Shown piece after piece: positions 1-64,000 of a stretch of 64,000 nucleotides of DNA. This DNA comes from Phenylobacterium sp. GTDB lineage: Bacteria; Pseudomonadota; Alphaproteobacteria; Caulobacterales; Caulobacteraceae. Within the stretch, counting starts at the first letter, position 1. Each line of letters opens with the position of its first letter. The notes beneath the pieces were generated by a model. That model did no database searches. It was not told where the DNA came from and worked only from the letters and a program-made list of their open reading frames with translations. Made by a program: the position numbers and the translations under genes. Where the stretch lies: positions 1 to 64,000 of the forward strand of contig NZ_JACESE010000008.1 of the NCBI RefSeq assembly GCF_013911965.1. The letters are read 5' to 3'.

Positions 1-20
1 CTCAGGTCGTAGCGCGCCAT
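1..20 (-). CDS. 5' end of an unidentified CDS running off the left edge
   Basis: Only the first codons are inside the window. On the minus strand an ATG at 20-18 follows GAAAGGAGCTTGAG, a strong ribosome binding site about 6 bases upstream, and reads M-A-R-Y-D-L off the edge. Nothing can be said about its function. The 67 bases between it and the phospholipase-like gene hold no other visible feature, so the two may be co-transcribed with this one downstream. Confidence 0.4.
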
Positions 21-87
21 CTCAAGCTCCTTTCGGAAGCCTTGAATCAGCGTCGCCCTCAGCCAGCAAGCTTTATGGGTTCAGAAC

Positions 88-1197
88 CTAGCGGGCGGGA
101 CTGGCGGCTTTCGGATTGAGCCGCGCGGCGCCCTCGCCCGGCAGAACCACCTGGTAATCGCCCAGGCGGCGGTCGGGGACCATGTAGTCCGTCGAAACAT
201 AGTGGGCGCCGGAGGCGAAGGCCGCCTCGCGCCGCGCCGTCTCGCCGGTCCGCGCCTCGGTGGTGTCGGCGTCAGCGCGGGTACGCACGATCAGGCCGGC
301 GGCCACCGCCGCGGCGATGCGCTCGGCCTCGCCCTCCGGGTCGTTCAGCGTGATGTAGCCGGCGGCCGGCTCGTCTTCCTCGATGTTGACGAACATGACC
401 CGCCCCTCGAGCGAGGACCGCCCCCCGCGGTAGAGATCGACCTGGTTGCGCGGAGCGTCGAGGGCGAACATCACCCGCCCGCGCGCCTCGCCCAGCTTCG
501 GCCAGGCGCCAGCCGCGGCGGCCGCCCGCAGGGTCGGATGCTCGCCCTGCACGTCATCGGGGGTGATCAGTCGCTCCGGCGCGAAGACGCTGCGAATCTC
601 CGCATCGACGGCGTCCATGGCCGCCGCATCGAAGGGCGCCGGCGCCACCGCGCCAGGAATGGGCAGCGCATCCCCCTCCTTCAGGTTCAGCAGGATGAGC
701 AGCGGCGCGTGGTCGGGGTGAGCCTTCGACCAGGCGGCGATCTCGCCCAGGCACTGGACGAACAGCGGACAGACGCTGCGGTAGTCGATGTCCTGCACAT
801 GCATGACCTTCAGACCCGGGGCCCGCAGAGGCGCGAGGTCGTAAGGCGTCGTCTGTGCGGCGATCCGGCGGGCGGCGGGGTCGGCGTAGCGCCCGGGTTC
901 CGGATCGTTCAGCACGTCGATCTCGAGCTGGCGCGCGCCGGCGGCGAGTTGCTCGGCCAGCGGGCGATGGGCGTAGTCGAGGCTGCGCGCCGTGTCCGGA
1001 GCGGTCGCCTGCAGCAGCGCCATCTCCGCCGGTGCGATGGCCAGCTTGTAGGAGTTGTGGGTGCCGACCGCCTGCAGCGCGTTCATCGGCAGGGCGTCCA
1101 CGGCGGCGCGGGTGCAGCCGTCACGCCCGCTGGGCGCCTCCAGGTCGCAGTCGGCGGGAAGGGCGAGGGCGGCGGCGAGAACGAGGGCGCTGATCAT
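88..1197 (-). CDS. Exported Ca2+-dependent phosphoinositide phospholipase C-like protein
   Basis: 369 aa. A short hydrophobic signal peptide (residues 1 to about 16, ending near LPADC) predicts export. The body resembles the bacterial Ca2+-dependent phosphatidylinositol-specific phospholipase C family (TIM-barrel phosphodiesterases): NALQAVGTHNSYK near residue 40 carries the first catalytic-type histidine, RQLEIDVLNDP gives the metal-binding E/D pair, and KVMHVQDIDYRS supplies the second histidine. The C-terminal part, around ASGAHYVSTDYM, fits the closing strand of the barrel. The natural substrate in bacteria is unclear and may be another phosphodiester lipid. No strong RBS precedes the ATG. 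Divergent from the EAL gene. Confidence 0.75.
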   Translation of the reverse strand: MISALVLAAALALPADCDLEAPSGRDGCTRAAVDALPMNALQAVGTHNSYKLAIAPAEMALLQATAPDTARSLDYAHRPLAEQLAAGARQLEIDVLNDPEPGRYADPAARRIAAQTTPYDLAPLRAPGLKVMHVQDIDYRSVCPLFVQCLGEIAAWSKAHPDHAPLLILLNLKEGDALPIPGAVAPAPFDAAAMDAVDAEIRSVFAPERLITPDDVQGEHPTLRAAAAAGAWPKLGEARGRVMFALDAPRNQVDLYRGGRSSLEGRVMFVNIEEDEPAAGYITLNDPEGEAERIAAAVAAGLIVRTRADADTTEARTGETARREAAFASGAHYVSTDYMVPDRRLGDYQVVLPGEGAARLNPKAASPAR

Positions 1198-1359
1198 GGG
1201 GCGGTTCTGAAGCCGGTGCGCGACCGGCGTATGACAAAATGGGCGCGGCGAACCTCCCCGATCCGGGGAAATTCACCTTAGCGCGGCGCGGCAAGCTCGA
1301 CCCTTATTACGTCGGATTAAGCCCGTTCTGCCAGTCTCCGGGCCGACGGGAGACCCGCC

Positions 1360-2991
1360 TTGCTGCTCACCAGACGCCTCCTCGGCTTCGCTTTCGCCTC
1401 CGCAGACCTTCTGATCGAGCTGTCGTCAGAGGGACAGATCACCCTTGCCCTCGGCGCGGGCGAGGCGCTCACCGGCGCGGCCGATCGCGAAATCGAGGGG
1501 GCCTCCCTCGCCGGCTTCGTGGCGCCGGCCGACCAGGAACTGGTCCGCATGGTGCTGAAGGGGCTGGAAGACGGCATGCGCGCCGGCCCCGTCGTGGTCC
1601 GGCTCGCCCCGCAGGCGGACGGCGCGGCGCGGGCGGTCAACCTGTCCGCCTTCAGGCTGCCGGATAATGGCGGCGCCGTCTCCTGCGCCCTGACCCGCGC
1701 GGCGGCGCCCAAGGCGGCCGGACCCGACGGCCTGCATGACCGCCGCTCTTTCGAGGACGCCGCCACGGCGCTCTTCAAGCACGCCCGAACCAGCGGCCTG
1801 GAGGTCGAGCTGGCCATGGTCGAGGTCCCGGGCTTCACCGAGGTCACCCGCCAGGCCGGCGAACCCGAAGGATCGGCGCTCCAGGCGCGGCTGGCCGCGG
1901 TGATCCGCGCCGAATCCTTCGCCGGCGCCACGGCCGCCGGGCTTGGCGGCGATCGGTACGCCCTGCTCCGCGAAGGGGGCGAAAGTCCCGAGACGATCTC
2001 TCGCCGGATCGGCCGGCTGCTCGACCTGGACGCCGGCCTGGGACTGGAGCCGGTGGTCCGCTCGGTGGCCATGAGCGCCGACACGGCGCCCGAACAGCTC
2101 CTCAAGGCGATCCGCTATTCGGTGGACGAATTCGTGCAGAAAGGCGCGGCCGGCGCGACGCCCGCCACGCTCGGCGAAGCCTTCGAGCGCTCGCTGGCGC
2201 GCACGCTCGCCCAGGTGACCGCCCTGGGCCAGCGCGTCGAGGGCGGCGATTTCAGCCTCGTCTACCAGCCGGTGGTCAGCCTGCGCGGCGACTTGCGGCT
2301 GCACCACTACGAGGCGCTCATCCGCTTCGGCGATCAGGGCACGCCCTTCCCGATGATCCGGATGGCCGAGGAGATGGACCTCGTCTGCGCGCTGGACGCG
2401 GCGGTGGTGGACCGGGCGCTGGACAAGCTCCTGGCCGTTCCCGGGCTCGTACTGGCCGTGAACATCTCCGGCCGCTCGATGAGCAAGCCCGCCTTCGTCA
2501 CCCATCTGAGACAGCGTCTGAAGTCCTCGCCGGGCGTGCGGGGGCGGCTGATCTTCGAACTGACCGAGAGCGTGGCCGTCGGCGACCTGTCCGAGGCGGA
2601 CCGCCACATCCAGGCGCTGCGCGCCGAGGGCTGCGAGGTCTGCCTGGACGACTTCGGCGCGGGCGCCAGTTCGCTGGCCTATCTGCAGCAGCTGAACGTG
2701 GACGTGGTGAAGATCGACGGCAGCTTCATCCGCGAACTGGAGCACGACACGCGCGGGTCGGCCTTCATCCGCCAGCTCGTGCGCATGTGCGGCGAAATGA
2801 AGGTGCGAACCCTGGCAGAGATGGTCGAGACGCCGCTCGTGGAAGACGTCATTCGCAAGGCCGGCGTCGACATGGCGCAGGGCTGGCTCTATGGCGCGGC
2901 CGCCCGCGAACCGACGCCGCCCGCCGTCCCCGCCCGGGCCGCGGCCGCCCCCGCGGCGCGGCGCCGGGGGGCGGTGGAGAGCTGGGGCTAG
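1360..2991 (+). CDS. EAL-domain c-di-GMP phosphodiesterase with degenerate GGDEF domain
   Basis: 543 aa from a TTG start that follows GGGAGA at good spacing; no ATG fits as well. Residues 1-120 look like a PAS-type sensory region. Residues about 125-250 form a GGDEF-like domain whose signature is GGDRY (196-200), so cyclase activity is unlikely and it may bind GTP or act as a scaffold. Residues about 280-510 are an EAL domain retaining EALIRF (E318), the NISGRS strand, ELTESV, DDFGAG with both aspartates, VKIDG lysine and the late glutamate in AEMVET. It is therefore probably an active phosphodiesterase that lowers c-di-GMP, a signal controlling motility and the cell cycle in this group. Cytoplasmic, with no clear membrane segment. 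Confidence 0.85.
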   Translation: MLLTRRLLGFAFASADLLIELSSEGQITLALGAGEALTGAADREIEGASLAGFVAPADQELVRMVLKGLEDGMRAGPVVVRLAPQADGAARAVNLSAFRLPDNGGAVSCALTRAAAPKAAGPDGLHDRRSFEDAATALFKHARTSGLEVELAMVEVPGFTEVTRQAGEPEGSALQARLAAVIRAESFAGATAAGLGGDRYALLREGGESPETISRRIGRLLDLDAGLGLEPVVRSVAMSADTAPEQLLKAIRYSVDEFVQKGAAGATPATLGEAFERSLARTLAQVTALGQRVEGGDFSLVYQPVVSLRGDLRLHHYEALIRFGDQGTPFPMIRMAEEMDLVCALDAAVVDRALDKLLAVPGLVLAVNISGRSMSKPAFVTHLRQRLKSSPGVRGRLIFELTESVAVGDLSEADRHIQALRAEGCEVCLDDFGAGASSLAYLQQLNVDVVKIDGSFIRELEHDTRGSAFIRQLVRMCGEMKVRTLAEMVETPLVEDVIRKAGVDMAQGWLYGAAAREPTPPAVPARAAAAPAARRRGAVESWG

Positions 2992-2992
2992 C

Positions 2993-4816
2993 TCAGGTCC
3001 GGCTTGCGGCGTAGTCGCCGATCACCGATTCCAGCACGGTCAGCGGCATGGCGCCGGACAGCAGACCCGCATCATGGAAGGCGCGGATGTCGAAGGCCGG
3101 CCCCATCTTGGCCTTGGCCTCTTCGCGCAGGCGCAGCCAGGTGAGCTTGCCGACCATGTAGCTGCAGGCCTGGCCCGGCCAGACGCAGTAGCGCTCGATC
3201 TCCGTCGTGGCCGCCGAGGTGGGCGAACCGTCGATCGAGGTCATGGTCTCGATGGCCTTCTCGCGGCTCCAGCGCTTGGCGTGGAGACCGGTGTCGACCA
3301 CCAGGCGCGCCGCCCGGAACAGGGCCGCCTGGAGATAGCCGACCTCGGCCAGCGGGTTGTCCTCGTAGACGCCCATCTCCTTGGCCAGCTCCTCCGAATA
3401 GAGGGCCCAGCCTTCGCCGTAGGCCGAGAAGAAGGTGGCCCGCCGGATCATCGGCAGATCGGCCTCCTGCTGCAGGGCCAGCTGCATGTGGTGGCCGGGA
3501 ACCGCCTCGTGATAGGCGAGCGTCGGCAGGGTCCAGGTCGGGTTCTCCGCGGAGTCCCGCAGGTTGATCCAGAAGATGCCCGGCCGTGATCCGTCCAGGG
3601 TGGGCTGGTTGTAGTAGCCGCCCGGCGCGCCGGCCTCGATGAACTTGGGCACGCGGCGGACTTCCACCGGCGCCTTGGGCAGCGTCCCGAAGTATTCCGG
3701 CAGGCGCTTGGACATGGCGTCGACCATGACGTTCAGCGAGGCGATCAGCTCTTCCTTGCCGGCGTCGGTGTTGGGGAAGTGGTGCTTGGGATCCTTGAAC
3801 AGGGCCGCGATGCGCTCGCCAACGCTGCCCTGGGTGTAGCCCTCGGCCTTCAGGATCACATCGGCCCGCGCCGACAGCTCGCGCGCCTGTTCGAGTCCGA
3901 GCTGATGGACCTCTTCGGCCGAAAGCCTCGTGGTCGTCGAGGCGCGCAGGGCGTGCTCGTAATAGGCCTCGCCCTCGGGCAGGCGCCACACGCCCGCATC
4001 GTGCACGGCCTTGGGCGCAAGCTCCGTCATCAGCGCGATCTGACGCTCGAGCGCGGGAACGACCTTCTCCAGATAGATCTTGGAGGCCTGGGCGGCGTAG
4101 TCGCCCGCAATGCCCTTTTCGGCCGCCCGCGTGGCCACGCTGGTGACGAGCGGCGAATCCTCCGCCGGGCCTTTGAGGCCGTTCATCTGGATCAGGGCGC
4201 GCTCGATGATGAAGTCGGGCGGGACGACGCCCAGGCCGACGTCGCGGCGGACGCGCTCGATCTCCTGGTCCATCACCGAGCCGAAGGCCTCCAGACGGGC
4301 CAGATAGGCGTCGGCGTCGGCCTTGGTCTCGATGGTGTGCTGCGAGCCGAGGAAGTCCGGGACCCACTGATAGGCGCCGGTGAGCTGCGACAGGACGTAG
4401 GGCTGGCCGGCGCCCTCGTCGCCATAGACGAACCGCTTGTTGGCGGCGTCGGTCGTCTCCAGCGAGAACATGACGGCGTCGCGGTTGACCCGCGCCATGC
4501 CGGTGAGCTCCTCGCGCGGGATGGTCTTCAGCCGCGCCAGCTGGTCGGCGGTCTTGGCGCGGTCGCGCGCCAGCTCCTCCAGCGAGGCCGGGCTCAGCTG
4601 GCCCTTGGCCGCGGCGCGGGCGCCCTGGTCGAGGCCCAGTTGCGTGACGAGTTCGGGACTGTCTTCAAGGGCCTCCTGGTAGAAGGCCTCCAGCATGGCG
4701 TCCAGGCGGGCTTCGGCGCCGCCTTGCGTGGCGGCCCGCGCCGCGGTGCGGCCGGCGACGCCGGCCAGGGCCAGGGCGCCGGCGGCGCCGAAGAGCATCT
4801 GACGTCGGGTGTGCAC
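2993..4816 (-). CDS. Exported DUF885 family protein (putative metallopeptidase)
   Basis: 607 aa from a GTG start (MHTRRQ), preceded by AAGGAG eight bases upstream. The N-terminus has twin arginines followed by a hydrophobic stretch and an alanine-rich cleavage region, so it is exported, possibly by Tat. The body matches DUF885: the HEAVPGHH motif about two thirds along looks like a zinc site, and a later ERYxxxPGQAxxY block is typical of the family. The biochemical role is poorly known; a peptidase or carboxypeptidase-like activity is an inference from the HExxxxH-like motif. Its stop lies 1 base beyond the end of the convergent EAL gene. Confidence 0.8.
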   Translation of the reverse strand: MHTRRQMLFGAAGALALAGVAGRTAARAATQGGAEARLDAMLEAFYQEALEDSPELVTQLGLDQGARAAAKGQLSPASLEELARDRAKTADQLARLKTIPREELTGMARVNRDAVMFSLETTDAANKRFVYGDEGAGQPYVLSQLTGAYQWVPDFLGSQHTIETKADADAYLARLEAFGSVMDQEIERVRRDVGLGVVPPDFIIERALIQMNGLKGPAEDSPLVTSVATRAAEKGIAGDYAAQASKIYLEKVVPALERQIALMTELAPKAVHDAGVWRLPEGEAYYEHALRASTTTRLSAEEVHQLGLEQARELSARADVILKAEGYTQGSVGERIAALFKDPKHHFPNTDAGKEELIASLNVMVDAMSKRLPEYFGTLPKAPVEVRRVPKFIEAGAPGGYYNQPTLDGSRPGIFWINLRDSAENPTWTLPTLAYHEAVPGHHMQLALQQEADLPMIRRATFFSAYGEGWALYSEELAKEMGVYEDNPLAEVGYLQAALFRAARLVVDTGLHAKRWSREKAIETMTSIDGSPTSAATTEIERYCVWPGQACSYMVGKLTWLRLREEAKAKMGPAFDIRAFHDAGLLSGAMPLTVLESVIGDYAASRT

Positions 4817-4931
4817 GGGCGGACTCCTTGTCGCTGTTACGTCTGTTACAGGCCACGCTAAGGGCGCCGCCGTCGCAGGGAAACCCGCAAGGCGCCGCCT
4901 CGCGCCTTAATTCGCCGTCATGAAGGCCGGC

Positions 4932-4954
4932 GCCGGGGGCTCAACGCCCCCGGC
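4932..4954 (-). terminator. GC-rich hairpin after the AGCS symporter gene
   Basis: A perfect 9-bp stem (GCCGGGGGC and GCCCCCGGC) with a TCAAC loop lies directly after the stop codon of the minus-strand symporter gene. It has no U-run, so efficiency as an intrinsic terminator is uncertain. No gene is visible in the rest of this gap up to the DUF885 start. Confidence 0.5.
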
Positions 4955-4955
4955 C

Positions 4956-6446
4956 TCAGTCGTCGTGGTCCTTGCCGGCGCGCCGGTCGCCCTTGGCCAG
5001 GGCGAAGACCACCGTGGAGAGCATGGCCAGCGCGAGCAGGTTCGGCAGGGCCATGGTGGCGTTGGAGATGTCCCCCAGGCGCCAGACGAAGGTGATCTCC
5101 TGGAACGAGCCCACGAAGATCATCAGCACCCAGACCAGCCGGAACGGCAGGGCGAACTTCTCGCCGAACAGGAAGGTGGTCGCCCGCTCGCCGTAGTAGC
5201 TCCAGGTGAGAAGCGTCGTGAAGACGAACAGGATCAGCGCCACCGAGGCGACCAGCGAGCCGATGGGGAAGCCGAAGACCGGCATCGGGAAGGCGGCGGC
5301 GTAGGCCGCCTCCGTCATGGCGAAGCCGTTCAGGTCCGAGGTCCAGACGTGGCGCTGCAGGGTCTCGACCCCGTCGGGCCCGGTGTGCGGGAAGGCGCCG
5401 TGGACGGTCAGCAGGACGAGGCCCGTGGCCGTGCAGATGATGATGGTGTCGATGAAGGTGCCCATCATGGCGAAGCGGCCCTGGCGGGCGGGGTCGTTGG
5501 TCTGGGCGACCGCGTGGGCGATGGCCGTGGAGCCCTGGCCCGCCTCGTTGGAGAACAGGCCGCGGGCCACGCCGGCGCGGATGGCGATGATCATGCCGGC
5601 GCCGAGGAAGCCGCCGGCGGCCGCGTGACCGTTGAAGGCGCTCTCGAAGATGGTGGCGAAGGCGCCGGGCAGGTCGCTGAAGTTCAGGGCCAGCGCGATG
5701 ACGGCCATGGAGATGTAGGCCAGAGCCATGGCCGGGACGACCTTCTCGGCGATGGCGCCGATGGACTTGATGCCGCCGATGATCACCGCGAACACGGCGG
5801 CGGCCACGATCAGACCCGCCGCCCATTCCGGCATGCCCGTCAGGCCCGAGATGGAGTCGGCGACCGAATTGGCCTGGATCATGTTGCCGGTGGTCACCGA
5901 CGAGAACAGGGTGCCGATACAGAAGAGGACGGCCAGCCAGCCCCACTTCTTGCCGAGGCCGCGGCGGATATAGGTCATCGGGCCGCCGTGATAGCTGCCG
6001 TCCTCGCCGCGCTCACGGAAACGGATGGCGAGCGCGCCTTCGGCGAAGGCCAGCGCCATGCCGATGAGCGCGGTGATCCACATCCAGAAGAGGGCGCCGG
6101 GGCCGCCCAGCGAGATGGCGGTGGCCACGCCCGCCAGGTTGCCGGTGCCGACCTGCCCCGACAGGGCGGTGGAGAGGGCGGCGAAGGGCGAGATTTCGCC
6201 GGCCTTTCCGTCGCCCTCGGCGTCGGCCTCCTTCTCGCTCTTGAAAAGGCCGACGAAGGCGGAGGCCAGATGGGTGATGGGGTAGAAGCGCAGGCCGATC
6301 ATCATCCACAGCCCGACCCCCAGCAGGGCCACGACCATGGGCGGGAAAGGCAGGACGGTCTGGCCGTTCCAGGCGCCGCCCCAGATGAAGTCGCTGACGT
6401 TGGTGACCTGGGCGTAGAAGCCCGCAAGGGCGCCGGTCTCTTCCAT
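4956..6446 (-). CDS. Sodium:alanine/glycine symporter, AGCS family
   Basis: 496 aa integral membrane protein with about 10-11 hydrophobic segments. The stretch GQVGTGNLAGVATA followed by GGPGALFWMW is the AGCS (SSS-like alanine/glycine:cation symporter) signature, and the NEAGQGS motif in the middle is also diagnostic. It should import alanine or glycine with Na+ through the inner membrane; the exact substrate cannot be read from sequence. The start MEETGAL follows GGGGGAAATC, a good RBS. Length is close to the family norm. It stands alone, divergent from the M20 peptidase gene. Confidence 0.88.
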   Translation of the reverse strand: MEETGALAGFYAQVTNVSDFIWGGAWNGQTVLPFPPMVVALLGVGLWMMIGLRFYPITHLASAFVGLFKSEKEADAEGDGKAGEISPFAALSTALSGQVGTGNLAGVATAISLGGPGALFWMWITALIGMALAFAEGALAIRFRERGEDGSYHGGPMTYIRRGLGKKWGWLAVLFCIGTLFSSVTTGNMIQANSVADSISGLTGMPEWAAGLIVAAAVFAVIIGGIKSIGAIAEKVVPAMALAYISMAVIALALNFSDLPGAFATIFESAFNGHAAAGGFLGAGMIIAIRAGVARGLFSNEAGQGSTAIAHAVAQTNDPARQGRFAMMGTFIDTIIICTATGLVLLTVHGAFPHTGPDGVETLQRHVWTSDLNGFAMTEAAYAAAFPMPVFGFPIGSLVASVALILFVFTTLLTWSYYGERATTFLFGEKFALPFRLVWVLMIFVGSFQEITFVWRLGDISNATMALPNLLALAMLSTVVFALAKGDRRAGKDHDD

Positions 6447-6639
6447 GATTTCCCCCGATTTGGCCCCGCGCCGGGCGCGAAGGCGCGACCCTAGACCTGC
6501 CGGCGCGGATTTGACCAGTCCCGTTGCAAGTCCTTGCCCGCTCGGGGCGCCGGCACGAAAGGCCTGGGCGTCGCTGCGGCGTTCGGCGCATCATGGCGCC
6601 CGACTCGCAGCCAATCTGAGATGAAAAAGGGCCCGGCCG

Positions 6640-7932
6640 ATGATTCCATGTGCGTTCCGATCCTTCGTGGCCGCCGCGGCGATGAGCGTGAGTCTGGCCG
6701 GGTCCGCCCTGGCGCAGGCGTCGGCGAGCCCTGTGCCGGAGATCGCCGGGAGCGCCGCGTTCCAGGCCGCCAAGGCCCATCTGGCGAGCGACTTCGACCG
6801 CACCGTCCGGGACATCGTCACCCTCACCGAAATCCCCGCCCCGCCCTTCCAGGAGGCGGCGCGCGGCGAGGCCTATCGCGAGATGCTCGCCGCGCACGGC
6901 TTGAGCGAGGTGACGATCGACGCCGAGGGCAATGTGATGGGTCTGCGCCGGGGCGCGGGTCCGGCGGGCGGCCCCGTGGTGGTGGTCTCGGCCCACCTCG
7001 ACACCGTCTTCCCGGCCGGCACGGACGTGAAGGTGCGCCGGGAGGGCACGCGCCTGATGGCCCCCGGCGTCGGCGACGACACCCGCTCCCTCGCCGTTCT
7101 GCTGGCCTATGCGCGCGCGCTGGACGCGGCGAAAATCGAGACGGAGAAGGACATCCTGTTCGTCGGCACGGTCGGTGAGGAAGGCCAGGGCGACCTGCGC
7201 GGCGTCCGCCACTTCTTCAGCCAGGGCCCCTACAAGGATCGGGTGGCCGCCTTCTTCTCCTTCGACGGCTCCGATCCCACGCGCGTGGTGACCGGGGCGG
7301 TCGGGTCGAAGCGCTACCGCGCCACCTTCCGCGGGCCGGGCGGACACAGCTTCGGCGCCTTCGGGATCGTCAACCCCATGGCCGCCATGGCGCGGGCGAC
7401 GGCGGACCTCTACGAGGTCGAGGTCCCCGCGAGCCCGAAGACCACCTATTCGGCCAGCGTCACCGGCGGCGGCGTGTCGGTGAACTCCATCCCCGCCGAG
7501 GTCTTCACCGAGTACGACATGCGCTCCGAAAGCCCCGAAGCGCTCGCCGACCTGGAAGCCAAGCTGCTCGCCATCTTCGAAAAGGCCGTGGCCGAGGAGA
7601 ACGCGGCCCGCTCCACGTCGCAGGGCGAGATCAGCCTCGACCTGCGCAAGATCGGCGATCGTCCGGCCGGCGGCACGCCGCTGGAGGCGCCGCTGGTGCG
7701 CGACGTCGCGGCGGCCATCACCGAGATGGGCTACGAGCCCAAGTTCAACGCCTCCTCCACGGACGCCAACATCCCCATGAGCCTGGGGATCCCCGCCGTG
7801 ACGGTCGGCTCCGGCGGATCGGGCGGGCGGGCCCATGCGCTCGACGAATGGATCGACGTCGAACCCGTGGAGACGGTGCGCGGAATGAGCGTCGGCCTGC
7901 TGGCCATCCTGGCGGCGGCCGGTATGGACTGA
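6640..7932 (+). CDS. Exported M20 family metallopeptidase
   Basis: 430 aa. An N-terminal signal peptide ends near GSALAQA, predicting a periplasmic enzyme. M20 zinc-site motifs are in order: SAHLDTV (His/Asp), GVGDDTRSLA (bridging Asp), GTVGEEGQGDL (catalytic Glu pair), a dimerisation-domain GPGGHSFG histidine, and a C-terminal HALDEWID histidine. Such enzymes hydrolyse dipeptides, tripeptides or N-acyl amino acids; closest in style to tripeptidase-T-like M20 members. The divergent amino-acid symporter suggests a shared peptide or amino-acid scavenging role, an inference from position only. No obvious regulator nearby. Confidence 0.87.
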   Translation: MIPCAFRSFVAAAAMSVSLAGSALAQASASPVPEIAGSAAFQAAKAHLASDFDRTVRDIVTLTEIPAPPFQEAARGEAYREMLAAHGLSEVTIDAEGNVMGLRRGAGPAGGPVVVVSAHLDTVFPAGTDVKVRREGTRLMAPGVGDDTRSLAVLLAYARALDAAKIETEKDILFVGTVGEEGQGDLRGVRHFFSQGPYKDRVAAFFSFDGSDPTRVVTGAVGSKRYRATFRGPGGHSFGAFGIVNPMAAMARATADLYEVEVPASPKTTYSASVTGGGVSVNSIPAEVFTEYDMRSESPEALADLEAKLLAIFEKAVAEENAARSTSQGEISLDLRKIGDRPAGGTPLEAPLVRDVAAAITEMGYEPKFNASSTDANIPMSLGIPAVTVGSGGSGGRAHALDEWIDVEPVETVRGMSVGLLAILAAAGMD

Positions 7933-8028
7933 GATGTCGCAATACGGACAAAGGGCGGCGCCAGTTTGGGATTCCCCTGGGCGCCGCCGGTGCGTTTGAC
8001 GTAGAGGTGCGACAGTAAGGAGAGGCCC

Positions 8029-8703
8029 GTGAACCCGCCCGCGACCAAGCCGCCCCGCCACTATCCCACGCCCTCGGCCAAGTGCGCCGACCTGTGCGTC
8101 CATGTGGCGGGCCTGACCGCCGCCCTGATCGGCGGGATCGTGCTGCTCGTGCTGACGGCCTGGACCGGCACGCCGGCGATCACGGCGGCCGTCGCGGTCT
8201 ATGCGGCCGGCCTGCTGGTGATGCTCGGCTGCTCGACGGCCTACAACTTCGCCCCTGCGCGCCATCGGCCGCTGCTTCGGCGCCTCGACCATGCGGCCAT
8301 CTTCGTGATGATCGCCGGCTCCTACACCCCCTTCACGGTGGCCAGTCTGTCCGGCGCCTGGGCCGTGGCCATGACGGCGGCCATCTGGGGCGTGGCGGCG
8401 CTCGGCGTGGCCGGCAAGCTCTTCCTGCCCGGGCTCGACAAGAAGCTGTGGGTGGCCATCTATCTCGCGCTCGGCTGGGCCGTCGTCGTGGCGATCAAGC
8501 CGATGCTGGCCGCCGTGCCGCTGCCGGTCATGGGCCTGCTGGCCGCCGGCGGCGTGCTCTACAGCGTCGGCGTCATCTTCTACATGATGCGCAAGCTGCG
8601 GTTCCGGCGCGCCATCTGGCACGGCCATGTGGTGGGCGGCGCCGGCATCCACTACGCCGCCGTGCTCCTGGGCGTGGTCCTGAGCCAGCAAGCCGCCGCC
8701 TGA
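8029..8703 (+). CDS. Hemolysin III family membrane protein (PAQR type)
   Basis: 224 aa from a GTG start behind AAGGAGAGG. Seven hydrophobic helices are visible. CSTAYNFAP, then LDHAAIFVMIAGSYTPF, and the late HGHVVGGAGIHYAAV supply the conserved Ser/His/Asp residues of the hemolysin III/PAQR family, thought to form a zinc-bound hydrolase site in the membrane. Despite the family name, haemolysis is not implied; the YqfA-type bacterial members affect membrane lipids. It precedes an ExoD gene by about 120 bases with no obvious terminator, so the two may be co-transcribed. Confidence 0.88.
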   Translation: MNPPATKPPRHYPTPSAKCADLCVHVAGLTAALIGGIVLLVLTAWTGTPAITAAVAVYAAGLLVMLGCSTAYNFAPARHRPLLRRLDHAAIFVMIAGSYTPFTVASLSGAWAVAMTAAIWGVAALGVAGKLFLPGLDKKLWVAIYLALGWAVVVAIKPMLAAVPLPVMGLLAAGGVLYSVGVIFYMMRKLRFRRAIWHGHVVGGAGIHYAAVLLGVVLSQQAAA

Positions 8704-8823
8704 GGCGTGGACGACGGGCCACAAGGCCTCTCCATTCGATCTTCAGGCGTCGCCCGGGGGGTGCAATTTCCCCGCCGCGCGTCCATCTGACTTCCCGATC
8801 CTTCCCAGCCCCGCAGGACCGCC

Positions 8824-9441
8824 TTGGCCGACGACGTTCATCGCTTTTCCGACATCATCGAAGCCCTCGCCGAACGGCCGGGTTCGAAGGTGACGGTGGC
8901 CGACGTTCTCGACGCCTTTGGCGACCGGGCGTTCGGCGCCTTGCTGGCCGTGTTCGCCGCGCCCCTGGCCCTCCCCATGCCGCCCGGGGTCTCGGCCATC
9001 CTGGGCGCGCCGCTGATCTTCATCGCCTTTCAGCAGATGATCGGGCGGCCGACGCTCTGGCTGCCCAAGGCGCTGATGAAGCGGTCCATGCGCCGCGCGG
9101 AGTTCCTGACCATGACCGTGCGGCTGCGGCCGCACCTGAAGCGGCTGGAGCGGCACCTGCGGCCGCGTCTGCAATTCCTCTACGGCCCGATCGCCGACCG
9201 CTTCATCGGGGCGGTCTGCGTGCTGCTGGCGGTGATCGTCTTCCTGCCGATCCCCTTCGGCAACATGCTGCCCTCCTTCGCCATCGCCGCCTTCGGCTTC
9301 GGGCTGCTGGAGCGCGACGGTCTGGCGGGACTGGTGGGCGGCGTGGCCGCGGCGATCAGCGTCATCATCCTGATCCTGATCTGGAACGCCCTGCTGGCCG
9401 CAGCGATCGCCTTCGTCGCCACCCTGGTCGGCATGTTCTGA
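8824..9441 (+). CDS. ExoD family exopolysaccharide synthesis protein (copy 1)
   Basis: 205 aa from a TTG start. The pattern of a polar N-terminus (HRFSDIIEALAE), then the hydrophobic PLALPMPPGVSAILGAPLIF segment, QQMIGRPTLWLP, and three C-terminal membrane helices is typical of ExoD. ExoD was first described in rhizobia as affecting exopolysaccharide and alkaline tolerance; its molecular function is unknown. A second ExoD gene lies at 27533-28123. Alternative starts are possible but TTG is the only one that retains the conserved N-terminal region. Confidence 0.8.
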   Translation: MADDVHRFSDIIEALAERPGSKVTVADVLDAFGDRAFGALLAVFAAPLALPMPPGVSAILGAPLIFIAFQQMIGRPTLWLPKALMKRSMRRAEFLTMTVRLRPHLKRLERHLRPRLQFLYGPIADRFIGAVCVLLAVIVFLPIPFGNMLPSFAIAAFGFGLLERDGLAGLVGGVAAAISVIILILIWNALLAAAIAFVATLVGMF

Positions 9442-9499
9442 CACGCGGAGGGGGTGGCCGCTCGCCCCGTCCGCCGCGCGCCTCGACCGGACAGCCCGT

Positions 9500-11632
9500 T
9501 CAGGCCGCCTTCTGAAGCTCCTGCTTCACCCGCTCGGCCAGGGTCTTGATGTCGATCGGCTTGGGCAGGAAGGAGATGTTCTTCTCGCCTTCGAGCAGGT
9601 TGGAGAATTCCGCCTCGGCGTAGCCGGAGATGAACATCACCGGCGCGCCGGCCAGGTACTGCCGCGCCTGCTTGAGCAGGTCCGGGCCCTGCATGCCGGG
9701 CATGACGACGTCGGAGATCATCAGGTCGATCTCGCCGGCGTGCTGCTCGGCCAGCTCCAGCGCCTCCTCGCCCGAACCGGCCTCGATAACCTCGTAGCCC
9801 CGCGCGCGAAGCAGCCGGGCGGCGACGCCGCGCACGGCGTCCTCGTCCTCGACGAACAGGATGCGGCCGGCGCCGGACAGGTCGCGGGCGACGGTCTTCG
9901 GCTTGACCAGCGGGGCCGGCGCGGGGGCGTCGACCGCCGGCTGGTGGATCGGCAGGAAGATGCGGAAGGCCGCGCCCTCGCCGGGCTTGGAGTTCACCGA
10001 AATCCAGCCCTCGGACTGCTTGACGATGCCATAGACCGTCGCAAGACCCAGGCCCGTCCCCTCGCCCACCGGCTTGGTGGTGAAGAAGGGGTCGAAGATC
10101 TTGTCCATCACCTCGGGCGGAATGCCGGGGCCGTCGTCGGAAACCTCGATCAGGGCCTGGTCGCCCTTCGCGCCGGCATAGCCGAGGGCGGACGCCTCGG
10201 CCTCGCTGACGCGGGCGGTACGGATGCGGACGGTCGTGCCGCCATGGGCGCGAACCGCGTCGCGCGCGTTCACGGCCAGGTTCATGACCGCCGTCTCCAG
10301 CTGCCCCCTGTCGACGCGCACGTGCGGCAGGTTGCGGCCGTACTCGGTCTCGACGGTCACGTCTTCCGAGAGCACGCGGCGCAGCAGCACTTCGAACTCG
10401 CTGATCAGCTCGCCGAGGTCGAGAATCTCGCGCTGCACGGTCTGCTTGCGCGAGAAGGCCAGAAGCTTGCGCACCAGGTCGGCGGCGCGGTTCGAGGTCT
10501 GGCGGATCTCGTTCAGCCCCTCATAGGACGGGTCGCCCACGGGGTGGCGCGCCGCCAGGCTGTCGAGCTGCATCAGGATGGCGGTCAGCAGGTTGTTGAA
10601 GTCGTGGGCCACGCCGCCGGCGAGTTGGCCGATGGCCTGCATCTTCTGGCTCTGGGCGAGCTGCAGCTCCATCTGCTTCTGGTCGGAGACGTCGACCAGA
10701 TAGGCGACCCAGCGGCCGTCGGTGCGCGACAGATAGAGGTGGGCGATCTTCGACGGATCGCGCGAGAGCCGCACCTCCAGGGCGTTCTCGCCGCCGGCCG
10801 AGAGGCGCTGGGCGGCGTCCTGGCGCGAGGCGGCCTCGATCAGATCGCCGAAGGCCTGCCCCTTGGCGATCGCGCCGGCCATGGCGCCGAGCGCCGGATT
10901 GGCCTCGACGATGACGGCGTTGAACGGATCCTCCCCCTCCAGGAGGGCGGCGCCGAAGGGCGAGGCCGCGGCGAAGGCGTCCAGAACCTTGGGCGGCGGC
11001 GGCTTGGCCCCCGCGGCGGCCGTCAGCACCTCCAGCGCCGCGGTCGGCAGGGCCAGCGGCTCGCTGCGGGCGGGCTTCAGCCGCACGAGGAACCGCCGGG
11101 GCCCGACGGGCGCGACCTCGACATGGTGCTCGGCGCCGGCGAGCTTCAGCTGCGCGTGCGCGGCCTCGCCCCGGCGCGCGGCGGCGAGCGCGGAGAACAG
11201 GCTGGCGGCCGAAGCGCCGGACTTGGGCAGGCGCGGGGCCTCGCCCACGGCGTCCCGCCAGGCGGCGTTGCAGGCATGGATGCGGCCGTCGACGGCGGCC
11301 AGGGCGGCGGGCTCGTCCAGCGCCTCGACCAGACGCTCGGCGCTGGGTTCGTGTTCGGCCGGAGCCTCCAGGCTCGAACGCAGGACGAAGAGGCCAAGGC
11401 AGGCGACGCCGGCGAGACCCACCAGCAGCATCAGGCCGGCGAGCGTCGCCGGGCCGGCGTTGATCGCCGGCGCCGCGGCGAAGGCCACAGCCATCAGGAA
11501 AAACACCACCGCAACCGCTGTCAGCGGGTCGAACCGGCGGCGCGGCGCCTCGCTAGGCGTCATCTCGGCCATGGCGAACCTGCGGCTTGCTTTCCGTTGC
11601 GGGACGAAGCGCCCCAGCGAATCATCGGACAT
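9500..11632 (-). CDS. cckA: Hybrid sensor histidine kinase CckA
   Basis: About 710 aa. Two membrane helices (residues about 37-86) lie near the N-terminus, followed by PAS-like regions, a DHp domain with the phospho-accepting histidine in GGVAHDFNN (about H343), a HATPase domain ([28 protein letters not shown]), and a C-terminal receiver with VEDED and the phospho-acceptor in SDVVMPG (about D641). The DHp/ATPase region is strikingly like Caulobacter CckA, which phosphorylates ChpT and through it CtrA and CpdR, controlling cell cycle and flagellar genes. The frame opens at a TTG (11644), but GGAG lies just upstream of tandem ATGs; 11632 has the better spacing. Confidence 0.95.
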
Positions 11633-11710
11633 CATACTCCACAAGGTGTCGTGAGACCCTTACGAGACCTTTCTGTGGCGAGACGGATGCGGCCGGTCGC
11701 CGCAGTTTTT

Positions 11711-12061
11711 TCAAAGCTTGAGGCCGAGACGGGGTCCGAGCCAGGTCATTCCCAGATAGAGCAGGACCGTCAGCAGACAGCCGAGCCCCAGCGCCAGGCC
11801 GAAGGCCACGCCCCGCCGCAGCAGCCACGGGATCAGCAGGAACATCGGCAGGGACGGCAGGACGAACCAGAAGGTCGCCTGAGCGTGGGCGGCCATGCCG
11901 ACCGGATCGCGCGTGTCCCGCCAGAGCCAGATCATGCCGAGCACGGAGACGAGCGGCAGGGAGGCGATCAGCGCGCCGAATCCCGGACTGCGCTTGGCGA
12001 CCTCGGACACCACCGCGATGATGACGCCGCTGATCGCCGCCTTGGCCAGCAGATAGAGCAT
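11711..12061 (-). CDS. DUF3147 family small membrane protein
   Basis: 116 aa with four hydrophobic helices: LLAKAAISGVIIAVVSEVA, FGALIASLPLVSVLGMIWLW, ATFWFVLPSLPMFLLIPWL and GVAFGLALGLGCLLTVLLYL. The SEVAKRSPGFGALIASLPL block is the recognisable DUF3147 signature. Function unknown; these small inner-membrane proteins are widespread in Proteobacteria. The ATG is preceded by GGGGGAGGGAAAGG, a strong RBS. It lies 66 bases before cckA on the same strand, so the two could share a transcript. Confidence 0.85.
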   Translation of the reverse strand: MLYLLAKAAISGVIIAVVSEVAKRSPGFGALIASLPLVSVLGMIWLWRDTRDPVGMAAHAQATFWFVLPSLPMFLLIPWLLRRGVAFGLALGLGCLLTVLLYLGMTWLGPRLGLKL

Positions 12062-12238
12062 GCCTTTCCCTCCCCCTCGTCGCGGCTCATCCTGTGGGGC
12101 CGGACCACGAACTGTCGAGGCCGATGCGCGGCGAAAGGGCCGGGCCGGCGCCGCCCTCGACTCGCAAAGCCGCTTCGTGCCACCCACATCCGACGGGCGC
12201 GCGGAGAGACGCGCCGAAACCGCATGGGAGATGCCGGA

Positions 12239-13114
12239 ATGAGCGAAGCTGAATACACCCCGCCCAAGGTCTGGACCTGGAACAAGGAAAGCGGCGGCCG
12301 CTTCGCCAACATCAACCGGCCCATCGCCGGTCCGACCCACGAGAAGGACCTGCCCGTCGGCAAGCACCCGATGCAGCTCTATTCGCTGGGCACGCCGAAC
12401 GGCCAGAAGGTGACCATCATGCTCGAGGAGCTGTTGGCGCTGGGCCATGCGGGCGCCGAGTACGACGCCTGGCTGGTCAATATCGGCCAGGGCGAGCAGT
12501 TCTCCTCCGGCTTCGTGGAGGTGAACCCCAACTCCAAGATCCCGGCCCTGATGGACCGCAGCGGTCCGGAGCCGATCCGCGTCTTCGAGTCCGGCGCGAT
12601 CCTGATCCACCTGGCCGAGAAGTTCGGCGCCTTCCTGCCCGCCGATCCGGCCCGGCGGGCCGAGTGCCTGTCCTGGCTCTTCTGGCAGGTGGGCAGCGCG
12701 CCCTATCTCGGCGGCGGCTTCGGGCACTTCTACGCCTATGCGCCGATCAAGATCGAATACGCCATCGACCGGTTCGCCATGGAGGTGAAGCGCCAGATGG
12801 ACGTGCTGGACCGCCGCCTGGCGGAGAGCGAGTTCCTGGGCGGCGCCGACTACACCATCGCCGACATGGCCGTCTGGCCCTGGTACGGCGGCATGGCCAA
12901 GGGCCTGCTCTACGAGGGCGGCGAGTTCCTGTCCGTGCACGAGTACAAGAACGTCATCCGCTGGGCCGACCAGATCGGCGCGCGCCCGGCCGTCAAGCGC
13001 GGCCGCAAGGTCAACCGCGCCAGCGGCGACCCGGCCGACCAGTTGCGCGAACGCCACGACGCCAGCGACTTCGACACCAAGACCCAGGACAAGATCGAGG
13101 CGGCCCAGAGCTGA
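12239..13114 (+). CDS. yghU: YghU-type glutathione S-transferase / disulfide reductase
   Basis: 291 aa. The N-terminal NINRPIAGPTHEKDLPVGKHPMQLYSLGTPNGQKV arrangement is the hallmark of YghU-like (Nu-class) GSTs; the thioredoxin-fold G-site follows, with NPNSKIPAL and ESGAILIHLAEKFG, then an all-helical C-terminal domain with DYTIADMAVWPWYG. Members in E. coli bind two glutathiones and reduce disulfide bonds or peroxides. Start chosen at MSEAEY; an in-frame ATG five codons earlier is possible. The Nudix gene follows after 7 bases, suggesting an operon. Confidence 0.9.
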   Translation: MSEAEYTPPKVWTWNKESGGRFANINRPIAGPTHEKDLPVGKHPMQLYSLGTPNGQKVTIMLEELLALGHAGAEYDAWLVNIGQGEQFSSGFVEVNPNSKIPALMDRSGPEPIRVFESGAILIHLAEKFGAFLPADPARRAECLSWLFWQVGSAPYLGGGFGHFYAYAPIKIEYAIDRFAMEVKRQMDVLDRRLAESEFLGGADYTIADMAVWPWYGGMAKGLLYEGGEFLSVHEYKNVIRWADQIGARPAVKRGRKVNRASGDPADQLRERHDASDFDTKTQDKIEAAQS

Positions 13115-13121
13115 GGCGACC

Positions 13122-13754
13122 ATGCCCGCCGACTTCGCCTTCGGACCGGATCTGCGGCAGGCGCTCGCTGAGCGCTGCCGCGCCTTTCCGCGCATCGTCC
13201 ACCCGACGCCGGGGCTGAAGCTCGCGGCCGTGGCGATCACCCTGGTCGAGGCCGACGACGGCTCCGGCCAGGCCGCCTTCCTGCTGACCCGGCGGGCGAC
13301 GTCGCTGCGCGCCCATGCCGGCCAGTGGGCCCTGCCGGGCGGCCGCTGCGATCCGGGCGAGACCCTGGAGGTCGCCGCTCTGCGCGAGCTGGAGGAGGAA
13401 CTGGGCCTGTCCCTGCCCCCGGCCGACATCCTGGGCGTGCTCGACGACTATCCGACCCGCTCGGGCTACGCCATCGCCCCGGTCGTCGCCTGGCTGGACG
13501 ATCCCGGCGAGATCCGGCCGAACCCCGACGAGGTCGCCTCGGTCCACCGCATCCGCCTGGACGAACTGATGGACCCCGGCGCGGTCAGCTTCGAGACGAT
13601 CCCCGAGACGCCGCGGCCCGTCATCCGCCTGCGCATCGGCGACCAGCACCTGCATGCCCCGACCGCCGCCGTGGTCTATCAGCTCCGTGAACTGGCCGCC
13701 GGCCGCATCACCCGTGTGAGCGAACTCGACCAGCCGGTCTTCGCCTGGCGGTGA
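13122..13754 (+). CDS. Nudix hydrolase, CoA pyrophosphatase-like
   Basis: 210 aa. A complete Nudix box is visible in the middle third: GGRCDPGE, then seven residues, REL-x-EE-L-GL, giving the metal-binding glutamates. The preceding GQWALPGG and the RRATSLRAHAGQ stretch resemble the CoA-diphosphatase (NudL/PCD1) subgroup, which cleaves CoA to 4'-phosphopantetheine and 3',5'-ADP, but the full UPF0035 signature could not be confirmed by eye. Downstream of the GST gene with 7 bases between them. Soluble, no signal peptide. Confidence 0.82.
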   Translation: MPADFAFGPDLRQALAERCRAFPRIVHPTPGLKLAAVAITLVEADDGSGQAAFLLTRRATSLRAHAGQWALPGGRCDPGETLEVAALRELEEELGLSLPPADILGVLDDYPTRSGYAIAPVVAWLDDPGEIRPNPDEVASVHRIRLDELMDPGAVSFETIPETPRPVIRLRIGDQHLHAPTAAVVYQLRELAAGRITRVSELDQPVFAWR

Positions 13755-13781
13755 GGCGCAGCGGCCTGCCCGCCGCCGGAC

Positions 13782-15455
13782 CTAGACCGGCGCGTCGCCG
13801 CCCTTCTCCCCCGGCGCCGGCAGTTCGCTCTGCCGGTCCTGCTGGGAGCCGAAGCTGGCCATGAGCTTGCGCTGTTCGCTTCGGATGTCGTTCTCGATCC
13901 GGCTCCGCGGTTCGTCGAACACCATGGCCGGCCGCGTTTCCCCGTTGTAGGCGGGCCAGGCCGGCAGGCCGGGGGCGGCGGGGACGCCGGTGCGGGCGAA
14001 GGTCGCCCAGGCGGCGCTCATCTGGTCGGCCAGGGCCTGGGCCTGCGGCGTGACCGGTCCGACCATCACATCGGCCTTGTCCAGGTTGTCGAAGACGAAG
14101 GGGATCTCCTGGGCGTGAGGCACGAAGTAGCGCCCGTCCTGCACCGGCGTCTCCCGATAGAAGGCGTAGTAGTAGGCTGGCGCGCCCGCCTGCGCGGCCT
14201 TGCGCTCGGCCTGGAGGGTCGAGTCGAGGAAGTAGCCGCGGTCGGTCGCCACCATGTAGAGCAGCTCGGCGTTCGGGCTCTCGGGATAGAGCCGCTTGTA
14301 GAGGCCGTAGACCTCGTCGGCCCGCGCCTTCGACGTGAACCCGCCGATCATCGCCCTGAGGCCGCCCTCGCTGAGCGTGTCCATGGCCGGGTTCGAGCCC
14401 AGGAAGACCGACATCTCGGTGCGGTTGGTCCCGATCATCATCGGCACCTCGGCGGACATGGCCGGCGCGTCGGGGTCGAAGGGATGGCGTGGCAGCAGCT
14501 TGCCGTCCACGCTGGGGCGCCATTGGCCGAGCCCCGAGCTGGCCTTCGCCGCGGCCCGCTGCAGGTCCGCCATCGGCACATCGTGGATCTTGTCGATGTC
14601 GGCCGGCGAGAGGTTGAGCTCGGCGAGCAGCCGCCGCCCCTTCTCCGCCGCGAGTTCCGGTCCGTCCGTGCGCAGCTGGGACCCGCTCTGGACCACCGCG
14701 CGCTGGAAGAGGCCCCTGGCCGGCTCGTAGGCCATCAGGACGCTGACCTTGCGGCCGCCGCCGGACTCGCCATGGATCAGAATGCGGTCGGGATCGCCGC
14801 CGAAGCGCTCGATATTGTCGCGCACCCACTGCAGGGCCGCCACGCAGTCGAGCATGCCCACAGAACTGCTGGCGGCGTAGCGCTCGCCAAAGGCCGCAAG
14901 GTCCGCATAGCCGAAGACGTTCAGGCGGTGGTTGATGGTCACCACCACCACGTCCTGCTTCTTCGCCAGATTGGTCCCGTCGTACCAGGCCGAGGAGCCT
15001 GAGCCGGTGGAGAAGCCGCCGCCGTGCATCCAGAACATGACCGGCCGCTTGCCCGTCGTCGAAGGCGTCCAGACGTTGAGGAAGAGGCAGTCCTCGCTCT
15101 CCGGCGGCGGCTTGATGTCCGAGCGGATCGGGCTCGGATAGCGCGCCGGCGCGCCCTCCGGCCTGGGCGGGCGCACGCCCTCCACCACCGTCTGGGGGGC
15201 CGAAGCGCCGTAGTCCAGCGCCTCGCGGACGCCGGCCCAGGGGGTGCGCGGCCGGGGCGGCTGGAAGCGGTTGGCCCCGCCGGTGGGCTCGCCATAGGGC
15301 ACGCCCTTGAAGACCAGCACGCCGTCGCGCTCGGCGCCCATCACCTTGCCGGCCGAGGTCTCCGCCACCGGCGCAGCGCGCTTCGCAAACGCCGGACCCG
15401 CGGCCAGCCAGAGCCCGCCCGCCAGCACCCAGCGCCGATTGAGTTCCGTCGTCAT
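13782..15455 (-). CDS. Exported type B carboxylesterase
   Basis: 557 aa. The start at 15455 follows GGAGGCGACC; the frame continues 11 codons further but without an RBS. The signal peptide ends near AAGPAFA. The type B carboxylesterase/lipase fold is shown by [20 protein letters not shown], the oxyanion-hole [11 protein letters not shown], the nucleophile elbow HGESGGG, and late [11 protein letters not shown] carrying the catalytic histidine. It should hydrolyse carboxylic esters in the periplasm or outside the cell; substrate unknown. Convergent with the Nudix gene and not linked to an obvious pathway. Confidence 0.9.
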
Positions 15456-15571
15456 GATGGTCGCCTCCCCGCGGACCGCATCGCCCATTCTTGCATGCGG
15501 TATATCACACGGCTCGGAGGCTGTTGGCTATGCCGCCGGCCCTCTTGGGGCTGCAATGTCCAGGGCCGGCC

Positions 15572-16663
15572 TTAGCGCATCGGCCGCGGCGTCGGGCGAG
15601 GCCTGTTCTTGGCGCTGAGGATGAAGCCGATGATCTTGGCGACCGCCTCGTAGTGCTTGGGCGGGATGGCCTCGTCGATCTCGACGGCGGCATAGAGGGC
15701 GCGGGCCAGGGGCGGGTCCTCGACCACAGGCACGCCGTTCTCCTCGGCGATGGCGCGGATCTTGAGCGCGACGGCGTCCAGACCCTTGGCCACGCACTCG
15801 GGCGCGGCGGCCGCGCCGGCCTCGTACTTCAGCGCCACGGCGTAGTGGGTCGGGTTCATGACCACGACGGTCGCCTCGGGCACGGCCTGCATCATGCGCC
15901 GGCGGGACTTCTCATGGCGCAGCTGGCGCAGCTTGGCCTTGATCATCGGGTCGCCGTCGGTCTGCTTGAACTCCTCCTTCACCTCCTCGCGGCTCATGCG
16001 CATCTTCTTGAGGAAGCGCTGCCGCTGCCAGAGCCAGTCGCCCCCCGTGATGACGAGCATCAGGGCGAGGACCGCGAAGACCAGCTGACGCAGGATCTCG
16101 GCCGAGAAGGGCAGCATGGCCGCCGGGTCCAGGGCCGACAGTCCCTTGAACTCGTGCATGTGGGGCTTGAGCACCCACCAGGCCACGGCGGTCACGGCCA
16201 GGATCTTGGCGATCGACTTGCCGAACTGAAACAGTCCGTCGGGGCCGAAGATGCGCTTGAAGCCCGAGAGCGGCGAGAGCTTGCTCCACTCCGGCTTCAG
16301 CTTGTCGGGCGTGAACATCAGCCCGTGCTGCATGACGTTCCCGGCGATCCCCCCGAAGGCGGCGGTGACGAGCACGGCGCCCAGGACCGGGGCGGCGGCC
16401 GTCATGGCCTGACGCGCGACCCAGACGCCGCCGGCCCCCTCCAGCGGGATCTGCTCGGGGTGGGCGATGAAGGGCAGCAGGGCGTTGGCGAGGTTCTTGG
16501 TCAGCCAGCCCCCCAGTATGGCGAACACGCCCGCCGAGAAGGCGAGCGCGGCCAGGGGCGCGAGATCGGACGACTTGGCGACATCGCCCTTGTCCCGCGC
16601 CTGTTCGAGTTTCCGTGGGGTGGCCTCTTCTGTTTTCGAGGCCTCGTCGTTCTGCTCGGCCAT
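15572..16663 (-). CDS. flhB: Flagellar type III export protein FlhB
   Basis: 363 aa. An acidic, lysine-rich N-terminus (SKTEEATPRKLEQARDKG) is typical of FlhB. Four membrane segments follow, then the cytoplasmic domain with the autocleavage motif NPTH (270-273), where N/P cleavage switches export from rod/hook to filament substrates. The cleaved domain continues to residue 363. It is the last gene of fliQ-fliR-flhB, beginning 3 bases after the fliR stop. It is part of the inner-membrane export gate at the flagellar base. Confidence 0.97.
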   Translation of the reverse strand: MAEQNDEASKTEEATPRKLEQARDKGDVAKSSDLAPLAALAFSAGVFAILGGWLTKNLANALLPFIAHPEQIPLEGAGGVWVARQAMTAAAPVLGAVLVTAAFGGIAGNVMQHGLMFTPDKLKPEWSKLSPLSGFKRIFGPDGLFQFGKSIAKILAVTAVAWWVLKPHMHEFKGLSALDPAAMLPFSAEILRQLVFAVLALMLVITGGDWLWQRQRFLKKMRMSREEVKEEFKQTDGDPMIKAKLRQLRHEKSRRRMMQAVPEATVVVMNPTHYAVALKYEAGAAAAPECVAKGLDAVALKIRAIAEENGVPVVEDPPLARALYAAVEIDEAIPPKHYEAVAKIIGFILSAKNRPRPTPRPMR

Positions 16664-16666
16664 GGC

Positions 16667-17422
16667 TTAGAGGAACACGCTGAGGAGTTCGCGGTAGCGC
16701 TCCACCCACACCATGCCCAGCACGCCGAGACCGAGCGCGAAGATCGAGAGCGAGGTCAGCACCAGGAGCGGCGTGGCCACGAAGAAGATCTGGAACTGCG
16801 GCATGACGCGGCCCACCAGGCCCGTCGCCGCGTTGAAGATGAGCGCGAAGACGACCACCGGCGCGGCCAGCTGCAGGCCCATGGCGAAGGACTGGGCGAC
16901 CGTCTGCACGGCCAGCTGCCCGGCGTCGCCCACCGGCACGTCGCCGCCGAAGGGGAAGAGCCGGTAGGAGGAGACGATCGCCGCCAGGAACATGTGATGC
17001 AGATCGGTCGTCATGATGAGCGTCACGCCGAGCACGGTCAGGAAGGTCGACAGCGAGGTCGACGGCTGGGCCTGGCCCGGATTGGCCGTCTGCGAGAAGG
17101 CGAGCGTCGACTGGATCGAGATGATCTCGCCGGCGATCCCCAAGGCGCCCAGGAACATGCGCAGCACCGCGCCGATCATCAGGCCGATCAGGATCTCGCG
17201 CAGGATCTGGCCGAAGATCGCGCCGGTGCTTTCCGGCACGGCGCCCACCTGGCCGCCGAGGACCGGAAACAGCATGAGGGCGAACAGAAAGGCGAAGGCC
17301 AGCCGGATACGGGCCGGCACCGAGCCGTCGCCGACGCCCGGCATCAGCATCAGCATGGCGCCGAGCCGGGCGAAGACGAGCCCGGCGGCGTAGACCTGAG
17401 AGGCTGTGGCGTAGGATTCCAC
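16667..17422 (-). CDS. fliR: Flagellar export gate protein FliR
   Basis: 251 aa from a GTG start preceded by GGGAAGGG. It is highly hydrophobic with about six helices; the FARLGAMLMLMPGVG opening, QSTLAFSQTANPGQ loop and MPQFQIFF late motif are characteristic of FliR. FliR completes the FliP5-Q4-R1 export pore. The frame is open further upstream but overlaps fliQ there, so the GTG start is chosen. Gap to fliQ is 20 bases and to flhB 3 bases, indicating one transcript. Confidence 0.95.
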   Translation of the reverse strand: MESYATASQVYAAGLVFARLGAMLMLMPGVGDGSVPARIRLAFAFLFALMLFPVLGGQVGAVPESTGAIFGQILREILIGLMIGAVLRMFLGALGIAGEIISIQSTLAFSQTANPGQAQPSTSLSTFLTVLGVTLIMTTDLHHMFLAAIVSSYRLFPFGGDVPVGDAGQLAVQTVAQSFAMGLQLAAPVVVFALIFNAATGLVGRVMPQFQIFFVATPLLVLTSLSIFALGLGVLGMVWVERYRELLSVFL

Positions 17423-17442
17423 GGCGCCGCCGCCCTTCCCGC

Positions 17443-17706
17443 CTACATCGCCGCGATGCGGGCGGCGATCTGGTTCATGAAGCCGCTCATCAGCGCGCCC
17501 ATCAGGGGCAGGAAGAGCAGCAGAGAGATGAAGATGGCCACGATCTTCGGCGCATAGACCAGGGTCGCTTCCTGGATCTGGGTCAGCGCCTGCATCAGGC
17601 CGATGGCCACGCCGACCACCAGGCCGACGATCAGCACCGGCGCCGACAGCTGAATGGTGAGCCAGATGGCGTCGCGCCCGACGTCCAGAACCTCGGCGCC
17701 GTTCAT
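17443..17706 (-). CDS. fliQ: Flagellar export gate protein FliQ
   Basis: 87 aa, the normal FliQ length, with two long hydrophobic helices (residues about 14-36 and 52-76) and the conserved stretch LMQALTQIQEATL. It packs around FliP/FliR in the export gate. ATG preceded by GAGAGGCAGCGCG. First gene of fliQRflhB. A single TTAAC half-site lies about 55 bases upstream at 17762-17766, a weak hint of CtrA control. Confidence 0.96.
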   Translation of the reverse strand: MNGAEVLDVGRDAIWLTIQLSAPVLIVGLVVGVAIGLMQALTQIQEATLVYAPKIVAIFISLLLFLPLMGALMSGFMNQIAARIAAM

Positions 17707-17848
17707 CGCGCTGCCTCTCGATACGAACTTGGAACTTGCGGCCGACCCTGCCCAAACGTGGTTAACGAAGACCTACCAGAAGGCTGCGCCCTGGCGCCGC
17801 GGACAAGCTTCGCTATATCTCCCGCGGTCCTGGAGAGAGGCGCAGACG

Positions 17849-18397
17849 ATGAGCGAGACTCCCGCTTCCGTGTCGAGGAAACCCCGCGCCGAGCGGCTGC
17901 TGGAAAGCGGCCTGTTCCACGCTCGCTGGCTGATGGCGCCCTTCTATGTCGGCCTGGTGGTCGCGCTTGCCGCCCTCATGGTCGTCTTCGCCAAGAAGCT
18001 CCTGGTGGCCCTGCCGACCATCGGGTCTCTGAGCGCCGAGGAGGCCATTCTGCTGGTCCTCTCCCTCATCGACCTGTCGCTGGCGGGCAACCTGCTGCTG
18101 ATCGTGATCTTCTCCGGCTACGAGAACTTCGTCTCGAAGATCGACACCGCCAACCATGAGGATCGGCCGAGCTGGATGGGCACGGTGGATTTTTCCGGCC
18201 TGAAGATGAAGCTGATCGCCTCGATCGTGGCCATCTCCGCCATTTCCCTGCTGCGCGCCTTCATGCAGCTCTCCGAAGGGCATGGCATCGAGGAGCGCTC
18301 CCTCTACTGGCTCGTGGTGATCCACGTCACCTTCGTCATATCCGGCGTACTGCTGGCGCTGATGGACTGGCTGGCGGCCAAGGTCGATCGTCACTGA
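17849..18397 (+). CDS. UPF0114 (YqhA family) membrane protein
   Basis: 182 aa with four membrane helices. The motif order FHARWLMAPFYVGLVVAL, LIDLSLAGNLLLIVIFSGYENFVSKID, and WMGTVDFSGLKMKLIASIVAISAISLL is the UPF0114/TIGR00645 signature. Function unknown; found in many Proteobacteria as a stand-alone inner-membrane protein. Start at MSETPAS is supported by GGAGAGAGG. It interrupts the flagellar genes and is probably unrelated to them. Confidence 0.9.
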   Translation: MSETPASVSRKPRAERLLESGLFHARWLMAPFYVGLVVALAALMVVFAKKLLVALPTIGSLSAEEAILLVLSLIDLSLAGNLLLIVIFSGYENFVSKIDTANHEDRPSWMGTVDFSGLKMKLIASIVAISAISLLRAFMQLSEGHGIEERSLYWLVVIHVTFVISGVLLALMDWLAAKVDRH

Positions 18398-18401
18398 CGT
18401 C

Positions 18402-19112
18402 TCAGCGCACGAAGCTGGCGCCGTTCACGTCGAGCACCGCGCCGGTCATGGAGGCGGGCGCCTCCAGCGCCAGATAGGCGGCCACGCTCGCCACCTCCTC
18501 CGGCTGCGCCACGCGCCCCAGCGGGATGTCGGCGAGGAGCTTATCGCCGCCGCGGCTCGCCAGGTACTCGTCGGCCATGCCGGTCATGACGAAGCCCGGG
18601 CAGATGGCGAAGGCCAGAACGCCGCGGTTCGCATAGCCGCGGGCGATGGACTTGGTCATGGCCACCATGCCGGCCTTGGACGCCGCATAGTGCCAGTGGG
18701 CGGGAGAATCGCCGCGATAGGCCGCCCGGCTCGCGACATTGACGATGCGCCCCTCGCCGCCCCGCTCCCGGACGTGCAGCACCATGCGCCGGCAGAGGTC
18801 GGCGGCGGCCTGAAGATTGATCCGCCAGGCCCGGTCCCAGGCCTCGCGCCAGACGTCCGGATCGGCGTCGTCGGCCACGGCCTCGAACACCCCGGCGTTG
18901 TTGACCAGCACGTCGATGCGGCCGTCGAGGCGGGCCAGCGCCTCGTCCCACAGGCGGTCGGCGGCGGCCGGATCGGCCAGGTCGGCGGCGATCCGCCCCT
19001 CCGCCGCGGAGGTGGCGTGGCCGATCACGCGGGCCTCGCGTCCGCTGAGCGCCTCCACGACGGCCGCGCCGATGCCGCGGCTGGATCCGGTGACGAGGAC
19101 GTGGACGCTCAT
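18402..19112 (-). CDS. SDR family oxidoreductase
   Basis: 236 aa. Start at MSVHVL follows GGAG; the frame runs 41 codons further without a better start. Classical SDR motifs: TGSSRGIG cofactor loop (residues about 8-15), NNAG, the catalytic S and YAASK (here HYAASKAG), and the C-terminal SMTGAVLDVNGA. It should use NAD(P)H to reduce or oxidise a carbonyl/alcohol substrate; FabG-like but with no biosynthetic context. Convergent with the UPF0114 gene, only 4 bases between stops. Confidence 0.88.
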   Translation of the reverse strand: MSVHVLVTGSSRGIGAAVVEALSGREARVIGHATSAAEGRIAADLADPAAADRLWDEALARLDGRIDVLVNNAGVFEAVADDADPDVWREAWDRAWRINLQAAADLCRRMVLHVRERGGEGRIVNVASRAAYRGDSPAHWHYAASKAGMVAMTKSIARGYANRGVLAFAICPGFVMTGMADEYLASRGGDKLLADIPLGRVAQPEEVASVAAYLALEAPASMTGAVLDVNGASFVR

Positions 19113-19328
19113 GGGGGGCTCCTGCGAGTGGAATCGGATGCGGCCTGTCGCCGAGGCCGCGCCAGCCTTAGCCGTCGAGGCGGCTCGTGTCCCGGCGCGC
19201 GTGCGGCGAGACGGGGCCCGCCCTCCACGCCGCACGGCGCTCTGTGCGTCATGGCGCTCAAGGCCTGCAAGGTGCTATGATCAACCCCTTGGCGCGATGA
19301 AACCATCGCCGCCCCGGCCGGAAAGGCC

Positions 19329-19469
19329 ATGTCCATGAAAAACTATCCCGCACGACCGGCCCCGCCGGCCAAGCCCCTCCGGGGGCTGAACGACGCGCGT
19401 TCCACGGGGGCCCCGCGCATCCAGGGCGCGCCACGCCCCGCCCTGAGCGATCCACGGAGCACCCGCTGA
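19329..19469 (+). CDS. Possible 46-aa proline-rich small protein
   Basis: A short ORF whose ATG follows GGAAAGG. It has a second in-frame ATG two codons later and high G/C at third codon positions (roughly 80% by eye), as expected for a real gene here. The product is proline- and arginine-rich with no membrane segment. It ends 15 bases before the next small ORF and may be the first gene of a three-ORF unit. No family recognised; could be spurious. The 216 bases upstream, to the SDR gene, hold no other visible gene. Confidence 0.35.
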   Translation: MSMKNYPARPAPPAKPLRGLNDARSTGAPRIQGAPRPALSDPRSTR

Positions 19470-19484
19470 GCAAGGACGACGAAC

Positions 19485-19610
19485 ATGGCCAAGAGCCAGA
19501 AGCGATCGGGGCGCGAACCGCGCAAGCCCAAGGCCGAGAAGCCGAAGCCGGCGGCGTCGTCCCGCGAGGGGAGCCTGCAGCGCATCCTGCATCCGGGCGA
19601 CAAGCGCTGA
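19485..19610 (+). CDS. Conserved small basic protein (MAKSQKR type), 41 aa
   Basis: The 41-residue product opens MAKSQKRSGRE and is rich in lysine, arginine and proline, ending in LHPGDKR. Very short basic proteins starting MAKSQxRSxRE are common in alpha- and betaproteobacterial genomes as hypothetical proteins; this resemblance is from memory, not a search. RBS is weak (AAGGACG). Its stop overlaps the start of the following ORF by 4 bases if the CTG start of that ORF is right. Function unknown; the charge suggests nucleic-acid binding, which is only a guess. Confidence 0.6.
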   Translation: MAKSQKRSGREPRKPKAEKPKPAASSREGSLQRILHPGDKR

Positions 19611-19810
19611 GCGCCCCTCTCACCGAGGGACAGATCCGGGCCCTGCGCGACCTGGCGCGCAAGCTCGGCGGCGAGGCCGTGCCCTTCGTCAACATCGCCG
19701 ACGCCCAGGCCCTCGTGGCGCACGGCCTGGCCCGGCGCAGCCGTCAGGGCTGGGACATCACGCCGGCCGGGTCGGCCCTTCTGGCGCGGGACGCCGCGGG
19801 CGACGACTGA
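19607..19810 (+). CDS. Small winged-helix-like protein, about 67 aa, start uncertain
   Basis: The frame has no ATG, GTG or TTG near its beginning. The first codon consistent with the protein-like part is CTG at 19607, giving LSAPLTEGQIRALRDLARK, which would overlap the stop of the preceding ORF. The product has three predicted helices and the end ARRSRQGWDITPAGSALL, which looks like the recognition helix and wing of a small winged helix. It may be translationally coupled to the gene before it. Not in a named family that I recognise. Confidence 0.5.
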   Translation: MSAPLTEGQIRALRDLARKLGGEAVPFVNIADAQALVAHGLARRSRQGWDITPAGSALLARDAAGDD

Positions 19811-19822
19811 CCGGCCGGGCGG

Positions 19823-21376
19823 CTAGGGCAGCTCCAGGCGCCTTGCGAGGGCCCGGGCGGCCTCGGCCGGGCGGACCTTGCCCTCGTCACGGTCGACGCT
19901 GAGGTTGGCCTGCTGCATCGTCTCCACGGAAATCGCGCCGATCAGGGGCCGCAGCGCCGCCAGCAGCCGCACGTCGTCGCGCCGCTCGGGCGAGACCAGC
20001 ACCACGGCGTCGTAGGGCGGCAGGGCGCCGCGCGGGTCGTCCAGCAGCACGAGATTGTCGGCGGCGATGCGCCCGTCGCTGGAGAAGGCCGAGATCACGT
20101 CCACATCGCCCGAGCTCACCGCGCGGAACATGAAGGTCGGCTGGAAGGAGCGGCGGTTGCGGAATTCCAGGTCGTAGGTCTCCACTACCGAACGCCACTC
20201 CGGCCGGGCGAAGAACTCCAGGTCGCCGCCCATGGTGAGCTGCGGCGCCAGACGGGAGAGGTCGGCGAGATCGGAGACGCCCAGGGCCTGCGCACGTTCG
20301 GCCTTCATGGCCAGAGCATAGGCGTTCTCGAATCCGAGGGAGCCCAGGACGAGGACGCCGTCGCGGGCGTTCAGCTCTCGCGTCAGCGCCTCAAGCACCG
20401 CCTGCCGGCCGGGATTGTCCTGCCGGTTCAGCACATTGGCCCAGAGCGTGCCGGAATAGTCGACATAGACGTCGATCTCGCCGGAGGCCAAGGCGCGGTA
20501 GGCGATGGCCGAGCCGAGGTCCTCCTTCAGCCGCGCCTGCCCGCCGCGATCCTCGATCCGTTCTGCGATCAGCTCGGCCAGGATGTACTGCTCGGAGAAG
20601 TTCTTGGCCCCCACCACATAGCTGGCCGGCTGGCCGAAACTGGCCAGAGGCAGCAGGGCGAGAACCACCCCGGCGACGAGGCCGGCCGCGCCGACCCCGA
20701 TCCGCCTCAGGTCGCGCCGGGCCGCCCCCACTTCGATCAGGCCGAGGAGCTGGTCGGTGACGAGCGCCAGCAGGGCCGAGGCGCCGCAGCCGAACAGCAC
20801 CAGGACCCAGTTCTCCGTCTGCAGGCCGGAGAAGATGTAGTTGCCGAGGCTGGTCTGGCCGACCGGCGTGGACAGCGTGGCGGCGCCGATGGTCCAGACC
20901 GCGGCGGTGCGCACGCCGGCCATGATGACCGGCGCGGCCAGCGGCAGCTCCACCTGGAACAGGCGCTGGCGCGGAGTCATGCCGACGCCTTCGGCCGCCT
21001 GGATGATGGCCGGATCGAGCGACAGGATGCCGGTCGCGCCGTTCCGCACGATGGGCAGCATGGAATAGAGGGTCAGCGCCAGCAGGGCCGGCAGGAAGCC
21101 CAGCGCCGAGAAGCCCTGTCCGATCACGTCCTCGCTGAGCGCCGAGACCACCAGCAACAGCGGGAAGAAAAGCGCCAGCAGGGCGAGGCTGGGAATGGTC
21201 TGGATCAGGCTGGCGCCGGCCAGGACCGGCCAGCGGATGTGGCGGTTGCGCGCGGCGGCCACCGCCAGCGGCAGACTGATCAGAAGGCCGAGCGCGAGCG
21301 CCGAAGCGCTGAGCAGGACGTGCCAGGCGAGGTATTCCGGCAGGCGCGAGAGGGCCGCGGCGAGGTCGGCGCTCAT
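19823..21376 (-). CDS. Osmoprotectant ABC transporter permease fused to substrate-binding protein
   Basis: 517 aa. Residues 1-230 are an OpuBB/OpuCB-type permease with about six helices and the EAA-like loop (AAEGVGMTPRQRLFQVELPLAAP). After a further hydrophobic segment, residues about 245-517 are an OpuAC-type glycine betaine/choline binding domain starting ASYVVGAKNFSEQYILAELIA and containing YVDYSGTLWANVL. Fused permease-binding proteins occur in this family and deliver betaine, choline or related compatible solutes. The start overlaps the ATPase stop in an ATGA. Likely raises osmotic tolerance. Confidence 0.9.
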   Translation of the reverse strand: MSADLAAALSRLPEYLAWHVLLSASALALGLLISLPLAVAAARNRHIRWPVLAGASLIQTIPSLALLALFFPLLLVVSALSEDVIGQGFSALGFLPALLALTLYSMLPIVRNGATGILSLDPAIIQAAEGVGMTPRQRLFQVELPLAAPVIMAGVRTAAVWTIGAATLSTPVGQTSLGNYIFSGLQTENWVLVLFGCGASALLALVTDQLLGLIEVGAARRDLRRIGVGAAGLVAGVVLALLPLASFGQPASYVVGAKNFSEQYILAELIAERIEDRGGQARLKEDLGSAIAYRALASGEIDVYVDYSGTLWANVLNRQDNPGRQAVLEALTRELNARDGVLVLGSLGFENAYALAMKAERAQALGVSDLADLSRLAPQLTMGGDLEFFARPEWRSVVETYDLEFRNRRSFQPTFMFRAVSSGDVDVISAFSSDGRIAADNLVLLDDPRGALPPYDAVVLVSPERRDDVRLLAALRPLIGAISVETMQQANLSVDRDEGKVRPAEAARALARRLELP

Positions 21377-22143
21377 GCCGTCCCTCCCAGTCGCTCGGCC
21401 AGGCGCGCGGCCTGGCGACGCGGCGCGGCCAGCAGGTCGGCGACCTGCGGATCGTCGGACCTGGCCAGCGCCTGGGGCGGCCCCTCGGCGATCAGGCGCC
21501 CGCCGGCCAGGACGGCGATGCGGTCGGCCAGCAGCAGGGCCTCGGTCATGTCGTGGGTGACCATGACGGTCGACAGGCCCAGCCGCTCGTGCAGGGCGCG
21601 GTAGTCCTCGCCCAGGGCGTCCCGGGTCAGGGGGTCGAGCGCGCCGAAGGGCTCGTCCATCAGCACGATGTTCGGCTGCGTCGCCAGCGCGCGGGCGACG
21701 CCGATCCTCTGCCGCTGTCCGCCGGAAAGCGCAGCGGGAAAGCGCGCCCCCCAGTCGCGCGGCAGGGCGACGAGGTCGAGCAGCTCGTCGACGCGGGCGG
21801 CCAGACGCGGCTTGTCCCAGCCGAGCAGCTTGGGCGTGACGGCGATGTTCTCGGCCACCGTCAGGTGAGGAAAGAGGCCGATGTCCTGGAAGACGTAGCC
21901 GATCCTCCGGCGCAGCAGGTGCGGCGGCTGTGCGCCCGCATCCTCGCCTTCGATCCGCACGGTTCCCGCATCGGGCGAGATCAGGCGGTTGATGGTCTTG
22001 AGAAGCGTGGTCTTGCCCGAGCCCGAGGCCCCCACCAGGGCGACGAACTCGCCGGCGGCGACGGTGAGGCTCACATCGTCCAGCGCCCGGTGCGCGCCAT
22101 AGGACTTGGAGACGTGGTCGATCGCGATGCGGGGCTCGGCCAT
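21373..22143 (-). CDS. Osmoprotectant ABC transporter ATP-binding protein
   Basis: 256 aa from MAEPRIA; the frame extends 20 codons upstream but with low protein-like character. Walker A is GASGSGKTT, the signature LSGGQRQRIGVARAL, Walker B NIVLMDEPFGALD, and the H-loop THDMTEAL. It powers the fused permease-binding protein encoded next, with 4-base ATGA overlap proving a tight operon. It seems to lack the C-terminal CBS domains of OpuAA/ProV, ending near residue 256, so ionic-strength sensing of the classical type is unlikely. Confidence 0.9.
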   Translation of the reverse strand: MAEPRIAIDHVSKSYGAHRALDDVSLTVAAGEFVALVGASGSGKTTLLKTINRLISPDAGTVRIEGEDAGAQPPHLLRRRIGYVFQDIGLFPHLTVAENIAVTPKLLGWDKPRLAARVDELLDLVALPRDWGARFPAALSGGQRQRIGVARALATQPNIVLMDEPFGALDPLTRDALGEDYRALHERLGLSTVMVTHDMTEALLLADRIAVLAGGRLIAEGPPQALARSDDPQVADLLAAPRRQAARLAERLGGTA

Positions 22144-22274
22144 GGTCAAGGCGTAACACGCCAGGGCCGCGGTGGCTCCCGCTTTCGCCGCGCCTCGCCT
22201 CACCGGCTTGTGTCGGGCCGCTGGCGCGCCGCCGGTCTAGGCTCGCCGCAAACGGACATGGCGGGAGGGCGGAG

Positions 22275-23768
22275 ATGCGGTTCCTGAGCGACGAGGATCG
22301 GGCCGAGCTGTCGGGAGCCGAGCACGGCCTGCCGCGCACGCCCCTGCCCCTGCAGATGGTCGCCACCGACGAATACGCCCCGCAGCCCCAGAGCGCCTCG
22401 CAGCGCGAGGTCCAGGCCCGCGTCCTGGACATGGGCGAGCGGCTGTCGCGCCATCAGGGCCTCTCGCGCCGACGCTTCTTTCAGACATCGGCCGGAATGG
22501 CGGCGGCCTTCGTGGCCCTGAACGACGTCTATGGCCCGGTCTTCTCCGCCAGCACGGCCGAGGCCGCCACGCCGGACATGGCCGACGCGCGGGCCAAGGC
22601 GCTGTCGGGCCAGCTCATCATGGACATGCACACCCACTTCCTGCGCGACGACACGCGCCTGACCGGCTTCGTGCGCATGCGCGAGGCGGTGGGACGGCAG
22701 GGCTGGAACCCGGCCCTCAAGGCCGAGGAACAGACGCTCGAGGACCTGAAGTTCGGGAACTACGTCAAGGAGATCTTCCTCGACAGCGACACCAAGGCGG
22801 CCCTGATCTCGAGCGCCCCGTCGGACATTCCCGAGGACTGGTTCCTGACCAACGCCCAGATGGCCCAGGCGCGCGACCGGGTGAACGGAGAGGCCGGCGG
22901 ACGGCGGCTCTTCACCCACGCCATCTTCCGGCCGGGCGCGCCCGGCTGGCTGGACGAGCTCGACGCCGCCCTCGAACTGCGTCCGGACTCGCTGAAGGGC
23001 TATACGGTCGGCGACAACACCCACAAGGCCACCAGCCGCTATCCCTGGCGCATGGACGACGAGGCGGTGACCTACCGCGGCTACGAAAAGATGGCCGCCG
23101 CCGACCGCAAGATCGTCTGCGTCCATAAGGGCCTGTTTTCCGCCGAGGCGGAGGCGCAGTTCCCGCACCTGCGCCCGTTCGCCGACGTGCGCGACGTCGG
23201 CCAGGCGGCGAAGGACTGGCCGGACCTGACCTTCGTCATCTACCACGCCGGCTACCGGCTGGGAGACCCGGCCGCCGCGCTCGCCCAGTTCGAGAAGACC
23301 GGCCGTCTGGAGTGGGTCAGCGACCTGGCGGAGATTCCCGAGACGTACGGCGTCACCAACGTCTATGCCGACCTGGGCCAGGTCTTCGCCCAGACCATGA
23401 TCGCCCAGCCGAAGGTCTGTGCGGCCCTGATGGGAATCCTCATCAAGGGGCTGGGCGCCGACCACGTCTGCTGGGGGACCGATGCGGTGTGGACCGGCGC
23501 GCCGCAGTGGCAGATCGAGGGGCTGCGCCGGCTCGAGATTCCCGAGGACATGCGCAAGCGCCACGGCTTCGCCGAACTGGGCCCGGCCGACGGGCCGGTG
23601 AAGTCCGCCATCTTCGGCGGCAACAATGCCCGGCTCTATGGGGCGAGCCCCGAGGAGATCGCCGCCTGGGGCGGAGACGCCCTGGCCGCGCGCAAGGCGG
23701 CCTATGTGGCGCAGGGCCCGAGGCCCTCCCTGCGGCGGTGGGGCTACGTCAGATCGGCATCCGCATGA
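22275..23768 (+). CDS. Tat-exported amidohydrolase family protein
   Basis: 497 aa. The ATG follows GGGAGGGCGGAG. An unusual feature is a twin-arginine motif (SRRRFF, residues 64-69) followed by a short hydrophobic stretch and an AEA cleavage-like site, all behind a 63-residue N-region. The mature part is an amidohydrolase-2-type TIM barrel: MDMHTHF (first metal histidines), a KGLF lysine region, IYHAGYR histidine, and CWGTDAVW aspartate. Such enzymes decarboxylate or hydrolyse carboxylated rings or amides; substrate unknown. Its 3' end overlaps fliE by 20 bases on the other strand. Confidence 0.8.
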
Positions 23769-24054
23769 TTTCCTGATAGGCGGAGATCACCTGGTCGCGA
23801 ACGGCCATGACGGTTTCGAGGCTGGTCTCGGCCGCCGAGATGGCGGTCACCACGTCGACCAGCTGCGCCTTGCCCTGGACGTGGGCGGCCATCTGGGTCT
23901 CGGCCACGCGGGAGGTCTGCACCGCATCCTGCATGGCGTCCTTCAGCATGGCGCCGAAGTCGCTGGCGGGCGCGGCCGCGCCGCTGGAGGCGGCCGGAAG
24001 GGCGGACCCCTGCGCGGCGGCATAGGCCTTGGCGGCGGCGAGCGGCGTCATCAT
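23749..24054 (-). CDS. fliE: Flagellar hook-basal body protein FliE
   Basis: 101 aa. An alanine-rich disordered N-terminus precedes the conserved C-terminal helix pair, with [32 protein letters not shown], the FliE signature. FliE joins the MS ring to the proximal rod and is an early export substrate. Third gene of flgB-flgC-fliE, 14 bases after flgC. Its end overlaps the convergent amidohydrolase gene. Confidence 0.95.
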
Positions 24055-24068
24055 GGCTTAAGGCGCCC

Positions 24069-24488
24069 CTAGCGCTTGAGCAGGTCGAGCACGCGCATCT
24101 CCATGGAGCGGGCGGTCTCGATGACGTTGAGGTTGGCTTCGTAGGCGCGCTGGGCCTCGCGCATGTCCATGGCTTCGACCAGGGTGTTGACGTTGGGCAG
24201 CTTCACATAGCCCTGTGCGTCGGCCGAGGGATGGCCCGGCTCGTACTCGGTGCGGAACTCGCTGGGGTCGGCCTCCACCCGGCTCATGCGCACGCCCTGG
24301 CCGGCGTCGATCTTGGCCGGCTCGAAGATGGCCACCTGGCGCCGATAGGGATCGCCGCCCGCCTCGCGCGAGGTGGAGTTGGCGTTGGCCAGGTTCTCGG
24401 CGATGACGCGCATGCGCGCCTGCTGGGCGCGGAGCGCCGAGGCGGCGATGGCCTGGGCGGCGCCTTGCGTCGTCTTGATCTCGGGCAT
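24069..24488 (-). CDS. flgC: Flagellar proximal rod protein FlgC
   Basis: 139 aa, the normal length. N-terminal ALRAQQARMRVIAENLANANS is the flagellar rod/hook family motif, and the C-terminal MREAQRAYEANLNVIETARSMEMRVLDLL is the matching helix. FlgC builds the proximal rod with FlgB and FlgF. ATG follows GGGAGCTGACCGCCC. Gap of 22 bases from flgB. Confidence 0.97.
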   Translation of the reverse strand: MPEIKTTQGAAQAIAASALRAQQARMRVIAENLANANSTSREAGGDPYRRQVAIFEPAKIDAGQGVRMSRVEADPSEFRTEYEPGHPSADAQGYVKLPNVNTLVEAMDMREAQRAYEANLNVIETARSMEMRVLDLLKR

Positions 24489-24510
24489 GGGCGGTCAGCT
24501 CCCTTCTCGG

Positions 24511-24945
24511 TCAGCCGCGGCCCGGCGGGCGGGCGGCCGTGCGCAGGAGGTTGAGGGACTTCTGGTAGAAGCCGACGGCGGCGTCATAGGCCATGCGGGC
24601 CTCCGACATCTTCATCATCTGCTCTTCGAGGACGACCGAATTGCCGTCGAGCGTGGTCTCCGAATCCTTGGTCCGGATCGCCTTGATCCCGGCGCTCGAG
24701 GTGCTGCGGCTGACCGTCCCGGCCATATGGGCGGCCTGGGTGCGCGCCGGCGCGCCCGCCGCCGTCAGCTGCACGCTGCGGACCTGGGCGTCGAAACTGT
24801 AGGGCTTCAGATCCTGGGGCTTGTAGCCGGGGGTCTCGGAGTTGGCGACGTTCTGGGCGATCAGCTTCTGGCGCTCGCCCAGATAGCCCAGGCGGCCGCG
24901 CAGCATCGAGAAGAGGGGGATGTCGGCCAGGTTCATCGCCAACAT
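24511..24945 (-). CDS. flgB: Flagellar proximal rod protein FlgB
   Basis: 144 aa. The motif QKLIAQNVANSETPGYKPQDL near residue 27 is the conserved rod-protein N-terminal element; the C-terminal EEQMMKMSEARMAYDAAVGFYQKSL helix completes it. First gene of flgBC-fliE. Two ATGs (24945 and three codons later) are possible; neither has a strong RBS. A perfect TTAA-N7-TTAA box lies 16-30 bases upstream, shared with fliO on the opposite strand. Confidence 0.96.
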   Translation of the reverse strand: MLAMNLADIPLFSMLRGRLGYLGERQKLIAQNVANSETPGYKPQDLKPYSFDAQVRSVQLTAAGAPARTQAAHMAGTVSRSTSSAGIKAIRTKDSETTLDGNSVVLEEQMMKMSEARMAYDAAVGFYQKSLNLLRTAARPPGRG

Positions 24946-24960
24946 GGTGAATAAACAGGG

Positions 24961-24975
24961 TTAATCGCTCCTTAA
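24961..24975. promoter_or_regulatory. CtrA-type binding site TTAA-N7-TTAA between flgB and fliO
   Basis: The bases read TTAATCGCTCCTTAA, an exact match to the full CtrA consensus TTAA-N7-TTAA. It lies in the 87-base gap between divergent flgB and fliO. CtrA is the response regulator at the end of the CckA-ChpT phosphorelay, and it activates early (class II) flagellar operons in Caulobacter. Seen in sequence; binding itself is inferred. Confidence 0.75.
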
Positions 24976-25032
24976 GGGTCCTGCGGCACTTAGAGGTCAG
25001 CCCGGCGATCGAATGCGCCGGCCAGGTGCGCC

Positions 25033-25341
25033 ATGGATTTCGCCAGTTTCGCCCGCGCGGTCTTCGCGCTCGCCATCACTGTCGGCCTGATCGGCCTGGC
25101 CGCGGTCGCCCTGCGCCGGTTCGGTCCCGATCTGATGGCCCGCTTCGCTCCGGCCCAGGGCGAACGACGCCTCGCCGTGGTCGAAACCCTGGTGCTCGAC
25201 CCGACCCGCCGCCTCGTGCTCGTCGCCTGCGACGGAGAGGAGCGCCTGCTGCTGCTGGGCGAGGGTCAGATGCTCAGCCCGCCCGCGGCGGCCAAGCGCC
25301 CCGCCCGCTCTCCCGCCAAACCCGCCGGGGAGAAGGCCTGA
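25033..25341 (+). CDS. fliO: Flagellar biosynthesis protein FliO
   Basis: 102 aa. A single N-terminal membrane helix (residues about 8-27) is followed by a small cytoplasmic domain with RRLAVVETLVLDPTRRLVLVACDGEERLLLLG, the FliO signature, and a proline/alanine-rich tail. FliO assists assembly of the FliP ring in the export gate. Its stop overlaps the fliP start in TGATG. Confidence 0.9.
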   Translation: MDFASFARAVFALAITVGLIGLAAVALRRFGPDLMARFAPAQGERRLAVVETLVLDPTRRLVLVACDGEERLLLLGEGQMLSPPAAAKRPARSPAKPAGEKA

Positions 25342-26138
25342 TGCGCAAGCTGCTCCGCCGCGCCGCCTCGGTCTCGGCGCTCGATCTGCGCCGCGCCGCG
25401 AGCCTCTCGGCCCTGGTGACGCTGGCCAGCCTCGCCTGGCCGGCGGTGGCGCTGGCCCAGGCGGTGAACATCGACCTCGGCACCGGCGCGGGCCTGACCG
25501 AGCGGGTCGTCCAGCTGGTCGGCCTGCTGACCGTGCTCTCGCTGGCGCCGTCCATCGTCATCATGACCACCTCCTTCGTGCGGATCGTGGTCGTGCTCTC
25601 CCTGCTGCGGACGGCGCTCGGCCTGCAGCAGAGCCCGCCCAATGCGGTGATCATCAGCCTCGCCCTCTTCCTCAGCGCCATCGTCATGGCGCCGACCTTC
25701 GAGCAGGCCTACCAGGACGGCATCCGGCCCCTGCTCGACCAGGAGATGGAGCTGCCCCAGGCCTTCGAGGCCGCGGCCGATCCGGTGAAGACCTTCATGC
25801 TGTCCCAGGTGGACCGCGAGGATCTCGCCCTCTTCGTGCGCCTGTCGCGGGTGGAGCAGCCGGAGACCCTCCAGGAGCTGCCGCTTCGCGTGGTCACCCC
25901 GGCCTTCATGATCTCGGAGCTGAAGCGGGCCTTCGAGATCGGCTTCCTGCTCTTCGTGCCCTTCCTGGTCATCGACCTCGTGGTGGCCAGCGTGCTGATG
26001 AGCATGGGCATGATGATGCTGCCGCCGGTGGTCGTCTCCCTGCCCTTCAAGCTGATCTTCTTCGTCCTGGTGGACGGCTGGCGCCTGGTCGCCGGCAGCC
26101 TGGTCGAGAGCTTCCAGCGCGGCGCCGGCGGGGGCTGA
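25341..26138 (+). CDS. fliP: Flagellar export gate protein FliP
   Basis: 265 aa. A cleavable signal peptide (ending near AVALAQA) is normal for FliP. Then come four helices with SIVIMTTSFVRIVVVLSLLRTALG, PNAVIISLALFLS, the HDQ-like loop region, and TPAFMISELKRAFEIGFLLFVPFLVIDLVVASVLMSMGMMMLPP, all diagnostic. FliP forms the main ring of the export pore. Translationally coupled to fliO. A strong hairpin-containing repeat follows. Confidence 0.97.
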   Translation: MRKLLRRAASVSALDLRRAASLSALVTLASLAWPAVALAQAVNIDLGTGAGLTERVVQLVGLLTVLSLAPSIVIMTTSFVRIVVVLSLLRTALGLQQSPPNAVIISLALFLSAIVMAPTFEQAYQDGIRPLLDQEMELPQAFEAAADPVKTFMLSQVDREDLALFVRLSRVEQPETLQELPLRVVTPAFMISELKRAFEIGFLLFVPFLVIDLVVASVLMSMGMMMLPPVVVSLPFKLIFFVLVDGWRLVAGSLVESFQRGAGGG

Positions 26139-26157
26139 TCCGGCGCGTCAGCGCCTG

Positions 26158-26258
26158 ACCAAAGAAGCGACACAAAGGACACAAAGGGGCGCGAAGGACA
26201 CGAAGGGTCGGGGCCCTTCTTCGTGTCCTTTGCTTCTCTTGGTGTGCTTTGTGACACC
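26158..26258. repeat. Inverted/tandem repeat between convergent fliP and lactate-oxidase-like genes
   Basis: The left arm contains near-tandem copies of a ten-base unit, AAAGGACACAAAGG then GAAGGACACGAAGG. A perfect 12-bp stem pairs 26194-26205 (AAGGACACGAAG) with 26219-26230 (CTTCGTGTCCTT), and outer bases pair imperfectly out to GTGTGCTTTGTGAC. It lies between two convergent genes, so it may act as a two-way terminator. Purine-rich GGACACAAAG-like repeats of this type are dispersed in many bacterial genomes; copy number here cannot be judged. Confidence 0.7.
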
Positions 26259-26288
26259 CCTTGAACAGCGCCTGCGGCGCGCAAGAAC

Positions 26289-27449
26289 CTACAGCCGCCG
26301 CACCCCTTCCCGCCGCAGGTCGGCGAGAGTCGGCATGCCGTTGACGGCCATGAAGAGGTCGGCCTCGGCCAGGATGCATTTCAGCACGTGGGCCGCGCCG
26401 GCGGCGCCGTCCAGCGCCAGGCCGTAGACGAAGGGCCGGCCGACGCCGACGGCGGCTGCGCCCATGGCCAGGGCCTTGACCACGTCGGAACCGGAACGGA
26501 TTCCGGAGTCGAACCAGACGGGGACCTTGCCGCTCGCCTTGACCACGTCGGGCAGCATGTCGATGGCCGCGATGCCGCCATTGGCCTGGCGGCCGCCGTG
26601 GTTGGAGCAGTAGATCCCGTCGGCGCCGAGATCGACGGCCTTCTTCGCATCATCGGGATGGCAGATGCCCTTCAGGATGATGGGCAGCCTGGTCACCGAC
26701 TTCAGCCAGGCGATGTCCTCCCACAGCATGGGACGGCCGAAGAGCGACCCCCACAGGGCCACGGCTTCGGCCGGGGCATCGGACGCGTCCTTGCCGAGCA
26801 GTTTCTGGAAGACCGGATCGGCCGTGTAGTTCTTCAGCACGTGGCCGCGCAGCTGCGGGAAGTTGCCGGCGTTCAGGTCGCGCGGGCGGAAGCCCGTCAC
26901 CCAGGTGTCGAGCGTCACGATGATCCCGCGATAGCCGGCCGCCTCGGCCCGGGCGATCAGGCTCTCCGCCAGCTCCTTGTTGCGCGGCGTGTAGAGCTGG
27001 AAAAAGCCCGGCGTGTCGCCCAGGTGCGGGGCCACCTCCTCCATGGTGTCGTTGCCCAGGGTGGAGACGACCATCGGCACGCCGGTCAGGGCCGAGGCCT
27101 GGGCCGCGGCGATGTCGCCATGCTGGTCCTGGGTGCACATGCCGGTCACGCCGATGGGCGCCATGAACAGCGGCGAGTGATAGGTGTGGCCGAAGAGGTC
27201 GGTCGACAGGTCCCGCGTGCTGGTCTCGACCATCATCCGCGGGACCATGCCCCAGTGATGGAAGGCCTCCGCATTCTGGTCCTGGGTGAACTCGTCGCCG
27301 CAGCCGCCCTGGACATAGTTCAGAACGTGGCTTGGCATGGCCGCCGTGGCGCGCTGGACGAGCGTCGCATAGTCCACCGGCACGGTCGGCAGGACGCCCC
27401 GGAGGCCCAGGCCGTAGATCTCGTTCTGATAGCTGCCGAACTGCGGCAT
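26289..27449 (-). CDS. FMN-dependent alpha-hydroxy-acid oxidase (lactate 2-monooxygenase-like)
   Basis: 386 aa. The FMN alpha-hydroxy-acid dehydrogenase fold is clear: NYVQGGCGDEFT near the start, SPLFMAPIGVTGM, FQLYTPRNKE, TLDTWVTGFRPRDL, and the catalytic-histidine motif SNHGGRQANGG, followed by FDSGIRSGSDVVKALAMGA and VGRPFVYGLA for the phosphate site. Overall layout matches lactate 2-monooxygenase/lactate oxidase more than LldD. It should oxidise a short 2-hydroxy acid to a keto acid. RBS GGGGAG. Confidence 0.87.
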   Translation of the reverse strand: MPQFGSYQNEIYGLGLRGVLPTVPVDYATLVQRATAAMPSHVLNYVQGGCGDEFTQDQNAEAFHHWGMVPRMMVETSTRDLSTDLFGHTYHSPLFMAPIGVTGMCTQDQHGDIAAAQASALTGVPMVVSTLGNDTMEEVAPHLGDTPGFFQLYTPRNKELAESLIARAEAAGYRGIIVTLDTWVTGFRPRDLNAGNFPQLRGHVLKNYTADPVFQKLLGKDASDAPAEAVALWGSLFGRPMLWEDIAWLKSVTRLPIILKGICHPDDAKKAVDLGADGIYCSNHGGRQANGGIAAIDMLPDVVKASGKVPVWFDSGIRSGSDVVKALAMGAAAVGVGRPFVYGLALDGAAGAAHVLKCILAEADLFMAVNGMPTLADLRREGVRRL

Positions 27450-27532
27450 GGCGCATCTCCCCGTCGGTCTTCTTGGTCGCGCGACGAAGCCATGGGGCGT
27501 GGGGAGAGGTCAAAGGATTCGTTGCGGCGCCC

Positions 27533-28123
27533 TCACCCGCTGAAGCCGAAGTGCCAGACGGCCACGGGCACGGCCAGGAGCAGGGCCAGCGAGATCAGGA
27601 CGAACACGCCGTCGCGGGTCAGCAGGCCGGCGGCGAAGAGGGCGATGACGCCCGAGGCGATGGAGCCGGAGGTGGGCACCACCTCCATCACCGGCATGAG
27701 AAGGGTGAGCCCCAGGATCAGGACGAGCGGCAGGTAGATCCAGGGCCTGTGCAGCAGGATCCGGAGCCGCGGCCGGGACAGCTTCTCCACGGCCTGCACC
27801 GGCCGGCGCAGCCAGCCGACGCCCTTGCACAGCTTGGCGGTGGACAGCTGCCGGCGGGTGATGAAGCGCGGCAGCCACAGGCACTGGCGGCCCGCCACCA
27901 TCTGCACGGCCAGGATGAAGACGATCGCCGCCACGACGGTCGTGACGCCCGGAATGCCGCTCGCCGGCGACAGCGAGATCAGGGAGAAGACCAACATCAG
28001 GGAGGCGAAGGCGTGGCGGCCGAGCTTCTCGACCACCTCCTGAACCGCGATGCTCTCGCCGTGAGCGGTCTCCTCCAGCTGATCGAGGACGTCGCTCAGC
28101 CCGTGGGTCTGCGCCTGCGCCAT
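27533..28123 (-). CDS. ExoD family exopolysaccharide synthesis protein (copy 2)
   Basis: 196 aa with the same architecture as the ExoD protein at 8824-9441: a polar N-terminal 35 residues, a hydrophobic block SLISLSPASGIPGVTTVVAAI, the QMVAGRQCLWLPRFI motif, and C-terminal membrane helices. Sequence identity to copy 1 looks low, so the two are old paralogues. ATG preceded by AGGAGG. Function unknown beyond the family's link to exopolysaccharide. Located between flagellar operons without coupling to them. Confidence 0.85.
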   Translation of the reverse strand: MAQAQTHGLSDVLDQLEETAHGESIAVQEVVEKLGRHAFASLMLVFSLISLSPASGIPGVTTVVAAIVFILAVQMVAGRQCLWLPRFITRRQLSTAKLCKGVGWLRRPVQAVEKLSRPRLRILLHRPWIYLPLVLILGLTLLMPVMEVVPTSGSIASGVIALFAAGLLTRDGVFVLISLALLLAVPVAVWHFGFSG

Positions 28124-28178
28124 GGGGGCCTCCTGGCTTCCGCAACGTGACGGCCGCCGCGAGGTTTCCCAGACCGGT

Positions 28179-31112
28179 TCAGCTCTGCTTGTTCTTGGCC
28201 CCCGACGGCGCCGCGGCCTGCTTGGCCCCCTGATCGGCGGCCTGGCGGAACTTCTCCTTCATCTTGGAGACCCAGCCCGAGAAGGCTTCGTTGTCCGCCG
28301 TCATGCGCCCGAATTCCCCCACGCCAATGGGCCCTGCGGCCACCCCGGTCAGCGCCACGCGCAGGGCCTCGGGATTGCGGGCCTGGCCCACGAAGCCAGC
28401 GTAGCGGCCGTTCAGGCGCTCCAGGGCGGCGTCGTCGCCGGCCAGGCTGAAGGCCACGCCCGCGCGCAGCAGCTTGCTCTCCTCCTCCACCGTCAGCGCC
28501 CTCTTGTCCCGCCAACGGTCGCCGAGCGAGGCCTCGAACAGCTCGCCGGCCCTGGGCCAGTCCTTCTGCTTCCAGACGATCTCGGCGCGCAGGTCGCGGG
28601 CGTCGGCGGAATCCTCGCGCGCGAGGACTTCCAGCGCATGATCGAGACGCCCGAGATCGGCCAGGGCGCGAGATTCGATCAGCCGCCGCTCGGCGTTCAG
28701 CGCCTTGGGCAGCACGGTGGAGCGTGAGCCGTTGATCGCCACCAGGGCCTGCTCCGGCCGGCGGTCCATCAGGTAGATCAGCGCCAGATCCGTCGCCACC
28801 TGGGCCCGCGGCACGCCGTCGAGGCGGTTGTCCACCTGATAGCTGAGCAGTTCAGCGGCCTGGTTGAGCAGGTCCACATCGACGAGGCGGCGAACGAGCC
28901 GGCGCACCATCATGTCGCCGTCGGCCCCGAGCGGCGTCAGGTCCTTGAAGTCGAAGAAGAGGGCCAGAGCCTGCACCGGCTCCAGGCCGTCGGCCAGGCC
29001 GTCGAGGAAGAGGGCGCGGAACGCGGCGTTCAGGTCCGCCTGCAGGCCCAGCGCCTCAGGCAGGTCGGGCAGGCGCTGCCCCGCCGAGCGCAGCGCTTCC
29101 AGCGCTTCGCGGTAGCGGCCCTGGCTGAGATAGAGGCGGCCCAGCGCCCGGATGGTCTCCAGCTCCGTGGCGTCGCCGCGCCAACGGAAGCGCAGGCTGT
29201 CATAGGCCGCCGCCGCCTGGGTCGGCGTGATGGCGCCTTCCTCGAAGCGGATCCGTGTGGCGTGCAGCAGGGCCGGCGCGGCCAGGTGGTCCACCGGCGC
29301 GCGGGCGACCGCCTGGAAGATCTTCAGCGCCCGGCCGGTCTGGCCTTCCTTCTCGGCCAGTTCGGCCTGCAGCAGTCGGCCGGCCAGTTCCTCAAGCGCG
29401 TCGGTCTTCTCGTCCAGCGCCATGCGGATTCGGGCGCGCGCCCCGTCCATGTCGCCCATGGCGAGCGCCGCCTCGGCGTCGGCCCGGGCGAACCGGGCGC
29501 GCCACACGGCGGGAAACTGGTTGAAGGCCGAGGCGCCGGCGGCGAACTCCTTGCGCGCCTCCGGCCACTGCGCCGTCTTGGCCGCCAGGTACGAACGCCA
29601 CAGCGCCGCCGAAGGGTCGTCGGAAAGCGTCGGGGCCGAGAAGTCGGCCGCCGCCTCCTTGTAGCGCCGAGCCATGACGCGCGAGATGCCGCGAAGGCCG
29701 CGGAACTCGGCATCCCCCAGGACCTGGGGCTGGTCGCGGGCGAGGTCGTTGAGAACGCCGATGGCCTCGAACGACAGGTCGGAGCCGACCAGGAAGCGGG
29801 CCAGCGCCATACGTGCGGACGTCTGGCGGTCGGCGGGGTCGAGGCCCTCCTCGGCGGCCGCCGTGACGAGGGCGTTGTAACGCGACAGAAAGCCGCCCGA
29901 GCCCGTCTTCGGCCAGTTGTCGTAGTCGATCAGGGCCGGGCGTCCGGCCGGCTGCGGCGCGCCGACCGGCGCCTCCGCGCGGCGCATGGCGACCGACGGC
30001 GAGGACAGGGCGAGCCCGGTCGGACGGCCGATCTCGACCAGATCGCCGCTGCGGGTCAGCGTGATGTCTTCGGCGAAGGTCTCCATGGCGAGGCCCTGCG
30101 CCGACGGCAGCAGGGCCATCTGCACGAACTCGCGGCGCGACGGCAGGCCCTTGGGCGGCCCCAGGGCGGTGGCCACGACCAGCGTGTCGCCCACGACCGC
30201 ATCGGGCACCCGCACGACGCGCGTCACTCCCGAAATCGCCGCCGTCAGCGCCGCCGGCCCCCCGGCCTCGTCCCGGCGCACCTGGACCAGCGTCGGTTGG
30301 GGCTGGGCGCCGGGGCCCAGGGCGATGGTCCAGGTCGAACCCTCGCTTATCGCGAAGACGGGGGTGTCGGAGGGGCTCGCGATGCGGACCGCCGAATAGT
30401 CCGGACCGCGGAAGGCCTGCATGCTGGTGAACTGGCGCAGGCCGCGCGGCGCGCCGGAGACGTCCAGTCGGACCGGAGCGTCGAAGACGACCCAGACGGC
30501 GTTCCCGCGCCGGAAGACGGCCGCGCCCCCCGGGGCGGCCCAGGGGAAGGACAGCAGCACCTGGCTGTTGACCAGCTTCGTCTCCAGCTTGACGACGCCG
30601 GACCGCGGGGTGGGATCGGGGCGCTGCGGCTCGGCCAGGGGCGCGGGCGCGGCCGTGGCGGGCGCAGCGGCGGCCTCCGCGGCGGCGGGGGCCTCGGCCG
30701 TCTCGACCGGGGGCGCGGCGAAGACGTTGACGAAGGCCGCGCCGTCGGCCTGGCCGACCTTGGCGTCGGCGCCCTCCTCCAGGGTCAGCGCCAGTTCGAG
30801 CACGCCGCCGACGTGGCGCGCCTCGGCGCCCTTCACCCAGCGGGGCGGCGACACGCGCAGCCGCGTGAGGTCGGGATTTGCGTCGCGGCTGAAGCGCAGG
30901 GTCAGGACCTGGCCGTCCCGCCGGCTGGTCACCCGCGCCTGGCCCTTCCAGTGGAACTCGATCCGGGAGAAGTCGCGCGCCTGGGCCACCCGGACGTCCA
31001 GCGCCTGGGTCGCGGCCGCCGGCGGCGTCTGTGCGGCCAGGCCGCCCGGGGCCGCGACGGCGGCGATGCAGACGGCCGCGACGCCGCTGTGCAGGGCCCG
31101 GCGCAGGCGCAT
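28179..31112 (-). CDS. Large exported TPR-like protein at the end of the fliL-fliM operon
   Basis: 977 aa. Signal peptide ends near GGLAAQT. Residues about 35-150 form a beta-rich domain (RIEFHWKGQARVTSRRDGQVLTLRF pattern); residues 400-960 are helical repeats of TPR type (ARIRMALDEK, LGRLYLSQGRYREALEALRSA, LALIYLMDRRPEQALVAIN). It starts 4 bases after the MotE-like gene, so it is the last gene of the fliL operon. I recognise no named family; a large periplasmic TPR protein in a flagellar operon suggests a motor or cell-envelope assembly role. This is inference from position. Confidence 0.75.
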   Translation of the reverse strand: MRLRRALHSGVAAVCIAAVAAPGGLAAQTPPAAATQALDVRVAQARDFSRIEFHWKGQARVTSRRDGQVLTLRFSRDANPDLTRLRVSPPRWVKGAEARHVGGVLELALTLEEGADAKVGQADGAAFVNVFAAPPVETAEAPAAAEAAAAPATAAPAPLAEPQRPDPTPRSGVVKLETKLVNSQVLLSFPWAAPGGAAVFRRGNAVWVVFDAPVRLDVSGAPRGLRQFTSMQAFRGPDYSAVRIASPSDTPVFAISEGSTWTIALGPGAQPQPTLVQVRRDEAGGPAALTAAISGVTRVVRVPDAVVGDTLVVATALGPPKGLPSRREFVQMALLPSAQGLAMETFAEDITLTRSGDLVEIGRPTGLALSSPSVAMRRAEAPVGAPQPAGRPALIDYDNWPKTGSGGFLSRYNALVTAAAEEGLDPADRQTSARMALARFLVGSDLSFEAIGVLNDLARDQPQVLGDAEFRGLRGISRVMARRYKEAAADFSAPTLSDDPSAALWRSYLAAKTAQWPEARKEFAAGASAFNQFPAVWRARFARADAEAALAMGDMDGARARIRMALDEKTDALEELAGRLLQAELAEKEGQTGRALKIFQAVARAPVDHLAAPALLHATRIRFEEGAITPTQAAAAYDSLRFRWRGDATELETIRALGRLYLSQGRYREALEALRSAGQRLPDLPEALGLQADLNAAFRALFLDGLADGLEPVQALALFFDFKDLTPLGADGDMMVRRLVRRLVDVDLLNQAAELLSYQVDNRLDGVPRAQVATDLALIYLMDRRPEQALVAINGSRSTVLPKALNAERRLIESRALADLGRLDHALEVLAREDSADARDLRAEIVWKQKDWPRAGELFEASLGDRWRDKRALTVEEESKLLRAGVAFSLAGDDAALERLNGRYAGFVGQARNPEALRVALTGVAAGPIGVGEFGRMTADNEAFSGWVSKMKEKFRQAADQGAKQAAAPSGAKNKQS

Positions 31113-31116
31113 GACC

Positions 31117-31914
31117 TTAGGCGCCCGCCTTGGCCGGCGGAGCGGCCGCCTTGGCCGGGGGCGCGGCGGCCTGGGCGGCCGCGGCCTCGGTCTTGGCGAG
31201 CGCGTCGCCGAGGGCGCGGGCCTCGGCGAACCGCTTGGCGAGGCTCTCGGTCAGCTTCTTGGCTTCCACGGGCGGCATGGCCGCCAGCACCGCCGAGAGG
31301 GAGCGCTCCTTCATCTTCGAGGCGATCGGCAGGCGGACGGCGTCGTCCAGCACCACCATCCGGGCCGCCGCGTCCTTGGGCTTCATGCCCTCGAACACCT
31401 TGACCATACGGGCCACCTCGGCGTCCTCGCGCTCGGCCGCCTCGCCCATCAGGCCCTCGATCTGGGCCTTGAGATCGTTCAGCGCCTTCACCTTGGCGTC
31501 GAGCTTGGTCTCGGCCGCCGCCATCAGGGCGAGCTGGGTGTCCAGCGACGCCTCGCGCTGGTCCAGCTGGCCACGCCGCTCGCCGAGGCTTTGCAGCACC
31601 TGCAGTTCGGCCGGCGAGAGCCCCGCCTCCTTGGCCAGTTCCGCCGCCGTCGGGGCGCAGACCTGGGCCGGCTTCGGGATCGTCGTCTTCGCGGCGGCGT
31701 CGGCCGCTTCGCCGGTGGGAGCCGTCTCCCCCTCGGCGGCGGCTTCCGGCTTGTCGGGCTCACCCTCACCGCCCTTGCCGACGGCCTCTTCGGCGAAGGC
31801 TCGCGCGCCGGAGACCAGTTCGGGCAGGGCCTGGGCGCCCGAGAGCGCGTTCACGGCCAGGACGCCGCCCATGGCGACGCCGACGATGGGCAGGATGCGG
31901 GGCACGGACTTCAC
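31117..31914 (-). CDS. MotE-like flagellar protein with MgtE-N-like domain
   Basis: 265 aa. An N-terminal hydrophobic anchor (RILPIVGVAMGGVLAVNAL) is followed by an acidic low-complexity region, a coiled coil (residues about 125-185, many L, Q, E and R), and a C-terminal domain MVKVFEGMKPKDAAARMVVLDDAVRLPIASKMKERSLSAVLAAM, the MgtE-N-type motif seen in MotE and FliG-like proteins. MotE in rhizobia is a periplasmic chaperone for the motor protein MotC. It overlaps the preceding gene in an ATGA, and the tail is alanine/proline-rich. Confidence 0.75.
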   Translation of the reverse strand: MKSVPRILPIVGVAMGGVLAVNALSGAQALPELVSGARAFAEEAVGKGGEGEPDKPEAAAEGETAPTGEAADAAAKTTIPKPAQVCAPTAAELAKEAGLSPAELQVLQSLGERRGQLDQREASLDTQLALMAAAETKLDAKVKALNDLKAQIEGLMGEAAEREDAEVARMVKVFEGMKPKDAAARMVVLDDAVRLPIASKMKERSLSAVLAAMPPVEAKKLTESLAKRFAEARALGDALAKTEAAAAQAAAPPAKAAAPPAKAGA

Positions 31915-32408
31915 CGGCGATCTCCACGCAGGACGCCCGGCGTCGGACGCTCGGGCTCGTCGAAAAGGTCTTCGTCAAAGGCGCGGCCCATGCGGCTGGC
32001 GGGCCGGGGCCGTGCGGGTTCGGCGCGGGGCCGGGCCGGACGCAGCTCGTGCGCGCCCGACAGCAGCGCGCCGAGGCGCCGCTCGGCGGCGCGCTCGGCC
32101 TCGTCGGGGTCTTCGTCCCGCAGCGCCGGACCGTCCTTCAGTTGCCGGTCCAGACGCTGGCTGAGCTGGCGCGCCTTCTCGATCCGGTCGCTGAGGGTCT
32201 CGGCGGCCTCGTCGGTGGCCGCCCGCAGGTCGGCCAGGCCCTGCTCGGCGCGGCGGGCCGCGGCGTCCAGTTCGGCCACAGCCTGGGCGAAGCCCTCATG
32301 GCTGTCGCGCAGGGCCTTCAGCCGGCGGTTCAGGCGCCAGCCCATGAAGAGGGCCGCGGCCAGCAGCACGGCCAGCAGCAGGTTCATGGCGATCGCGATC
32401 AGGCTCAT
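31911..32408 (-). CDS. DUF6468 bitopic protein, possible PflI-like flagellar positioning factor
   Basis: 165 aa. One N-terminal membrane helix (residues about 4-22) is followed by a coiled coil of about 80 residues and an arginine/proline-rich tail. Both ends overlap neighbours in ATGA, so it is translationally coupled between fliM and the MotE-like gene. In Caulobacter the fliL/fliM region encodes PflI, a bitopic proline-rich protein that affects flagellar placement; this may be its counterpart, but that match is from memory and not proven by the sequence. Confidence 0.65.
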   Translation of the reverse strand: MSLIAIAMNLLLAVLLAAALFMGWRLNRRLKALRDSHEGFAQAVAELDAAARRAEQGLADLRAATDEAAETLSDRIEKARQLSQRLDRQLKDGPALRDEDPDEAERAAERRLGALLSGAHELRPARPRAEPARPRPASRMGRAFDEDLFDEPERPTPGVLRGDRR

Positions 32409-33466
32409 CGGATCCTCTGCACGGCTTTGCGGGCCTGGGGCGACAGGGGCGCCTCGACGCGAACGGCGATGTTGTGGTTGCGGCGTCCCATGTGACCGCG
32501 GGTGAGTGGGATGGCGCCGGCGCGAAGCTCCACCGGGCTTTCCGGCGTCGCATTGAGCGTGATGGTGTCGCCCACCTGAAGGTCGAGCAGCCTCTGCAGC
32601 GGAATCTGCATCTCGTCGAGCACGGCGCGGACCTCCATCTGCGTGGTCCAGAGCTCCGTGGCCAGGTGGCCTTCCCAGATGTTGTCGCGGCCAAACTTCT
32701 CGCCCATGAACTGCTGCAGCAGCATCTTCCGGATGGGCTCGAGCGTGGCGTAAGGCAGCAGCAGTTCGATGCGCCCGCCGCGATCCTCCATGTCGATGCG
32801 CAGCTTCACCAGGATGGCGGCGTTGGCCGGCCGGGCGATGGCGGCGAAGCGCGGATTGGTCTCCAGCCGGTCGAGGGTGAAGGAGACCGGGGTCAGGGGC
32901 TCGAAGGCGGCGCGGGCGTCGGCCAGCACCACCTCGACCATCCGCTGCACCAGCACGCGCTCGATGGTGGTGTAGGGCCGGCCCTCGATGCGCATGGCCG
33001 CGGTGCCGCGGCGGCCGCCGAGCAGCACGTCGACGATGGAGTAGATCAGGTTCGAATCGACCGTCAGCAGGCCGTAGTTCTCCAGCTCCTCGGCCTTGAA
33101 GACCGCCAGGATGGCCGGCAGCGGGATCGAGTTCAGATAGTCCCCGAAACGGATCGAGGAGATGTTGTCGAGGCTGACCTCGACATTGTCCGAGGTGAAG
33201 TTGCGCAAGGACGTCGTCATCAGCCGCACCAGGCGGTCGAAGACGATCTCGAGCATGGGCAGGCGCTCGTAGGAGACCAGCGCCGAATTGATGATGGCGC
33301 GGATGCCCGTCCGCTCCGACGACTCGTCGTCGGACAGATCGAAGCCCAGCAGGCTGTCGATCTCGTCCTGGTTGAGGATGCGCTCGGAACCGGCGAAGGG
33401 ATCGGGCTCGCCGCCGCCGGCGCCCCAGGCCGCGTTGTCGTCCTGCATGTCGGAATCGTCTGCCAT
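32405..33466 (-). CDS. fliM: Flagellar motor switch protein FliM
   Basis: 353 aa from the ATG at 33466 (a TTG four codons upstream is possible). The N-terminal ERILNQDEIDSLLGFD is the CheY-P binding segment. The middle CheC-like domain (SVDVLLGGRRGTAAMRIEGRPYTTIERVLVQRMVEVVL) and the C-terminal SpoA domain (LLDLQVGDTITL, GHMGRRNHNIAVRV) are complete. FliM links FliG and FliN in the C ring and reverses rotation when CheY-P binds. Between fliL and the DUF6468 gene. Confidence 0.97.
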   Translation of the reverse strand: MADDSDMQDDNAAWGAGGGEPDPFAGSERILNQDEIDSLLGFDLSDDESSERTGIRAIINSALVSYERLPMLEIVFDRLVRLMTTSLRNFTSDNVEVSLDNISSIRFGDYLNSIPLPAILAVFKAEELENYGLLTVDSNLIYSIVDVLLGGRRGTAAMRIEGRPYTTIERVLVQRMVEVVLADARAAFEPLTPVSFTLDRLETNPRFAAIARPANAAILVKLRIDMEDRGGRIELLLPYATLEPIRKMLLQQFMGEKFGRDNIWEGHLATELWTTQMEVRAVLDEMQIPLQRLLDLQVGDTITLNATPESPVELRAGAIPLTRGHMGRRNHNIAVRVEAPLSPQARKAVQRIR

Positions 33467-33497
33467 GGCGAAAGCCAACCGACCGCGCGGGCGCGGA

Positions 33498-34121
33498 TCA
33501 GTTGATCAGCATCTCCTCGATCAGCACCGCGTTCACCTTGGCCGGGGCGATCACCAGGTTCACCCGGCGCAGGATCTCCATGCGCAGCTGGTAGCTGCCC
33601 TGGCTGCCCGACAGGTCCTCGGGCCGCAGTTCGCGCAGGAAGGTCTGGAACATGTCCTGCAGCCGCGGGAGGTTCGGATCGAGCTCATGGGTCACCGAGT
33701 CGTCGGGCAGTTCCAGGGTGAGTTTGAGCTTCAGGAAGGTCGCCTTGCCGTCGGCCGTCTGCATGTTCACGACGATGTCGGGCAGGGTGTAGAAGACGAC
33801 GCCGTCGGGGCCCGCGCGGATCACGGCCGGGCTCTCGCCGCCCTCGCCCTCGCCGCCGTGGTCGCCCTTCTCGCCCTTCTTCTCCTTCTTTTCCTTGCCC
33901 TTTTCGGCCTTCTCGCCGTGAGCCGCCTCGCCCTCGGCGGCCGGCTTGGGCTTGAGGAACATGAAGGCCGCCGCGCCGCCCCCGCCCAGCACCACGAGCG
34001 CGCCGGCGCCGGCGATGATCAGCATCTTCAGCGGCAGCTTTTTCTTGCCGGGCGCGCCTTCGCCGTCCTCGCCGGCTTCGGCGCCATCCTCCGGAGCTTC
34101 CTTGACCTTGTCCTTGGCCAC
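33498..34121 (-). CDS. fliL: Flagellar basal body-associated protein FliL
   Basis: 207 aa from a GTG start behind AAGGAA. A charged cytoplasmic N-terminus precedes one membrane helix (residues about 32-53: MLIIAGAGALVVLGGGGAAAFMFL), a glutamate/lysine-rich linker, and the periplasmic FliL domain (VFYTLPDIVVNMQTADGKATFLKLKLTLEL and a C-terminal RRVNLVIAPAKVNAVLIEEMLIN). FliL stabilises stators in the motor. First gene of a five-gene operon ending with the TPR protein. A cluster of TTAA motifs (34169, 34192, 34240, 34249) lies upstream. Confidence 0.95.
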   Translation of the reverse strand: MAKDKVKEAPEDGAEAGEDGEGAPGKKKLPLKMLIIAGAGALVVLGGGGAAAFMFLKPKPAAEGEAAHGEKAEKGKEKKEKKGEKGDHGGEGEGGESPAVIRAGPDGVVFYTLPDIVVNMQTADGKATFLKLKLTLELPDDSVTHELDPNLPRLQDMFQTFLRELRPEDLSGSQGSYQLRMEILRRVNLVIAPAKVNAVLIEEMLIN

Positions 34122-34279
34122 GCGCGCGGTTCCTTAGATTCTAGACCCTCAGCCATCGCGCATCGAGGTTAAGGATAGGTTTTTACACTCCTTAACAGGG
34201 GCTCGAACCTGCCCGGCAGAAGGCGCCGCCGGCGCAAAATTAACCTTCTTAACTCCTGATTTTCATTGGGTTTTCGACT

Positions 34280-34295
34280 TGGCCCGCTCCTTGCA
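34280..34295 (+). promoter_or_regulatory. Sigma-54 promoter upstream of flgF
   Basis: TGGCCCGCTCCTTGCA matches the sigma-54 consensus TGGCACG-N4-TTGCW at all positions but one, with GG (-24) and GC (-12) ten bases apart. It lies 44 bases before the flgF start codon, placing transcription start near 34307. In Caulobacter late flagellar operons including those for rod and hook proteins are driven by sigma-54 with FlbD; the FlbD site was not identified here. Confidence 0.85.
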
Positions 34296-34339
34296 GGCCA
34301 CTGGGCGCGCAATCGTGTCGCAGGCAAGAGGAGGCGCTC

Positions 34340-35077
34340 ATGGACAATGCGGTTTACGTCGGTCTGTCGCGCCAGATGATCCTGCGCCGCGAGCTCGACA
34401 TCATCGCCAACAACGTCGCCAACGCCGATACGGTGGGCTTCAAGGTCGAGAGCCTGATGGCCCGCACCGAGCCGGCCGCGCCGGCCGAGACCTTGGGCGC
34501 GCCCAAGCCGGTCAAGTTCGTGCTGGACGCCGGGGTGGCCCGCGACTTCGGCCAGGGCGCCCTTTTCACGACGGGTTCGGACCTCGACCTCGGCATCGAG
34601 GGCGACGGCTTCTTCGAGGTGACCACCGAGGAAGGCGCCCGCTACACCCGCGACGGCCGTTTCCGGCTGGACGAACTCGGCCGCATCGTCACCCAGGCCG
34701 GCGACCCGGTCTCCGGCGACGGCGGCGGCGAGATCATCGTCAACCCGCAGGACGGCGCGGTCACCATCGCCGCCGACGGCACGGTCAGCCAGGGCGAGAA
34801 CGCGATCGGCAAGATCGCCGTCATGCGCTTCGACGACCTGTCCGTCCTGGAGAAGGCCGGCGACAACCTGCTGCGCAACGTCTCCAACCTGCAGCCGGAG
34901 GCCGCCCCGGACGTGCGCGTCCGCCAGGGCATGCTGGAAGGCTCCAACGTCAAACCCATCCTGGAGATCACCCGCCTGATCGAGGTGACCCGCGCCTATG
35001 AGAGCGTGACCCGGATGATGGAATCCACCGCCGACCTGTCCCGCCGCGCCGTCGAGCGCATGGGTCGCGCGAACTAA
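34340..35077 (+). CDS. flgF: Flagellar distal/proximal rod protein FlgF
   Basis: 245 aa. Opening MDNAVYVGLSRQMILRRELDIIANNVANADTVGFK is the rod/hook family N-terminal motif, with the usual central domain (GDGFFEVTTEEGARYTRDGRFRLDELG) and the C-terminal YESVTRMMESTADLSRRAVERMGR helix. FlgF joins FlgB/C to FlgG in the rod. The RBS GAGGAGG is strong. First gene of flgFGAH, under a sigma-54 promoter. Confidence 0.97.
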   Translation: MDNAVYVGLSRQMILRRELDIIANNVANADTVGFKVESLMARTEPAAPAETLGAPKPVKFVLDAGVARDFGQGALFTTGSDLDLGIEGDGFFEVTTEEGARYTRDGRFRLDELGRIVTQAGDPVSGDGGGEIIVNPQDGAVTIAADGTVSQGENAIGKIAVMRFDDLSVLEKAGDNLLRNVSNLQPEAAPDVRVRQGMLEGSNVKPILEITRLIEVTRAYESVTRMMESTADLSRRAVERMGRAN

Positions 35078-35092
35078 GGAAAGAGTAGAACG

Positions 35093-35881
35093 ATGCAGGC
35101 GCTCCGCACCGCAGCGACGGGCATGTCGGCCCAGCAGCTGAACGTCGAGGTCATCTCGAACAACATCGCCAACATGAACACGGTGGGCTTCAAGAAGCAG
35201 CGGGCCGAGTTCCAGGACCTGCTCTACCACACCATCGAACGGGCCGGCGCGCAGTCGTCCGAGCAGGGCACCATCGTGCCGGCCGGGGTGCAGATCGGCG
35301 GCGGCGTGAAGGCCGGGTCGGTCTATCGCATCACCGAACAGGGCGCGGTGACCAATACCGGCAACCCCTACGACCTGGCCATCGAAGGGCGCGGCTTCTT
35401 CCAGGTGCTCATGCCTTCGGGCGAGACCGCCTACACCCGCGCCGGCAACTTCTCTCTGAACGCCGACGGCCAGCTGGTCACGGAGGACGGCTACGAGATC
35501 CAGCCGGCCATTGCGGTGCCGAACGACGCCACCTCGATCGCGGTGTCCAAGAGCGGGCAGGTGCAGGCGATCCGCGCCGGCCAGACCGAAGCCGAGGTCG
35601 TGGGCCAGATCGAACTGGCCACCTTCGTCAACGACGCCGGCCTGGAAGCCATCGGCGACAACCTGCTGATGGAGACCGCGGCCTCCGGCCCGGCCAATGT
35701 CGGCGCGCCCGGCGCCGACGGCTTCGGGACCCTGCTGCAGGGCTATACCGAGGCCTCCAACGTGGATGCGGTGACCGAGATCACGGCCCTGATCGTGGCC
35801 CAGCGGGCCTATGAGATGAACTCCAAGGTGATCTCCGCCGCCGACGAGATGCTGCAGGCCGCCAATGCGGTGAAGTCGTAA
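35093..35881 (+). CDS. flgG: Flagellar distal rod protein FlgG
   Basis: 262 aa, the standard length. The start QALRTAATGMSAQQLNVEVISNNIANMNTVGFKKQR and the LIVAQRAYEMNSKVISAADEMLQAAN end are classical FlgG. It forms the distal rod through the peptidoglycan and outer membrane. Starts 15 bases after flgF with an AAAGAG RBS. Exported by the flagellar type III system encoded elsewhere in this window. Confidence 0.98.
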   Translation: MQALRTAATGMSAQQLNVEVISNNIANMNTVGFKKQRAEFQDLLYHTIERAGAQSSEQGTIVPAGVQIGGGVKAGSVYRITEQGAVTNTGNPYDLAIEGRGFFQVLMPSGETAYTRAGNFSLNADGQLVTEDGYEIQPAIAVPNDATSIAVSKSGQVQAIRAGQTEAEVVGQIELATFVNDAGLEAIGDNLLMETAASGPANVGAPGADGFGTLLQGYTEASNVDAVTEITALIVAQRAYEMNSKVISAADEMLQAANAVKS

Positions 35882-35882
35882 G

Positions 35883-36635
35883 ATGAAGACCCGCCTCCTC
35901 TGCGGCGCCGCCGCGCTTCTCCTGACGCTCGCGGGCGCCGCCCAGGCCGGCCAGGCCGTGACCCTGAGGGCCGAAACCCTCGACGCCGACGGCGTCGTCA
36001 CCCTCGGCGACCTGTTCGACGGAGCCGGATCCGCCGCCGAGGTCCGCGTGGCGGCCAAGCCCGGCCTCAGCATCGTCCTGGACGCCGGCGCCGTGCAGCA
36101 GGTCGCCCGCCGCGCCGGCCTCGACTGGGCCAATGCGCAAGGCATCCGCCGGATCGTCGTCCGCTCGGGCGCGAGCGGCGGCGGTTCGGCCGCCCCGGCC
36201 CAGCGCGGCAATGTGGACGTGCTGACCTACGCCCGCAGCCTGTCGTCCGGCGAGATCGTCCAGCCGGAAGACCTGATCTGGGCCAAGCTCGCCGTCGCGC
36301 CGGCCGACGCCCCCGACGATGCGGCCGAGATCATCGGCCTGGAGGCCCGGCGGCCGCTGCGCGCCGGCTCCGCCGTCTCCGCGCGCGACGTCTCCGCGCC
36401 CCAGGTGATCGCCTCGGGCGACCTCATCACCCTGACCTACGAGGCCGACGGCATGGTGCTGACCGTCAAGGCCAAGGCCAAGGGCCGCGCCACGGTCGGC
36501 GAGGCCTTCGAGGCGGAGAACCTGACCTCCAGACGCACCGTGCTCGCCGTCGCCGTTGGGCCCGGCCAGGCGGCCGTCGGCCCCGCCGCCGATCTCCTCA
36601 TGGCCAGCCCGGCCCTCCGCTACGCCCAGCGCTGA
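35883..36635 (+). CDS. flgA: Flagellar P-ring chaperone FlgA
   Basis: 250 aa with a signal peptide ending near GAAQAG. It contains an SAF-like domain (VDVLTYARSLSSGEIVQPEDLIWAKLAV) and the C-terminal GDLITLTYEADGMVLTVKAKAKGRATVGEAFEAENLTSRRTVLAVAVG, typical of FlgA. FlgA is a periplasmic chaperone for P-ring protein FlgI (not in this window). It begins one base after the flgG stop and ends 26 bases before flgH. Confidence 0.93.
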   Translation: MKTRLLCGAAALLLTLAGAAQAGQAVTLRAETLDADGVVTLGDLFDGAGSAAEVRVAAKPGLSIVLDAGAVQQVARRAGLDWANAQGIRRIVVRSGASGGGSAAPAQRGNVDVLTYARSLSSGEIVQPEDLIWAKLAVAPADAPDDAAEIIGLEARRPLRAGSAVSARDVSAPQVIASGDLITLTYEADGMVLTVKAKAKGRATVGEAFEAENLTSRRTVLAVAVGPGQAAVGPAADLLMASPALRYAQR

Positions 36636-36661
36636 TCCGAATCCCTCAGAGGCCCTCGCCC

Positions 36662-37396
36662 ATGCGCCTTCCCCTTCTCGCCGCCCTCGCCCTCCTCCCG
36701 CTCGGCGCCTGCTCCACCGTCCACGAAGCGGTCGCCGGACCCGACCTGACGCCGGTCCGCTATCCGGCCGCCCTGGTGCCGCAGCAGCAGCCGGTGATCC
36801 TGGCCTCGGCCAACCAGCCCATGGCCACGCCGGCCTCGGCCAACTCCCTGTGGCGCACCGGCGCGCGCGCCTTCTTCATCGATCAGCGGGCCAACCGCGT
36901 CGGCGACATCCTGACCGTCCAGATCGAGATCGACGACCGGGCGCAGACCTCCAACTCCACCTCGTCCTCGCGCACCTCCGGCGCCTCGGCGGGCGTGCCC
37001 AACTTCCTGGGCCTGGAGTCGAGCCTCGGCCGCGTCCTGCCCGGCGGCTTCGATCCGGCCAATGCGATCTCGACCAACTCGGCCAGCAACAACGCCGGCT
37101 CCGGCTCGGTCTCGCGCGCCGAGAAGATCAGCCTGACCATCGCCGCGGTGGTCACCGCGGTCCTGCCCAACGGCAACATGATGATCCAGGGCACCCAGGA
37201 GGTCCGCACCAACGCCGAGGTGCGCCAGCTGTCGGTGGCCGGCATCGTCCGCCCGGAAGATATTTCCTCCGCCAACACGATCCGGCACACCCAGATCGCC
37301 GAGGCGCGCATCAGCTACGGCGGCCGCGGCGACATCAGCCGCGTTCAGAAGACCCCCGCGGGCCAGGCGCTGGTGGAGACCTTCTCCCCCTTCTGA
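36662..37396 (+). CDS. flgH: Flagellar L-ring lipoprotein FlgH
   Basis: 244 aa. Signal peptide with lipobox LGAC (Cys about residue 18) predicts an outer-membrane lipoprotein. The body has the FlgH motif order: LWRTGARAFFIDQRANRVGDILTVQIEI, ISLTIAAVVTAVLPNGNMMIQGTQEVRTNAEVRQLSVAGIVRPEDISSANTI, and ISYGGRGDISRVQ. FlgH forms the L ring around the rod. Last flagellar gene of flgFGAH; two small exported proteins follow. Confidence 0.96.
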   Translation: MRLPLLAALALLPLGACSTVHEAVAGPDLTPVRYPAALVPQQQPVILASANQPMATPASANSLWRTGARAFFIDQRANRVGDILTVQIEIDDRAQTSNSTSSSRTSGASAGVPNFLGLESSLGRVLPGGFDPANAISTNSASNNAGSGSVSRAEKISLTIAAVVTAVLPNGNMMIQGTQEVRTNAEVRQLSVAGIVRPEDISSANTIRHTQIAEARISYGGRGDISRVQKTPAGQALVETFSPF

Positions 37397-37455
37397 CCGA
37401 CCCCGGAATGAACCGGGCGGGTCTCCCGACGTTTCCTGATCCGAAGGAGACGTCC

Positions 37456-37935
37456 ATGCGCACTCGCTCGGCTCTCGGCCTCGCCGCCGCCCTCACCCTC
37501 GCCGCCTGCGCCCACGAGGCGCCGCAGAGCGCGCCCCCGATGAGCTGGTCCCTGAACCACACCGAGAGCGAGGGCGCCAAGCTCGCCTACGGCGTGCCCC
37601 AGACCGACCAGGTGCTGGTGATGATGACCTGCCAGATGCATTCGGGCCGGGTGGAGGTTTCGATGACCGCGCCCCAGGACCGCGCCCAGGGCCGCATCGG
37701 CCTGGCCTCCCGCGGCGAGCGCCTGGAGCTCGCCGCCGACGTGGCGCCCAGTCCGATGGGCGACGTCGCCTTGGTGATGGCCCACACCGACGCCGGCCAG
37801 CCCGCGCTCGACCGGTTCGCCCGCAGCGGCGACCTGACCGTCAGCGGGCAGGGACGCGCCGTGAAGGCCGCCGCCCGTGGCGAGGATCGCACGAAGGTGG
37901 CCGACTTCTTCGGCGCCTGCCGCCGCTCGGCCTGA
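37456..37935 (+). CDS. Small lipoprotein, paralogue of the next gene
   Basis: 159 aa. Lipobox-like AACA at residues 16-19 predicts a lipoprotein. The body carries a W-S-L-N opening, LAYGVPQTDQ, then a conserved cysteine in MMTCQMHSG, and ends in DFFGACRRSA. The next gene has the same layout (W-x-[19 protein letters not shown], and an ending FFRYCR), so the two are tandem paralogues, with two conserved cysteines that could form a disulfide. RBS AAGGAG. No family recognised; 59 bases after flgH, so it may be co-transcribed with the flagellar genes. Confidence 0.75.
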   Translation: MRTRSALGLAAALTLAACAHEAPQSAPPMSWSLNHTESEGAKLAYGVPQTDQVLVMMTCQMHSGRVEVSMTAPQDRAQGRIGLASRGERLELAADVAPSPMGDVALVMAHTDAGQPALDRFARSGDLTVSGQGRAVKAAARGEDRTKVADFFGACRRSA

Positions 37936-37980
37936 GGCGATCGACTGGAGCGCCGCGAGCGCCGCGGCTAAGCTCGCCGC

Positions 37981-38478
37981 ATGATCCGCGCCCTGCTCCT
38001 CGGCCTCGCCGCCGCCGTCGCCTTCACCCCCGCCGCTGCCCAGGAGCGCACCTGGATGCTGCGCCGGGAGCCCGACCCGGCCCAGCTGGCCTATGCGACG
38101 CCCGCCACGGACGACTGGGTGGTCGCCTTCACCTGCAGGGAGGACAGCGGGCAGATCATCGCGGCCTTTCCGGCGGCCCAGGCCCTGGGCGTCCGCCAGG
38201 AGAACGGCCTCTGGCTCGACGACGTTGGGCGGCCGGCGCCCTGGCCGATCAGCGTCACCCTGAGCTCGGGCCCCTATCAGACGACCATTCCGGGGGAAGC
38301 CATCGTCGACGCCAGCGGCGAAGGATCAATCGTGCGCGTGGAGTTCGCCGACCGGGCGCCGGTGGCCGAGGCCTTCGCCGACGAAGGCGTCATTCGTCTG
38401 GCGGCTCTGGGGGCGGTGGTGGAGCCGCCGCCCGCGCCGCGCGGCGAGCTGCGGGGCTTCTTCCGCTACTGCCGTTAG
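37981..38478 (+). CDS. Small secreted protein, paralogue of the preceding gene
   Basis: 165 aa with a signal peptide ending near AAAQE. It shares with the gene before it the WML/WSL opening, [10 protein letters not shown], a mid cysteine in FTCREDSG and an end of FFRYCR. It differs in lacking a lipobox, so one of the pair would be membrane-anchored and the other soluble. Function unknown. Its 3' end overlaps the dxs stop by 4 bases on the opposite strand. Confidence 0.7.
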
Positions 38479-40391
38479 GCGCGGCGCCCCGCCGCGGCGG
38501 CGTCCGTCGCGCCGAGGGCGCCAAGCGCCGCCCGCACGATGCCGTCGGCGTCGAGACCGGCCTGGGCGTACATCACCTCGGGCTTGTCCTGGTCCTGGAA
38601 GATGTCCGGCAGGGTGAGGGTGCGGATCTTCAGGCCCCGGTCCAGCACGCCGCGTTCGGCCAGGGCGTGCAGGACGAAGGCGCCGAAACCGCCGACCGAG
38701 CCCTCTTCGACCGTGATCAGGGCCTCGTGCTCCCGCGCCAGGCGCAGGATCAGGTCCATGTCGAGCGGCTTGGCGAAGCGGGCGTCGGCCACCGTGGTGG
38801 AGAAGCCGCGGGCGGCCAGCAGGTCGGCGGCGCGCAGGCATTCGGGCAGGCGCGCGCCGAAGGACAGCAGCGCCACCGCGCCGCCTTCGCGGACCACATG
38901 GCCGCGGCCGATCTCCAGCGGCTCGGCCAGGTCCGGGATCATGGCCCCCGTCCCTTCCCCGCGCGGATAGCGGAAGGCGCTCGGCCGATCGTCGATGGCC
39001 ACGGAGGTCGCCACCATGCGGGCGAGCTCGGCCTCGTCGGAGGCGGCCATCAGCACCATGCCGGGCAGCGCGCCCATATAGCCGATGTCGAAGGAGCCGG
39101 CGTGGGTCGCCCCATCGGCGCCGACCAGGCCGGCGCGGTCGATGGCGAAGCGGACAGGCAGGCCCTGGATGGCCACGTCGTGGACCACCTGGTCGTAGCC
39201 GCGCTGCAGGAAGGTGGAATAGATGGCCGCGAACGGCTTCATGCCGTCGGCGGCGAGGCCGGCGGCGAAGGTCACCGCATGCTGCTCGGCGATGCCGACG
39301 TCATAGGTCCGCTCGGGAAAGCGCGCGCCGAAGAGGTCGAGGCCCGTGCCCGAGGGCATGGCCGCGGTGATGGCGCAGATGGTCGGGTCGCGCTCGGCCT
39401 GCTTGATCAGCTCGGTGGCGAACACCTTGGTGTAGCTCGGCGCCTTGGCCTGGGCCTTGGCCTGCTGGCCGGTGACGACATCGAACTTGACCACCGCGTG
39501 GTGTTTGTCGGCGGCCTTCTCGGCCGGGGCGTAGCCCTTGCCCTTCTGCGTCACCACATGGACCAGCACGGGCCTGTCGACGATGCTGCGGGCGTTCTTC
39601 AGAACGGCGACCAGCGACTCCATGTCGTGCCCGTCGATGGGACCCACATAATAGAAGCCGAGCTCCTCGAAGAGCGTGCCGCCGGTGACCATGCCGCGGG
39701 CGTATTCCTCGGCCTTGCGGGCGGCTTCCTGGATCGGGCGCGGAAAGGCCTTGGCCACCGACTTGCCGAGATTGCGCAGCGACTGGTAGCCGCCGCCCGA
39801 GACGAGCCTGGCCATATAGGCGCTCATCCCGCCCACCGGGGGGGCGATCGACATGTCGTTGTCGTTGAGGATGACGGTCAGCTGCTTGGTCGTCTCGGCG
39901 GCGTTGTTCATGGCCTCGTAGGCCATGCCGGCGCTCATGGCCCCGTCGCCGATCACGGCCACCACGCGGTTGTCGCGGCCCGAGCGGTCGCGTGCGGCGC
40001 AGAAGCCGAGCGCCGCGGAGATCGAGGTGGAGGCATGGGCCGCGCCGAAGGGGTCGTACTCGCTCTCCGACCGCTTGGTGAAACCCGACAGGCCGCCGCC
40101 CTGGCGCAGGGTGCGGATGCGGTCGCGCCGGCCGGTGAGGATCTTGTGCGGATAGGCCTGGTGGCCGACGTCCCAGATCAGGATGTCCTTGGGGGTCTCA
40201 TAGACATGGTGAAGGGCCACCGTCAGCTCGACCACGCCCAGGCCGGCCCCCAGGTGGCCGCCGGTCTGGGAGACCGCGTCGATGGTCTCGGCCCGCACCT
40301 CGTCGGCGAGCTGGCGCAGCTCGGCCGTAGAGAGGCCGCGCGTGTCGGCGGGGGTGTGGACCTTGTCGAGCAGAGGCGTGATCGGCGGCAT
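38475..40391 (-). CDS. dxs: 1-deoxy-D-xylulose-5-phosphate synthase
   Basis: 638 aa, the normal DXS length. The thiamine diphosphate site is [16 protein letters not shown]; the N-terminal [19 protein letters not shown] and [17 protein letters not shown] are diagnostic, and the transketolase-type second half has [32 protein letters not shown] and the GATHAG motif. DXS condenses pyruvate and glyceraldehyde 3-phosphate, the first step of the MEP isoprenoid pathway. Downstream of ispA and xseB in the usual gene order. Confidence 0.98.
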
Positions 40392-40417
40392 GAATAAGCA
40401 AGCTGCTGGTGGGCGAA

Positions 40418-41299
40418 CTAGTTGCGGCGCTGTAGCACGAAATCAACGCTGGCCCGCAGGAAATCGGCCTGTTCGCCAAAGGGATCGAGGTGGGACTTGG
40501 TCTGTTCGACCAAGATCTGCAACCTCTGGCGGGCCGCCTCGGCGCCCAGCAGGGTGACATAGTTGGCCTTGCCCATGGCGGCATCCTTGCCCGCCCGCTT
40601 GCCCATCAGGTCGGGGTCGCCCTCGGCGTCCAGCAGGTCGTCGACGATCTGGTAGGCGAGCCCGAGATCCTGGGCGAAGGCCATCAGGGCGTGGCGTTCG
40701 GGATCGCCGAGGTGCGCCATGGCCAACGGCAGTTCGAAGGCGCAGGCGATGAGGGCGCCGGTCTTCATGCGCTGCATGCGGGCCACCGCGCCGAGGTCGT
40801 CGCGCACTCCCAGCAAGTCGATCATCTGGCCGCCGCACATGCCCCTGGCCCCGGCCGCCGCGGCCAGGCGCAGGATCAGCTCGGCCCGGGTCGCTCCGTC
40901 GGGATGGGTGTCCGGATGCGCCAGGATCTCGAACGCCGCGGCCTGGAGCGCGTCGCCGGCCAGGACGGCGGTCGCCTCGTCATAGGCCTTGTGGACCGTC
41001 GGGCGTCCGTGCCTGAGGTCGTCGTCGTCCATGCTCGGCAGGTCGTCGTGGATGAGGCTGTAGGCGTGGACGCATTCCAGCGCGCAGGCCGCCCGCAGCA
41101 GGGGCCGCTCCTCCAGCTCGAACATGCGGCCCGTCTCGAGCACGAAGTAGGGCCGCAGCCGCTTTCCCGGGCCCAGCGCGGCGTAGCGCATGGCCTCCGT
41201 CAGGCGCGATTCCGGCCCGTCCGCCCGGGGCAGCAGCTCGTCCAGCGCGACGGTGACCAGGTCGGCCGCCTCGGCCACGCGGCGCGCCACCTCCGACAT
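40418..41299 (-). CDS. ispA: Farnesyl diphosphate synthase (type II polyprenyl synthase)
   Basis: 293 aa. The first aspartate-rich motif [10 protein letters not shown] has the two-residue insertion of bacterial type II FPP synthases; the second is [21 protein letters not shown] precedes the first. It converts IPP and DMAPP to FPP for quinone, carotenoid and undecaprenyl synthesis. Start at ATG overlaps the xseB stop by one base (TGATG). Lies directly before dxs in the shared MEP cluster. Confidence 0.95.
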
Positions 41300-41541
41300 C
41301 AGCTGAACTCGGCCGGTTGCGTCCCCTGCGGACCTTGGGCGCCGACGACGATCTTTTCCACCCGCAGGCGCGCGGCCTCCAGCCGCTGTTCGCAGTGGGC
41401 CTTCAGCTTGGCGCCGCGCTCATAGAGGCGGATCGAGTCCTCGAGCGGCGCGCGGCCGGATTCGAGTTCGCCCACAATGCCTTCCAGCTCGGCGAGCGCC
41501 TGTTCGAAGGTCAGCGCTTGGATGTCGTCGGTTTCGGCCAT
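41299..41541 (-). CDS. xseB: Exodeoxyribonuclease VII small subunit
   Basis: 80 aa, a typical length. [54 protein letters not shown] is the complete XseB coiled-coil signature. It forms exonuclease VII with XseA (not in the window). The xseB-ispA-dxs order is widespread in Proteobacteria. Start 41541 follows GAGGAGCGAA; a longer reading up to 41592 has no RBS. Confidence 0.96.
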
Positions 41542-41610
41542 TTCGCTCCTCGGGAGAACCGCCAACCTAGAGAGGCGAGGCGGCCGCCGCAACGGGGCCT
41601 GGCCACAGGT

Positions 41611-42234
41611 TCAGGGCCGCTCGAAACGGCGCATCGACCAGTACTTGTAGCCTTCGCTCGCCGTCATCCGCCAGCCACGGCGGCGCAGGGCCCGGCCGAC
41701 CATGAAGTTGAAGAAGCCATGGGCGAGGACGACCACGTCCTCGCCGCCCTCGGCGAGTTGGATCAGGCGCTCGGCCGCCTCGTCGGCGCGCTGCTCGGCC
41801 TGACCGCGGGTCTCCTGGCCATGATGGTGGAAGAACCACCACCAGACGCGGGCCACGAACCCCCAGAGCGCCGGGGTCAGCTTGATGAAGTTCGGCAGGT
41901 TCGGCGGCGGCAGGGGCGCCTCGACGAACATGGCCTCGCTGACGAACTCGCGCCCCTGGGTCAAGGCCAGCGCGGTGTCGATGGACCGCTGCCGGGTGGA
42001 GGAGATGATGGCGCCGGCCTTGGCGACGAAGGACATCAGCGCGCCGGGCGGCGTCTGGCCGGGAAGGATGCCCAGCACCTCGTACTGCGCCCAGAACTGA
42101 CGATAGCCCTCGGCGTTGATCCACACCTTTCGGCTGATGGCCGGCTCACCATGGCGGGCCAGGACGATGGAGCCGGCGCGTCGCACGACGATGGCCCCCG
42201 GGGGCGGCGAATCGACGGTCAAGGAATCGGCCAT
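41611..42234 (-). CDS. Histidine phosphatase family protein
   Basis: 207 aa. The catalytic RHG motif is LARHGEP (near residue 25), the second catalytic histidine is in VVVLAHGFFNFMVGR, and IISSTRQRSIDTA carries a second conserved arginine. It belongs to the branch-1 histidine phosphatases (phosphoglycerate-mutase-like). The substrate cannot be told. It lies 69 bases upstream of xseB on the same strand, so may be part of the xseB-ispA-dxs transcript. Confidence 0.82.
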   Translation of the reverse strand: MADSLTVDSPPPGAIVVRRAGSIVLARHGEPAISRKVWINAEGYRQFWAQYEVLGILPGQTPPGALMSFVAKAGAIISSTRQRSIDTALALTQGREFVSEAMFVEAPLPPPNLPNFIKLTPALWGFVARVWWWFFHHHGQETRGQAEQRADEAAERLIQLAEGGEDVVVLAHGFFNFMVGRALRRRGWRMTASEGYKYWSMRRFERP

Positions 42235-42270
42235 GTCATCCGAAGGTCTGCGCCCAAGGCCGCAAGGCCC

Positions 42271-43197
42271 CTACCCCTCTTGCAGGGCCCGGACATGCGC
42301 TGCCGCAGACCGGCCCAGAGCCTGAAGGTCGTATCCGCCCTCGAGCGCCGACACAACCCGGCCGCGCGCGCTGGCTTCGGCGGCGGCCACGATCTGCCGC
42401 GTCGCCCAGGCGTAGTCGGCCTCGGTGAGCTGCTGGCCGTCCGGGCCTCCGCCAAGCGGGTCGTCGCGATGGGCGTCGAAGCCAGCCGAGACCAGGATCA
42501 GATCCGGTGCGAAATCCCGCACCTGGGCCATCAGGTCGCCGAAGGCCGCACGCCAGCCCTCCGCTCCCCCGCCGGCCGGCGAGACGGCGTTGCGGATGTT
42601 GTCCGCCGCGGGCTCGGAGGGATGGCCGGTGCCGGGCCAGAGCGGCCACTGCTGGATCGAGGCGAACAGCACGCCCGGCCGCCCGGCCAGGGCGGCCTGA
42701 GTGCCGTTCCCGTGATGGACGTCGAAATCCACCACGGCGACGCGCGACAGGCCGCAGGCCTGGGCCACGAGGGCTCCGATCGCCACGTTGGAGAAGATGC
42801 AGAAGCCCATGGACGCCGCCGGCTCGGCGTGATGACCCGGCGGCCGGACGGCGCAGAAGGCGCGCCGGGTCTCGCCGCCCGCGACCGCCCGGACGGCTGC
42901 GGCCACGGCGCCGGCCGCCCGGCGCGCCGCCACCAGGCTGCCGGGCGAGAGCCATGTGTCGGGATCGAGCTGGACGCGGCCCGCCCTCGGCGCGGCCGCC
43001 AGTATGGCCTCCACATAGGCCCGGTCGTGCACGCGCAGGAGATCTTCGATTTCCGCAAGCGGCGCGTCGCGCGGCTCGAGGTCCAGATCGGCCGCCTCCA
43101 GCGCCTCGATGACCGCGGCCAACCGCTCGGGCCGCTCGGGGTGATCTTCGCCCGGACGGTGATCGAGCATGTCCTCATGGGTATAGAGAGCCAGCAT
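42271..43197 (-). CDS. Histone deacetylase family protein (acetoin utilisation/acetylpolyamine type)
   Basis: 308 aa. The start at MLALYTHEDM is chosen because earlier frame overlaps the divergent GNAT gene. The family signature is full: HPERPERL, HDRAYV, VRPPGHHAEP with two catalytic histidines, DFDVHHGNGT with zinc Asp and His, and LVSAGFDAHRDDPLGG. Bacterial members deacetylate polyamines or protein lysines. A GNAT acetyltransferase starts only 34 bases away on the other strand, forming an acetylation/deacetylation pair by position. Confidence 0.9.
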   Translation of the reverse strand: MLALYTHEDMLDHRPGEDHPERPERLAAVIEALEAADLDLEPRDAPLAEIEDLLRVHDRAYVEAILAAAPRAGRVQLDPDTWLSPGSLVAARRAAGAVAAAVRAVAGGETRRAFCAVRPPGHHAEPAASMGFCIFSNVAIGALVAQACGLSRVAVVDFDVHHGNGTQAALAGRPGVLFASIQQWPLWPGTGHPSEPAADNIRNAVSPAGGGAEGWRAAFGDLMAQVRDFAPDLILVSAGFDAHRDDPLGGGPDGQQLTEADYAWATRQIVAAAEASARGRVVSALEGGYDLQALGRSAAAHVRALQEG

Positions 43198-43231
43198 CAC
43201 GTCCCATCCTAGCGCGAAACGCCCGTTACGC

Positions 43232-43759
43232 ATGCCCGAGATCACCATCCGCCGCGCCGGCCCGGAAGAGGCCGAGACGCTGTCGGCCATCGGCCGCCTG
43301 ACCTTCGTCGAGACCTTCGGCCATCTCTATCCGGAGGCGGATCTGAGCGCCTTCCTCGAAGAAGCCTACGGGGTCGCGAAGCTCGCGCGGCTCGCGGCCG
43401 ATCCCCGTTGGGCCTTCTGGCTGGCAGAGGCTGACGGCGCCGCGGTGGGCCACGGCCTGGCCGGCCCCTGCGACCTTCCCCATCCGGAGGTCACCGCCAC
43501 CTGCGGCGAGATCAAGCGACTCTACCTTCTGAAGGCCGTGCAGGCCGGCGGCCACGGCGCCCGTCTTTTCGAGACCATGGTGAGCTGGCTGCAGGGCGCC
43601 GGCGCCAAGGACCTGTGGCTCGGGGTCTGGTCCGAAAACCATGGCGCGCAGCGGTTCTACCGCAGGTATGGGTTCTTGCCCGTGGGCGAATATGGCTTCC
43701 ACGTGGGGGCCACGGTGGACCGCGAGTTCATCTTCCGCCGAAGGGCACAGAATTTCTGA
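43232..43759 (+). CDS. GNAT family N-acetyltransferase
   Basis: 175 aa. Domain A motifs are visible: EIKRLYLLKAVQAGGHGARLFETMVSWLQGAGAKDLWLGVWSENHGAQRFYRRYGF, where the Q/GxGxG/A acetyl-CoA loop appears as QAGGHGA and RFYRRYGF is motif B. It acetylates an amine of a small molecule or protein N-terminus; substrate unknown. Divergent from the HDAC-like gene with a very short gap, so the two may share control. Confidence 0.88.
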   Translation: MPEITIRRAGPEEAETLSAIGRLTFVETFGHLYPEADLSAFLEEAYGVAKLARLAADPRWAFWLAEADGAAVGHGLAGPCDLPHPEVTATCGEIKRLYLLKAVQAGGHGARLFETMVSWLQGAGAKDLWLGVWSENHGAQRFYRRYGFLPVGEYGFHVGATVDREFIFRRRAQNF

Positions 43760-43919
43760 TCACCCTGTCACAAAAGGTCGACACGTGCCCCCTATCCAGC
43801 CTTCCACCCGCTCAGCTGGTGGAATATTGCCGAGATTTAACGGTACGCGCTTTGACGCAGGGCGCGGTTTCTGAGAATTTGTCGCAGGTCACCTGCTGAA
43901 CGGAGAGGCGTCGGTCGGC

Positions 43920-44417
43920 ATGCTGAGGATTGGGTACGTCCGACTGCGGGACGCGCGTTCGGCGGAGGATACCGCCACCTTGAAAGGCTTCGGCTGCCAT
44001 GTGGTCCGCGCCGAGGAACCGGCGGGTCCGGACGCCGACGATTCCGCCGTCCTGTCTTCGATTCTCGACTTCATCGCCGAGGGCGATCAGCTGGTCGTCA
44101 CGCGCCTGGAGCACCTGGCCCACTCCACCCGCACCGTGCTGGAGGTCATCGACCGGCTGGAGCAGCGCCGGGCCAGCCTCTTCGTGATCGAACCGGAGCT
44201 GTCCACCGACGGCGAAGGCGGCCGCGCCCTGCGCGCGGCGCTGAAGGCGGTGGCCTCCGTGGAGCCCGCCTGGAGCGGCCGCAAGCGCCGCAGCGCGCCG
44301 GCGCCGGAGGAGATCCGCGCCTTGCAGCAGGCCGGGGTCGGCCCCGTGGAGATCGCCCGTCGCCTCGGCGTGTCGCGCATGACCGTCTGGCGCAAGTTGC
44401 GCGCGATGGAGGCCTGA
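43920..44417 (+). CDS. Degenerate serine-recombinase-like DNA-binding protein (catalytic residues lost)
   Basis: 165 aa. The shape is that of a short resolvase/invertase: an N-terminal catalytic fold (GYVRLRDARS at the place of GYxRVSTxxQ), a helix with VTRLEHLAHSTRTVLEVIDRLEQR, and a C-terminal helix-turn-helix (IRALQQAGVGPVEIARRLGVSRMTVWRKL). Yet the nucleophilic serine is replaced by Arg10, and the usual D-R-x-x-R catalytic residues read E64, H65 and H68. It is therefore predicted not to recombine DNA but could bind it as a regulator. No inverted repeats or transposase partner nearby. Confidence 0.75.
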   Translation: MLRIGYVRLRDARSAEDTATLKGFGCHVVRAEEPAGPDADDSAVLSSILDFIAEGDQLVVTRLEHLAHSTRTVLEVIDRLEQRRASLFVIEPELSTDGEGGRALRAALKAVASVEPAWSGRKRRSAPAPEEIRALQQAGVGPVEIARRLGVSRMTVWRKLRAMEA

Positions 44418-44543
44418 CCTTCGCGATCGGCGCGCCCGTTCGGCCCTGACGAAGGCGCAGGGCGGCGCTGGACATCGCCGCCTCGCCGCCCCATCCTCCG
44501 GGATCAAACGTCTGTTCGTCCCGCTATTTGGGAAGGCCGCCCC

Positions 44544-45719
44544 ATGTTCATGCGATTCTTCACCGAGCTGCGCGAGGCCAAGGTCCCGGTGACCTTGAAG
44601 GAATACCTCATGCTGATGGAAGCCCTCGACAAGGTCGTGATCGACCGGTCGGTGGAGGACTTCTACTACCTGTCGCGCTCGGCCCTGGTGAAGGACGAGA
44701 AGAACCTGGACCGCTTCGACCAGGTCTTCGGCCACGTGTTCAAGGGGCTGGAGAAGGTCGATGGGATCGGCACGGCCGACATTCCCGCGGAGTGGCTGGA
44801 GAAGATCAGCGAGAAGTTCCTCACCGAGGAGGAGAAGGAACAGATCAAGGCCATGGGCGGCTTCGACAAGCTCATGGAGATGCTCGCCGAGCGCATGCGC
44901 GAGCAGAAGGAGCGCCACGAGGGCGGCGACAAGATGATCGGCACCGGCGGCACCTCGCCCTTCGGCGCCAATGGCTATCATCCCGAAGGCGTCCGCATCG
45001 GCCAGGACAAGAGCCGCCACGGCAAGGCGATCAAGGTCTGGGACAAGCGCGAGTACAAGAACCTCGACGACTCCGTCGAGCTCGGCACCCGCAACATCAA
45101 GGTCGCCCTGCGCCGCCTGCGGAAATGGGTGCGCGAGGGCGCGACCGAGGAACTGGACATGCCCGCCACCATCCGCGGCACGGCGGAAAAGGGCTATCTG
45201 GACATCAACATGCGGCCCGAGCGCCGCAACAAGGTGAGCGTGCTCATCTTCTTCGATGTCGGCGGCTCCATGGACGCCCACATCAAGGTCTGCGAGGAGC
45301 TGTTCTCCGCGGCCCGCTCCGAGTTCAAGAACATGGAGTTCTACTACTTCCACAACTGCCTCTACGAGACCGTGTGGAAGGACAACCGCCGCCGGCACAC
45401 CGAGAAGCTGAACACCTGGGACGTGCTCCACAAGTTCTCCAGCGACTACAAGGTGATCTTCGTCGGCGACGCCACCATGAGCCCCTATGAGATCACCTAT
45501 CCGGGCGGTTCGGTGGAACACTGGAACGAGGAGGCCGGCGCCGTCTGGATCGACCGCGTGGCCCAGATCTACGAGCACATGGTCTGGCTGAACCCGACGG
45601 CCGAGCGCCACTGGGCGCACACGCCGTCGATCGAGGTGATGCGCCAGCTGGTCAACGACCGCATGTACCCGCTGACCATCGAGGGCCTGGACAAGGCGAT
45701 GCGGGAGTTGGCGCGCTAG
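44544..45719 (+). CDS. CoxE-like VWA domain protein
   Basis: 391 aa. The N-terminal FFTELREAKVPVTLKEYLMLMEALD and the C-terminal VWA domain match VWA/CoxE-type proteins that often pair with an AAA+ ATPase of the MoxR type. The metal-ion site is DVGGSMD (MIDAS, where DxSxS would have a second serine; the first serine is Gly here). FVGDATMSPYEITYPGGS gives the later MIDAS aspartate. Partner ATPase is not in this window. It may assist cofactor or complex assembly, as CoxE does for CO dehydrogenase; that is an inference. RBS GGGAAGG. Confidence 0.82.
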   Translation: MFMRFFTELREAKVPVTLKEYLMLMEALDKVVIDRSVEDFYYLSRSALVKDEKNLDRFDQVFGHVFKGLEKVDGIGTADIPAEWLEKISEKFLTEEEKEQIKAMGGFDKLMEMLAERMREQKERHEGGDKMIGTGGTSPFGANGYHPEGVRIGQDKSRHGKAIKVWDKREYKNLDDSVELGTRNIKVALRRLRKWVREGATEELDMPATIRGTAEKGYLDINMRPERRNKVSVLIFFDVGGSMDAHIKVCEELFSAARSEFKNMEFYYFHNCLYETVWKDNRRRHTEKLNTWDVLHKFSSDYKVIFVGDATMSPYEITYPGGSVEHWNEEAGAVWIDRVAQIYEHMVWLNPTAERHWAHTPSIEVMRQLVNDRMYPLTIEGLDKAMRELAR

Positions 45720-45775
45720 GCCGCAGGCGCCGTCCGTTCACGGCTGTTATGCTGCCGGCGGAGCATCAGATTCGC

Positions 45776-46441
45776 ATGACCGACCCCGTCCCCACGTCTC
45801 CGCCCGAGCCGGAGACGGAAATGCAGGAGGCGGCCACCAAGGCCGCCGTCTTCTGCGCGGCCGAGCGGCTGTTCGCCCTGCACGGCTTCCAGAACGTGTC
45901 GGTGCGCGACATCACCGCCGAGGCGGGCGTCAACCTGGCCTCGGTGAACTACCACTTCGGCTCCAAGGACGGCCTGCTGTTCGAGATCTTCCGCCGGCGC
46001 ACGGCGGAGCTGAACCGCGAGCGGGCCCGCATGCTGCACGAGGCCAATGACCGGCACGGCGGCAAGCCGCCGGTGCGCGAGATCCTCGAGGCCTTCTTCG
46101 CGCCCCCGCTGAAGTGGGCCGACCCGGCCGGCGACCGCCGCATCTCCGTCCAGTTCATCATCCGGGCCCGCAGCGAGGGCACGGCCGAGATGCGCGAGGT
46201 GCTGCAGAACGACGTCTCGCACCTGCGCCGCTTCGCCGATGCGCTGATCGCCGCCCGTCCCGACCTGGCGCTGGAGGACGTCTACTGGCGCCTGCATTTC
46301 TGCCTGGGCATGGTGCACAACAACCGCTTCGCCGAGTTCGACCGCCTGCACCACCTGTCCGACGGACTGACGCGCGAGCAGGACGCCGACGGGCTCCTGG
46401 CCCGCATGGTGGATTTCGCCGAAGCCGGCTTCCTGGCCTGA
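45776..46441 (+). CDS. TetR family transcriptional regulator
   Basis: 221 aa from MTDPVP; an ATG 9 codons earlier is also possible and neither has a strong RBS. The TetR helix-turn-helix is residues about 22-65: AERLFALHGFQNVSVRDITAEAGVNLASVNYHFGSKDGLL. The C-terminal domain resembles the CecR/DUF1956-type (RISVQFIIRARSEGTAEM). Overlaps the MOSC gene in TGATG, so the two form an operon. Target genes unknown; autoregulation is plausible. Confidence 0.88.
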   Translation: MTDPVPTSPPEPETEMQEAATKAAVFCAAERLFALHGFQNVSVRDITAEAGVNLASVNYHFGSKDGLLFEIFRRRTAELNRERARMLHEANDRHGGKPPVREILEAFFAPPLKWADPAGDRRISVQFIIRARSEGTAEMREVLQNDVSHLRRFADALIAARPDLALEDVYWRLHFCLGMVHNNRFAEFDRLHHLSDGLTREQDADGLLARMVDFAEAGFLA

Positions 46442-46983
46442 TGGGCGGCGCCCTCGTCACCCACGTGGCGAGCCGGCCGGGCCATTCCTTTTCCAAGACT
46501 CTGCAGACCGAGATCCGGCTGATCGCCGGGCTGGGCGTCGAGGGCGACGGACATGCGGGGGCGACCGTCCAGCACCGCTCGCGCGTCGCCAAGGATCCGA
46601 GCCAGCCGAACCTGCGCCAGGTGCACCTGATGGCCGGCGAATTCCATGACGAGCTGAACGCCGCCGGCTTCGACGTTTCACCCGGCGACCTGGGCGAGAA
46701 CCTGACGACGCGCGGGATTGCGCTGCTGGAGCTTTCCGCCGGCTCACGGCTGCGGATCGGCCACGAGGCGGTGGTGGAGATCACTGGCCTGCGCAATCCG
46801 TGCTGGCAGCTGGACGCCTTTCAGCCCGGCCTGACCGCCGCCAGCCTCGGCCGCGACGCCGAGGGCGGCCTGGTGCGCAAGGCCGGCGTGATGGGGATCG
46901 TTCTGGCCGGCGGCCTCGTGCGGCCCGGCGACGCCATCGCCATTGAGGCGCCGGCGGTCTTCCGGAAACTGGAACGGGTCTAG
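46441..46983 (+). CDS. MOSC domain-containing protein
   Basis: 180 aa. The MOSC fold is shown by GVEGDGHAGATVQHRS (start), FDVSPGDLGENLTTRGIAL and the sulfur-binding cysteine in LRNPCWQLDAF. MOSC proteins carry or use sulfur delivered by MoCo sulfurases or act on N-hydroxylated substrates; no further domain is fused. Translationally coupled with the TetR gene, so it may be under that repressor. Its last 4 bases overlap the convergent UdgX-fusion gene. Confidence 0.9.
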   Translation: MGGALVTHVASRPGHSFSKTLQTEIRLIAGLGVEGDGHAGATVQHRSRVAKDPSQPNLRQVHLMAGEFHDELNAAGFDVSPGDLGENLTTRGIALLELSAGSRLRIGHEAVVEITGLRNPCWQLDAFQPGLTAASLGRDAEGGLVRKAGVMGIVLAGGLVRPGDAIAIEAPAVFRKLERV

Positions 46984-48413
46984 GCGACCAGGCTCCAGGC
47001 GAACCGCAGATCCTGGACGAACTCGGCATAGGCGCGGGCCTTGGCCTCGGCGTCCGGAACCCGCAGCAGGTAGGAGGGGTGCCAGGTGACCACGCCCTGG
47101 GCCTGGTCCTCGAGCTGGAACGCCTGGCCGCGGGACTTGCCGATCGGCAGGCTCTTGCCCATGACGCCGCGCACCGCGGTGGCGCCCAGGGCGACGACGA
47201 CGCGCGGCCGCACGATCCGCCGTTCGGCCTCCAGCCACCAGCGGCAGGCCTCGATTTCCGGCGCGTCCGGCGTCTTGTGCAGCCGCCGCTTGCCGCGCAG
47301 CTCATGCTTGAAGTGCTTGACCGCGTTGGTGACGTAGGCCTCGCGCCGCGGCACGCCAGCCTCGTTCAGAGCGCGGTCGAACATCTGGCCCGCCGGCCCG
47401 ACGAAGGGCTTGCCGGCCAGGTCCTCCTGGTCCCCGGGCTGCTCGCCCACGAACATCAGCCGCGCGGTCTCCGGCCCCTCGCCGGCCACGCCTTGGGTCG
47501 CGTCCTTCCAGAGATGGCAGCGCCGGCAGGCGTCGACCCCGGCGGCGATCTCGGCCAGCGTCGCCGGCGCCGACCCTTCATAGGGGGCGTCGCGGCTGGC
47601 GCGCCGGGCGGCGCGGACGATGCGGCGGGCGGGTTCGGAAGGGCTCTGGGCGACCATGGTCTCTGTCCGGGCCTGTGCGGAACGGGTCAGTTCGGGAATG
47701 AGCGCAGCCTCGGGAAGGTTGCGCCAGTAGCGCTTGGGCATCTCCTTCCGCATGGCCGAGAGCCGCACCCGCGCCGGATTGAAAGTCGCCGCATAGTAGG
47801 TGCGCCAGAACGCCTCCAGGGCGTCTTCGGCCGGCGCATCGGCCGGATCGGCGCCTGGCGTGAAGCGGAGCGTCTCGGTGTCCCAATGGGCGCAGACGTC
47901 CGGCGTCAGGATGGAAAAGCGCATGTTGGCGAACCGCCGGACGAAGAAGGGCGCGGTGGCTTCGGTCACCCGGTGGGCCGGCTCGAACCAGGCGACATAG
48001 GCCTCCTCGTCCGCTGCGGCCGCCACGGACCGGAAGCGGACGAAGGCCTTCATCTTGTGAGCGGCGCGATCCACCTGGCGTTCCATGTCGCGGGCGCGGA
48101 CGACATCTTCATCCGCCGGCTGGGCGAGCAGATGGGGCGTCTCCGGCAATCGCCAGAGCAGACGGTAGAGCAGGTCGAACCGCGCCGGCGAGCGGTGCAG
48201 CACGACCCGCTGGGCCAGATCGACGAAGCTGCGCGAAACGCGGATGGCGCCCGCCCCGCCCTCGTCCTGCGCCGGCTCGGCGAACAGATCGGCCGCGCCG
48301 TCGTCGACCGTCCAGACCACGTCGGCCGGGGAGACGCCGCCCGTCCGCAGGGCCCTGGCCGCCTCGCGCCAGCCCTCGAAATCGGTCTCAGAAGCCAGCC
48401 TCACGACGCGCAT
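46980..48413 (-). CDS. DUF4130-UdgX fusion: covalent uracil-DNA binding repair protein
   Basis: 477 aa. Residues 1 to about 250 are the DUF4130 (SAM-linked) domain with the H-K-M-K-A-F-V-R-F-R segment near 120. Residues about 285-477 are UdgX: an iron-sulfur pair C296/C299 (CRRCHLW), GEQPGDQED (323-331), the R-loop KRRLHKTP with H379, C390, and HPSYLLR. UdgX in mycobacteria removes uracil and then locks onto the abasic site by a covalent bond through this loop histidine. The gene starts 1 base after the radical SAM stop. Both share the SOS box upstream. Confidence 0.9.
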   Translation of the reverse strand: MRVVRLASETDFEGWREAARALRTGGVSPADVVWTVDDGAADLFAEPAQDEGGAGAIRVSRSFVDLAQRVVLHRSPARFDLLYRLLWRLPETPHLLAQPADEDVVRARDMERQVDRAAHKMKAFVRFRSVAAAADEEAYVAWFEPAHRVTEATAPFFVRRFANMRFSILTPDVCAHWDTETLRFTPGADPADAPAEDALEAFWRTYYAATFNPARVRLSAMRKEMPKRYWRNLPEAALIPELTRSAQARTETMVAQSPSEPARRIVRAARRASRDAPYEGSAPATLAEIAAGVDACRRCHLWKDATQGVAGEGPETARLMFVGEQPGDQEDLAGKPFVGPAGQMFDRALNEAGVPRREAYVTNAVKHFKHELRGKRRLHKTPDAPEIEACRWWLEAERRIVRPRVVVALGATAVRGVMGKSLPIGKSRGQAFQLEDQAQGVVTWHPSYLLRVPDAEAKARAYAEFVQDLRFAWSLVA

Positions 48414-48414
48414 G

Positions 48415-49641
48415 TCAGAAGAGGCTCGGCTGCTCGGGCGCCGGCGCGAAGCGCGCCCGAAGACCCTCGGCGTCGGTCAGGCCCCCTGGTCGCCAGTCCT
48501 CCAGCACGACGAAGGGCTTCAGCTTCTCCAGGCTGCGGCAGATGCGCTTGAGATCGGCCAGCCGCAGGCGGGCCAGGCGACGGGCGGCGATCAGGCGCTC
48601 CACGCCCATGGCCCCCAGCCCCGGCACCCGCAGCAGCGTCTCGCGATCGGCGCGGTTCAGATCGACGGGAAACCGGTCCCGGTTCTTCAGCGCCCAGGCA
48701 AGCTTCGGATCGATGGCGAGATCGAGGTCCTGGCCCGGCGGCGCGATCTCCTCTGTCTCGAAGCCGTAGAACCGCATCAGCCAGTCGGCTTGGTAGAGCC
48801 GGTGTTCGCGCATCAGCGGCGGCCGCTGGGGCGGCAGGGATTTGGACACGTCCGGGATGGGGCTGAAGGCCGAATAGTAGACGCGGCGCAGGCCATAGGC
48901 GCCGTAGAGGCTCGCCGAGCGGCCGAGGATCTCGCCGTCCGAAGCCCCGTCGGCGCCGACGATCATCTGGGTCGACTGCCCCGCCGGCGCAAACTTGGGC
49001 GGCCGCGCCTTGCGCCCAGGCTCGGCGCCGGCCTCGATCCCCAGGCGCACCGCCCCCATGGCCTTGCGGATGACGCCCGCATCCTTTTCCGGCGCGAAGG
49101 CCGCCAGGCTCTCGTCCTTGGGCAATTCGATATTGATGGAGACACGGTCGGCGTAGAGGGCCGCCGCATTGACCAGTTCGGGCGAGGCCTCGGGGATCAG
49201 CTTGAGGTGAATATAGCCGCGGAAGTCGTGGACCTGCCGTAGGTCGCGGGCGACCTTCACCAGCTGCTCCATGGTGTAGTCGCCCGACCGGATGATGCCG
49301 GAGGAGAGAAACAGCCCCTCGATATAGTTGCGCTTGTAGAAGCCGAGCGTGAGGTCGACCACCTCCTGCGCGGAGAACCTTGCGCGCGGCGTGTTGGAGG
49401 ACACACGGTTCACGCAGTAGGCGCAGTCATAGATGCAGTAGTTGGTGAGCAGGATCTTCAGAAGGCTCACGCACCGCCCGTCGGGCGTATAGGCGTGGCA
49501 GATCCCCATGCCCTCGGTGGACCCGACACCCTTACCGCCCCGGGAGTCTCGCCCCTTCGCGCCGGACGAGGCGCAGGAGGCGTCGTACTTGGCGGCGTCG
49601 GCGAGGATGGAAAGCTTCTGCTTGAGGTCGAGAACGGCCAT
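48415..49641 (-). CDS. Putative DNA modification/repair radical SAM protein
   Basis: 408 aa. The start reads LKQKLSILADAAKYDASCASSG, as in the UdgX-linked radical SAM family (TIGR03916-type). The iron-sulfur motif CxxxCxxC is C69, C73, C76 in NYCIYDCAYC. The C-terminal third has helix-hairpin-helix DNA-binding motifs (LLRVPGLGAMGVERLIAARRL). The substrate is unknown; coupling to UdgX implies action on DNA damage. A GTTC-N7-GTTC box lies 14 bases upstream of the ATG. No clear RBS is seen. Confidence 0.9.
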   Translation of the reverse strand: MAVLDLKQKLSILADAAKYDASCASSGAKGRDSRGGKGVGSTEGMGICHAYTPDGRCVSLLKILLTNYCIYDCAYCVNRVSSNTPRARFSAQEVVDLTLGFYKRNYIEGLFLSSGIIRSGDYTMEQLVKVARDLRQVHDFRGYIHLKLIPEASPELVNAAALYADRVSINIELPKDESLAAFAPEKDAGVIRKAMGAVRLGIEAGAEPGRKARPPKFAPAGQSTQMIVGADGASDGEILGRSASLYGAYGLRRVYYSAFSPIPDVSKSLPPQRPPLMREHRLYQADWLMRFYGFETEEIAPPGQDLDLAIDPKLAWALKNRDRFPVDLNRADRETLLRVPGLGAMGVERLIAARRLARLRLADLKRICRSLEKLKPFVVLEDWRPGGLTDAEGLRARFAPAPEQPSLF

Positions 49642-49655
49642 GGGGCCATTCTAAT

Positions 49656-49670
49656 GTTCCCATTTTGTTC
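49656..49670. promoter_or_regulatory. LexA (SOS) box upstream of the radical SAM-UdgX operon
   Basis: GTTCCCATTTTGTTC is an exact fit to the alphaproteobacterial LexA consensus GTTC-N7-GTTC. It is 14 bases before the radical SAM start codon, so a bound repressor would block transcription. It also lies about 110 bases upstream of the divergent GFA gene. SOS control is inferred from the site; established LexA biology in this class supports it. Confidence 0.85.
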
Positions 49671-49781
49671 CGCAAGCGGCGCCGTGGGGTTTTGGTCTTG
49701 CAGGCAGACGCCAACAGCCGTTCTTCTGCGAGCCTTCACCAGGGCGGATTCCGCCACTGGATCTGCGTAAGGAGTGTTCCG

Positions 49782-50180
49782 GTGCGTGTCGAAGGTGGAT
49801 GTCTTTGCGGCCAGGTCCGGTACGTCGCCGACGGAGAACCCGTGAATGTCCGCATCTGCCATTGTCGGATGTGCCAAGCCGCGATCGGCGCGGCGTTTAA
49901 CGCCCGCATGCTGTTCCGCCGCTCAGACGTCGAGATCACCGGGGAGATCCGCCAGTTCAATTCCTCGCCTGAGCTGGCGCGGGGCTTCTGCGCGACCTGT
50001 GGCTCCACGCTGTTCTCAGCGCGTGAGAGCCAGGGACTGATCGGTCTGACAAGCGGAACGCTGGACGACCCGTCGGTGTTTCAGCCCACCATGCACATTT
50101 GGACGTCCTCGCGGCAGCCCTGGCTGAGGATCGACGATGGCCTGCCGCAATATGCGGAGGCCCCGCCGGCCCAGGGCTGA
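49782..50180 (+). CDS. GFA/CENP-V family zinc protein
   Basis: 132 aa from a GTG start behind AAGGAG with 7-base spacing; longer frames lack support. The zinc cysteines are in EGGCLCGQVRY, CHCRMCQ and CATCGST, the pattern of the GFA (glutathione-dependent formaldehyde-activating enzyme-like) family. Gfa-like proteins of this size rarely have proven formaldehyde activity. A dispersed palindromic repeat directly follows. Expression may be influenced by the neighbouring LexA box, though this is speculative. Confidence 0.85.
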   Translation: MRVEGGCLCGQVRYVADGEPVNVRICHCRMCQAAIGAAFNARMLFRRSDVEITGEIRQFNSSPELARGFCATCGSTLFSARESQGLIGLTSGTLDDPSVFQPTMHIWTSSRQPWLRIDDGLPQYAEAPPAQG

Positions 50181-50183
50181 CCC

Positions 50184-50287
50184 CTAGAGCGTGACGCGAT
50201 CTGATGGGATCAGATCGCCGCTCTAGATTCATTACCGACGCGCGTTTCGCCCGATAACCGGTTCCCACTTTTCGGAACGCGCTCTAG
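50184..50287. repeat. Dispersed palindromic element with CTAGAGCG ends
   Basis: The element starts CTAGAGCG and ends CGCTCTAG. The left unit (50184-50226) is itself palindromic, with GCGATCTGAT and ATCAGATCGC arms around a short centre and CTCTAG at its end; the right unit has AACCGGTTCCCACTTTTCGGAACGCGCTCTAG character. Elements with the CGGTTCCCACTTTTC core and CTAGAGCG boundaries are common in alphaproteobacterial genomes (recognised from memory). It overlaps the last 4 bases of the hxlR-type gene and separates it from the GFA gene. Confidence 0.8.
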
Positions 50288-50709
50288 GCGCGGGCCCTCC
50301 AGGCGGCGCGTTCGGCGAAGACGCGGGTGACCTCGGCCATGTTTTCCGTGCCCCAGGCGCAGAGCGGCACGAGGGCCTCCGCCAGGCTGACGCCCAGCGG
50401 CGTCAGGCTGTAGTCGACGCGCGGCGGGACCTCCTTGTAGTCGGTCCGCTTCACCAGGCCATCGGCCTCCAGCTCCTTGAGCTGCTGGATCAGCATCTTG
50501 TCGCTGACGTCGCGCACCGCCCGGCGGAGCTCGCCATAGCGGGTCGGGCCGCCCTGGGCGAGGAAGTAGAGGATCAGCGGCTTCCACTTGCCGGCGATGA
50601 CCCGCAGCGTCGCATCGAGTCCGCAGGTGAACCCCGGCAAGGTCGGCGTGCAGGTCTGCGTGTCCGCGGACGGGGCGTCTGAAGCTGTGGCGGCGTGTTC
50701 GGATGACAT
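50284..50709 (-). CDS. HxlR family transcriptional regulator
   Basis: 141 aa. The winged helix is MLIQQLKELEADGLVKRTDYKEVPPRVDYSLTPLG; the N-terminal cysteine pattern TCTPTLPGFTCGLDATLRVIAGKWKPLILYFLAQGG is typical of HxlR. The cysteines (residues about 19 and 28) may sense electrophiles or redox change, as in YodB-type regulators. Divergent from an SDR gene, with two direct repeats in the gap that look like its operator. Confidence 0.92.
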   Translation of the reverse strand: MSSEHAATASDAPSADTQTCTPTLPGFTCGLDATLRVIAGKWKPLILYFLAQGGPTRYGELRRAVRDVSDKMLIQQLKELEADGLVKRTDYKEVPPRVDYSLTPLGVSLAEALVPLCAWGTENMAEVTRVFAERAAWRARA

Positions 50710-50717
50710 TTTTGCCC

Positions 50718-50750
50718 ACTTACCGAAAGGTGCATACTTGTCGATAGGTG
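50718..50750. promoter_or_regulatory. Two direct repeats, probable HxlR operator
   Basis: ACTTACCGAAAGGTG (50718-50732) and ACTTGTCGATAGGTG (50736-50750) match at 12 of 15 positions and are 18 bases apart start to start. Each half is partly palindromic (ACTT...AGGT). The pair sits between divergent hxlR and SDR genes. HxlR dimers bind such sites next to their own gene; binding is inferred. Confidence 0.65.
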
Positions 50751-50794
50751 GGTGCGCCGCCAGCTCATGGCAACCTCAGTGCAGGAGCAACACC

Positions 50795-51529
50795 ATGAGC
50801 AGACTTTCCGGCAAGACGGCGGTGATCACCGGCGGCGGCAGCGGCATCGGCCTTGGGGCCGCCAGGCGGTTCGTCGAGGAAGGCGCCTTCGTCTACATCT
50901 TCGGCCGTCGGCAGGCGGCCCTCGACGCCGCCCTGGCCGAGCTTGGCCCCAACGCCCGCGCCGTCCGCGGCTCGGTCACCGATGCGGCCGATCTCGACCG
51001 CCTCTACGAGGCCGTGAAGGCCGAGCGGGGCGGGCTGGACATCGTCTTCGCCAACGCCGGCACCGGCGTGGTGGCGCCGCTGGGGGAGATCTCGTCTGAG
51101 CAGTACGATCAGACCTTCGACGTCAATGTGAAGGGCCTCATCTTCACCGTTCAGAAGGCCCTGCCCCTGATGTCGGCGGGCGGCTCCATCATCCTCACCG
51201 GCTCGACCACCGGCGTGATGGGCACCGGCCAGTTCAGCATCTACAGCGCCAGCAAGGCGGCGGTGCGCAATCTGGCGCGCAGCTGGGCGGTGGATCTTCA
51301 GGGGACCGGCATTCGGGTCAACGTCCTCTCGCCGGGACCGACCCTGACGGATCTGGCGCTGGAGGTGGTCGGCGAGGAGGCCTTCCACGCCCTTGGCGCG
51401 GCGACCCCCATCGGCCGGCTCGGCGATCCGGCGGAGACCGGCGCCGTCGCGGCCTTCCTGGCCTCGGCCGACGCCAGCTTCATGACGGGCGGCGAGGTCT
51501 TCGTCGACGGCGGACTGGCGCAGGTCTAG
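50795..51529 (+). CDS. SDR family oxidoreductase controlled by the HxlR neighbour
   Basis: 244 aa from the ATG preceded by AGGAGC. Cofactor motif TGGGSGIGLG, FANAGTG (in place of NNAG), SIYSASKAAVRNLA (catalytic Y and K), and PIGRLGDPAETG/FMTGGEVFVDGG end motifs. Probably a NADPH-dependent carbonyl or quinone reductase; HxlR-linked SDR genes often respond to electrophiles. Adjacent and divergent to the HxlR gene, sharing the repeat operator. Confidence 0.9.
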   Translation: MSRLSGKTAVITGGGSGIGLGAARRFVEEGAFVYIFGRRQAALDAALAELGPNARAVRGSVTDAADLDRLYEAVKAERGGLDIVFANAGTGVVAPLGEISSEQYDQTFDVNVKGLIFTVQKALPLMSAGGSIILTGSTTGVMGTGQFSIYSASKAAVRNLARSWAVDLQGTGIRVNVLSPGPTLTDLALEVVGEEAFHALGAATPIGRLGDPAETGAVAAFLASADASFMTGGEVFVDGGLAQV

Positions 51530-51668
51530 GGACGGCGGGGGCGGGCTCCTTTCGTCCGGGGCCCGCCTCCGGCCACGCCAACGCCGTCATGGCCCGCGGC
51601 CTGACGCAGGATAAGGGCCGGGGCCGGACGCCCGGAACCATAGCTGCAAGGGCGGGTTTGGTGGCGGC

Positions 51669-52547
51669 ATGTCCCGCCTGACCATCCGCCACGAAACCCG
51701 CTACGCCTACGAGCACGCCGTCGCGTTCGGGCCGCATGAGCTGCTGTTGCGGCCGCGAGGCGGCCATGCGCTGCGGGTCGTGAAGGGCTCCCTCACCTTC
51801 TCCCCCCGCGGGGAGACCCGCTGGCGCTACGACGCCTATGGCAACTGCGTCTGCCAGCTCACCCTGCTGGAAGAAGCCGCCGAGTTCCTGGTGGTGAGCG
51901 AACTGGAGATCGAGCGGTTTCCAGCGCCCCTGGCCCCACAGGAGGTGGACGACCCCCGGACGGCCACGCCGATCGTCTACCCGGCCAATGACCGCGCCGT
52001 GCTCGGTCCCTATGTCGAGCCGGCCACCGACGACCCGGAGGGCGTCCTGTTGCGGTGGCTGCACGGTCAGGCGCCGGAGGTGGGCGAGCCCGCGCTCGAC
52101 TATGTCCTGCGCCTCAATCGCGCCATCCATGACGCCTTCGAATACCAGGCCCGCTACGAAGAGGGCGTCCAGGCGCCGTTCGAAACGGTCGCCCGGCGGA
52201 GCGGCACCTGCCGGGACTTCGCCTGGCTGATGGTGGAGGTGCTTCGGCGGCTGGGTTTCGCCGCCCGCTTCGTCAGCGGCTACCTCCATTCGCCGGGGCT
52301 GGACGGAGTCCGCGGCGCAGGCGCCACCCATGCCTGGTGCGAGGTCTTCCTGCCGGCGTTCGGCTGGATGGACTTCGACCCCACCAACGCGCTGGCCGAG
52401 GCCGCCGCCCTCATCCCCGTCGCCGTCAGCCGCACGCCGGCCGAGGCCGCGCCCATCAGCGGCGCCATCATCGGCGTCCCGGGCGAAAGCCGGATGGAGG
52501 TCAAGGTGGACGTCCGCCTCTGCCCGCCCCTGGCGAGCGCCGCCTGA
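51669..52547 (+). CDS. Transglutaminase-like cysteine peptidase family protein
   Basis: 292 aa. Residues about 1-100 form the bacterial transglutaminase N-terminal domain (LTIRHETRYAYEHAV, LLLRPRGG). Residues about 165-245 carry the catalytic triad: SGTCRDFAWLM (Cys), GATHAWCEVF (His), and WMDFDPTN (Asp). Function is probably protease or amidase rather than crosslinking. Often near circularly permuted ATP-grasp and alpha-E genes, but these are not seen here. Stand-alone gene, no signal peptide. Confidence 0.9.
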   Translation: MSRLTIRHETRYAYEHAVAFGPHELLLRPRGGHALRVVKGSLTFSPRGETRWRYDAYGNCVCQLTLLEEAAEFLVVSELEIERFPAPLAPQEVDDPRTATPIVYPANDRAVLGPYVEPATDDPEGVLLRWLHGQAPEVGEPALDYVLRLNRAIHDAFEYQARYEEGVQAPFETVARRSGTCRDFAWLMVEVLRRLGFAARFVSGYLHSPGLDGVRGAGATHAWCEVFLPAFGWMDFDPTNALAEAAALIPVAVSRTPAEAAPISGAIIGVPGESRMEVKVDVRLCPPLASAA

Positions 52548-52685
52548 GCCGCCCGCGGCCGGTCCCCGAGAAATCGGCTTTTCCCCGTCCCGGACTCTGA
52601 TAGGACGAGAGGATTGTTTTAGCTGTTCAAAAATTAGGGAGTCGCCCGCGCGACCCTTGCGACCCCGCGCGCGGGTGGGACGCTG

Positions 52686-54035
52686 TTGGAAAAGAACATC
52701 GAGGAAACCTCCACGACGGCCGAGGGCGAGACGGTCGTGGTCCATGCCGACCCTGAGGGGAAGACGCTCGCCGAACGCGAGGCCGAGTACGAGACCTTCG
52801 TCTGGGCCAATCTGAAGCGCAACTACATCGCCCACTACCTGCACGGCATGCTGGGCATGACAGGCTTTCGCCTCGTCAATGCGCCGACCTTCCTGCCGGC
52901 CTACCTCTTCGCCATCTCCGGCTCGAGCTTCATCGTCGGCCTGGGCCTGGCGCTGCAGCAGGTGGGCGGCGTGCTCTCGCCCATCTTCGGCGCCACCCAG
53001 ATCGAGCACCGCAAGCGGGTCATGCCCGCCGCCGTGTGGATGGGGGGCCTGGCGCGGGTGCAGATCGTGGGCATGGCCCTGGCCGGCTGGTTCCTCTCGG
53101 GGCAGCCGCTGATCGTGGCCATCCTGAGCTTCATGTTCCTCTTCGGCCTCTTCATGGGCACCCAGCGCGTGGTGTTCTCCATCCTGATGGCCAAGGTGAT
53201 CCCGATCAGCCGGCGCGGCCGGCTGCAGGCCTGGCGCAACGCCACCGGCGGTCTGATCGCCGCGGGCCTGGCCTGGGTGGCGGGGAAGTACTTCGTCGAG
53301 GCCGACCTCTTCGGCAACGGCTACGCCACCACCTTCATGTTCGCGGCCATCCTGACCTCGCTGGGCCTGTGGGCGCTGCAGTTTCTGATGATCGAGCCCG
53401 AACCGCCGACCACGCGGGCCCAGACGCCGTTCCGGGAACGCCTGAAGGACTTTCCCCGCCTGATCAGCCAGGACCGGGGGTTCATGTTCTTCATGATCGT
53501 GCAGATGCTGGCGATCACCGGCCGCATGGCGACGCCCTTCTACATCCTCTACGCCGCATCGACGATCGAGCTGACCGGGGCCAATATCGGGCTTCTGTCG
53601 CTGGCCTTCCTGGGCGCCGACACCCTGGCCAACCTGGCCTGGGGCTATCTGGGCGACAAGACGGGCTTCCGCCTCGTGCTGATCAGCTCGCTCGTGGTCT
53701 GGATCTCGGCGACGGTCCTGCTGATGAACGTCCACGAGGTGGCCGCCATCTTCGTCGCCTTCTTCGGTCTGGGCGCGGCTCAGTCCGGCTACATGATGAG
53801 CGCCCAGACCATGATCCTGGAGTTCGGATCACGGGACGACCTGCCGATGCGGATCGCGTTCTCGTCCACCGCCGAGGGCATCATGGCCTCAGCCGGACCG
53901 CTGGTGGGCGGGGTCATGGCCGCCGCCCTCGGCTATGAGAGCGTGTTCGGGACCTCCATCGCCTTTCTGGCGGCGGGACTGACGATGCTGCTTCTCTTCG
54001 TGCGCGAACCGAGGACGACGCGGGCGGCGGGCTGA
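52686..54035 (+). CDS. MFS transporter
   Basis: 449 aa from a TTG start; the ATGs that follow lie within the first membrane helix. Twelve hydrophobic segments are visible, and the loops NLAWGYLGDKTGFR and GATQIEHRKR carry the acidic-basic MFS patterns. Residues 1-35 are a long acidic cytoplasmic tail. Substrate unknown. The leader (52600-52650) is AT-richer than its neighbours (AGGATTGTTTTAGCTGTT), a possible promoter zone. No RBS of standard form. Confidence 0.82.
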   Translation: MEKNIEETSTTAEGETVVVHADPEGKTLAEREAEYETFVWANLKRNYIAHYLHGMLGMTGFRLVNAPTFLPAYLFAISGSSFIVGLGLALQQVGGVLSPIFGATQIEHRKRVMPAAVWMGGLARVQIVGMALAGWFLSGQPLIVAILSFMFLFGLFMGTQRVVFSILMAKVIPISRRGRLQAWRNATGGLIAAGLAWVAGKYFVEADLFGNGYATTFMFAAILTSLGLWALQFLMIEPEPPTTRAQTPFRERLKDFPRLISQDRGFMFFMIVQMLAITGRMATPFYILYAASTIELTGANIGLLSLAFLGADTLANLAWGYLGDKTGFRLVLISSLVVWISATVLLMNVHEVAAIFVAFFGLGAAQSGYMMSAQTMILEFGSRDDLPMRIAFSSTAEGIMASAGPLVGGVMAAALGYESVFGTSIAFLAAGLTMLLLFVREPRTTRAAG

Positions 54036-54038
54036 GCC

Positions 54039-55115
54039 CTAGGCCGCCGCGGCCGCCGCACGCCCGCGGGCGATCCGCTCGCGGGCCATCTCGCCGGCCA
54101 CTTCGTGCGTCGGCCGCTTCTCCGCCGCAGAGCGGTCGAGCACCTCTTCCAGGGTCTGCATCAGGCGGGCGAGCTTGCCCTCGACCCAGGCCGGGTCATA
54201 GGCGGTCCCGGCGTCCAGGGCCCGGATCTCGCCGGCCACGTTGATGATGCCGCCGCCGTTGATGACATAGTCCGGCGCATAGAGCAGGCCGAGGTCGAAC
54301 AGGGTCTTGCCGACGGCCGGGTCGGCCAGCTGGTTGTTGGCGCCGCCCGCGATCACCTTGGCCTTCAGCCGCGGCAGGGTCTCGGCGCTGACCGCGCCGC
54401 CCAGCGCGCAGGGGGCGAAGACCTCGGCCTCGACGTCGAAGATCTCATCGGGCGCCACCACCTGGGCGCCCGTGCGGGCCGCCACCGCCTGGAGCGCGTC
54501 GGCGTTCACGTCGGTGATGATCAGGCGCGCGCCGGCCGCGTGCAGCTTGTCGGCCAGATAAGCGCCCACATGGCCCACGCCCTGCAAGGCGACGGTGACG
54601 CCGTCGAGCTCACGCCCCAGCCGGCGCCGCACGCAAAGCTGGACGCCGCGGAAGACGCCCTCGGCCGTCACCGGACTGGGATCGCCGGACGCCGCCGGAT
54701 GGCCTTCGAGCCCGGCCACATAGCGGGTGTGCTTGCGGGCGTGCATCAGGTCGGCTGGCGAGACGCCCACGTCCTCGGCGGTCCAGTAGGCGCCGCCGAC
54801 CGCCTCGACCGCACGGCCGAAGGCCTCGAAGAGGGCCGGCGTCTTCTGGGTGCGGGAGTCTCCGATGATCACCGCCTTGCCGCCGCCCAGGTCGAGATCG
54901 GCCATGGCGTTCTTGTAGGACATGGCCCGGGACAGCCGCAGGGCGTCCTGCAGGGCGTCCTCCGACGTCGGGAACGGCCACATGCGGCATCCGCCGGCGG
55001 CCGGACCGCGTGCGGTGGAGTGGACCGCGATGATGCACTTCAGCCCCGTGGCCTCGTCGGAAAAGGCGTGGATGGCCTCGTGGCCTTCGAAGTCGGGGGA
55101 GTCGAAGAGGGTCAT
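54039..55115 (-). CDS. Leucine (Glu/Leu/Phe/Val) dehydrogenase
   Basis: 358 aa. Key blocks: TARGPAAGGCRMWPF and GGGKAVIIGD near the substrate site, DLDLGGGK catalytic lysine, and the NAD-binding GVGHVGAYLADKLHAAGARLIITD. GGANNQLADP and YVINGGGIINVAGE are diagnostic for leucine/valine dehydrogenases. It deaminates branched amino acids reversibly using NAD+, feeding branched-chain catabolism. Convergent with the MFS gene with a 3-base gap. Confidence 0.92.
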   Translation of the reverse strand: MTLFDSPDFEGHEAIHAFSDEATGLKCIIAVHSTARGPAAGGCRMWPFPTSEDALQDALRLSRAMSYKNAMADLDLGGGKAVIIGDSRTQKTPALFEAFGRAVEAVGGAYWTAEDVGVSPADLMHARKHTRYVAGLEGHPAASGDPSPVTAEGVFRGVQLCVRRRLGRELDGVTVALQGVGHVGAYLADKLHAAGARLIITDVNADALQAVAARTGAQVVAPDEIFDVEAEVFAPCALGGAVSAETLPRLKAKVIAGGANNQLADPAVGKTLFDLGLLYAPDYVINGGGIINVAGEIRALDAGTAYDPAWVEGKLARLMQTLEEVLDRSAAEKRPTHEVAGEMARERIARGRAAAAAA

Positions 55116-55183
55116 GCGCGCTCGAAGATCGTTGCGATTGAAACCGGTTGGCGGCGGCCCGCTCTACGCCGCCGGCGCGGGGC

Positions 55184-56215
55184 TCACAAGCCCGCCGTCG
55201 CACGGTCGGGCGCCGGCGTCCAGTCATCGCCCTGGGGCGCCGTCGGTATGGGCGGCGCGCCCGAGGGCAGCGGCGCCTGCGGATCCTTCACGAAGGCCAG
55301 GACGTCGCCCATGACCGCCCGCCCCTGCAGGTCGCGGGTCAGCAGGTGCCAGCCCTTCTCGTAATAGGCCGACCGGTCCTCCGGCTTCAGCTTCGCCGCC
55401 GCCTGGAAGGCCGGCCGCGCCGGAATGATCTCGTCGTTGGCGCCGTAGAGGTAGAGGGTCGGGACCTGCAGCCGCCCGATGTCGCGCCAGGCGCCTTCCA
55501 TGAGGTCCACCAGGCCATAGAGGGTGTCCGACCGCGCGCCCCAGATCATCAGAGGGTCGCGTCCCATGGCGCGGAGTTCCTCGATATTGTCGGTCGGCTT
55601 GACCCGATCGGTCACCCACTCCGGCGGCGTATAGACCTTCGGTCCGGTCATATGGGCCGCGAACCAGAGCAGGGTCTTGTAGGGCAGCGGCTGGGTCGAC
55701 CAGCCCCACACCGCCGGCGACATCAGGATCAGGCGATGGGCCTGCGGCGGCCGCTGCGAGGCGAAGGCGCGGATGGCCACGGCGCCGCCCATGCTCTCGC
55801 CGGCCACGGCCACCAGGGCATGCGGATGCTTCTGGCGGACCAGGGCCACCAGGGTGCGCAGGTCCTCCAGCAGCAGCTCCTCCTGCGGCCACAGCCCCCG
55901 CTCGGGCGAGCGGCCGAAGCCGCGCTGGTCGTAGGCGTAGGTGGTCACCCCCTGCTCCGCCCAGTACGGCGCGGCGAGGTGGAAGGCGTTGGCGTAGTCG
56001 TTCATGCCGTGGACGGCGACGATCACGGCCCACGGCTCCTCCGTCCGGGCCTCCCAGGTCGTCAGGCCCAGGCGCGTTCCATCGAAGGTCACGAAGTGGT
56101 CGGCGGTCATGCGGGGTCCCTGGAAGCCGAGCGGCGGCTGGCCCGCCTGCTGGGTGACCAGCGGGGTGCAGGCGCAGAGCAGCAGCGATGCGAACAGGAT
56201 GGCGATGCGGGTCAT
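55184..56215 (-). CDS. Alpha/beta-hydrolase lipoprotein (monoacylglycerol lipase-like)
   Basis: 343 aa. A signal peptide with lipobox LLCAC (Cys about 15) predicts membrane anchoring. The hydrolase has AVHGMNDYAN oxyanion region, YDQRGFGRSPERG, the nucleophile elbow AGESMGGAVAI, and late LYGANDEIIP and EKGWHLLTRD with Asp and His. It resembles lysophospholipase/monoacylglycerol lipases. The start overlaps the stop of the UDG-family gene in ATGA, so the two are coupled. Confidence 0.87.
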   Translation of the reverse strand: MTRIAILFASLLLCACTPLVTQQAGQPPLGFQGPRMTADHFVTFDGTRLGLTTWEARTEEPWAVIVAVHGMNDYANAFHLAAPYWAEQGVTTYAYDQRGFGRSPERGLWPQEELLLEDLRTLVALVRQKHPHALVAVAGESMGGAVAIRAFASQRPPQAHRLILMSPAVWGWSTQPLPYKTLLWFAAHMTGPKVYTPPEWVTDRVKPTDNIEELRAMGRDPLMIWGARSDTLYGLVDLMEGAWRDIGRLQVPTLYLYGANDEIIPARPAFQAAAKLKPEDRSAYYEKGWHLLTRDLQGRAVMGDVLAFVKDPQAPLPSGAPPIPTAPQGDDWTPAPDRATAGL

Positions 56216-56796
56216 GGGCGCAGGATTTGCTCCACACGCTGGCGAAGATAGGGCGTCACCTCGGCCTCGAACCAGGGGTTGCGCTTCAACCAGGCGGTGT
56301 TGCGCCAGGACGGATGCGGCAGGGGCAGCATGGCCGGCAGATAGTCCCGCCAGGCGCGCACGGTCTCGGTCATATTGGCCTTGCGCTCGGCCTTCAGGGC
56401 CCAGGCCTGGGCGTAGGATCCCACCAGCAGGGTCAGCTCGACCCTGGGCAGGTGCGACAGCAGCAGGGGTCGCCAGAGTTCGGCGCAGCGCGAAGGCGGC
56501 GGAAAGTCCCCGCCCTTGGGATTGGTCCCGGGAAAGCAGAAGGCCATGGCCGCCACGCCGATGGCCGGATGTCCGTAGAAGGTCTCCCGGTCCACGCCGA
56601 GCCACCCGCGCAGCCGGTCGCCGGAGGGGTCGTTGAACGGCAGGCCCGTCTCGTGAACCAGCCGGCCCGGCGCCTGGCCGCAGATCAGGAGGCGCGTCTC
56701 GCGGCGGACGCGAACCACCGGCCGCGGCTCGTGCGACAACTCGTCCGCGCAGGCCCGGCACTGCGCAATCTCCGTTAAGACTGTCTCCAGGGTCAT
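56212..56796 (-). CDS. Uracil-DNA glycosylase family protein
   Basis: 194 aa from MTLETV. UDG fold motifs: LLICGQAPGRLVHETGLPFNDPSGDRLRGWLG and a late LPHPSWRN. Iron-sulfur-type cysteines are present only at the start (CRAC). It excises or recognises uracil or another damaged base. No SOS box is seen upstream. Co-transcription with a lipase-like gene seems coincidental. Confidence 0.85.
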   Translation of the reverse strand: MTLETVLTEIAQCRACADELSHEPRPVVRVRRETRLLICGQAPGRLVHETGLPFNDPSGDRLRGWLGVDRETFYGHPAIGVAAMAFCFPGTNPKGGDFPPPSRCAELWRPLLLSHLPRVELTLLVGSYAQAWALKAERKANMTETVRAWRDYLPAMLPLPHPSWRNTAWLKRNPWFEAEVTPYLRQRVEQILRP

Positions 56797-56887
56797 CAGG
56801 GCATATAGCGGCTGAATCCCGGCTGCGTTCGAATCAGATCTGCGACCGACGCGGCCGGACGGCTGAGTGTCTGTGACGGGTAGTCCA

Positions 56888-58327
56888 ATGCTGACGACGA
56901 TCAAGGGCCGCATGCGCCTCTCCTGGGGCGTGGGCATGCTCTCGATGCTGGCCCTGGCGGGCCTGAACATCGCCCTTCTGCACATGGTGGCCGAGGCCGG
57001 GGGCGGCGCCGAGGCCGAGCGGATCCTGAAGATGGCCACCACCGTCGCCATCGGCATCGGGGTGGCGACCGTGGTCGGCGTGGTGATCGGCGCGCTCTAT
57101 TTCGAAGGCCTCGTCATCACGGCGCTCTCGAAGATGTCGGTCACCATGCGCAAGCTCGCGGCCGGAGAAGCTGTCGCCGAGATTCCGGGGGCCGAGCGCC
57201 GCGACGAGATCGGCGACATGGCCGCCAGCGTGGTGGTCTTCCGCGAGAACGCCGAGGCCCGCGCCCGCCTGGAAGCCGAGGCCGAGGCCTCGCGCGGCGA
57301 ACTCGACCGTCGCCTCGCCGCCGCCGAATCCGCCTTCGAGCAGGCCAGCCGGGACCAGAAGGTGCTGGTCGACGCCATGGCCCGCGAACTGTCCAAGCTG
57401 GCCCGCGGCGACCTCTCCGCCCGCGTCGCCGTGGAGGTCGCGCCGGAGTACCGGCAGCTGAAAGCCGACTTCAACGCCGCCATCGCCCGGCTGGAGGGCG
57501 CCATCGGCTCGATCGCCACGGCCGCGGGCGAGATCCGCTCCGGTTCGCGTGAAATCTCCACCGCCGTCGACGACCTGTCCCACCGCACCGAACGCCAGGC
57601 CGCGAGCCTGCAGGAGACGGCGGCGGCTCTCGACGAGATCACCGCCACGGTCAAGCGCACAGCCGCCGGCGCCCGCCAGGCCAACGGCTCCGTCGCCCAG
57701 GCCCAGACCGAGGCCCAGCGCAGCGGCCAGGTGGTCAGCGAGGCCGTGACCGCCATGGGCGCCATCGCCAGCTCGGCCCAGGAGATCAGCAAGATCATCG
57801 GCGTGATCGATGAGATCGCCTTCCAGACCAACCTCCTGGCGCTGAACGCCGGGGTCGAGGCCGCCCGCGCCGGGGACTCCGGCCGCGGCTTCGCCGTCGT
57901 CGCCTCCGAAGTGCGTGCGCTCGCCCAGCGCTCCGCCGATGCGGCCAAGGAGATCAAGGGCCTCATCGACGCCTCGGGCCAGCAGGTCCAGAGCGGAGTC
58001 GAGCTGGTCGGCCAGACCGGCGAGGCCCTGTCGGGCATCGTCGGCAAGGTCGCCGAGATCTCCCACGTCATCGCCGAGATCGCCGCCTCCGCCGAACAGC
58101 AGTCGGTGGGGCTGGCTCAGGTGAACACCGCCATCAACGAGATGGACAAGGTCACCCAGCAGAACGCCGCCATGGTCGAGGAGGCCAACGCCGCCACCCG
58201 CACGCTGGACCAGCACGCCGCCCACCTCGCCGAATCTGTCGACCGCTTCCAGCTCTCCGGCGCGCCGACCAATCCGGTGCACGCCCAGCAGGCGCGCCTG
58301 GCGGCCCTGGCCGGCGGCCGGGGCTGA
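56888..58327 (+). CDS. Methyl-accepting chemotaxis protein with HAMP domain
   Basis: 479 aa. Two helices in residues about 10-75 (LSWGVGMLSMLALAGLNIALL and TVAIGIGVATVVGVVIGALYF) enclose only a small loop, so it has no large ligand-binding domain. HAMP follows (about 75-130), then a signalling domain with the hairpin tip EIAFQTNLLALNAGVEAARAGDSGRGFAVVASEVRALAQRSADAAKEI. It passes signals to CheA. The C-terminus GGRG lacks a CheR pentapeptide. ATG chosen; a GTG seven codons before is possible. Confidence 0.92.
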   Translation: MLTTIKGRMRLSWGVGMLSMLALAGLNIALLHMVAEAGGGAEAERILKMATTVAIGIGVATVVGVVIGALYFEGLVITALSKMSVTMRKLAAGEAVAEIPGAERRDEIGDMAASVVVFRENAEARARLEAEAEASRGELDRRLAAAESAFEQASRDQKVLVDAMARELSKLARGDLSARVAVEVAPEYRQLKADFNAAIARLEGAIGSIATAAGEIRSGSREISTAVDDLSHRTERQAASLQETAAALDEITATVKRTAAGARQANGSVAQAQTEAQRSGQVVSEAVTAMGAIASSAQEISKIIGVIDEIAFQTNLLALNAGVEAARAGDSGRGFAVVASEVRALAQRSADAAKEIKGLIDASGQQVQSGVELVGQTGEALSGIVGKVAEISHVIAEIAASAEQQSVGLAQVNTAINEMDKVTQQNAAMVEEANAATRTLDQHAAHLAESVDRFQLSGAPTNPVHAQQARLAALAGGRG

Positions 58328-58330
58328 ACC

Positions 58331-58597
58331 TCAGGCTTCCGGCGCCCCCTCGCCCTCCAGAGGCAGGCGCAGGCGGTAGACGCCCTTGAACTGGTTCGGA
58401 TCGGCGGGCTTGCCGTGCCGCGTGATGACCAGCCGGCCCTCACGGGCCATGCCGACGGCGACGGCGCGCACCTTGGGCAAGGTGCGCCGCCAGCCTTCCG
58501 GATCGGCGGCGCGGGCCGCCTCCTCGGGCGAGATCGACTTGCCGGGCGCGAGGGGCGCCAGCAGGTCGAGGATCACGGTCTCGATGGGATCGGCCAT
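58331..58597 (-). CDS. DUF3253 family small protein
   Basis: 88 aa. The order PIETVILDLLAPLAPGKSISPEEAARA, GWRRTLPKVRAVAVGMAREGRLVITRHGKP and PNQFKGVYRLRL is the full DUF3253 family signature, a winged-helix-like fold. Function unknown. Its start overlaps the acyl-CoA dehydrogenase stop by one base (TGATG), so it is translationally coupled. Confidence 0.85.
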   Translation of the reverse strand: MADPIETVILDLLAPLAPGKSISPEEAARAADPEGWRRTLPKVRAVAVGMAREGRLVITRHGKPADPNQFKGVYRLRLPLEGEGAPEA

Positions 58598-59745
58598 CAG
58601 CCGCCGCGCTTCAGCGTCTCGCGGGCGATGACCACCTGCTGGATCTGGCTGGTGCCCTCATAGATCCGGAAGATGCGCACGTCGCGATAGAAGCGCTCGA
58701 TGCCGTACTCGGCGATGTAGCCGGCGCCGCCGAAGATCTGCACGGCCCGGTCGGCCACCCGACCCACCATCTCCGAGGCGAAGTACTTGGCCGCGGCGGC
58801 CTCCATGGTCACGCTCTGGCCGGCGTCGCGCTTGCGGGCCGTCTCCATGGTCAGGGCCTTGGCCGCCAGGGCCTCGGTCTTGGAGTCGGCGATCATGCCC
58901 TGGACCAGCTGGAACTGGCTGATCGCCTGGCCGAACTGCTTGCGCTCGCTGGCATAGGCCACGCAGTCGGCGATAAGCCGTTCGGCCACGCCGACGCAGA
59001 CGGCCGAGATGTGCAGCCGGCCGCGGTCGAGGACCTGCATGGCGACCTTGAAGCCCTCGCCCTCGGCGCCCAGGCGGTTCTCCGCCGGCACCCGGACATT
59101 GTCGAAGATGACGTCGCAGACATGGGCGCCCTGCTGGCCCATCTTCTTCTCGGGCTTGCCCACCGACAGGCCCGGCAGGTCGCGCGGGACCAGGAAGGCC
59201 GAGACGCCGCCGCCGCCCGGCTTGTTCGGGTCGGTCCGGGCCATCACCGTGAAGAGGTCGGCCTTGTTGGCGTTGGTGATGTAGCGCTTGGAGCCGTTCA
59301 GGACGTAGGCGTCGCCGTCCTTAGAAGCCCGCGTCTGCACCGAGGCGGAGTCGGATCCGGCCTCGGGCTCGGTCAGGGCGAAGGAGGTGATGATGTCGCC
59401 AGACGCGATGCCCGGCAGGTACTTCGCCTTCTGTTCGTCCGTGCCGAACATGACCAGGCCCTGGCTGCCGATGCCGACATTGGTGCCGAAGGCCGACCGG
59501 AAGGCCGGGCTGGTGCGGCCGAGCTCCACGGCCACCAGGCATTCGTCCTCCATGGAGAGGTCGAGGCCGCCGTATTCGGCCGGGATCGACAGGCCGAAGA
59601 GCCCCAGCTCCTTCATCTCGGCCACGACGTCGTCGGGCATGGTGTCGGTCTCCGACACGTGCGCCTCCAGCGGGCGCAGGCGTTCGGAGACGAAGCGGCG
59701 GACGGTGTCGATCAGCTGATCGCGGGTTTCGGCGTCGAGGGCCAT
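58597..59745 (-). CDS. Acyl-CoA dehydrogenase
   Basis: 382 aa from MALDAET. ACAD signatures are ALTEPEAGSDSASVQTRA (FAD/substrate loop), RYITNANKAD, MGQQGAHVCDVIFDNVRVP, FGQAISQFQLVQGMIAD, and QIFGGAGYIAEYGIERFYRDVRIFRIYEGTSQIQ, with the catalytic glutamate in IYEGTS. It inserts the alpha,beta double bond of an acyl-CoA, reducing ETF. Lies 37 bases downstream of the thiolase, forming a fatty-acid or aromatic-catabolism operon. Confidence 0.93.
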   Translation of the reverse strand: MALDAETRDQLIDTVRRFVSERLRPLEAHVSETDTMPDDVVAEMKELGLFGLSIPAEYGGLDLSMEDECLVAVELGRTSPAFRSAFGTNVGIGSQGLVMFGTDEQKAKYLPGIASGDIITSFALTEPEAGSDSASVQTRASKDGDAYVLNGSKRYITNANKADLFTVMARTDPNKPGGGGVSAFLVPRDLPGLSVGKPEKKMGQQGAHVCDVIFDNVRVPAENRLGAEGEGFKVAMQVLDRGRLHISAVCVGVAERLIADCVAYASERKQFGQAISQFQLVQGMIADSKTEALAAKALTMETARKRDAGQSVTMEAAAAKYFASEMVGRVADRAVQIFGGAGYIAEYGIERFYRDVRIFRIYEGTSQIQQVVIARETLKRGG

Positions 59746-59782
59746 GTCGGTCTTCTTGTCGCTTCTGGAGGTTGTCTTCGGA

Positions 59783-60994
<1,212 letters not shown>

Positions 60995-61113
60995 CGTTCC
61001 TCGACCCCTAGGCCACGCGCAGCCGCGCGGCCGGTTTGTTGCGGGCGCGCAAACTACTGTTCGAACGCGTGCGGGGCAAACCCGCCATGTGGGCATACGA
61101 GGGGATCAGGGAC

Positions 61114-61563
61114 ATGGATGGCGGCGGCGAAGACGATCGCGGCGTGATCAAGGACGGCGAGTGGGCCGGCTGGCGCACCTGGGAGGGCTCCGATCCGTTC
61201 GAGGATCACGCCGGGCCCTTCTACTTCCGCTACGACGCCGACGGCACGCCGCGCTGCGCCTTCCGCGCGGAGAAGAAGCACATGAACGGCGGCGGCTTCA
61301 TGCACGGCGGCTGCATCATGACCTTCGCCGACTTCTCCCTCTTCGCCATCGCCCGCGACGCCCTGGAGGGCCAGCACAGCGTGACGGCCACCCTGAACGG
61401 CGAGTTCGTCGGCGCCGTGCCCCTGGGCGCGCTGGTCGAGGCCACGGGCGAGGTGGTGCGCGCCGCCCGCTCGCTCGTCTTCGTGCGCGGCCTGATCACC
61501 ACCGGCGGCGAGCCGGTGATGAGCTTCTCCGGCGTCATCAAGAAGCGCGGGCCACGCAAGTGA
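61114..61563 (+). CDS. PaaI-type hotdog thioesterase
   Basis: 149 aa from MDGGGED, preceded by GAGGGG and CAGGGAC; earlier in-frame ATG (61087) and TTG (61036) are possible. The hotdog core is NGGGFMHGGCIMTFADFSLFAIA, with the HGG active-site pattern, and VTATLNGEFVGAVPLGALVEATGEVVRAARSLVFVRGLI. It hydrolyses small acyl-CoA thioesters. Divergent from the thiolase gene, which suggests they share pathway or control. Confidence 0.85.
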   Translation: MDGGGEDDRGVIKDGEWAGWRTWEGSDPFEDHAGPFYFRYDADGTPRCAFRAEKKHMNGGGFMHGGCIMTFADFSLFAIARDALEGQHSVTATLNGEFVGAVPLGALVEATGEVVRAARSLVFVRGLITTGGEPVMSFSGVIKKRGPRK

Positions 61564-61615
61564 GCCTTGCGGCGCGGCGGCGCCGCGCCATCTCTTGCCG
61601 GTGAAGGACGGTGCG

Positions 61616-61870
61616 ATGAACGAGACCAAGAAGCCCAATCTCGGCCAGATCGCCATGGGCGCGGCCCTGGCGCTGATCGCCGGGCCCGTGGCGCTGTTCA
61701 AGGCGGTCGAGCTCGCCTTCTTCTTCACCGGCGTGGCGCCGGACCGGTGGATCACGCCGGCCGAGCCCACGGCCATGCCGGTCTCCATCGTGGTCCTGAT
61801 CTTTTCCGGCCTTGCGGCGGCCTATGGCGTGCGGATGATCGCCCGCGAGCTGAAGTCGCCGCGGGCGTGA
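61616..61870 (+). CDS. Small two-helix membrane protein
   Basis: 84 aa from MNETKK, with RBS GAAGGACGG. Two membrane helices: IAMGAALALIAGPVALFKAVELAFFF and PVSIVVLIFSGLAAAYGVRMIAREL. No family recognised. Its stop overlaps the GTG start of the LLM gene (GTGA), indicating translational coupling. The reason for the pairing is unknown. Confidence 0.7.
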   Translation: MNETKKPNLGQIAMGAALALIAGPVALFKAVELAFFFTGVAPDRWITPAEPTAMPVSIVVLIFSGLAAAYGVRMIARELKSPRA

Positions 61871-62862
61871 GCTTGCTCTCGGTCCTCGACCTGTCGCCCG
61901 TCAGCGGCGACAACACCCAGGCCCAGGCGGTCCGCGAGAGCCTGGAGGTGGCCAAGGCCGCCGAGCGACTCGGCTATCACCGCTTCTGGGTCGCCGAGCA
62001 CCACAATATCGGCGGGCTCGCCTCGCCTGCGCCGGAGATCCTGATCGCGGCCCTGACCCAGGTGACCTCGACCATCCGCCTGGGTTCGGGCGGGGTGATG
62101 CTGGTCAACTATTCGCCGCTGAAGGTGGCCGAGGTCTTCATGGAGCTGGAGGCCCTGGCGCCGGGCCGCATCGACCTCGGCGTCGGCCGGGCCCTGGGCG
62201 CCGACGGGCGCACGGGCGCGGCCCTGCGCTCCTCATCCTCGGAGGCTTTCCCGCACTATTTCGCCCTGCTGAACGCCTGGCTGCTCGACGCCGCCGGCAA
62301 GGAGCCGATCGGGGCCGACCATCCGGCGCACGACATCCATGCCCATCCCAAGGGGCCGAGCCATCCCGACCTCTTCATGCTCTGCTCCTCGGCGGAAAGC
62401 GCAGCCTTCGCCGGCCAGGCGGGCGTGGGCATGGTCTTCGCCGAGTTCATCGCCCGCAGCGACGGCGGGCCGGCGGTGGCGGCCTACAGGAACAGTTTCC
62501 GCCCCTCCCCCTTCCGCGAGACGCCCTGGGCCGGGATCGCCACCATCGCGCTCGCAGCCGACGACCATGACGAGGCCGTGCGCCTGGACGCGCCGCGGCG
62601 GGCCTCCAGCCTCGCCACCCTGACCGGCCAGCGCCAGCGCTTCCCCTCCATCCCCGACGCCCAGGCCTACCTCGCCCAGTTCGCCGGCGACCCGCGCCTA
62701 GCCGACATCGAGGCGCGCAGCATCGTGGGCGAGGCGTCGGACGTCCGCGCCCGGCTGGCGGAGAAGGCGCGAGAGGCCCGCGCCGACGAGCTCCTCGTCA
62801 TGGCCTCGGGCCCGACGCTTGCGACCCGCATCCGCTCCCTGGAGCTGATCAAAGCGGGGTGA
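61867..62862 (+). CDS. LLM class flavin-dependent oxidoreductase (MsnO8 type)
   Basis: 331 aa from GTG (MSLLSVLDLSPV). The bacterial luciferase-like fold: LSPV...QAVRESLEVAKAAERLGYHRFWVAEHHNIGGLASPAPEILIAALTQVTSTIRLGSGGVMLVNYSPLKVAEVFMELEALAPGRIDLGVGRALG is a clear match to the MsnO8-type group. It uses reduced FMN to oxidise an unknown substrate. Coupled to the two-helix protein gene. Confidence 0.9.
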   Translation: MSLLSVLDLSPVSGDNTQAQAVRESLEVAKAAERLGYHRFWVAEHHNIGGLASPAPEILIAALTQVTSTIRLGSGGVMLVNYSPLKVAEVFMELEALAPGRIDLGVGRALGADGRTGAALRSSSSEAFPHYFALLNAWLLDAAGKEPIGADHPAHDIHAHPKGPSHPDLFMLCSSAESAAFAGQAGVGMVFAEFIARSDGGPAVAAYRNSFRPSPFRETPWAGIATIALAADDHDEAVRLDAPRRASSLATLTGQRQRFPSIPDAQAYLAQFAGDPRLADIEARSIVGEASDVRARLAEKAREARADELLVMASGPTLATRIRSLELIKAG

Positions 62863-62899
62863 GAGTCTCGGCGCCTGCAGCTATGCCTCCCGCCACAGC

Positions 62900-63029
62900 A
62901 AGCCCCCTCCGGCCCTTCGGGCCACCTCCCCCACGCTGAGGGGGAGGATCTGCTCAGCGGTCGTCGCCAGCTCGGCGCAAGATGCTCCCCCTTCCAGGGG
63001 GAGCTGGCGCCGAAGGCGGCTGAGGGGGT
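62900..63029. repeat. Intergenic inverted-repeat element (CCCCCTCCGGCCCTTCGGGCC type)
   Basis: The arms are CCCCCTCCGGCC...GCTGAGGGGG outside with GGCCCTTCGGGCC and CTGAGGGGGAGG internal hairpins, and on the right GCTCCCCCTTCCAGGGGGAGC followed by GGCGCCGAAGGCGGCTGAGGGGGT. Similar elements are scattered in Caulobacterales and sphingomonads (from memory). It fills most of the 229-base gap between the LLM and thioesterase genes; no gene is seen in it. Confidence 0.7.
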
Positions 63030-63091
63030 CTGCGGCCCATCGGCCTCATCCCACGCTGGCGTCGCCGCATGTTTCCAGCTTAGCTGTCGCC

Positions 63092-63523
63092 ATGCCCGCC
63101 ACGACGAACAACACCAGCCGCGAACGCCTCAACGACGCCAATCTCGGCAAGCTGCCCGGCCACCTGGGCCTGGAGATCGTCGAGGTCGGCGACGGCAAGG
63201 TCGTCGGCCGCTTCAAGGTGCGCGAAGACCTGGTGGCGCACACCGGCTTCCTGCTCGCCGGCGCGGTGCTGTCGGTCGCCGACATCCTCTGCGCCTATGG
63301 CGTCTCCACCGCCTGGCCGGAGGGGGCGAGCGGCTTCACCACGGCGGAGGTGAAGTGCAACTTCGTCGGCACGCTGCGCGAGGGCGAGGTCCTCTGCACG
63401 GCCACCATGCTGCACGGCGGCCGCACGACCCAGGTCTGGGACGCCCGCGTCGAAGACGCCGCCACCGGCAAGCTGATGGCGGCCTTCCGCTGCACCCAGG
63501 TGATCCTCTATCCGAGGGCGTAA
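63092..63523 (+). CDS. PaaI family thioesterase
   Basis: 143 aa. The hotdog fold is seen in LGLEIVEVGDGKVVGRFKVREDLVAHTGFLLAGAVLSVADILCAYG and TTAEVKCNFVGTLREGEVLCTATMLHGGRTTQVWDARVED. It acts on an acyl-CoA thioester of unknown type. This is a second hotdog thioesterase within 2 kb; the two are not close copies. No strong RBS. Downstream of the dispersed repeat. Confidence 0.85.
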   Translation: MPATTNNTSRERLNDANLGKLPGHLGLEIVEVGDGKVVGRFKVREDLVAHTGFLLAGAVLSVADILCAYGVSTAWPEGASGFTTAEVKCNFVGTLREGEVLCTATMLHGGRTTQVWDARVEDAATGKLMAAFRCTQVILYPRA

Positions 63524-63533
63524 GGGTCGAATC

Positions 63534-64000
63534 CTATTCCGCCAAACGGTGGTCGATCGCCACCACCTGACGGACGCTGCGCCAGGGACGGATGTCGTCG
63601 TCGACGACCAGCCGCCAGGGGCCTTCCTTGTCCGGCAGGGGCTGGCCGTCGAGGCGGTCGGCCAGAATAACCACGTCCTCGTGCAGCGCCTTGTCGGCCT
63701 CGGCGGCCGAGAGCACCGCGGCATAGCCGTCGGCGCCGCGGACGACGAGATAGCCCTTCATCGGCTCGCCGTGCGCGCGCATGCCGACCGGCAGGCCGGC
63801 CGCCCGCATGACATAGGCGAGCGCCGGCCCCTCATAGACCTGCGAACCGGAACCGCCCGCCACGGTGACGGTGGCGCGCGGCAGGTCGGCCAGGGCGGCG
63901 GCCGTGACGGCGGCCGAGGTCCCGTCGGCGCGGGTCACCCTCAGATCCTGGGCCAGCGCCGGCGCGGCGGCGGCGAGCAGCGCAACGGCGGCCAGGGCCG
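63534..64000 (-). CDS. Molybdopterin-binding oxidoreductase-fold exported protein (N-terminus beyond window)
   Basis: At least 155 aa. The reading frame stays open to the window end, where it reads an alanine/leucine-rich signal peptide ending ALAQ, then DLRVTRADG. A GTG at 63938 should not be taken as the start. The body (ATVTVAGGSGSQVYEGPALAYVMRAAGLP, GYLVVRGADGYAAVLSAAE, ILADRLDGQPLPDKEGPWRLVVDDD, VRQVVAIDHRL) resembles the sulfite-oxidase-type molybdopterin-binding domain fold seen in small periplasmic proteins. It lacks the cofactor-binding cysteine, so may not be a true molybdoenzyme. Confidence 0.75.
   Translation of the reverse strand, partial: ALAAVALLAAAAPALAQDLRVTRADGTSAAVTAAALADLPRATVTVAGGSGSQVYEGPALAYVMRAAGLPVGMRAHGEPMKGYLVVRGADGYAAVLSAAEADKALHEDVVILADRLDGQPLPDKEGPWRLVVDDDIRPWRSVRQVVAIDHRLAE

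Follow-up and report, generated by a model that had tools for sequence, protein, structure and literature searches.

A predicted SOS-controlled operon in Phenylobacterium pairs a radical SAM gene with DUF4130 and an apparently accessory UdgX domain

We describe a two-gene operon in a 64,000-nucleotide stretch of Phenylobacterium sp. DNA (hereafter the window) that we interpret, with a probability of roughly 0.6, as encoding an SOS-induced repair pair consisting of a clamp-tethered radical SAM enzyme and DUF4130, to which the Proteobacteria added UdgX. The features on which this reading is built are as follows.

46980 to 48413, minus strand: DUF4130-UdgX fusion gene, 477 aa (open reading frame list; Pfam and NCBIfam profiles)
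47001 to 47702, minus strand: UdgX domain, TIGR03914 (NCBIfam profile; alignment to UdgX)
47277 to 47291, minus strand: R-loop KRRLH with H379 (alignment to UdgX)
47706 to 48392, minus strand: DUF4130 domain, TIGR03915 (NCBIfam profile)
48415 to 49641, minus strand: radical SAM gene, 408 aa, TIGR03916 / rSAM_link_UDG (open reading frame list; NCBIfam profile)
48418 to 48432, minus strand: predicted C-terminal beta-clamp-binding motif, here QPSLF (motif search; consensus)
48574 to 48672, minus strand: helix-hairpin-helix region (RVPGLG), residues about 324-356 (ComEA- and RuvA-like, weak scores)
49414 to 49437, minus strand: CxxxCxxC (C69, C73, C76), the SAM [4Fe-4S] motif (71 of 71 aligned sequences)
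49471 to 49575, minus strand: three further invariant cysteines, C23, C48 and C57 (71 of 71 aligned sequences)
49656 to 49670, plus strand: LexA (SOS) box GTTCCCATTTTGTTC, separated from the radical SAM start by 14 bases (pattern search)

Both open reading frames lie where the original prediction had placed them, with the radical SAM gene first and the DUF4130-UdgX gene following after an intergenic gap of one base. The 408-aa protein matches TIGR03916 at E = 1.4e-163 and 544.9 bits (curated cut-off 343.5), and the 477-aa protein comprises TIGR03915 and TIGR03914 in NCBIfam, or DUF4130 and UDG in Pfam; the three members of this NCBIfam trio each score over their own cut-off, and we found no difference between the trio and this locus, though the model names define no reaction. 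The assignment of a UdgX with an H379 R-loop of type KRRLH is likewise supported, both by the profile and by alignment to UdgX of Mycobacterium smegmatis (6AJO): H379 aligns with the histidine of KRRIH, both proteins have motif A (GEQPG, with its Gln), the Asn of TNAV, KRR-x-H and motif B (HPS..LLR). Three cysteines of the fusion protein, candidate [4Fe-4S] ligands, align with UdgX. Unlike the mycobacterial protein, UdgX here is fused behind DUF4130 and adjoins a radical SAM gene.

A perfect GTTC-N7-GTTC (GAAC-N7-GAAC on the gene strand) was confirmed 14 bases off the radical SAM ATG. Because 0.99 such patterns are expected by chance in the 64-kb window, we ruled out judging the box from the window by itself; its significance rests in position and conservation, not in a single occurrence. 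The pattern occurs 102 times genome-wide, versus 30 for the backward-read pattern. Scored with seven boxes of the genome's own SOS genes, the operon box comes 4th in a list of 100 own-genome boxes that also contains those seven. In seven of the 20 box-bearing stretches read in this genome, the box precedes an SOS-type gene (recA, lexA, uvrA, ruvC, a yifB/comM gene matched in fragments, an mmcB-like gene and a weakly ImuA-like gene), and a core SOS gene was not seen in the other 13. In the manner of LexA/SOS regulon members, the operon has the alphaproteobacterial box near its start; core SOS genes share this box, and orthologues of the operon retain it.

This conservation was assessed by the survey of orthologous operons proposed with the original prediction. 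Of 63 alphaproteobacterial loci, the window counted, 62 have GTTC-N7-GTTC no more than 120 nt from the start (backward-read control, 1/63). Seventeen of these loci come from the window's own genus, so the set is not independent; outside that genus the box is found in 45 of 46. The other proteobacterial classes have the pattern in 0 of 16 loci and instead carry CTG-N10-CAG in 12 of 16, with two more overlapping the start, against 1 of 63 in alphaproteobacteria. Both orientations of the box occur (51 versus 12 sites), and we therefore infer that it was remade several times. In a set of 80 loci from genome contigs, CTAA-N5-TTAG was found in 16 (matched controls, 0), GGA-N5-TCC in 11 (matched controls, 3) and neither in 53. 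SOS boxes are therefore not universal at orthologues of the operon: none was found at L057 (one mismatch off), L092 or L111, and none of the four box patterns sought appeared at two loci of Bacillota, one of Gemmatimonadota and one of Spirosoma. Box counts were made without L073, L074 and L075 (incomplete, or parts of a single broken gene); L085-L091, weak matches not recovered by tblastn, fall outside the locus set. In favour of SOS control, a divergent neighbour gene family at 12 loci has, in the member tested, an S24/HTH repressor-like protein, and another at four loci has a weakly ImuA-like one; the remaining neighbour gene clusters looked like local synteny and were set aside.

The box, unconvincing alone, becomes convincing by comparison because of its lineage-matched recurrence at orthologues, and these lineage-specific LexA boxes strongly support SOS control of the operon; DNA damage would probably switch on both genes. 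We take COG4277 to be the radical SAM/HhH family of this operon. Passages of PMC8565304 describe a COG1573-COG4277 operon in Bacteroidetes, which, as predicted for the present one, consists of two genes under SOS control, and cite earlier work on it in Verrucomicrobia and Alphaproteobacteria (Caulobacter). If the two families are the same, operons of this type were probably already known to be under SOS control.

The CxxxCxxC motif claimed for the radical SAM protein was found; Pfam PF04055 scores 26.9 bits, slightly under its cut-off of 29.5. The helix-hairpin-helix is also present, though under the Pfam cut-off (HHH_3, 17.9 versus 27 bits). Across the 71 aligned sequences, no alignment column apart from the six conserved cysteines has cysteine in half or more of the sequences, and the conservation of C23, C48 and C57 suggests a candidate auxiliary iron-sulfur site or catalytic cysteines. 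L221, a distant Gemmatimonadota relative, lacks cysteine in residues 1 to 30, and DUF4130 is not evident beside it.

The radical SAM protein also ends in a predicted beta-clamp-binding motif. The consensus is given as QL[S/D]LF or QxxLF in part of PMC12309361, and QPSLF fits the QxxLF form, as a short motif that is not the best consensus. Searching the C-terminal 16 residues in each of 156 proteins, we found Q[LM]xLF in 106, another QxxL(hydrophobic) in 26, a hexapeptide form in 16 and no clamp motif in eight, Clostridiales locus L219 among these; the strict or generic motif is thus present in 132 of 156 orthologues, or 148 counting the hexapeptide form. Shuffled tails gave 0.3% strict, 7.4% generic and 1.2% hexapeptide motifs, and 3829 other windows gave 0 strict and 33 generic. 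Further afield, two Bacillota carry the motif close to the C-terminus (QLSIF, QLSLF), as do one Gemmatimonadota (QLSLW) and Spirosoma (QLSLF). Tail counts and the tree were made without L072, L073, L074, L075 and L084, and the tree took every third locus of the 80-locus set. The protein thereby resembles clamp-binding replication and repair proteins such as Bacillus subtilis PolC (C-terminal QLSLF), but it is no polymerase; by its motifs it is an iron-sulfur radical enzyme.

Taken together, these features suggest a course of events in which, upon DNA damage, LexA would leave the box and both proteins would be made together. The HhH region of the radical SAM enzyme would bind DNA and its C-terminal QxxLF would tether it to the beta sliding clamp, and it would therefore act at replication forks and gaps, where it may apply SAM-derived radical chemistry to a nucleotide that is damaged or altered; DUF4130 would be its obligate partner. 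In Proteobacteria, where DUF4130 is usually fused to UdgX, the latter would excise uracil near the same site and covalently cap the abasic site. Radical chemistry on DNA bases is, to our knowledge, rare. A bolder version, which we put forward tentatively and at somewhat less than even odds, is that radical SAM and DUF4130 form a new replication-coupled repair class. Tethered to the clamp and bearing a second iron-sulfur site (C23, C48, C57), the radical enzyme would act at SOS-induced forks in several phyla and directly reverse or convert a lesion there, and UdgX would be a later proteobacterial module.

The clamp motif would also suit a mutagenesis factor, in which case the pair would belong to the ImuA-ImuB-DnaE2 mutasome and aid lesion bypass at the clamp, with no reversal of the lesion. 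Consistent with this, a divergent neighbour gene family at four loci is weakly ImuA-like in the member tested (39.3 bits, cut-off 150), and DUF4130 is termed a predicted mutagenesis-related enzyme in a portion of PMC3765255. However, the four loci with this neighbour are of one family in the locus set, and the six conserved cysteines of the radical SAM enzyme point to substrate chemistry; we thus regard a mutasome role as doubtful.

The distribution of the three families bears on what UdgX contributes. DUF4130 is present in all 53 Pseudomonadota genomes having the radical SAM gene, and it lies on that gene's strand in the fetched stretch at 153 of 162 loci, often overlapping it by 1 or 4 bases. 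At 12 loci, genes inserted between the two were by eye alpha/beta-hydrolase-like, hemerythrin-like and others; as a functional clue they were dropped, there being no pattern over the 12. Caulobacter vibrioides matches all three families.

The original prediction held that UdgX shields abasic sites covalently and that the radical SAM enzyme and DUF4130 process or release the crosslink. This would accord with the union of DUF4130 and UdgX in one polypeptide, whose gene is a single base away from that of the radical SAM enzyme, and with UdgX scoring over the cut-off in 40 of the 53 radical SAM genomes. However, UdgX does not exceed the cut-off in the other 13 (seven have weaker matches, two near 1e-31), had no match in any of the 24 Bacteroidota/Moraxellaceae genomes tested, and was not found as a domain at the 80 named loci tested, while the radical SAM gene is missing from 12 of 52 UdgX genomes. 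Moreover, the SOS box is kept at 11 of the 12 loci read from the 13 genomes without UdgX over the cut-off (G311 has none; G513, over the radical SAM cut-off, is outside the 12). Because the pair often occurs without UdgX and keeps its SOS box, crosslink release is unsupported as a general role, and we consider it unlikely; such a role may be confined to the fused DUF4130-UdgX form. The best reading of these distributions is that UdgX is an accessory and not the reason for the radical SAM/DUF4130 pair.

Taken literally, the "SplB-like" label in a figure legend of PMC3765255 would imply reversal of thymine photoproducts in the manner of spore photoproduct lyase, likewise a radical SAM enzyme tied to DNA repair, and SplB is noted as SOS-regulated in several species in part of PMC8565304. 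However, no entry named spore photoproduct lyase is among the 22 PDB sequences matched by the family profile up to E = 1, where the radical SAM matches are uniformly weak (HydE, HydG, ThiH and a biotin/thiamin-synthesis-associated protein); the protein here has three extra conserved cysteines, an HhH and a clamp motif, and the portion of PMC8565304 concerned lists SplB (COG1533) apart from COG4277. We rate such a lyase activity as very unlikely. An anti-phage or mobile-element function by DNA modification, which the patchy spread of the radical SAM family (23 of 60 genomes, its own counted) and its presence in 158 of 72,556 plasmid records, some very large, might suggest, is extremely improbable, as PADLOC models gave no match at E <= 0.01 and the LexA boxes and clamp motif suit host repair. 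The family also occurs in 10 of 50,697 phage records, eight of them unannotated faecal contigs.

We favor, then, the clamp-tethered radical SAM/DUF4130 pair with an optional UdgX. We found no reaction assigned to this SOS gene pair; through its clamp motif and its constant pairing with DUF4130, the radical SAM enzyme can be tested directly for where, and with whom, it works, and lineages without UdgX permit study of the pair away from the crosslinking glycosylase. In the part of PMC8565304 that treats it, the COG1573-COG4277 operon is described as a uracil-DNA glycosylase excision system, whereas the constant pair here is radical SAM and DUF4130. If that pair is independent of UdgX, the uracil-excision label overlooks the core of the operon.

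The ORFs and profile matches bear out the predicted two-gene minus-strand operon, in which one base separates a radical SAM gene from the downstream DUF4130-UdgX fusion gene, and the operon is real and well conserved. Its features are as follows.

49656-49670: LexA (SOS) box GTTCCCATTTTGTTC, a sequence match to GTTC-N7-GTTC
48415-49641, minus strand: radical SAM gene, operon gene 1 (408 residues; TIGR03916, E 1.4e-163)
46980-48413, minus strand: operon gene 2, DUF4130 (TIGR03915) fused to UdgX (TIGR03914), by profile matches

The TIGR03916 model, titled 'putative DNA modification/repair radical SAM protein', is the family that we take to be COG4277. Spore photoproduct lyase does not appear by name among the 22 PDB sequences that its profile matched up to E = 1, and the label 'SplB-like' of PMC3765255 is therefore unfit for guessing the reaction. 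The fused UdgX domain shares with its M. smegmatis counterpart (6AJO; E 3e-55) the blocks GEQPG, TNAV, KRR-x-H and HPS..LLR, an alignment that places H379 at the nucleophile position, as the original prediction had it. According to PMC10359453, this histidine forms its bond with C1' in the abasic deoxyribose; the paper describes the precise physiological role of the protein as largely unknown.

The box in the window by itself proves nothing, because 0.99 matches are expected by chance and 1 is found. Across the organism's own genome there are 102 GTTC-N7-GTTC sites vs 30 for the backward-read pattern. Among 20 stretches read of 100 sites listed, picked mainly for T-rich spacers, SOS-type genes had the box upstream in 7: recA, lexA, uvrA, ruvC and yifB/comM (protein fragments matched), an mmcB-like gene (Pfam) and a weakly imuA-like gene (34.4 bits vs a cut-off of 150). 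One further stretch has a DNA polymerase III alpha gene behind a box, and no core SOS gene was recognised in the rest of the 20. By matrix score the operon box is 4th of the 100 listed, the matrix having been built from the 7 SOS-gene boxes, themselves members of the 100 scored. Two T-rich boxes in this genome (L031, L033) lie near the starts of 93-aa and 269-aa ORFs, which are candidate new SOS genes. In the window, a divergent gene of the GFA family (glutathione-dependent formaldehyde-activating; 49785-50177) begins, with the start chosen here, ~115 bases away from the SOS box and could share it; a 165-aa resolvase-like protein (43920-44414) has resolvase N-terminal and HTH domains and no obvious role.

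Radical SAM matches were found in 23 of 60 relatives' genomes (own included), 17 of 190 class genomes (10 over the cut-off) and 66 of 299 phylum genomes (53 over the cut-off), and the named loci are the best 80 of 589. Within 120 nt before the radical SAM start, GTTC-N7-GTTC occurs at 62/63 alphaproteobacterial loci, the window's own included, and at 45/46 beyond its genus (controls over the 63: backward-read pattern 1, in-gene window 0), which confirms that the box recurs at orthologous operons; the sole exception, L057, has a version one mismatch off. Box orientation varies (51 vs 12 sites), within families too. At 16 loci of other proteobacterial classes, which we infer from a 'same phylum' label to be beta and gamma, GTTC-N7-GTTC is found at none and CTG-N10-CAG at 12 (controls: in-gene 1, mirrored 0), and it overlaps the chosen start at two further loci (L129, L138); CTG-N10-CAG occurs at 1/63 alphaproteobacterial loci. 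Among the best 80 of 589, CTAA-N5-TTAG stands at 16 loci and GGA-N5-TCC at 11, 27 together (matched controls 0 and 3), with neither in the 120 nt upstream at the other 53; both are given as Bacteroidetes SOS motifs in PMC8565304. SOS control of the operon is very likely already known: that paper places a two-gene COG1573-COG4277 operon, which it terms a uracil-DNA glycosylase excision system, under SOS control in Bacteroidetes and cites others for the same in Verrucomicrobia and Alphaproteobacteria. The available portions of PMC1839093 and PMC10776899 add nothing further on this operon. In the literature searched, which covered few subscription papers, we found neither UdgX joined with radical SAM nor TIGR03916 by name; COG4277 is named in one paper, and the sliding clamp, radical SAM and SOS come together in two, both unrelated as judged by their titles and the openings of their abstracts.

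At four alphaproteobacterial loci (L105-L108), the radical SAM gene has upstream of it a divergent gene of one family, which may share its SOS boxes; the sole member tested (L107) is weakly ImuA-like. Among the best 80 of 589, a homologous divergent gene lies upstream at 12 loci (L159, L160, L161, L162, L165, L168, L177, L182, L184, L189, L201, L205), and the sole member tested (L168) resembles an S24 peptidase/HTH repressor, possibly the Bacteroidetes LexA. In one same-genus genome (G011), the radical SAM gene is in three pieces (L072, L074, L075) behind an intact box.

At curated cut-offs, the 299 phylum genomes hold radical SAM in 53, DUF4130 in 56 and UdgX in 52. Every radical SAM genome has DUF4130 (53/53) and 40/53 have UdgX, while 12/52 UdgX genomes and 3/56 DUF4130 genomes are without radical SAM. 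The original prediction, that the radical SAM enzyme and DUF4130 process or release the UdgX crosslink, would account for the DUF4130-UdgX fusion, but it leaves unexplained those genomes in which the pair is present and UdgX is not; with UdgX over the cut-off missing from 13/53, it is not supported as a general role, and we consider it improbable. Seven of these 13 have a weaker match to the UdgX model (two near 1e-31), perhaps to other family-4 glycosylases. The SOS box is kept at 11/12 loci read from the 13, one overlapping the start, and is absent from the locus read in the remaining genome (G311). DUF4130 shares a strand with the radical SAM gene, mostly adjoining it, in 153/162 fetched loci, a count in which a single broken gene makes up three rows and some misses fall at the end of a contig or of the fetched stretch; the distance is at most ~1.7 kb among the matches listed. 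No fetched stretch at the best 80 of 589 loci encodes a UdgX domain (0/80), and TIGR03914 had no match at E <= 0.001 in 24 Bacteroidota and Moraxellaceae genomes drawn from these loci. Six standalone DUF4130 proteins matched DUF4130 and no UDG model. The COG1573 matches that PMC8565304 reports as SOS-controlled uracil-DNA glycosylases in Bacteroidetes may be UDG-less DUF4130 proteins such as those at L144 and L206.

A quick maximum-likelihood tree of 104 rows, rooted at the midpoint and including every third named locus, splits deeply into two groups. One comprises Bacteroidota, Bacillota, Fibrobacterota and Moraxellaceae and shows no UDG wherever the partner was read; the other comprises the remaining Proteobacteria, most of which have a fused UdgX, with several branches lacking it. 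The radical SAM proteins of Psychrobacter, Acinetobacter and L092 (L092, L141, L180) nest in the Bacteroidota group, a placement that suggests transfer. The 120 nt before the L092 start contain neither of the two proteobacterial LexA boxes. The gene is also in 158/72,556 plasmid records, some megabases long, most commonly from Phaeobacter (58), Paracoccus (15) and Azospirillum (11).

The tail of the radical SAM protein closes with a predicted beta-clamp-binding motif. The last 16 residues of 156 full proteins carry Q[LM]xLF in 106, another QxxL-hydrophobic form in 26, the hexapeptide Q[LM]x[LF]x[LF] in 16 and none in 8, three of which end QLQLI, QMLLI or QLSLI; shuffled tails gave 0.3% strict, 7.4% generic and 1.2% hexapeptide forms, and among 3829 windows elsewhere in these proteins none held the strict form and 33 the generic one. 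A near-C-terminal motif is also present in two Bacillota, one Gemmatimonadota and one Spirosoma sequence, and the plasmid-borne Paracoccus protein (L224) ends QLALI. In 130 proteins, 62 to 149 residues separate the helix-hairpin-helix signature from the motif, a range that fits expectation for a tethered motif. PMC12309361 gives the clamp-binding consensus as QL[S/D]LF or QxxLF, and PMC4549789 also has C-terminal placement. Six cysteines are invariant in the 71 aligned proteins.

C69, C73, C76: CxxxCxxC of the radical SAM protein (71/71)
C23, C48, C57: N-terminal to CxxxCxxC (71/71), candidate ligands of a second cluster

A distant relative outside this alignment, from Gemmatirosa kalamazoonensis (L221; 38.5% identity; motif QLSLW), may represent a separate subfamily, because its first 30 residues contain no Cys and DUF4130 is not evident among its neighbours.

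This analysis adds the clamp motif, the constant radical SAM/DUF4130 pair and the extra cysteines. In the best supported reading, the radical SAM protein is a repair enzyme that DNA damage would induce through the SOS response and that its C-terminal motif would tether to the beta clamp; DUF4130 would be its constant partner, and UdgX would be a proteobacterial accessory that caps uracil or abasic sites.
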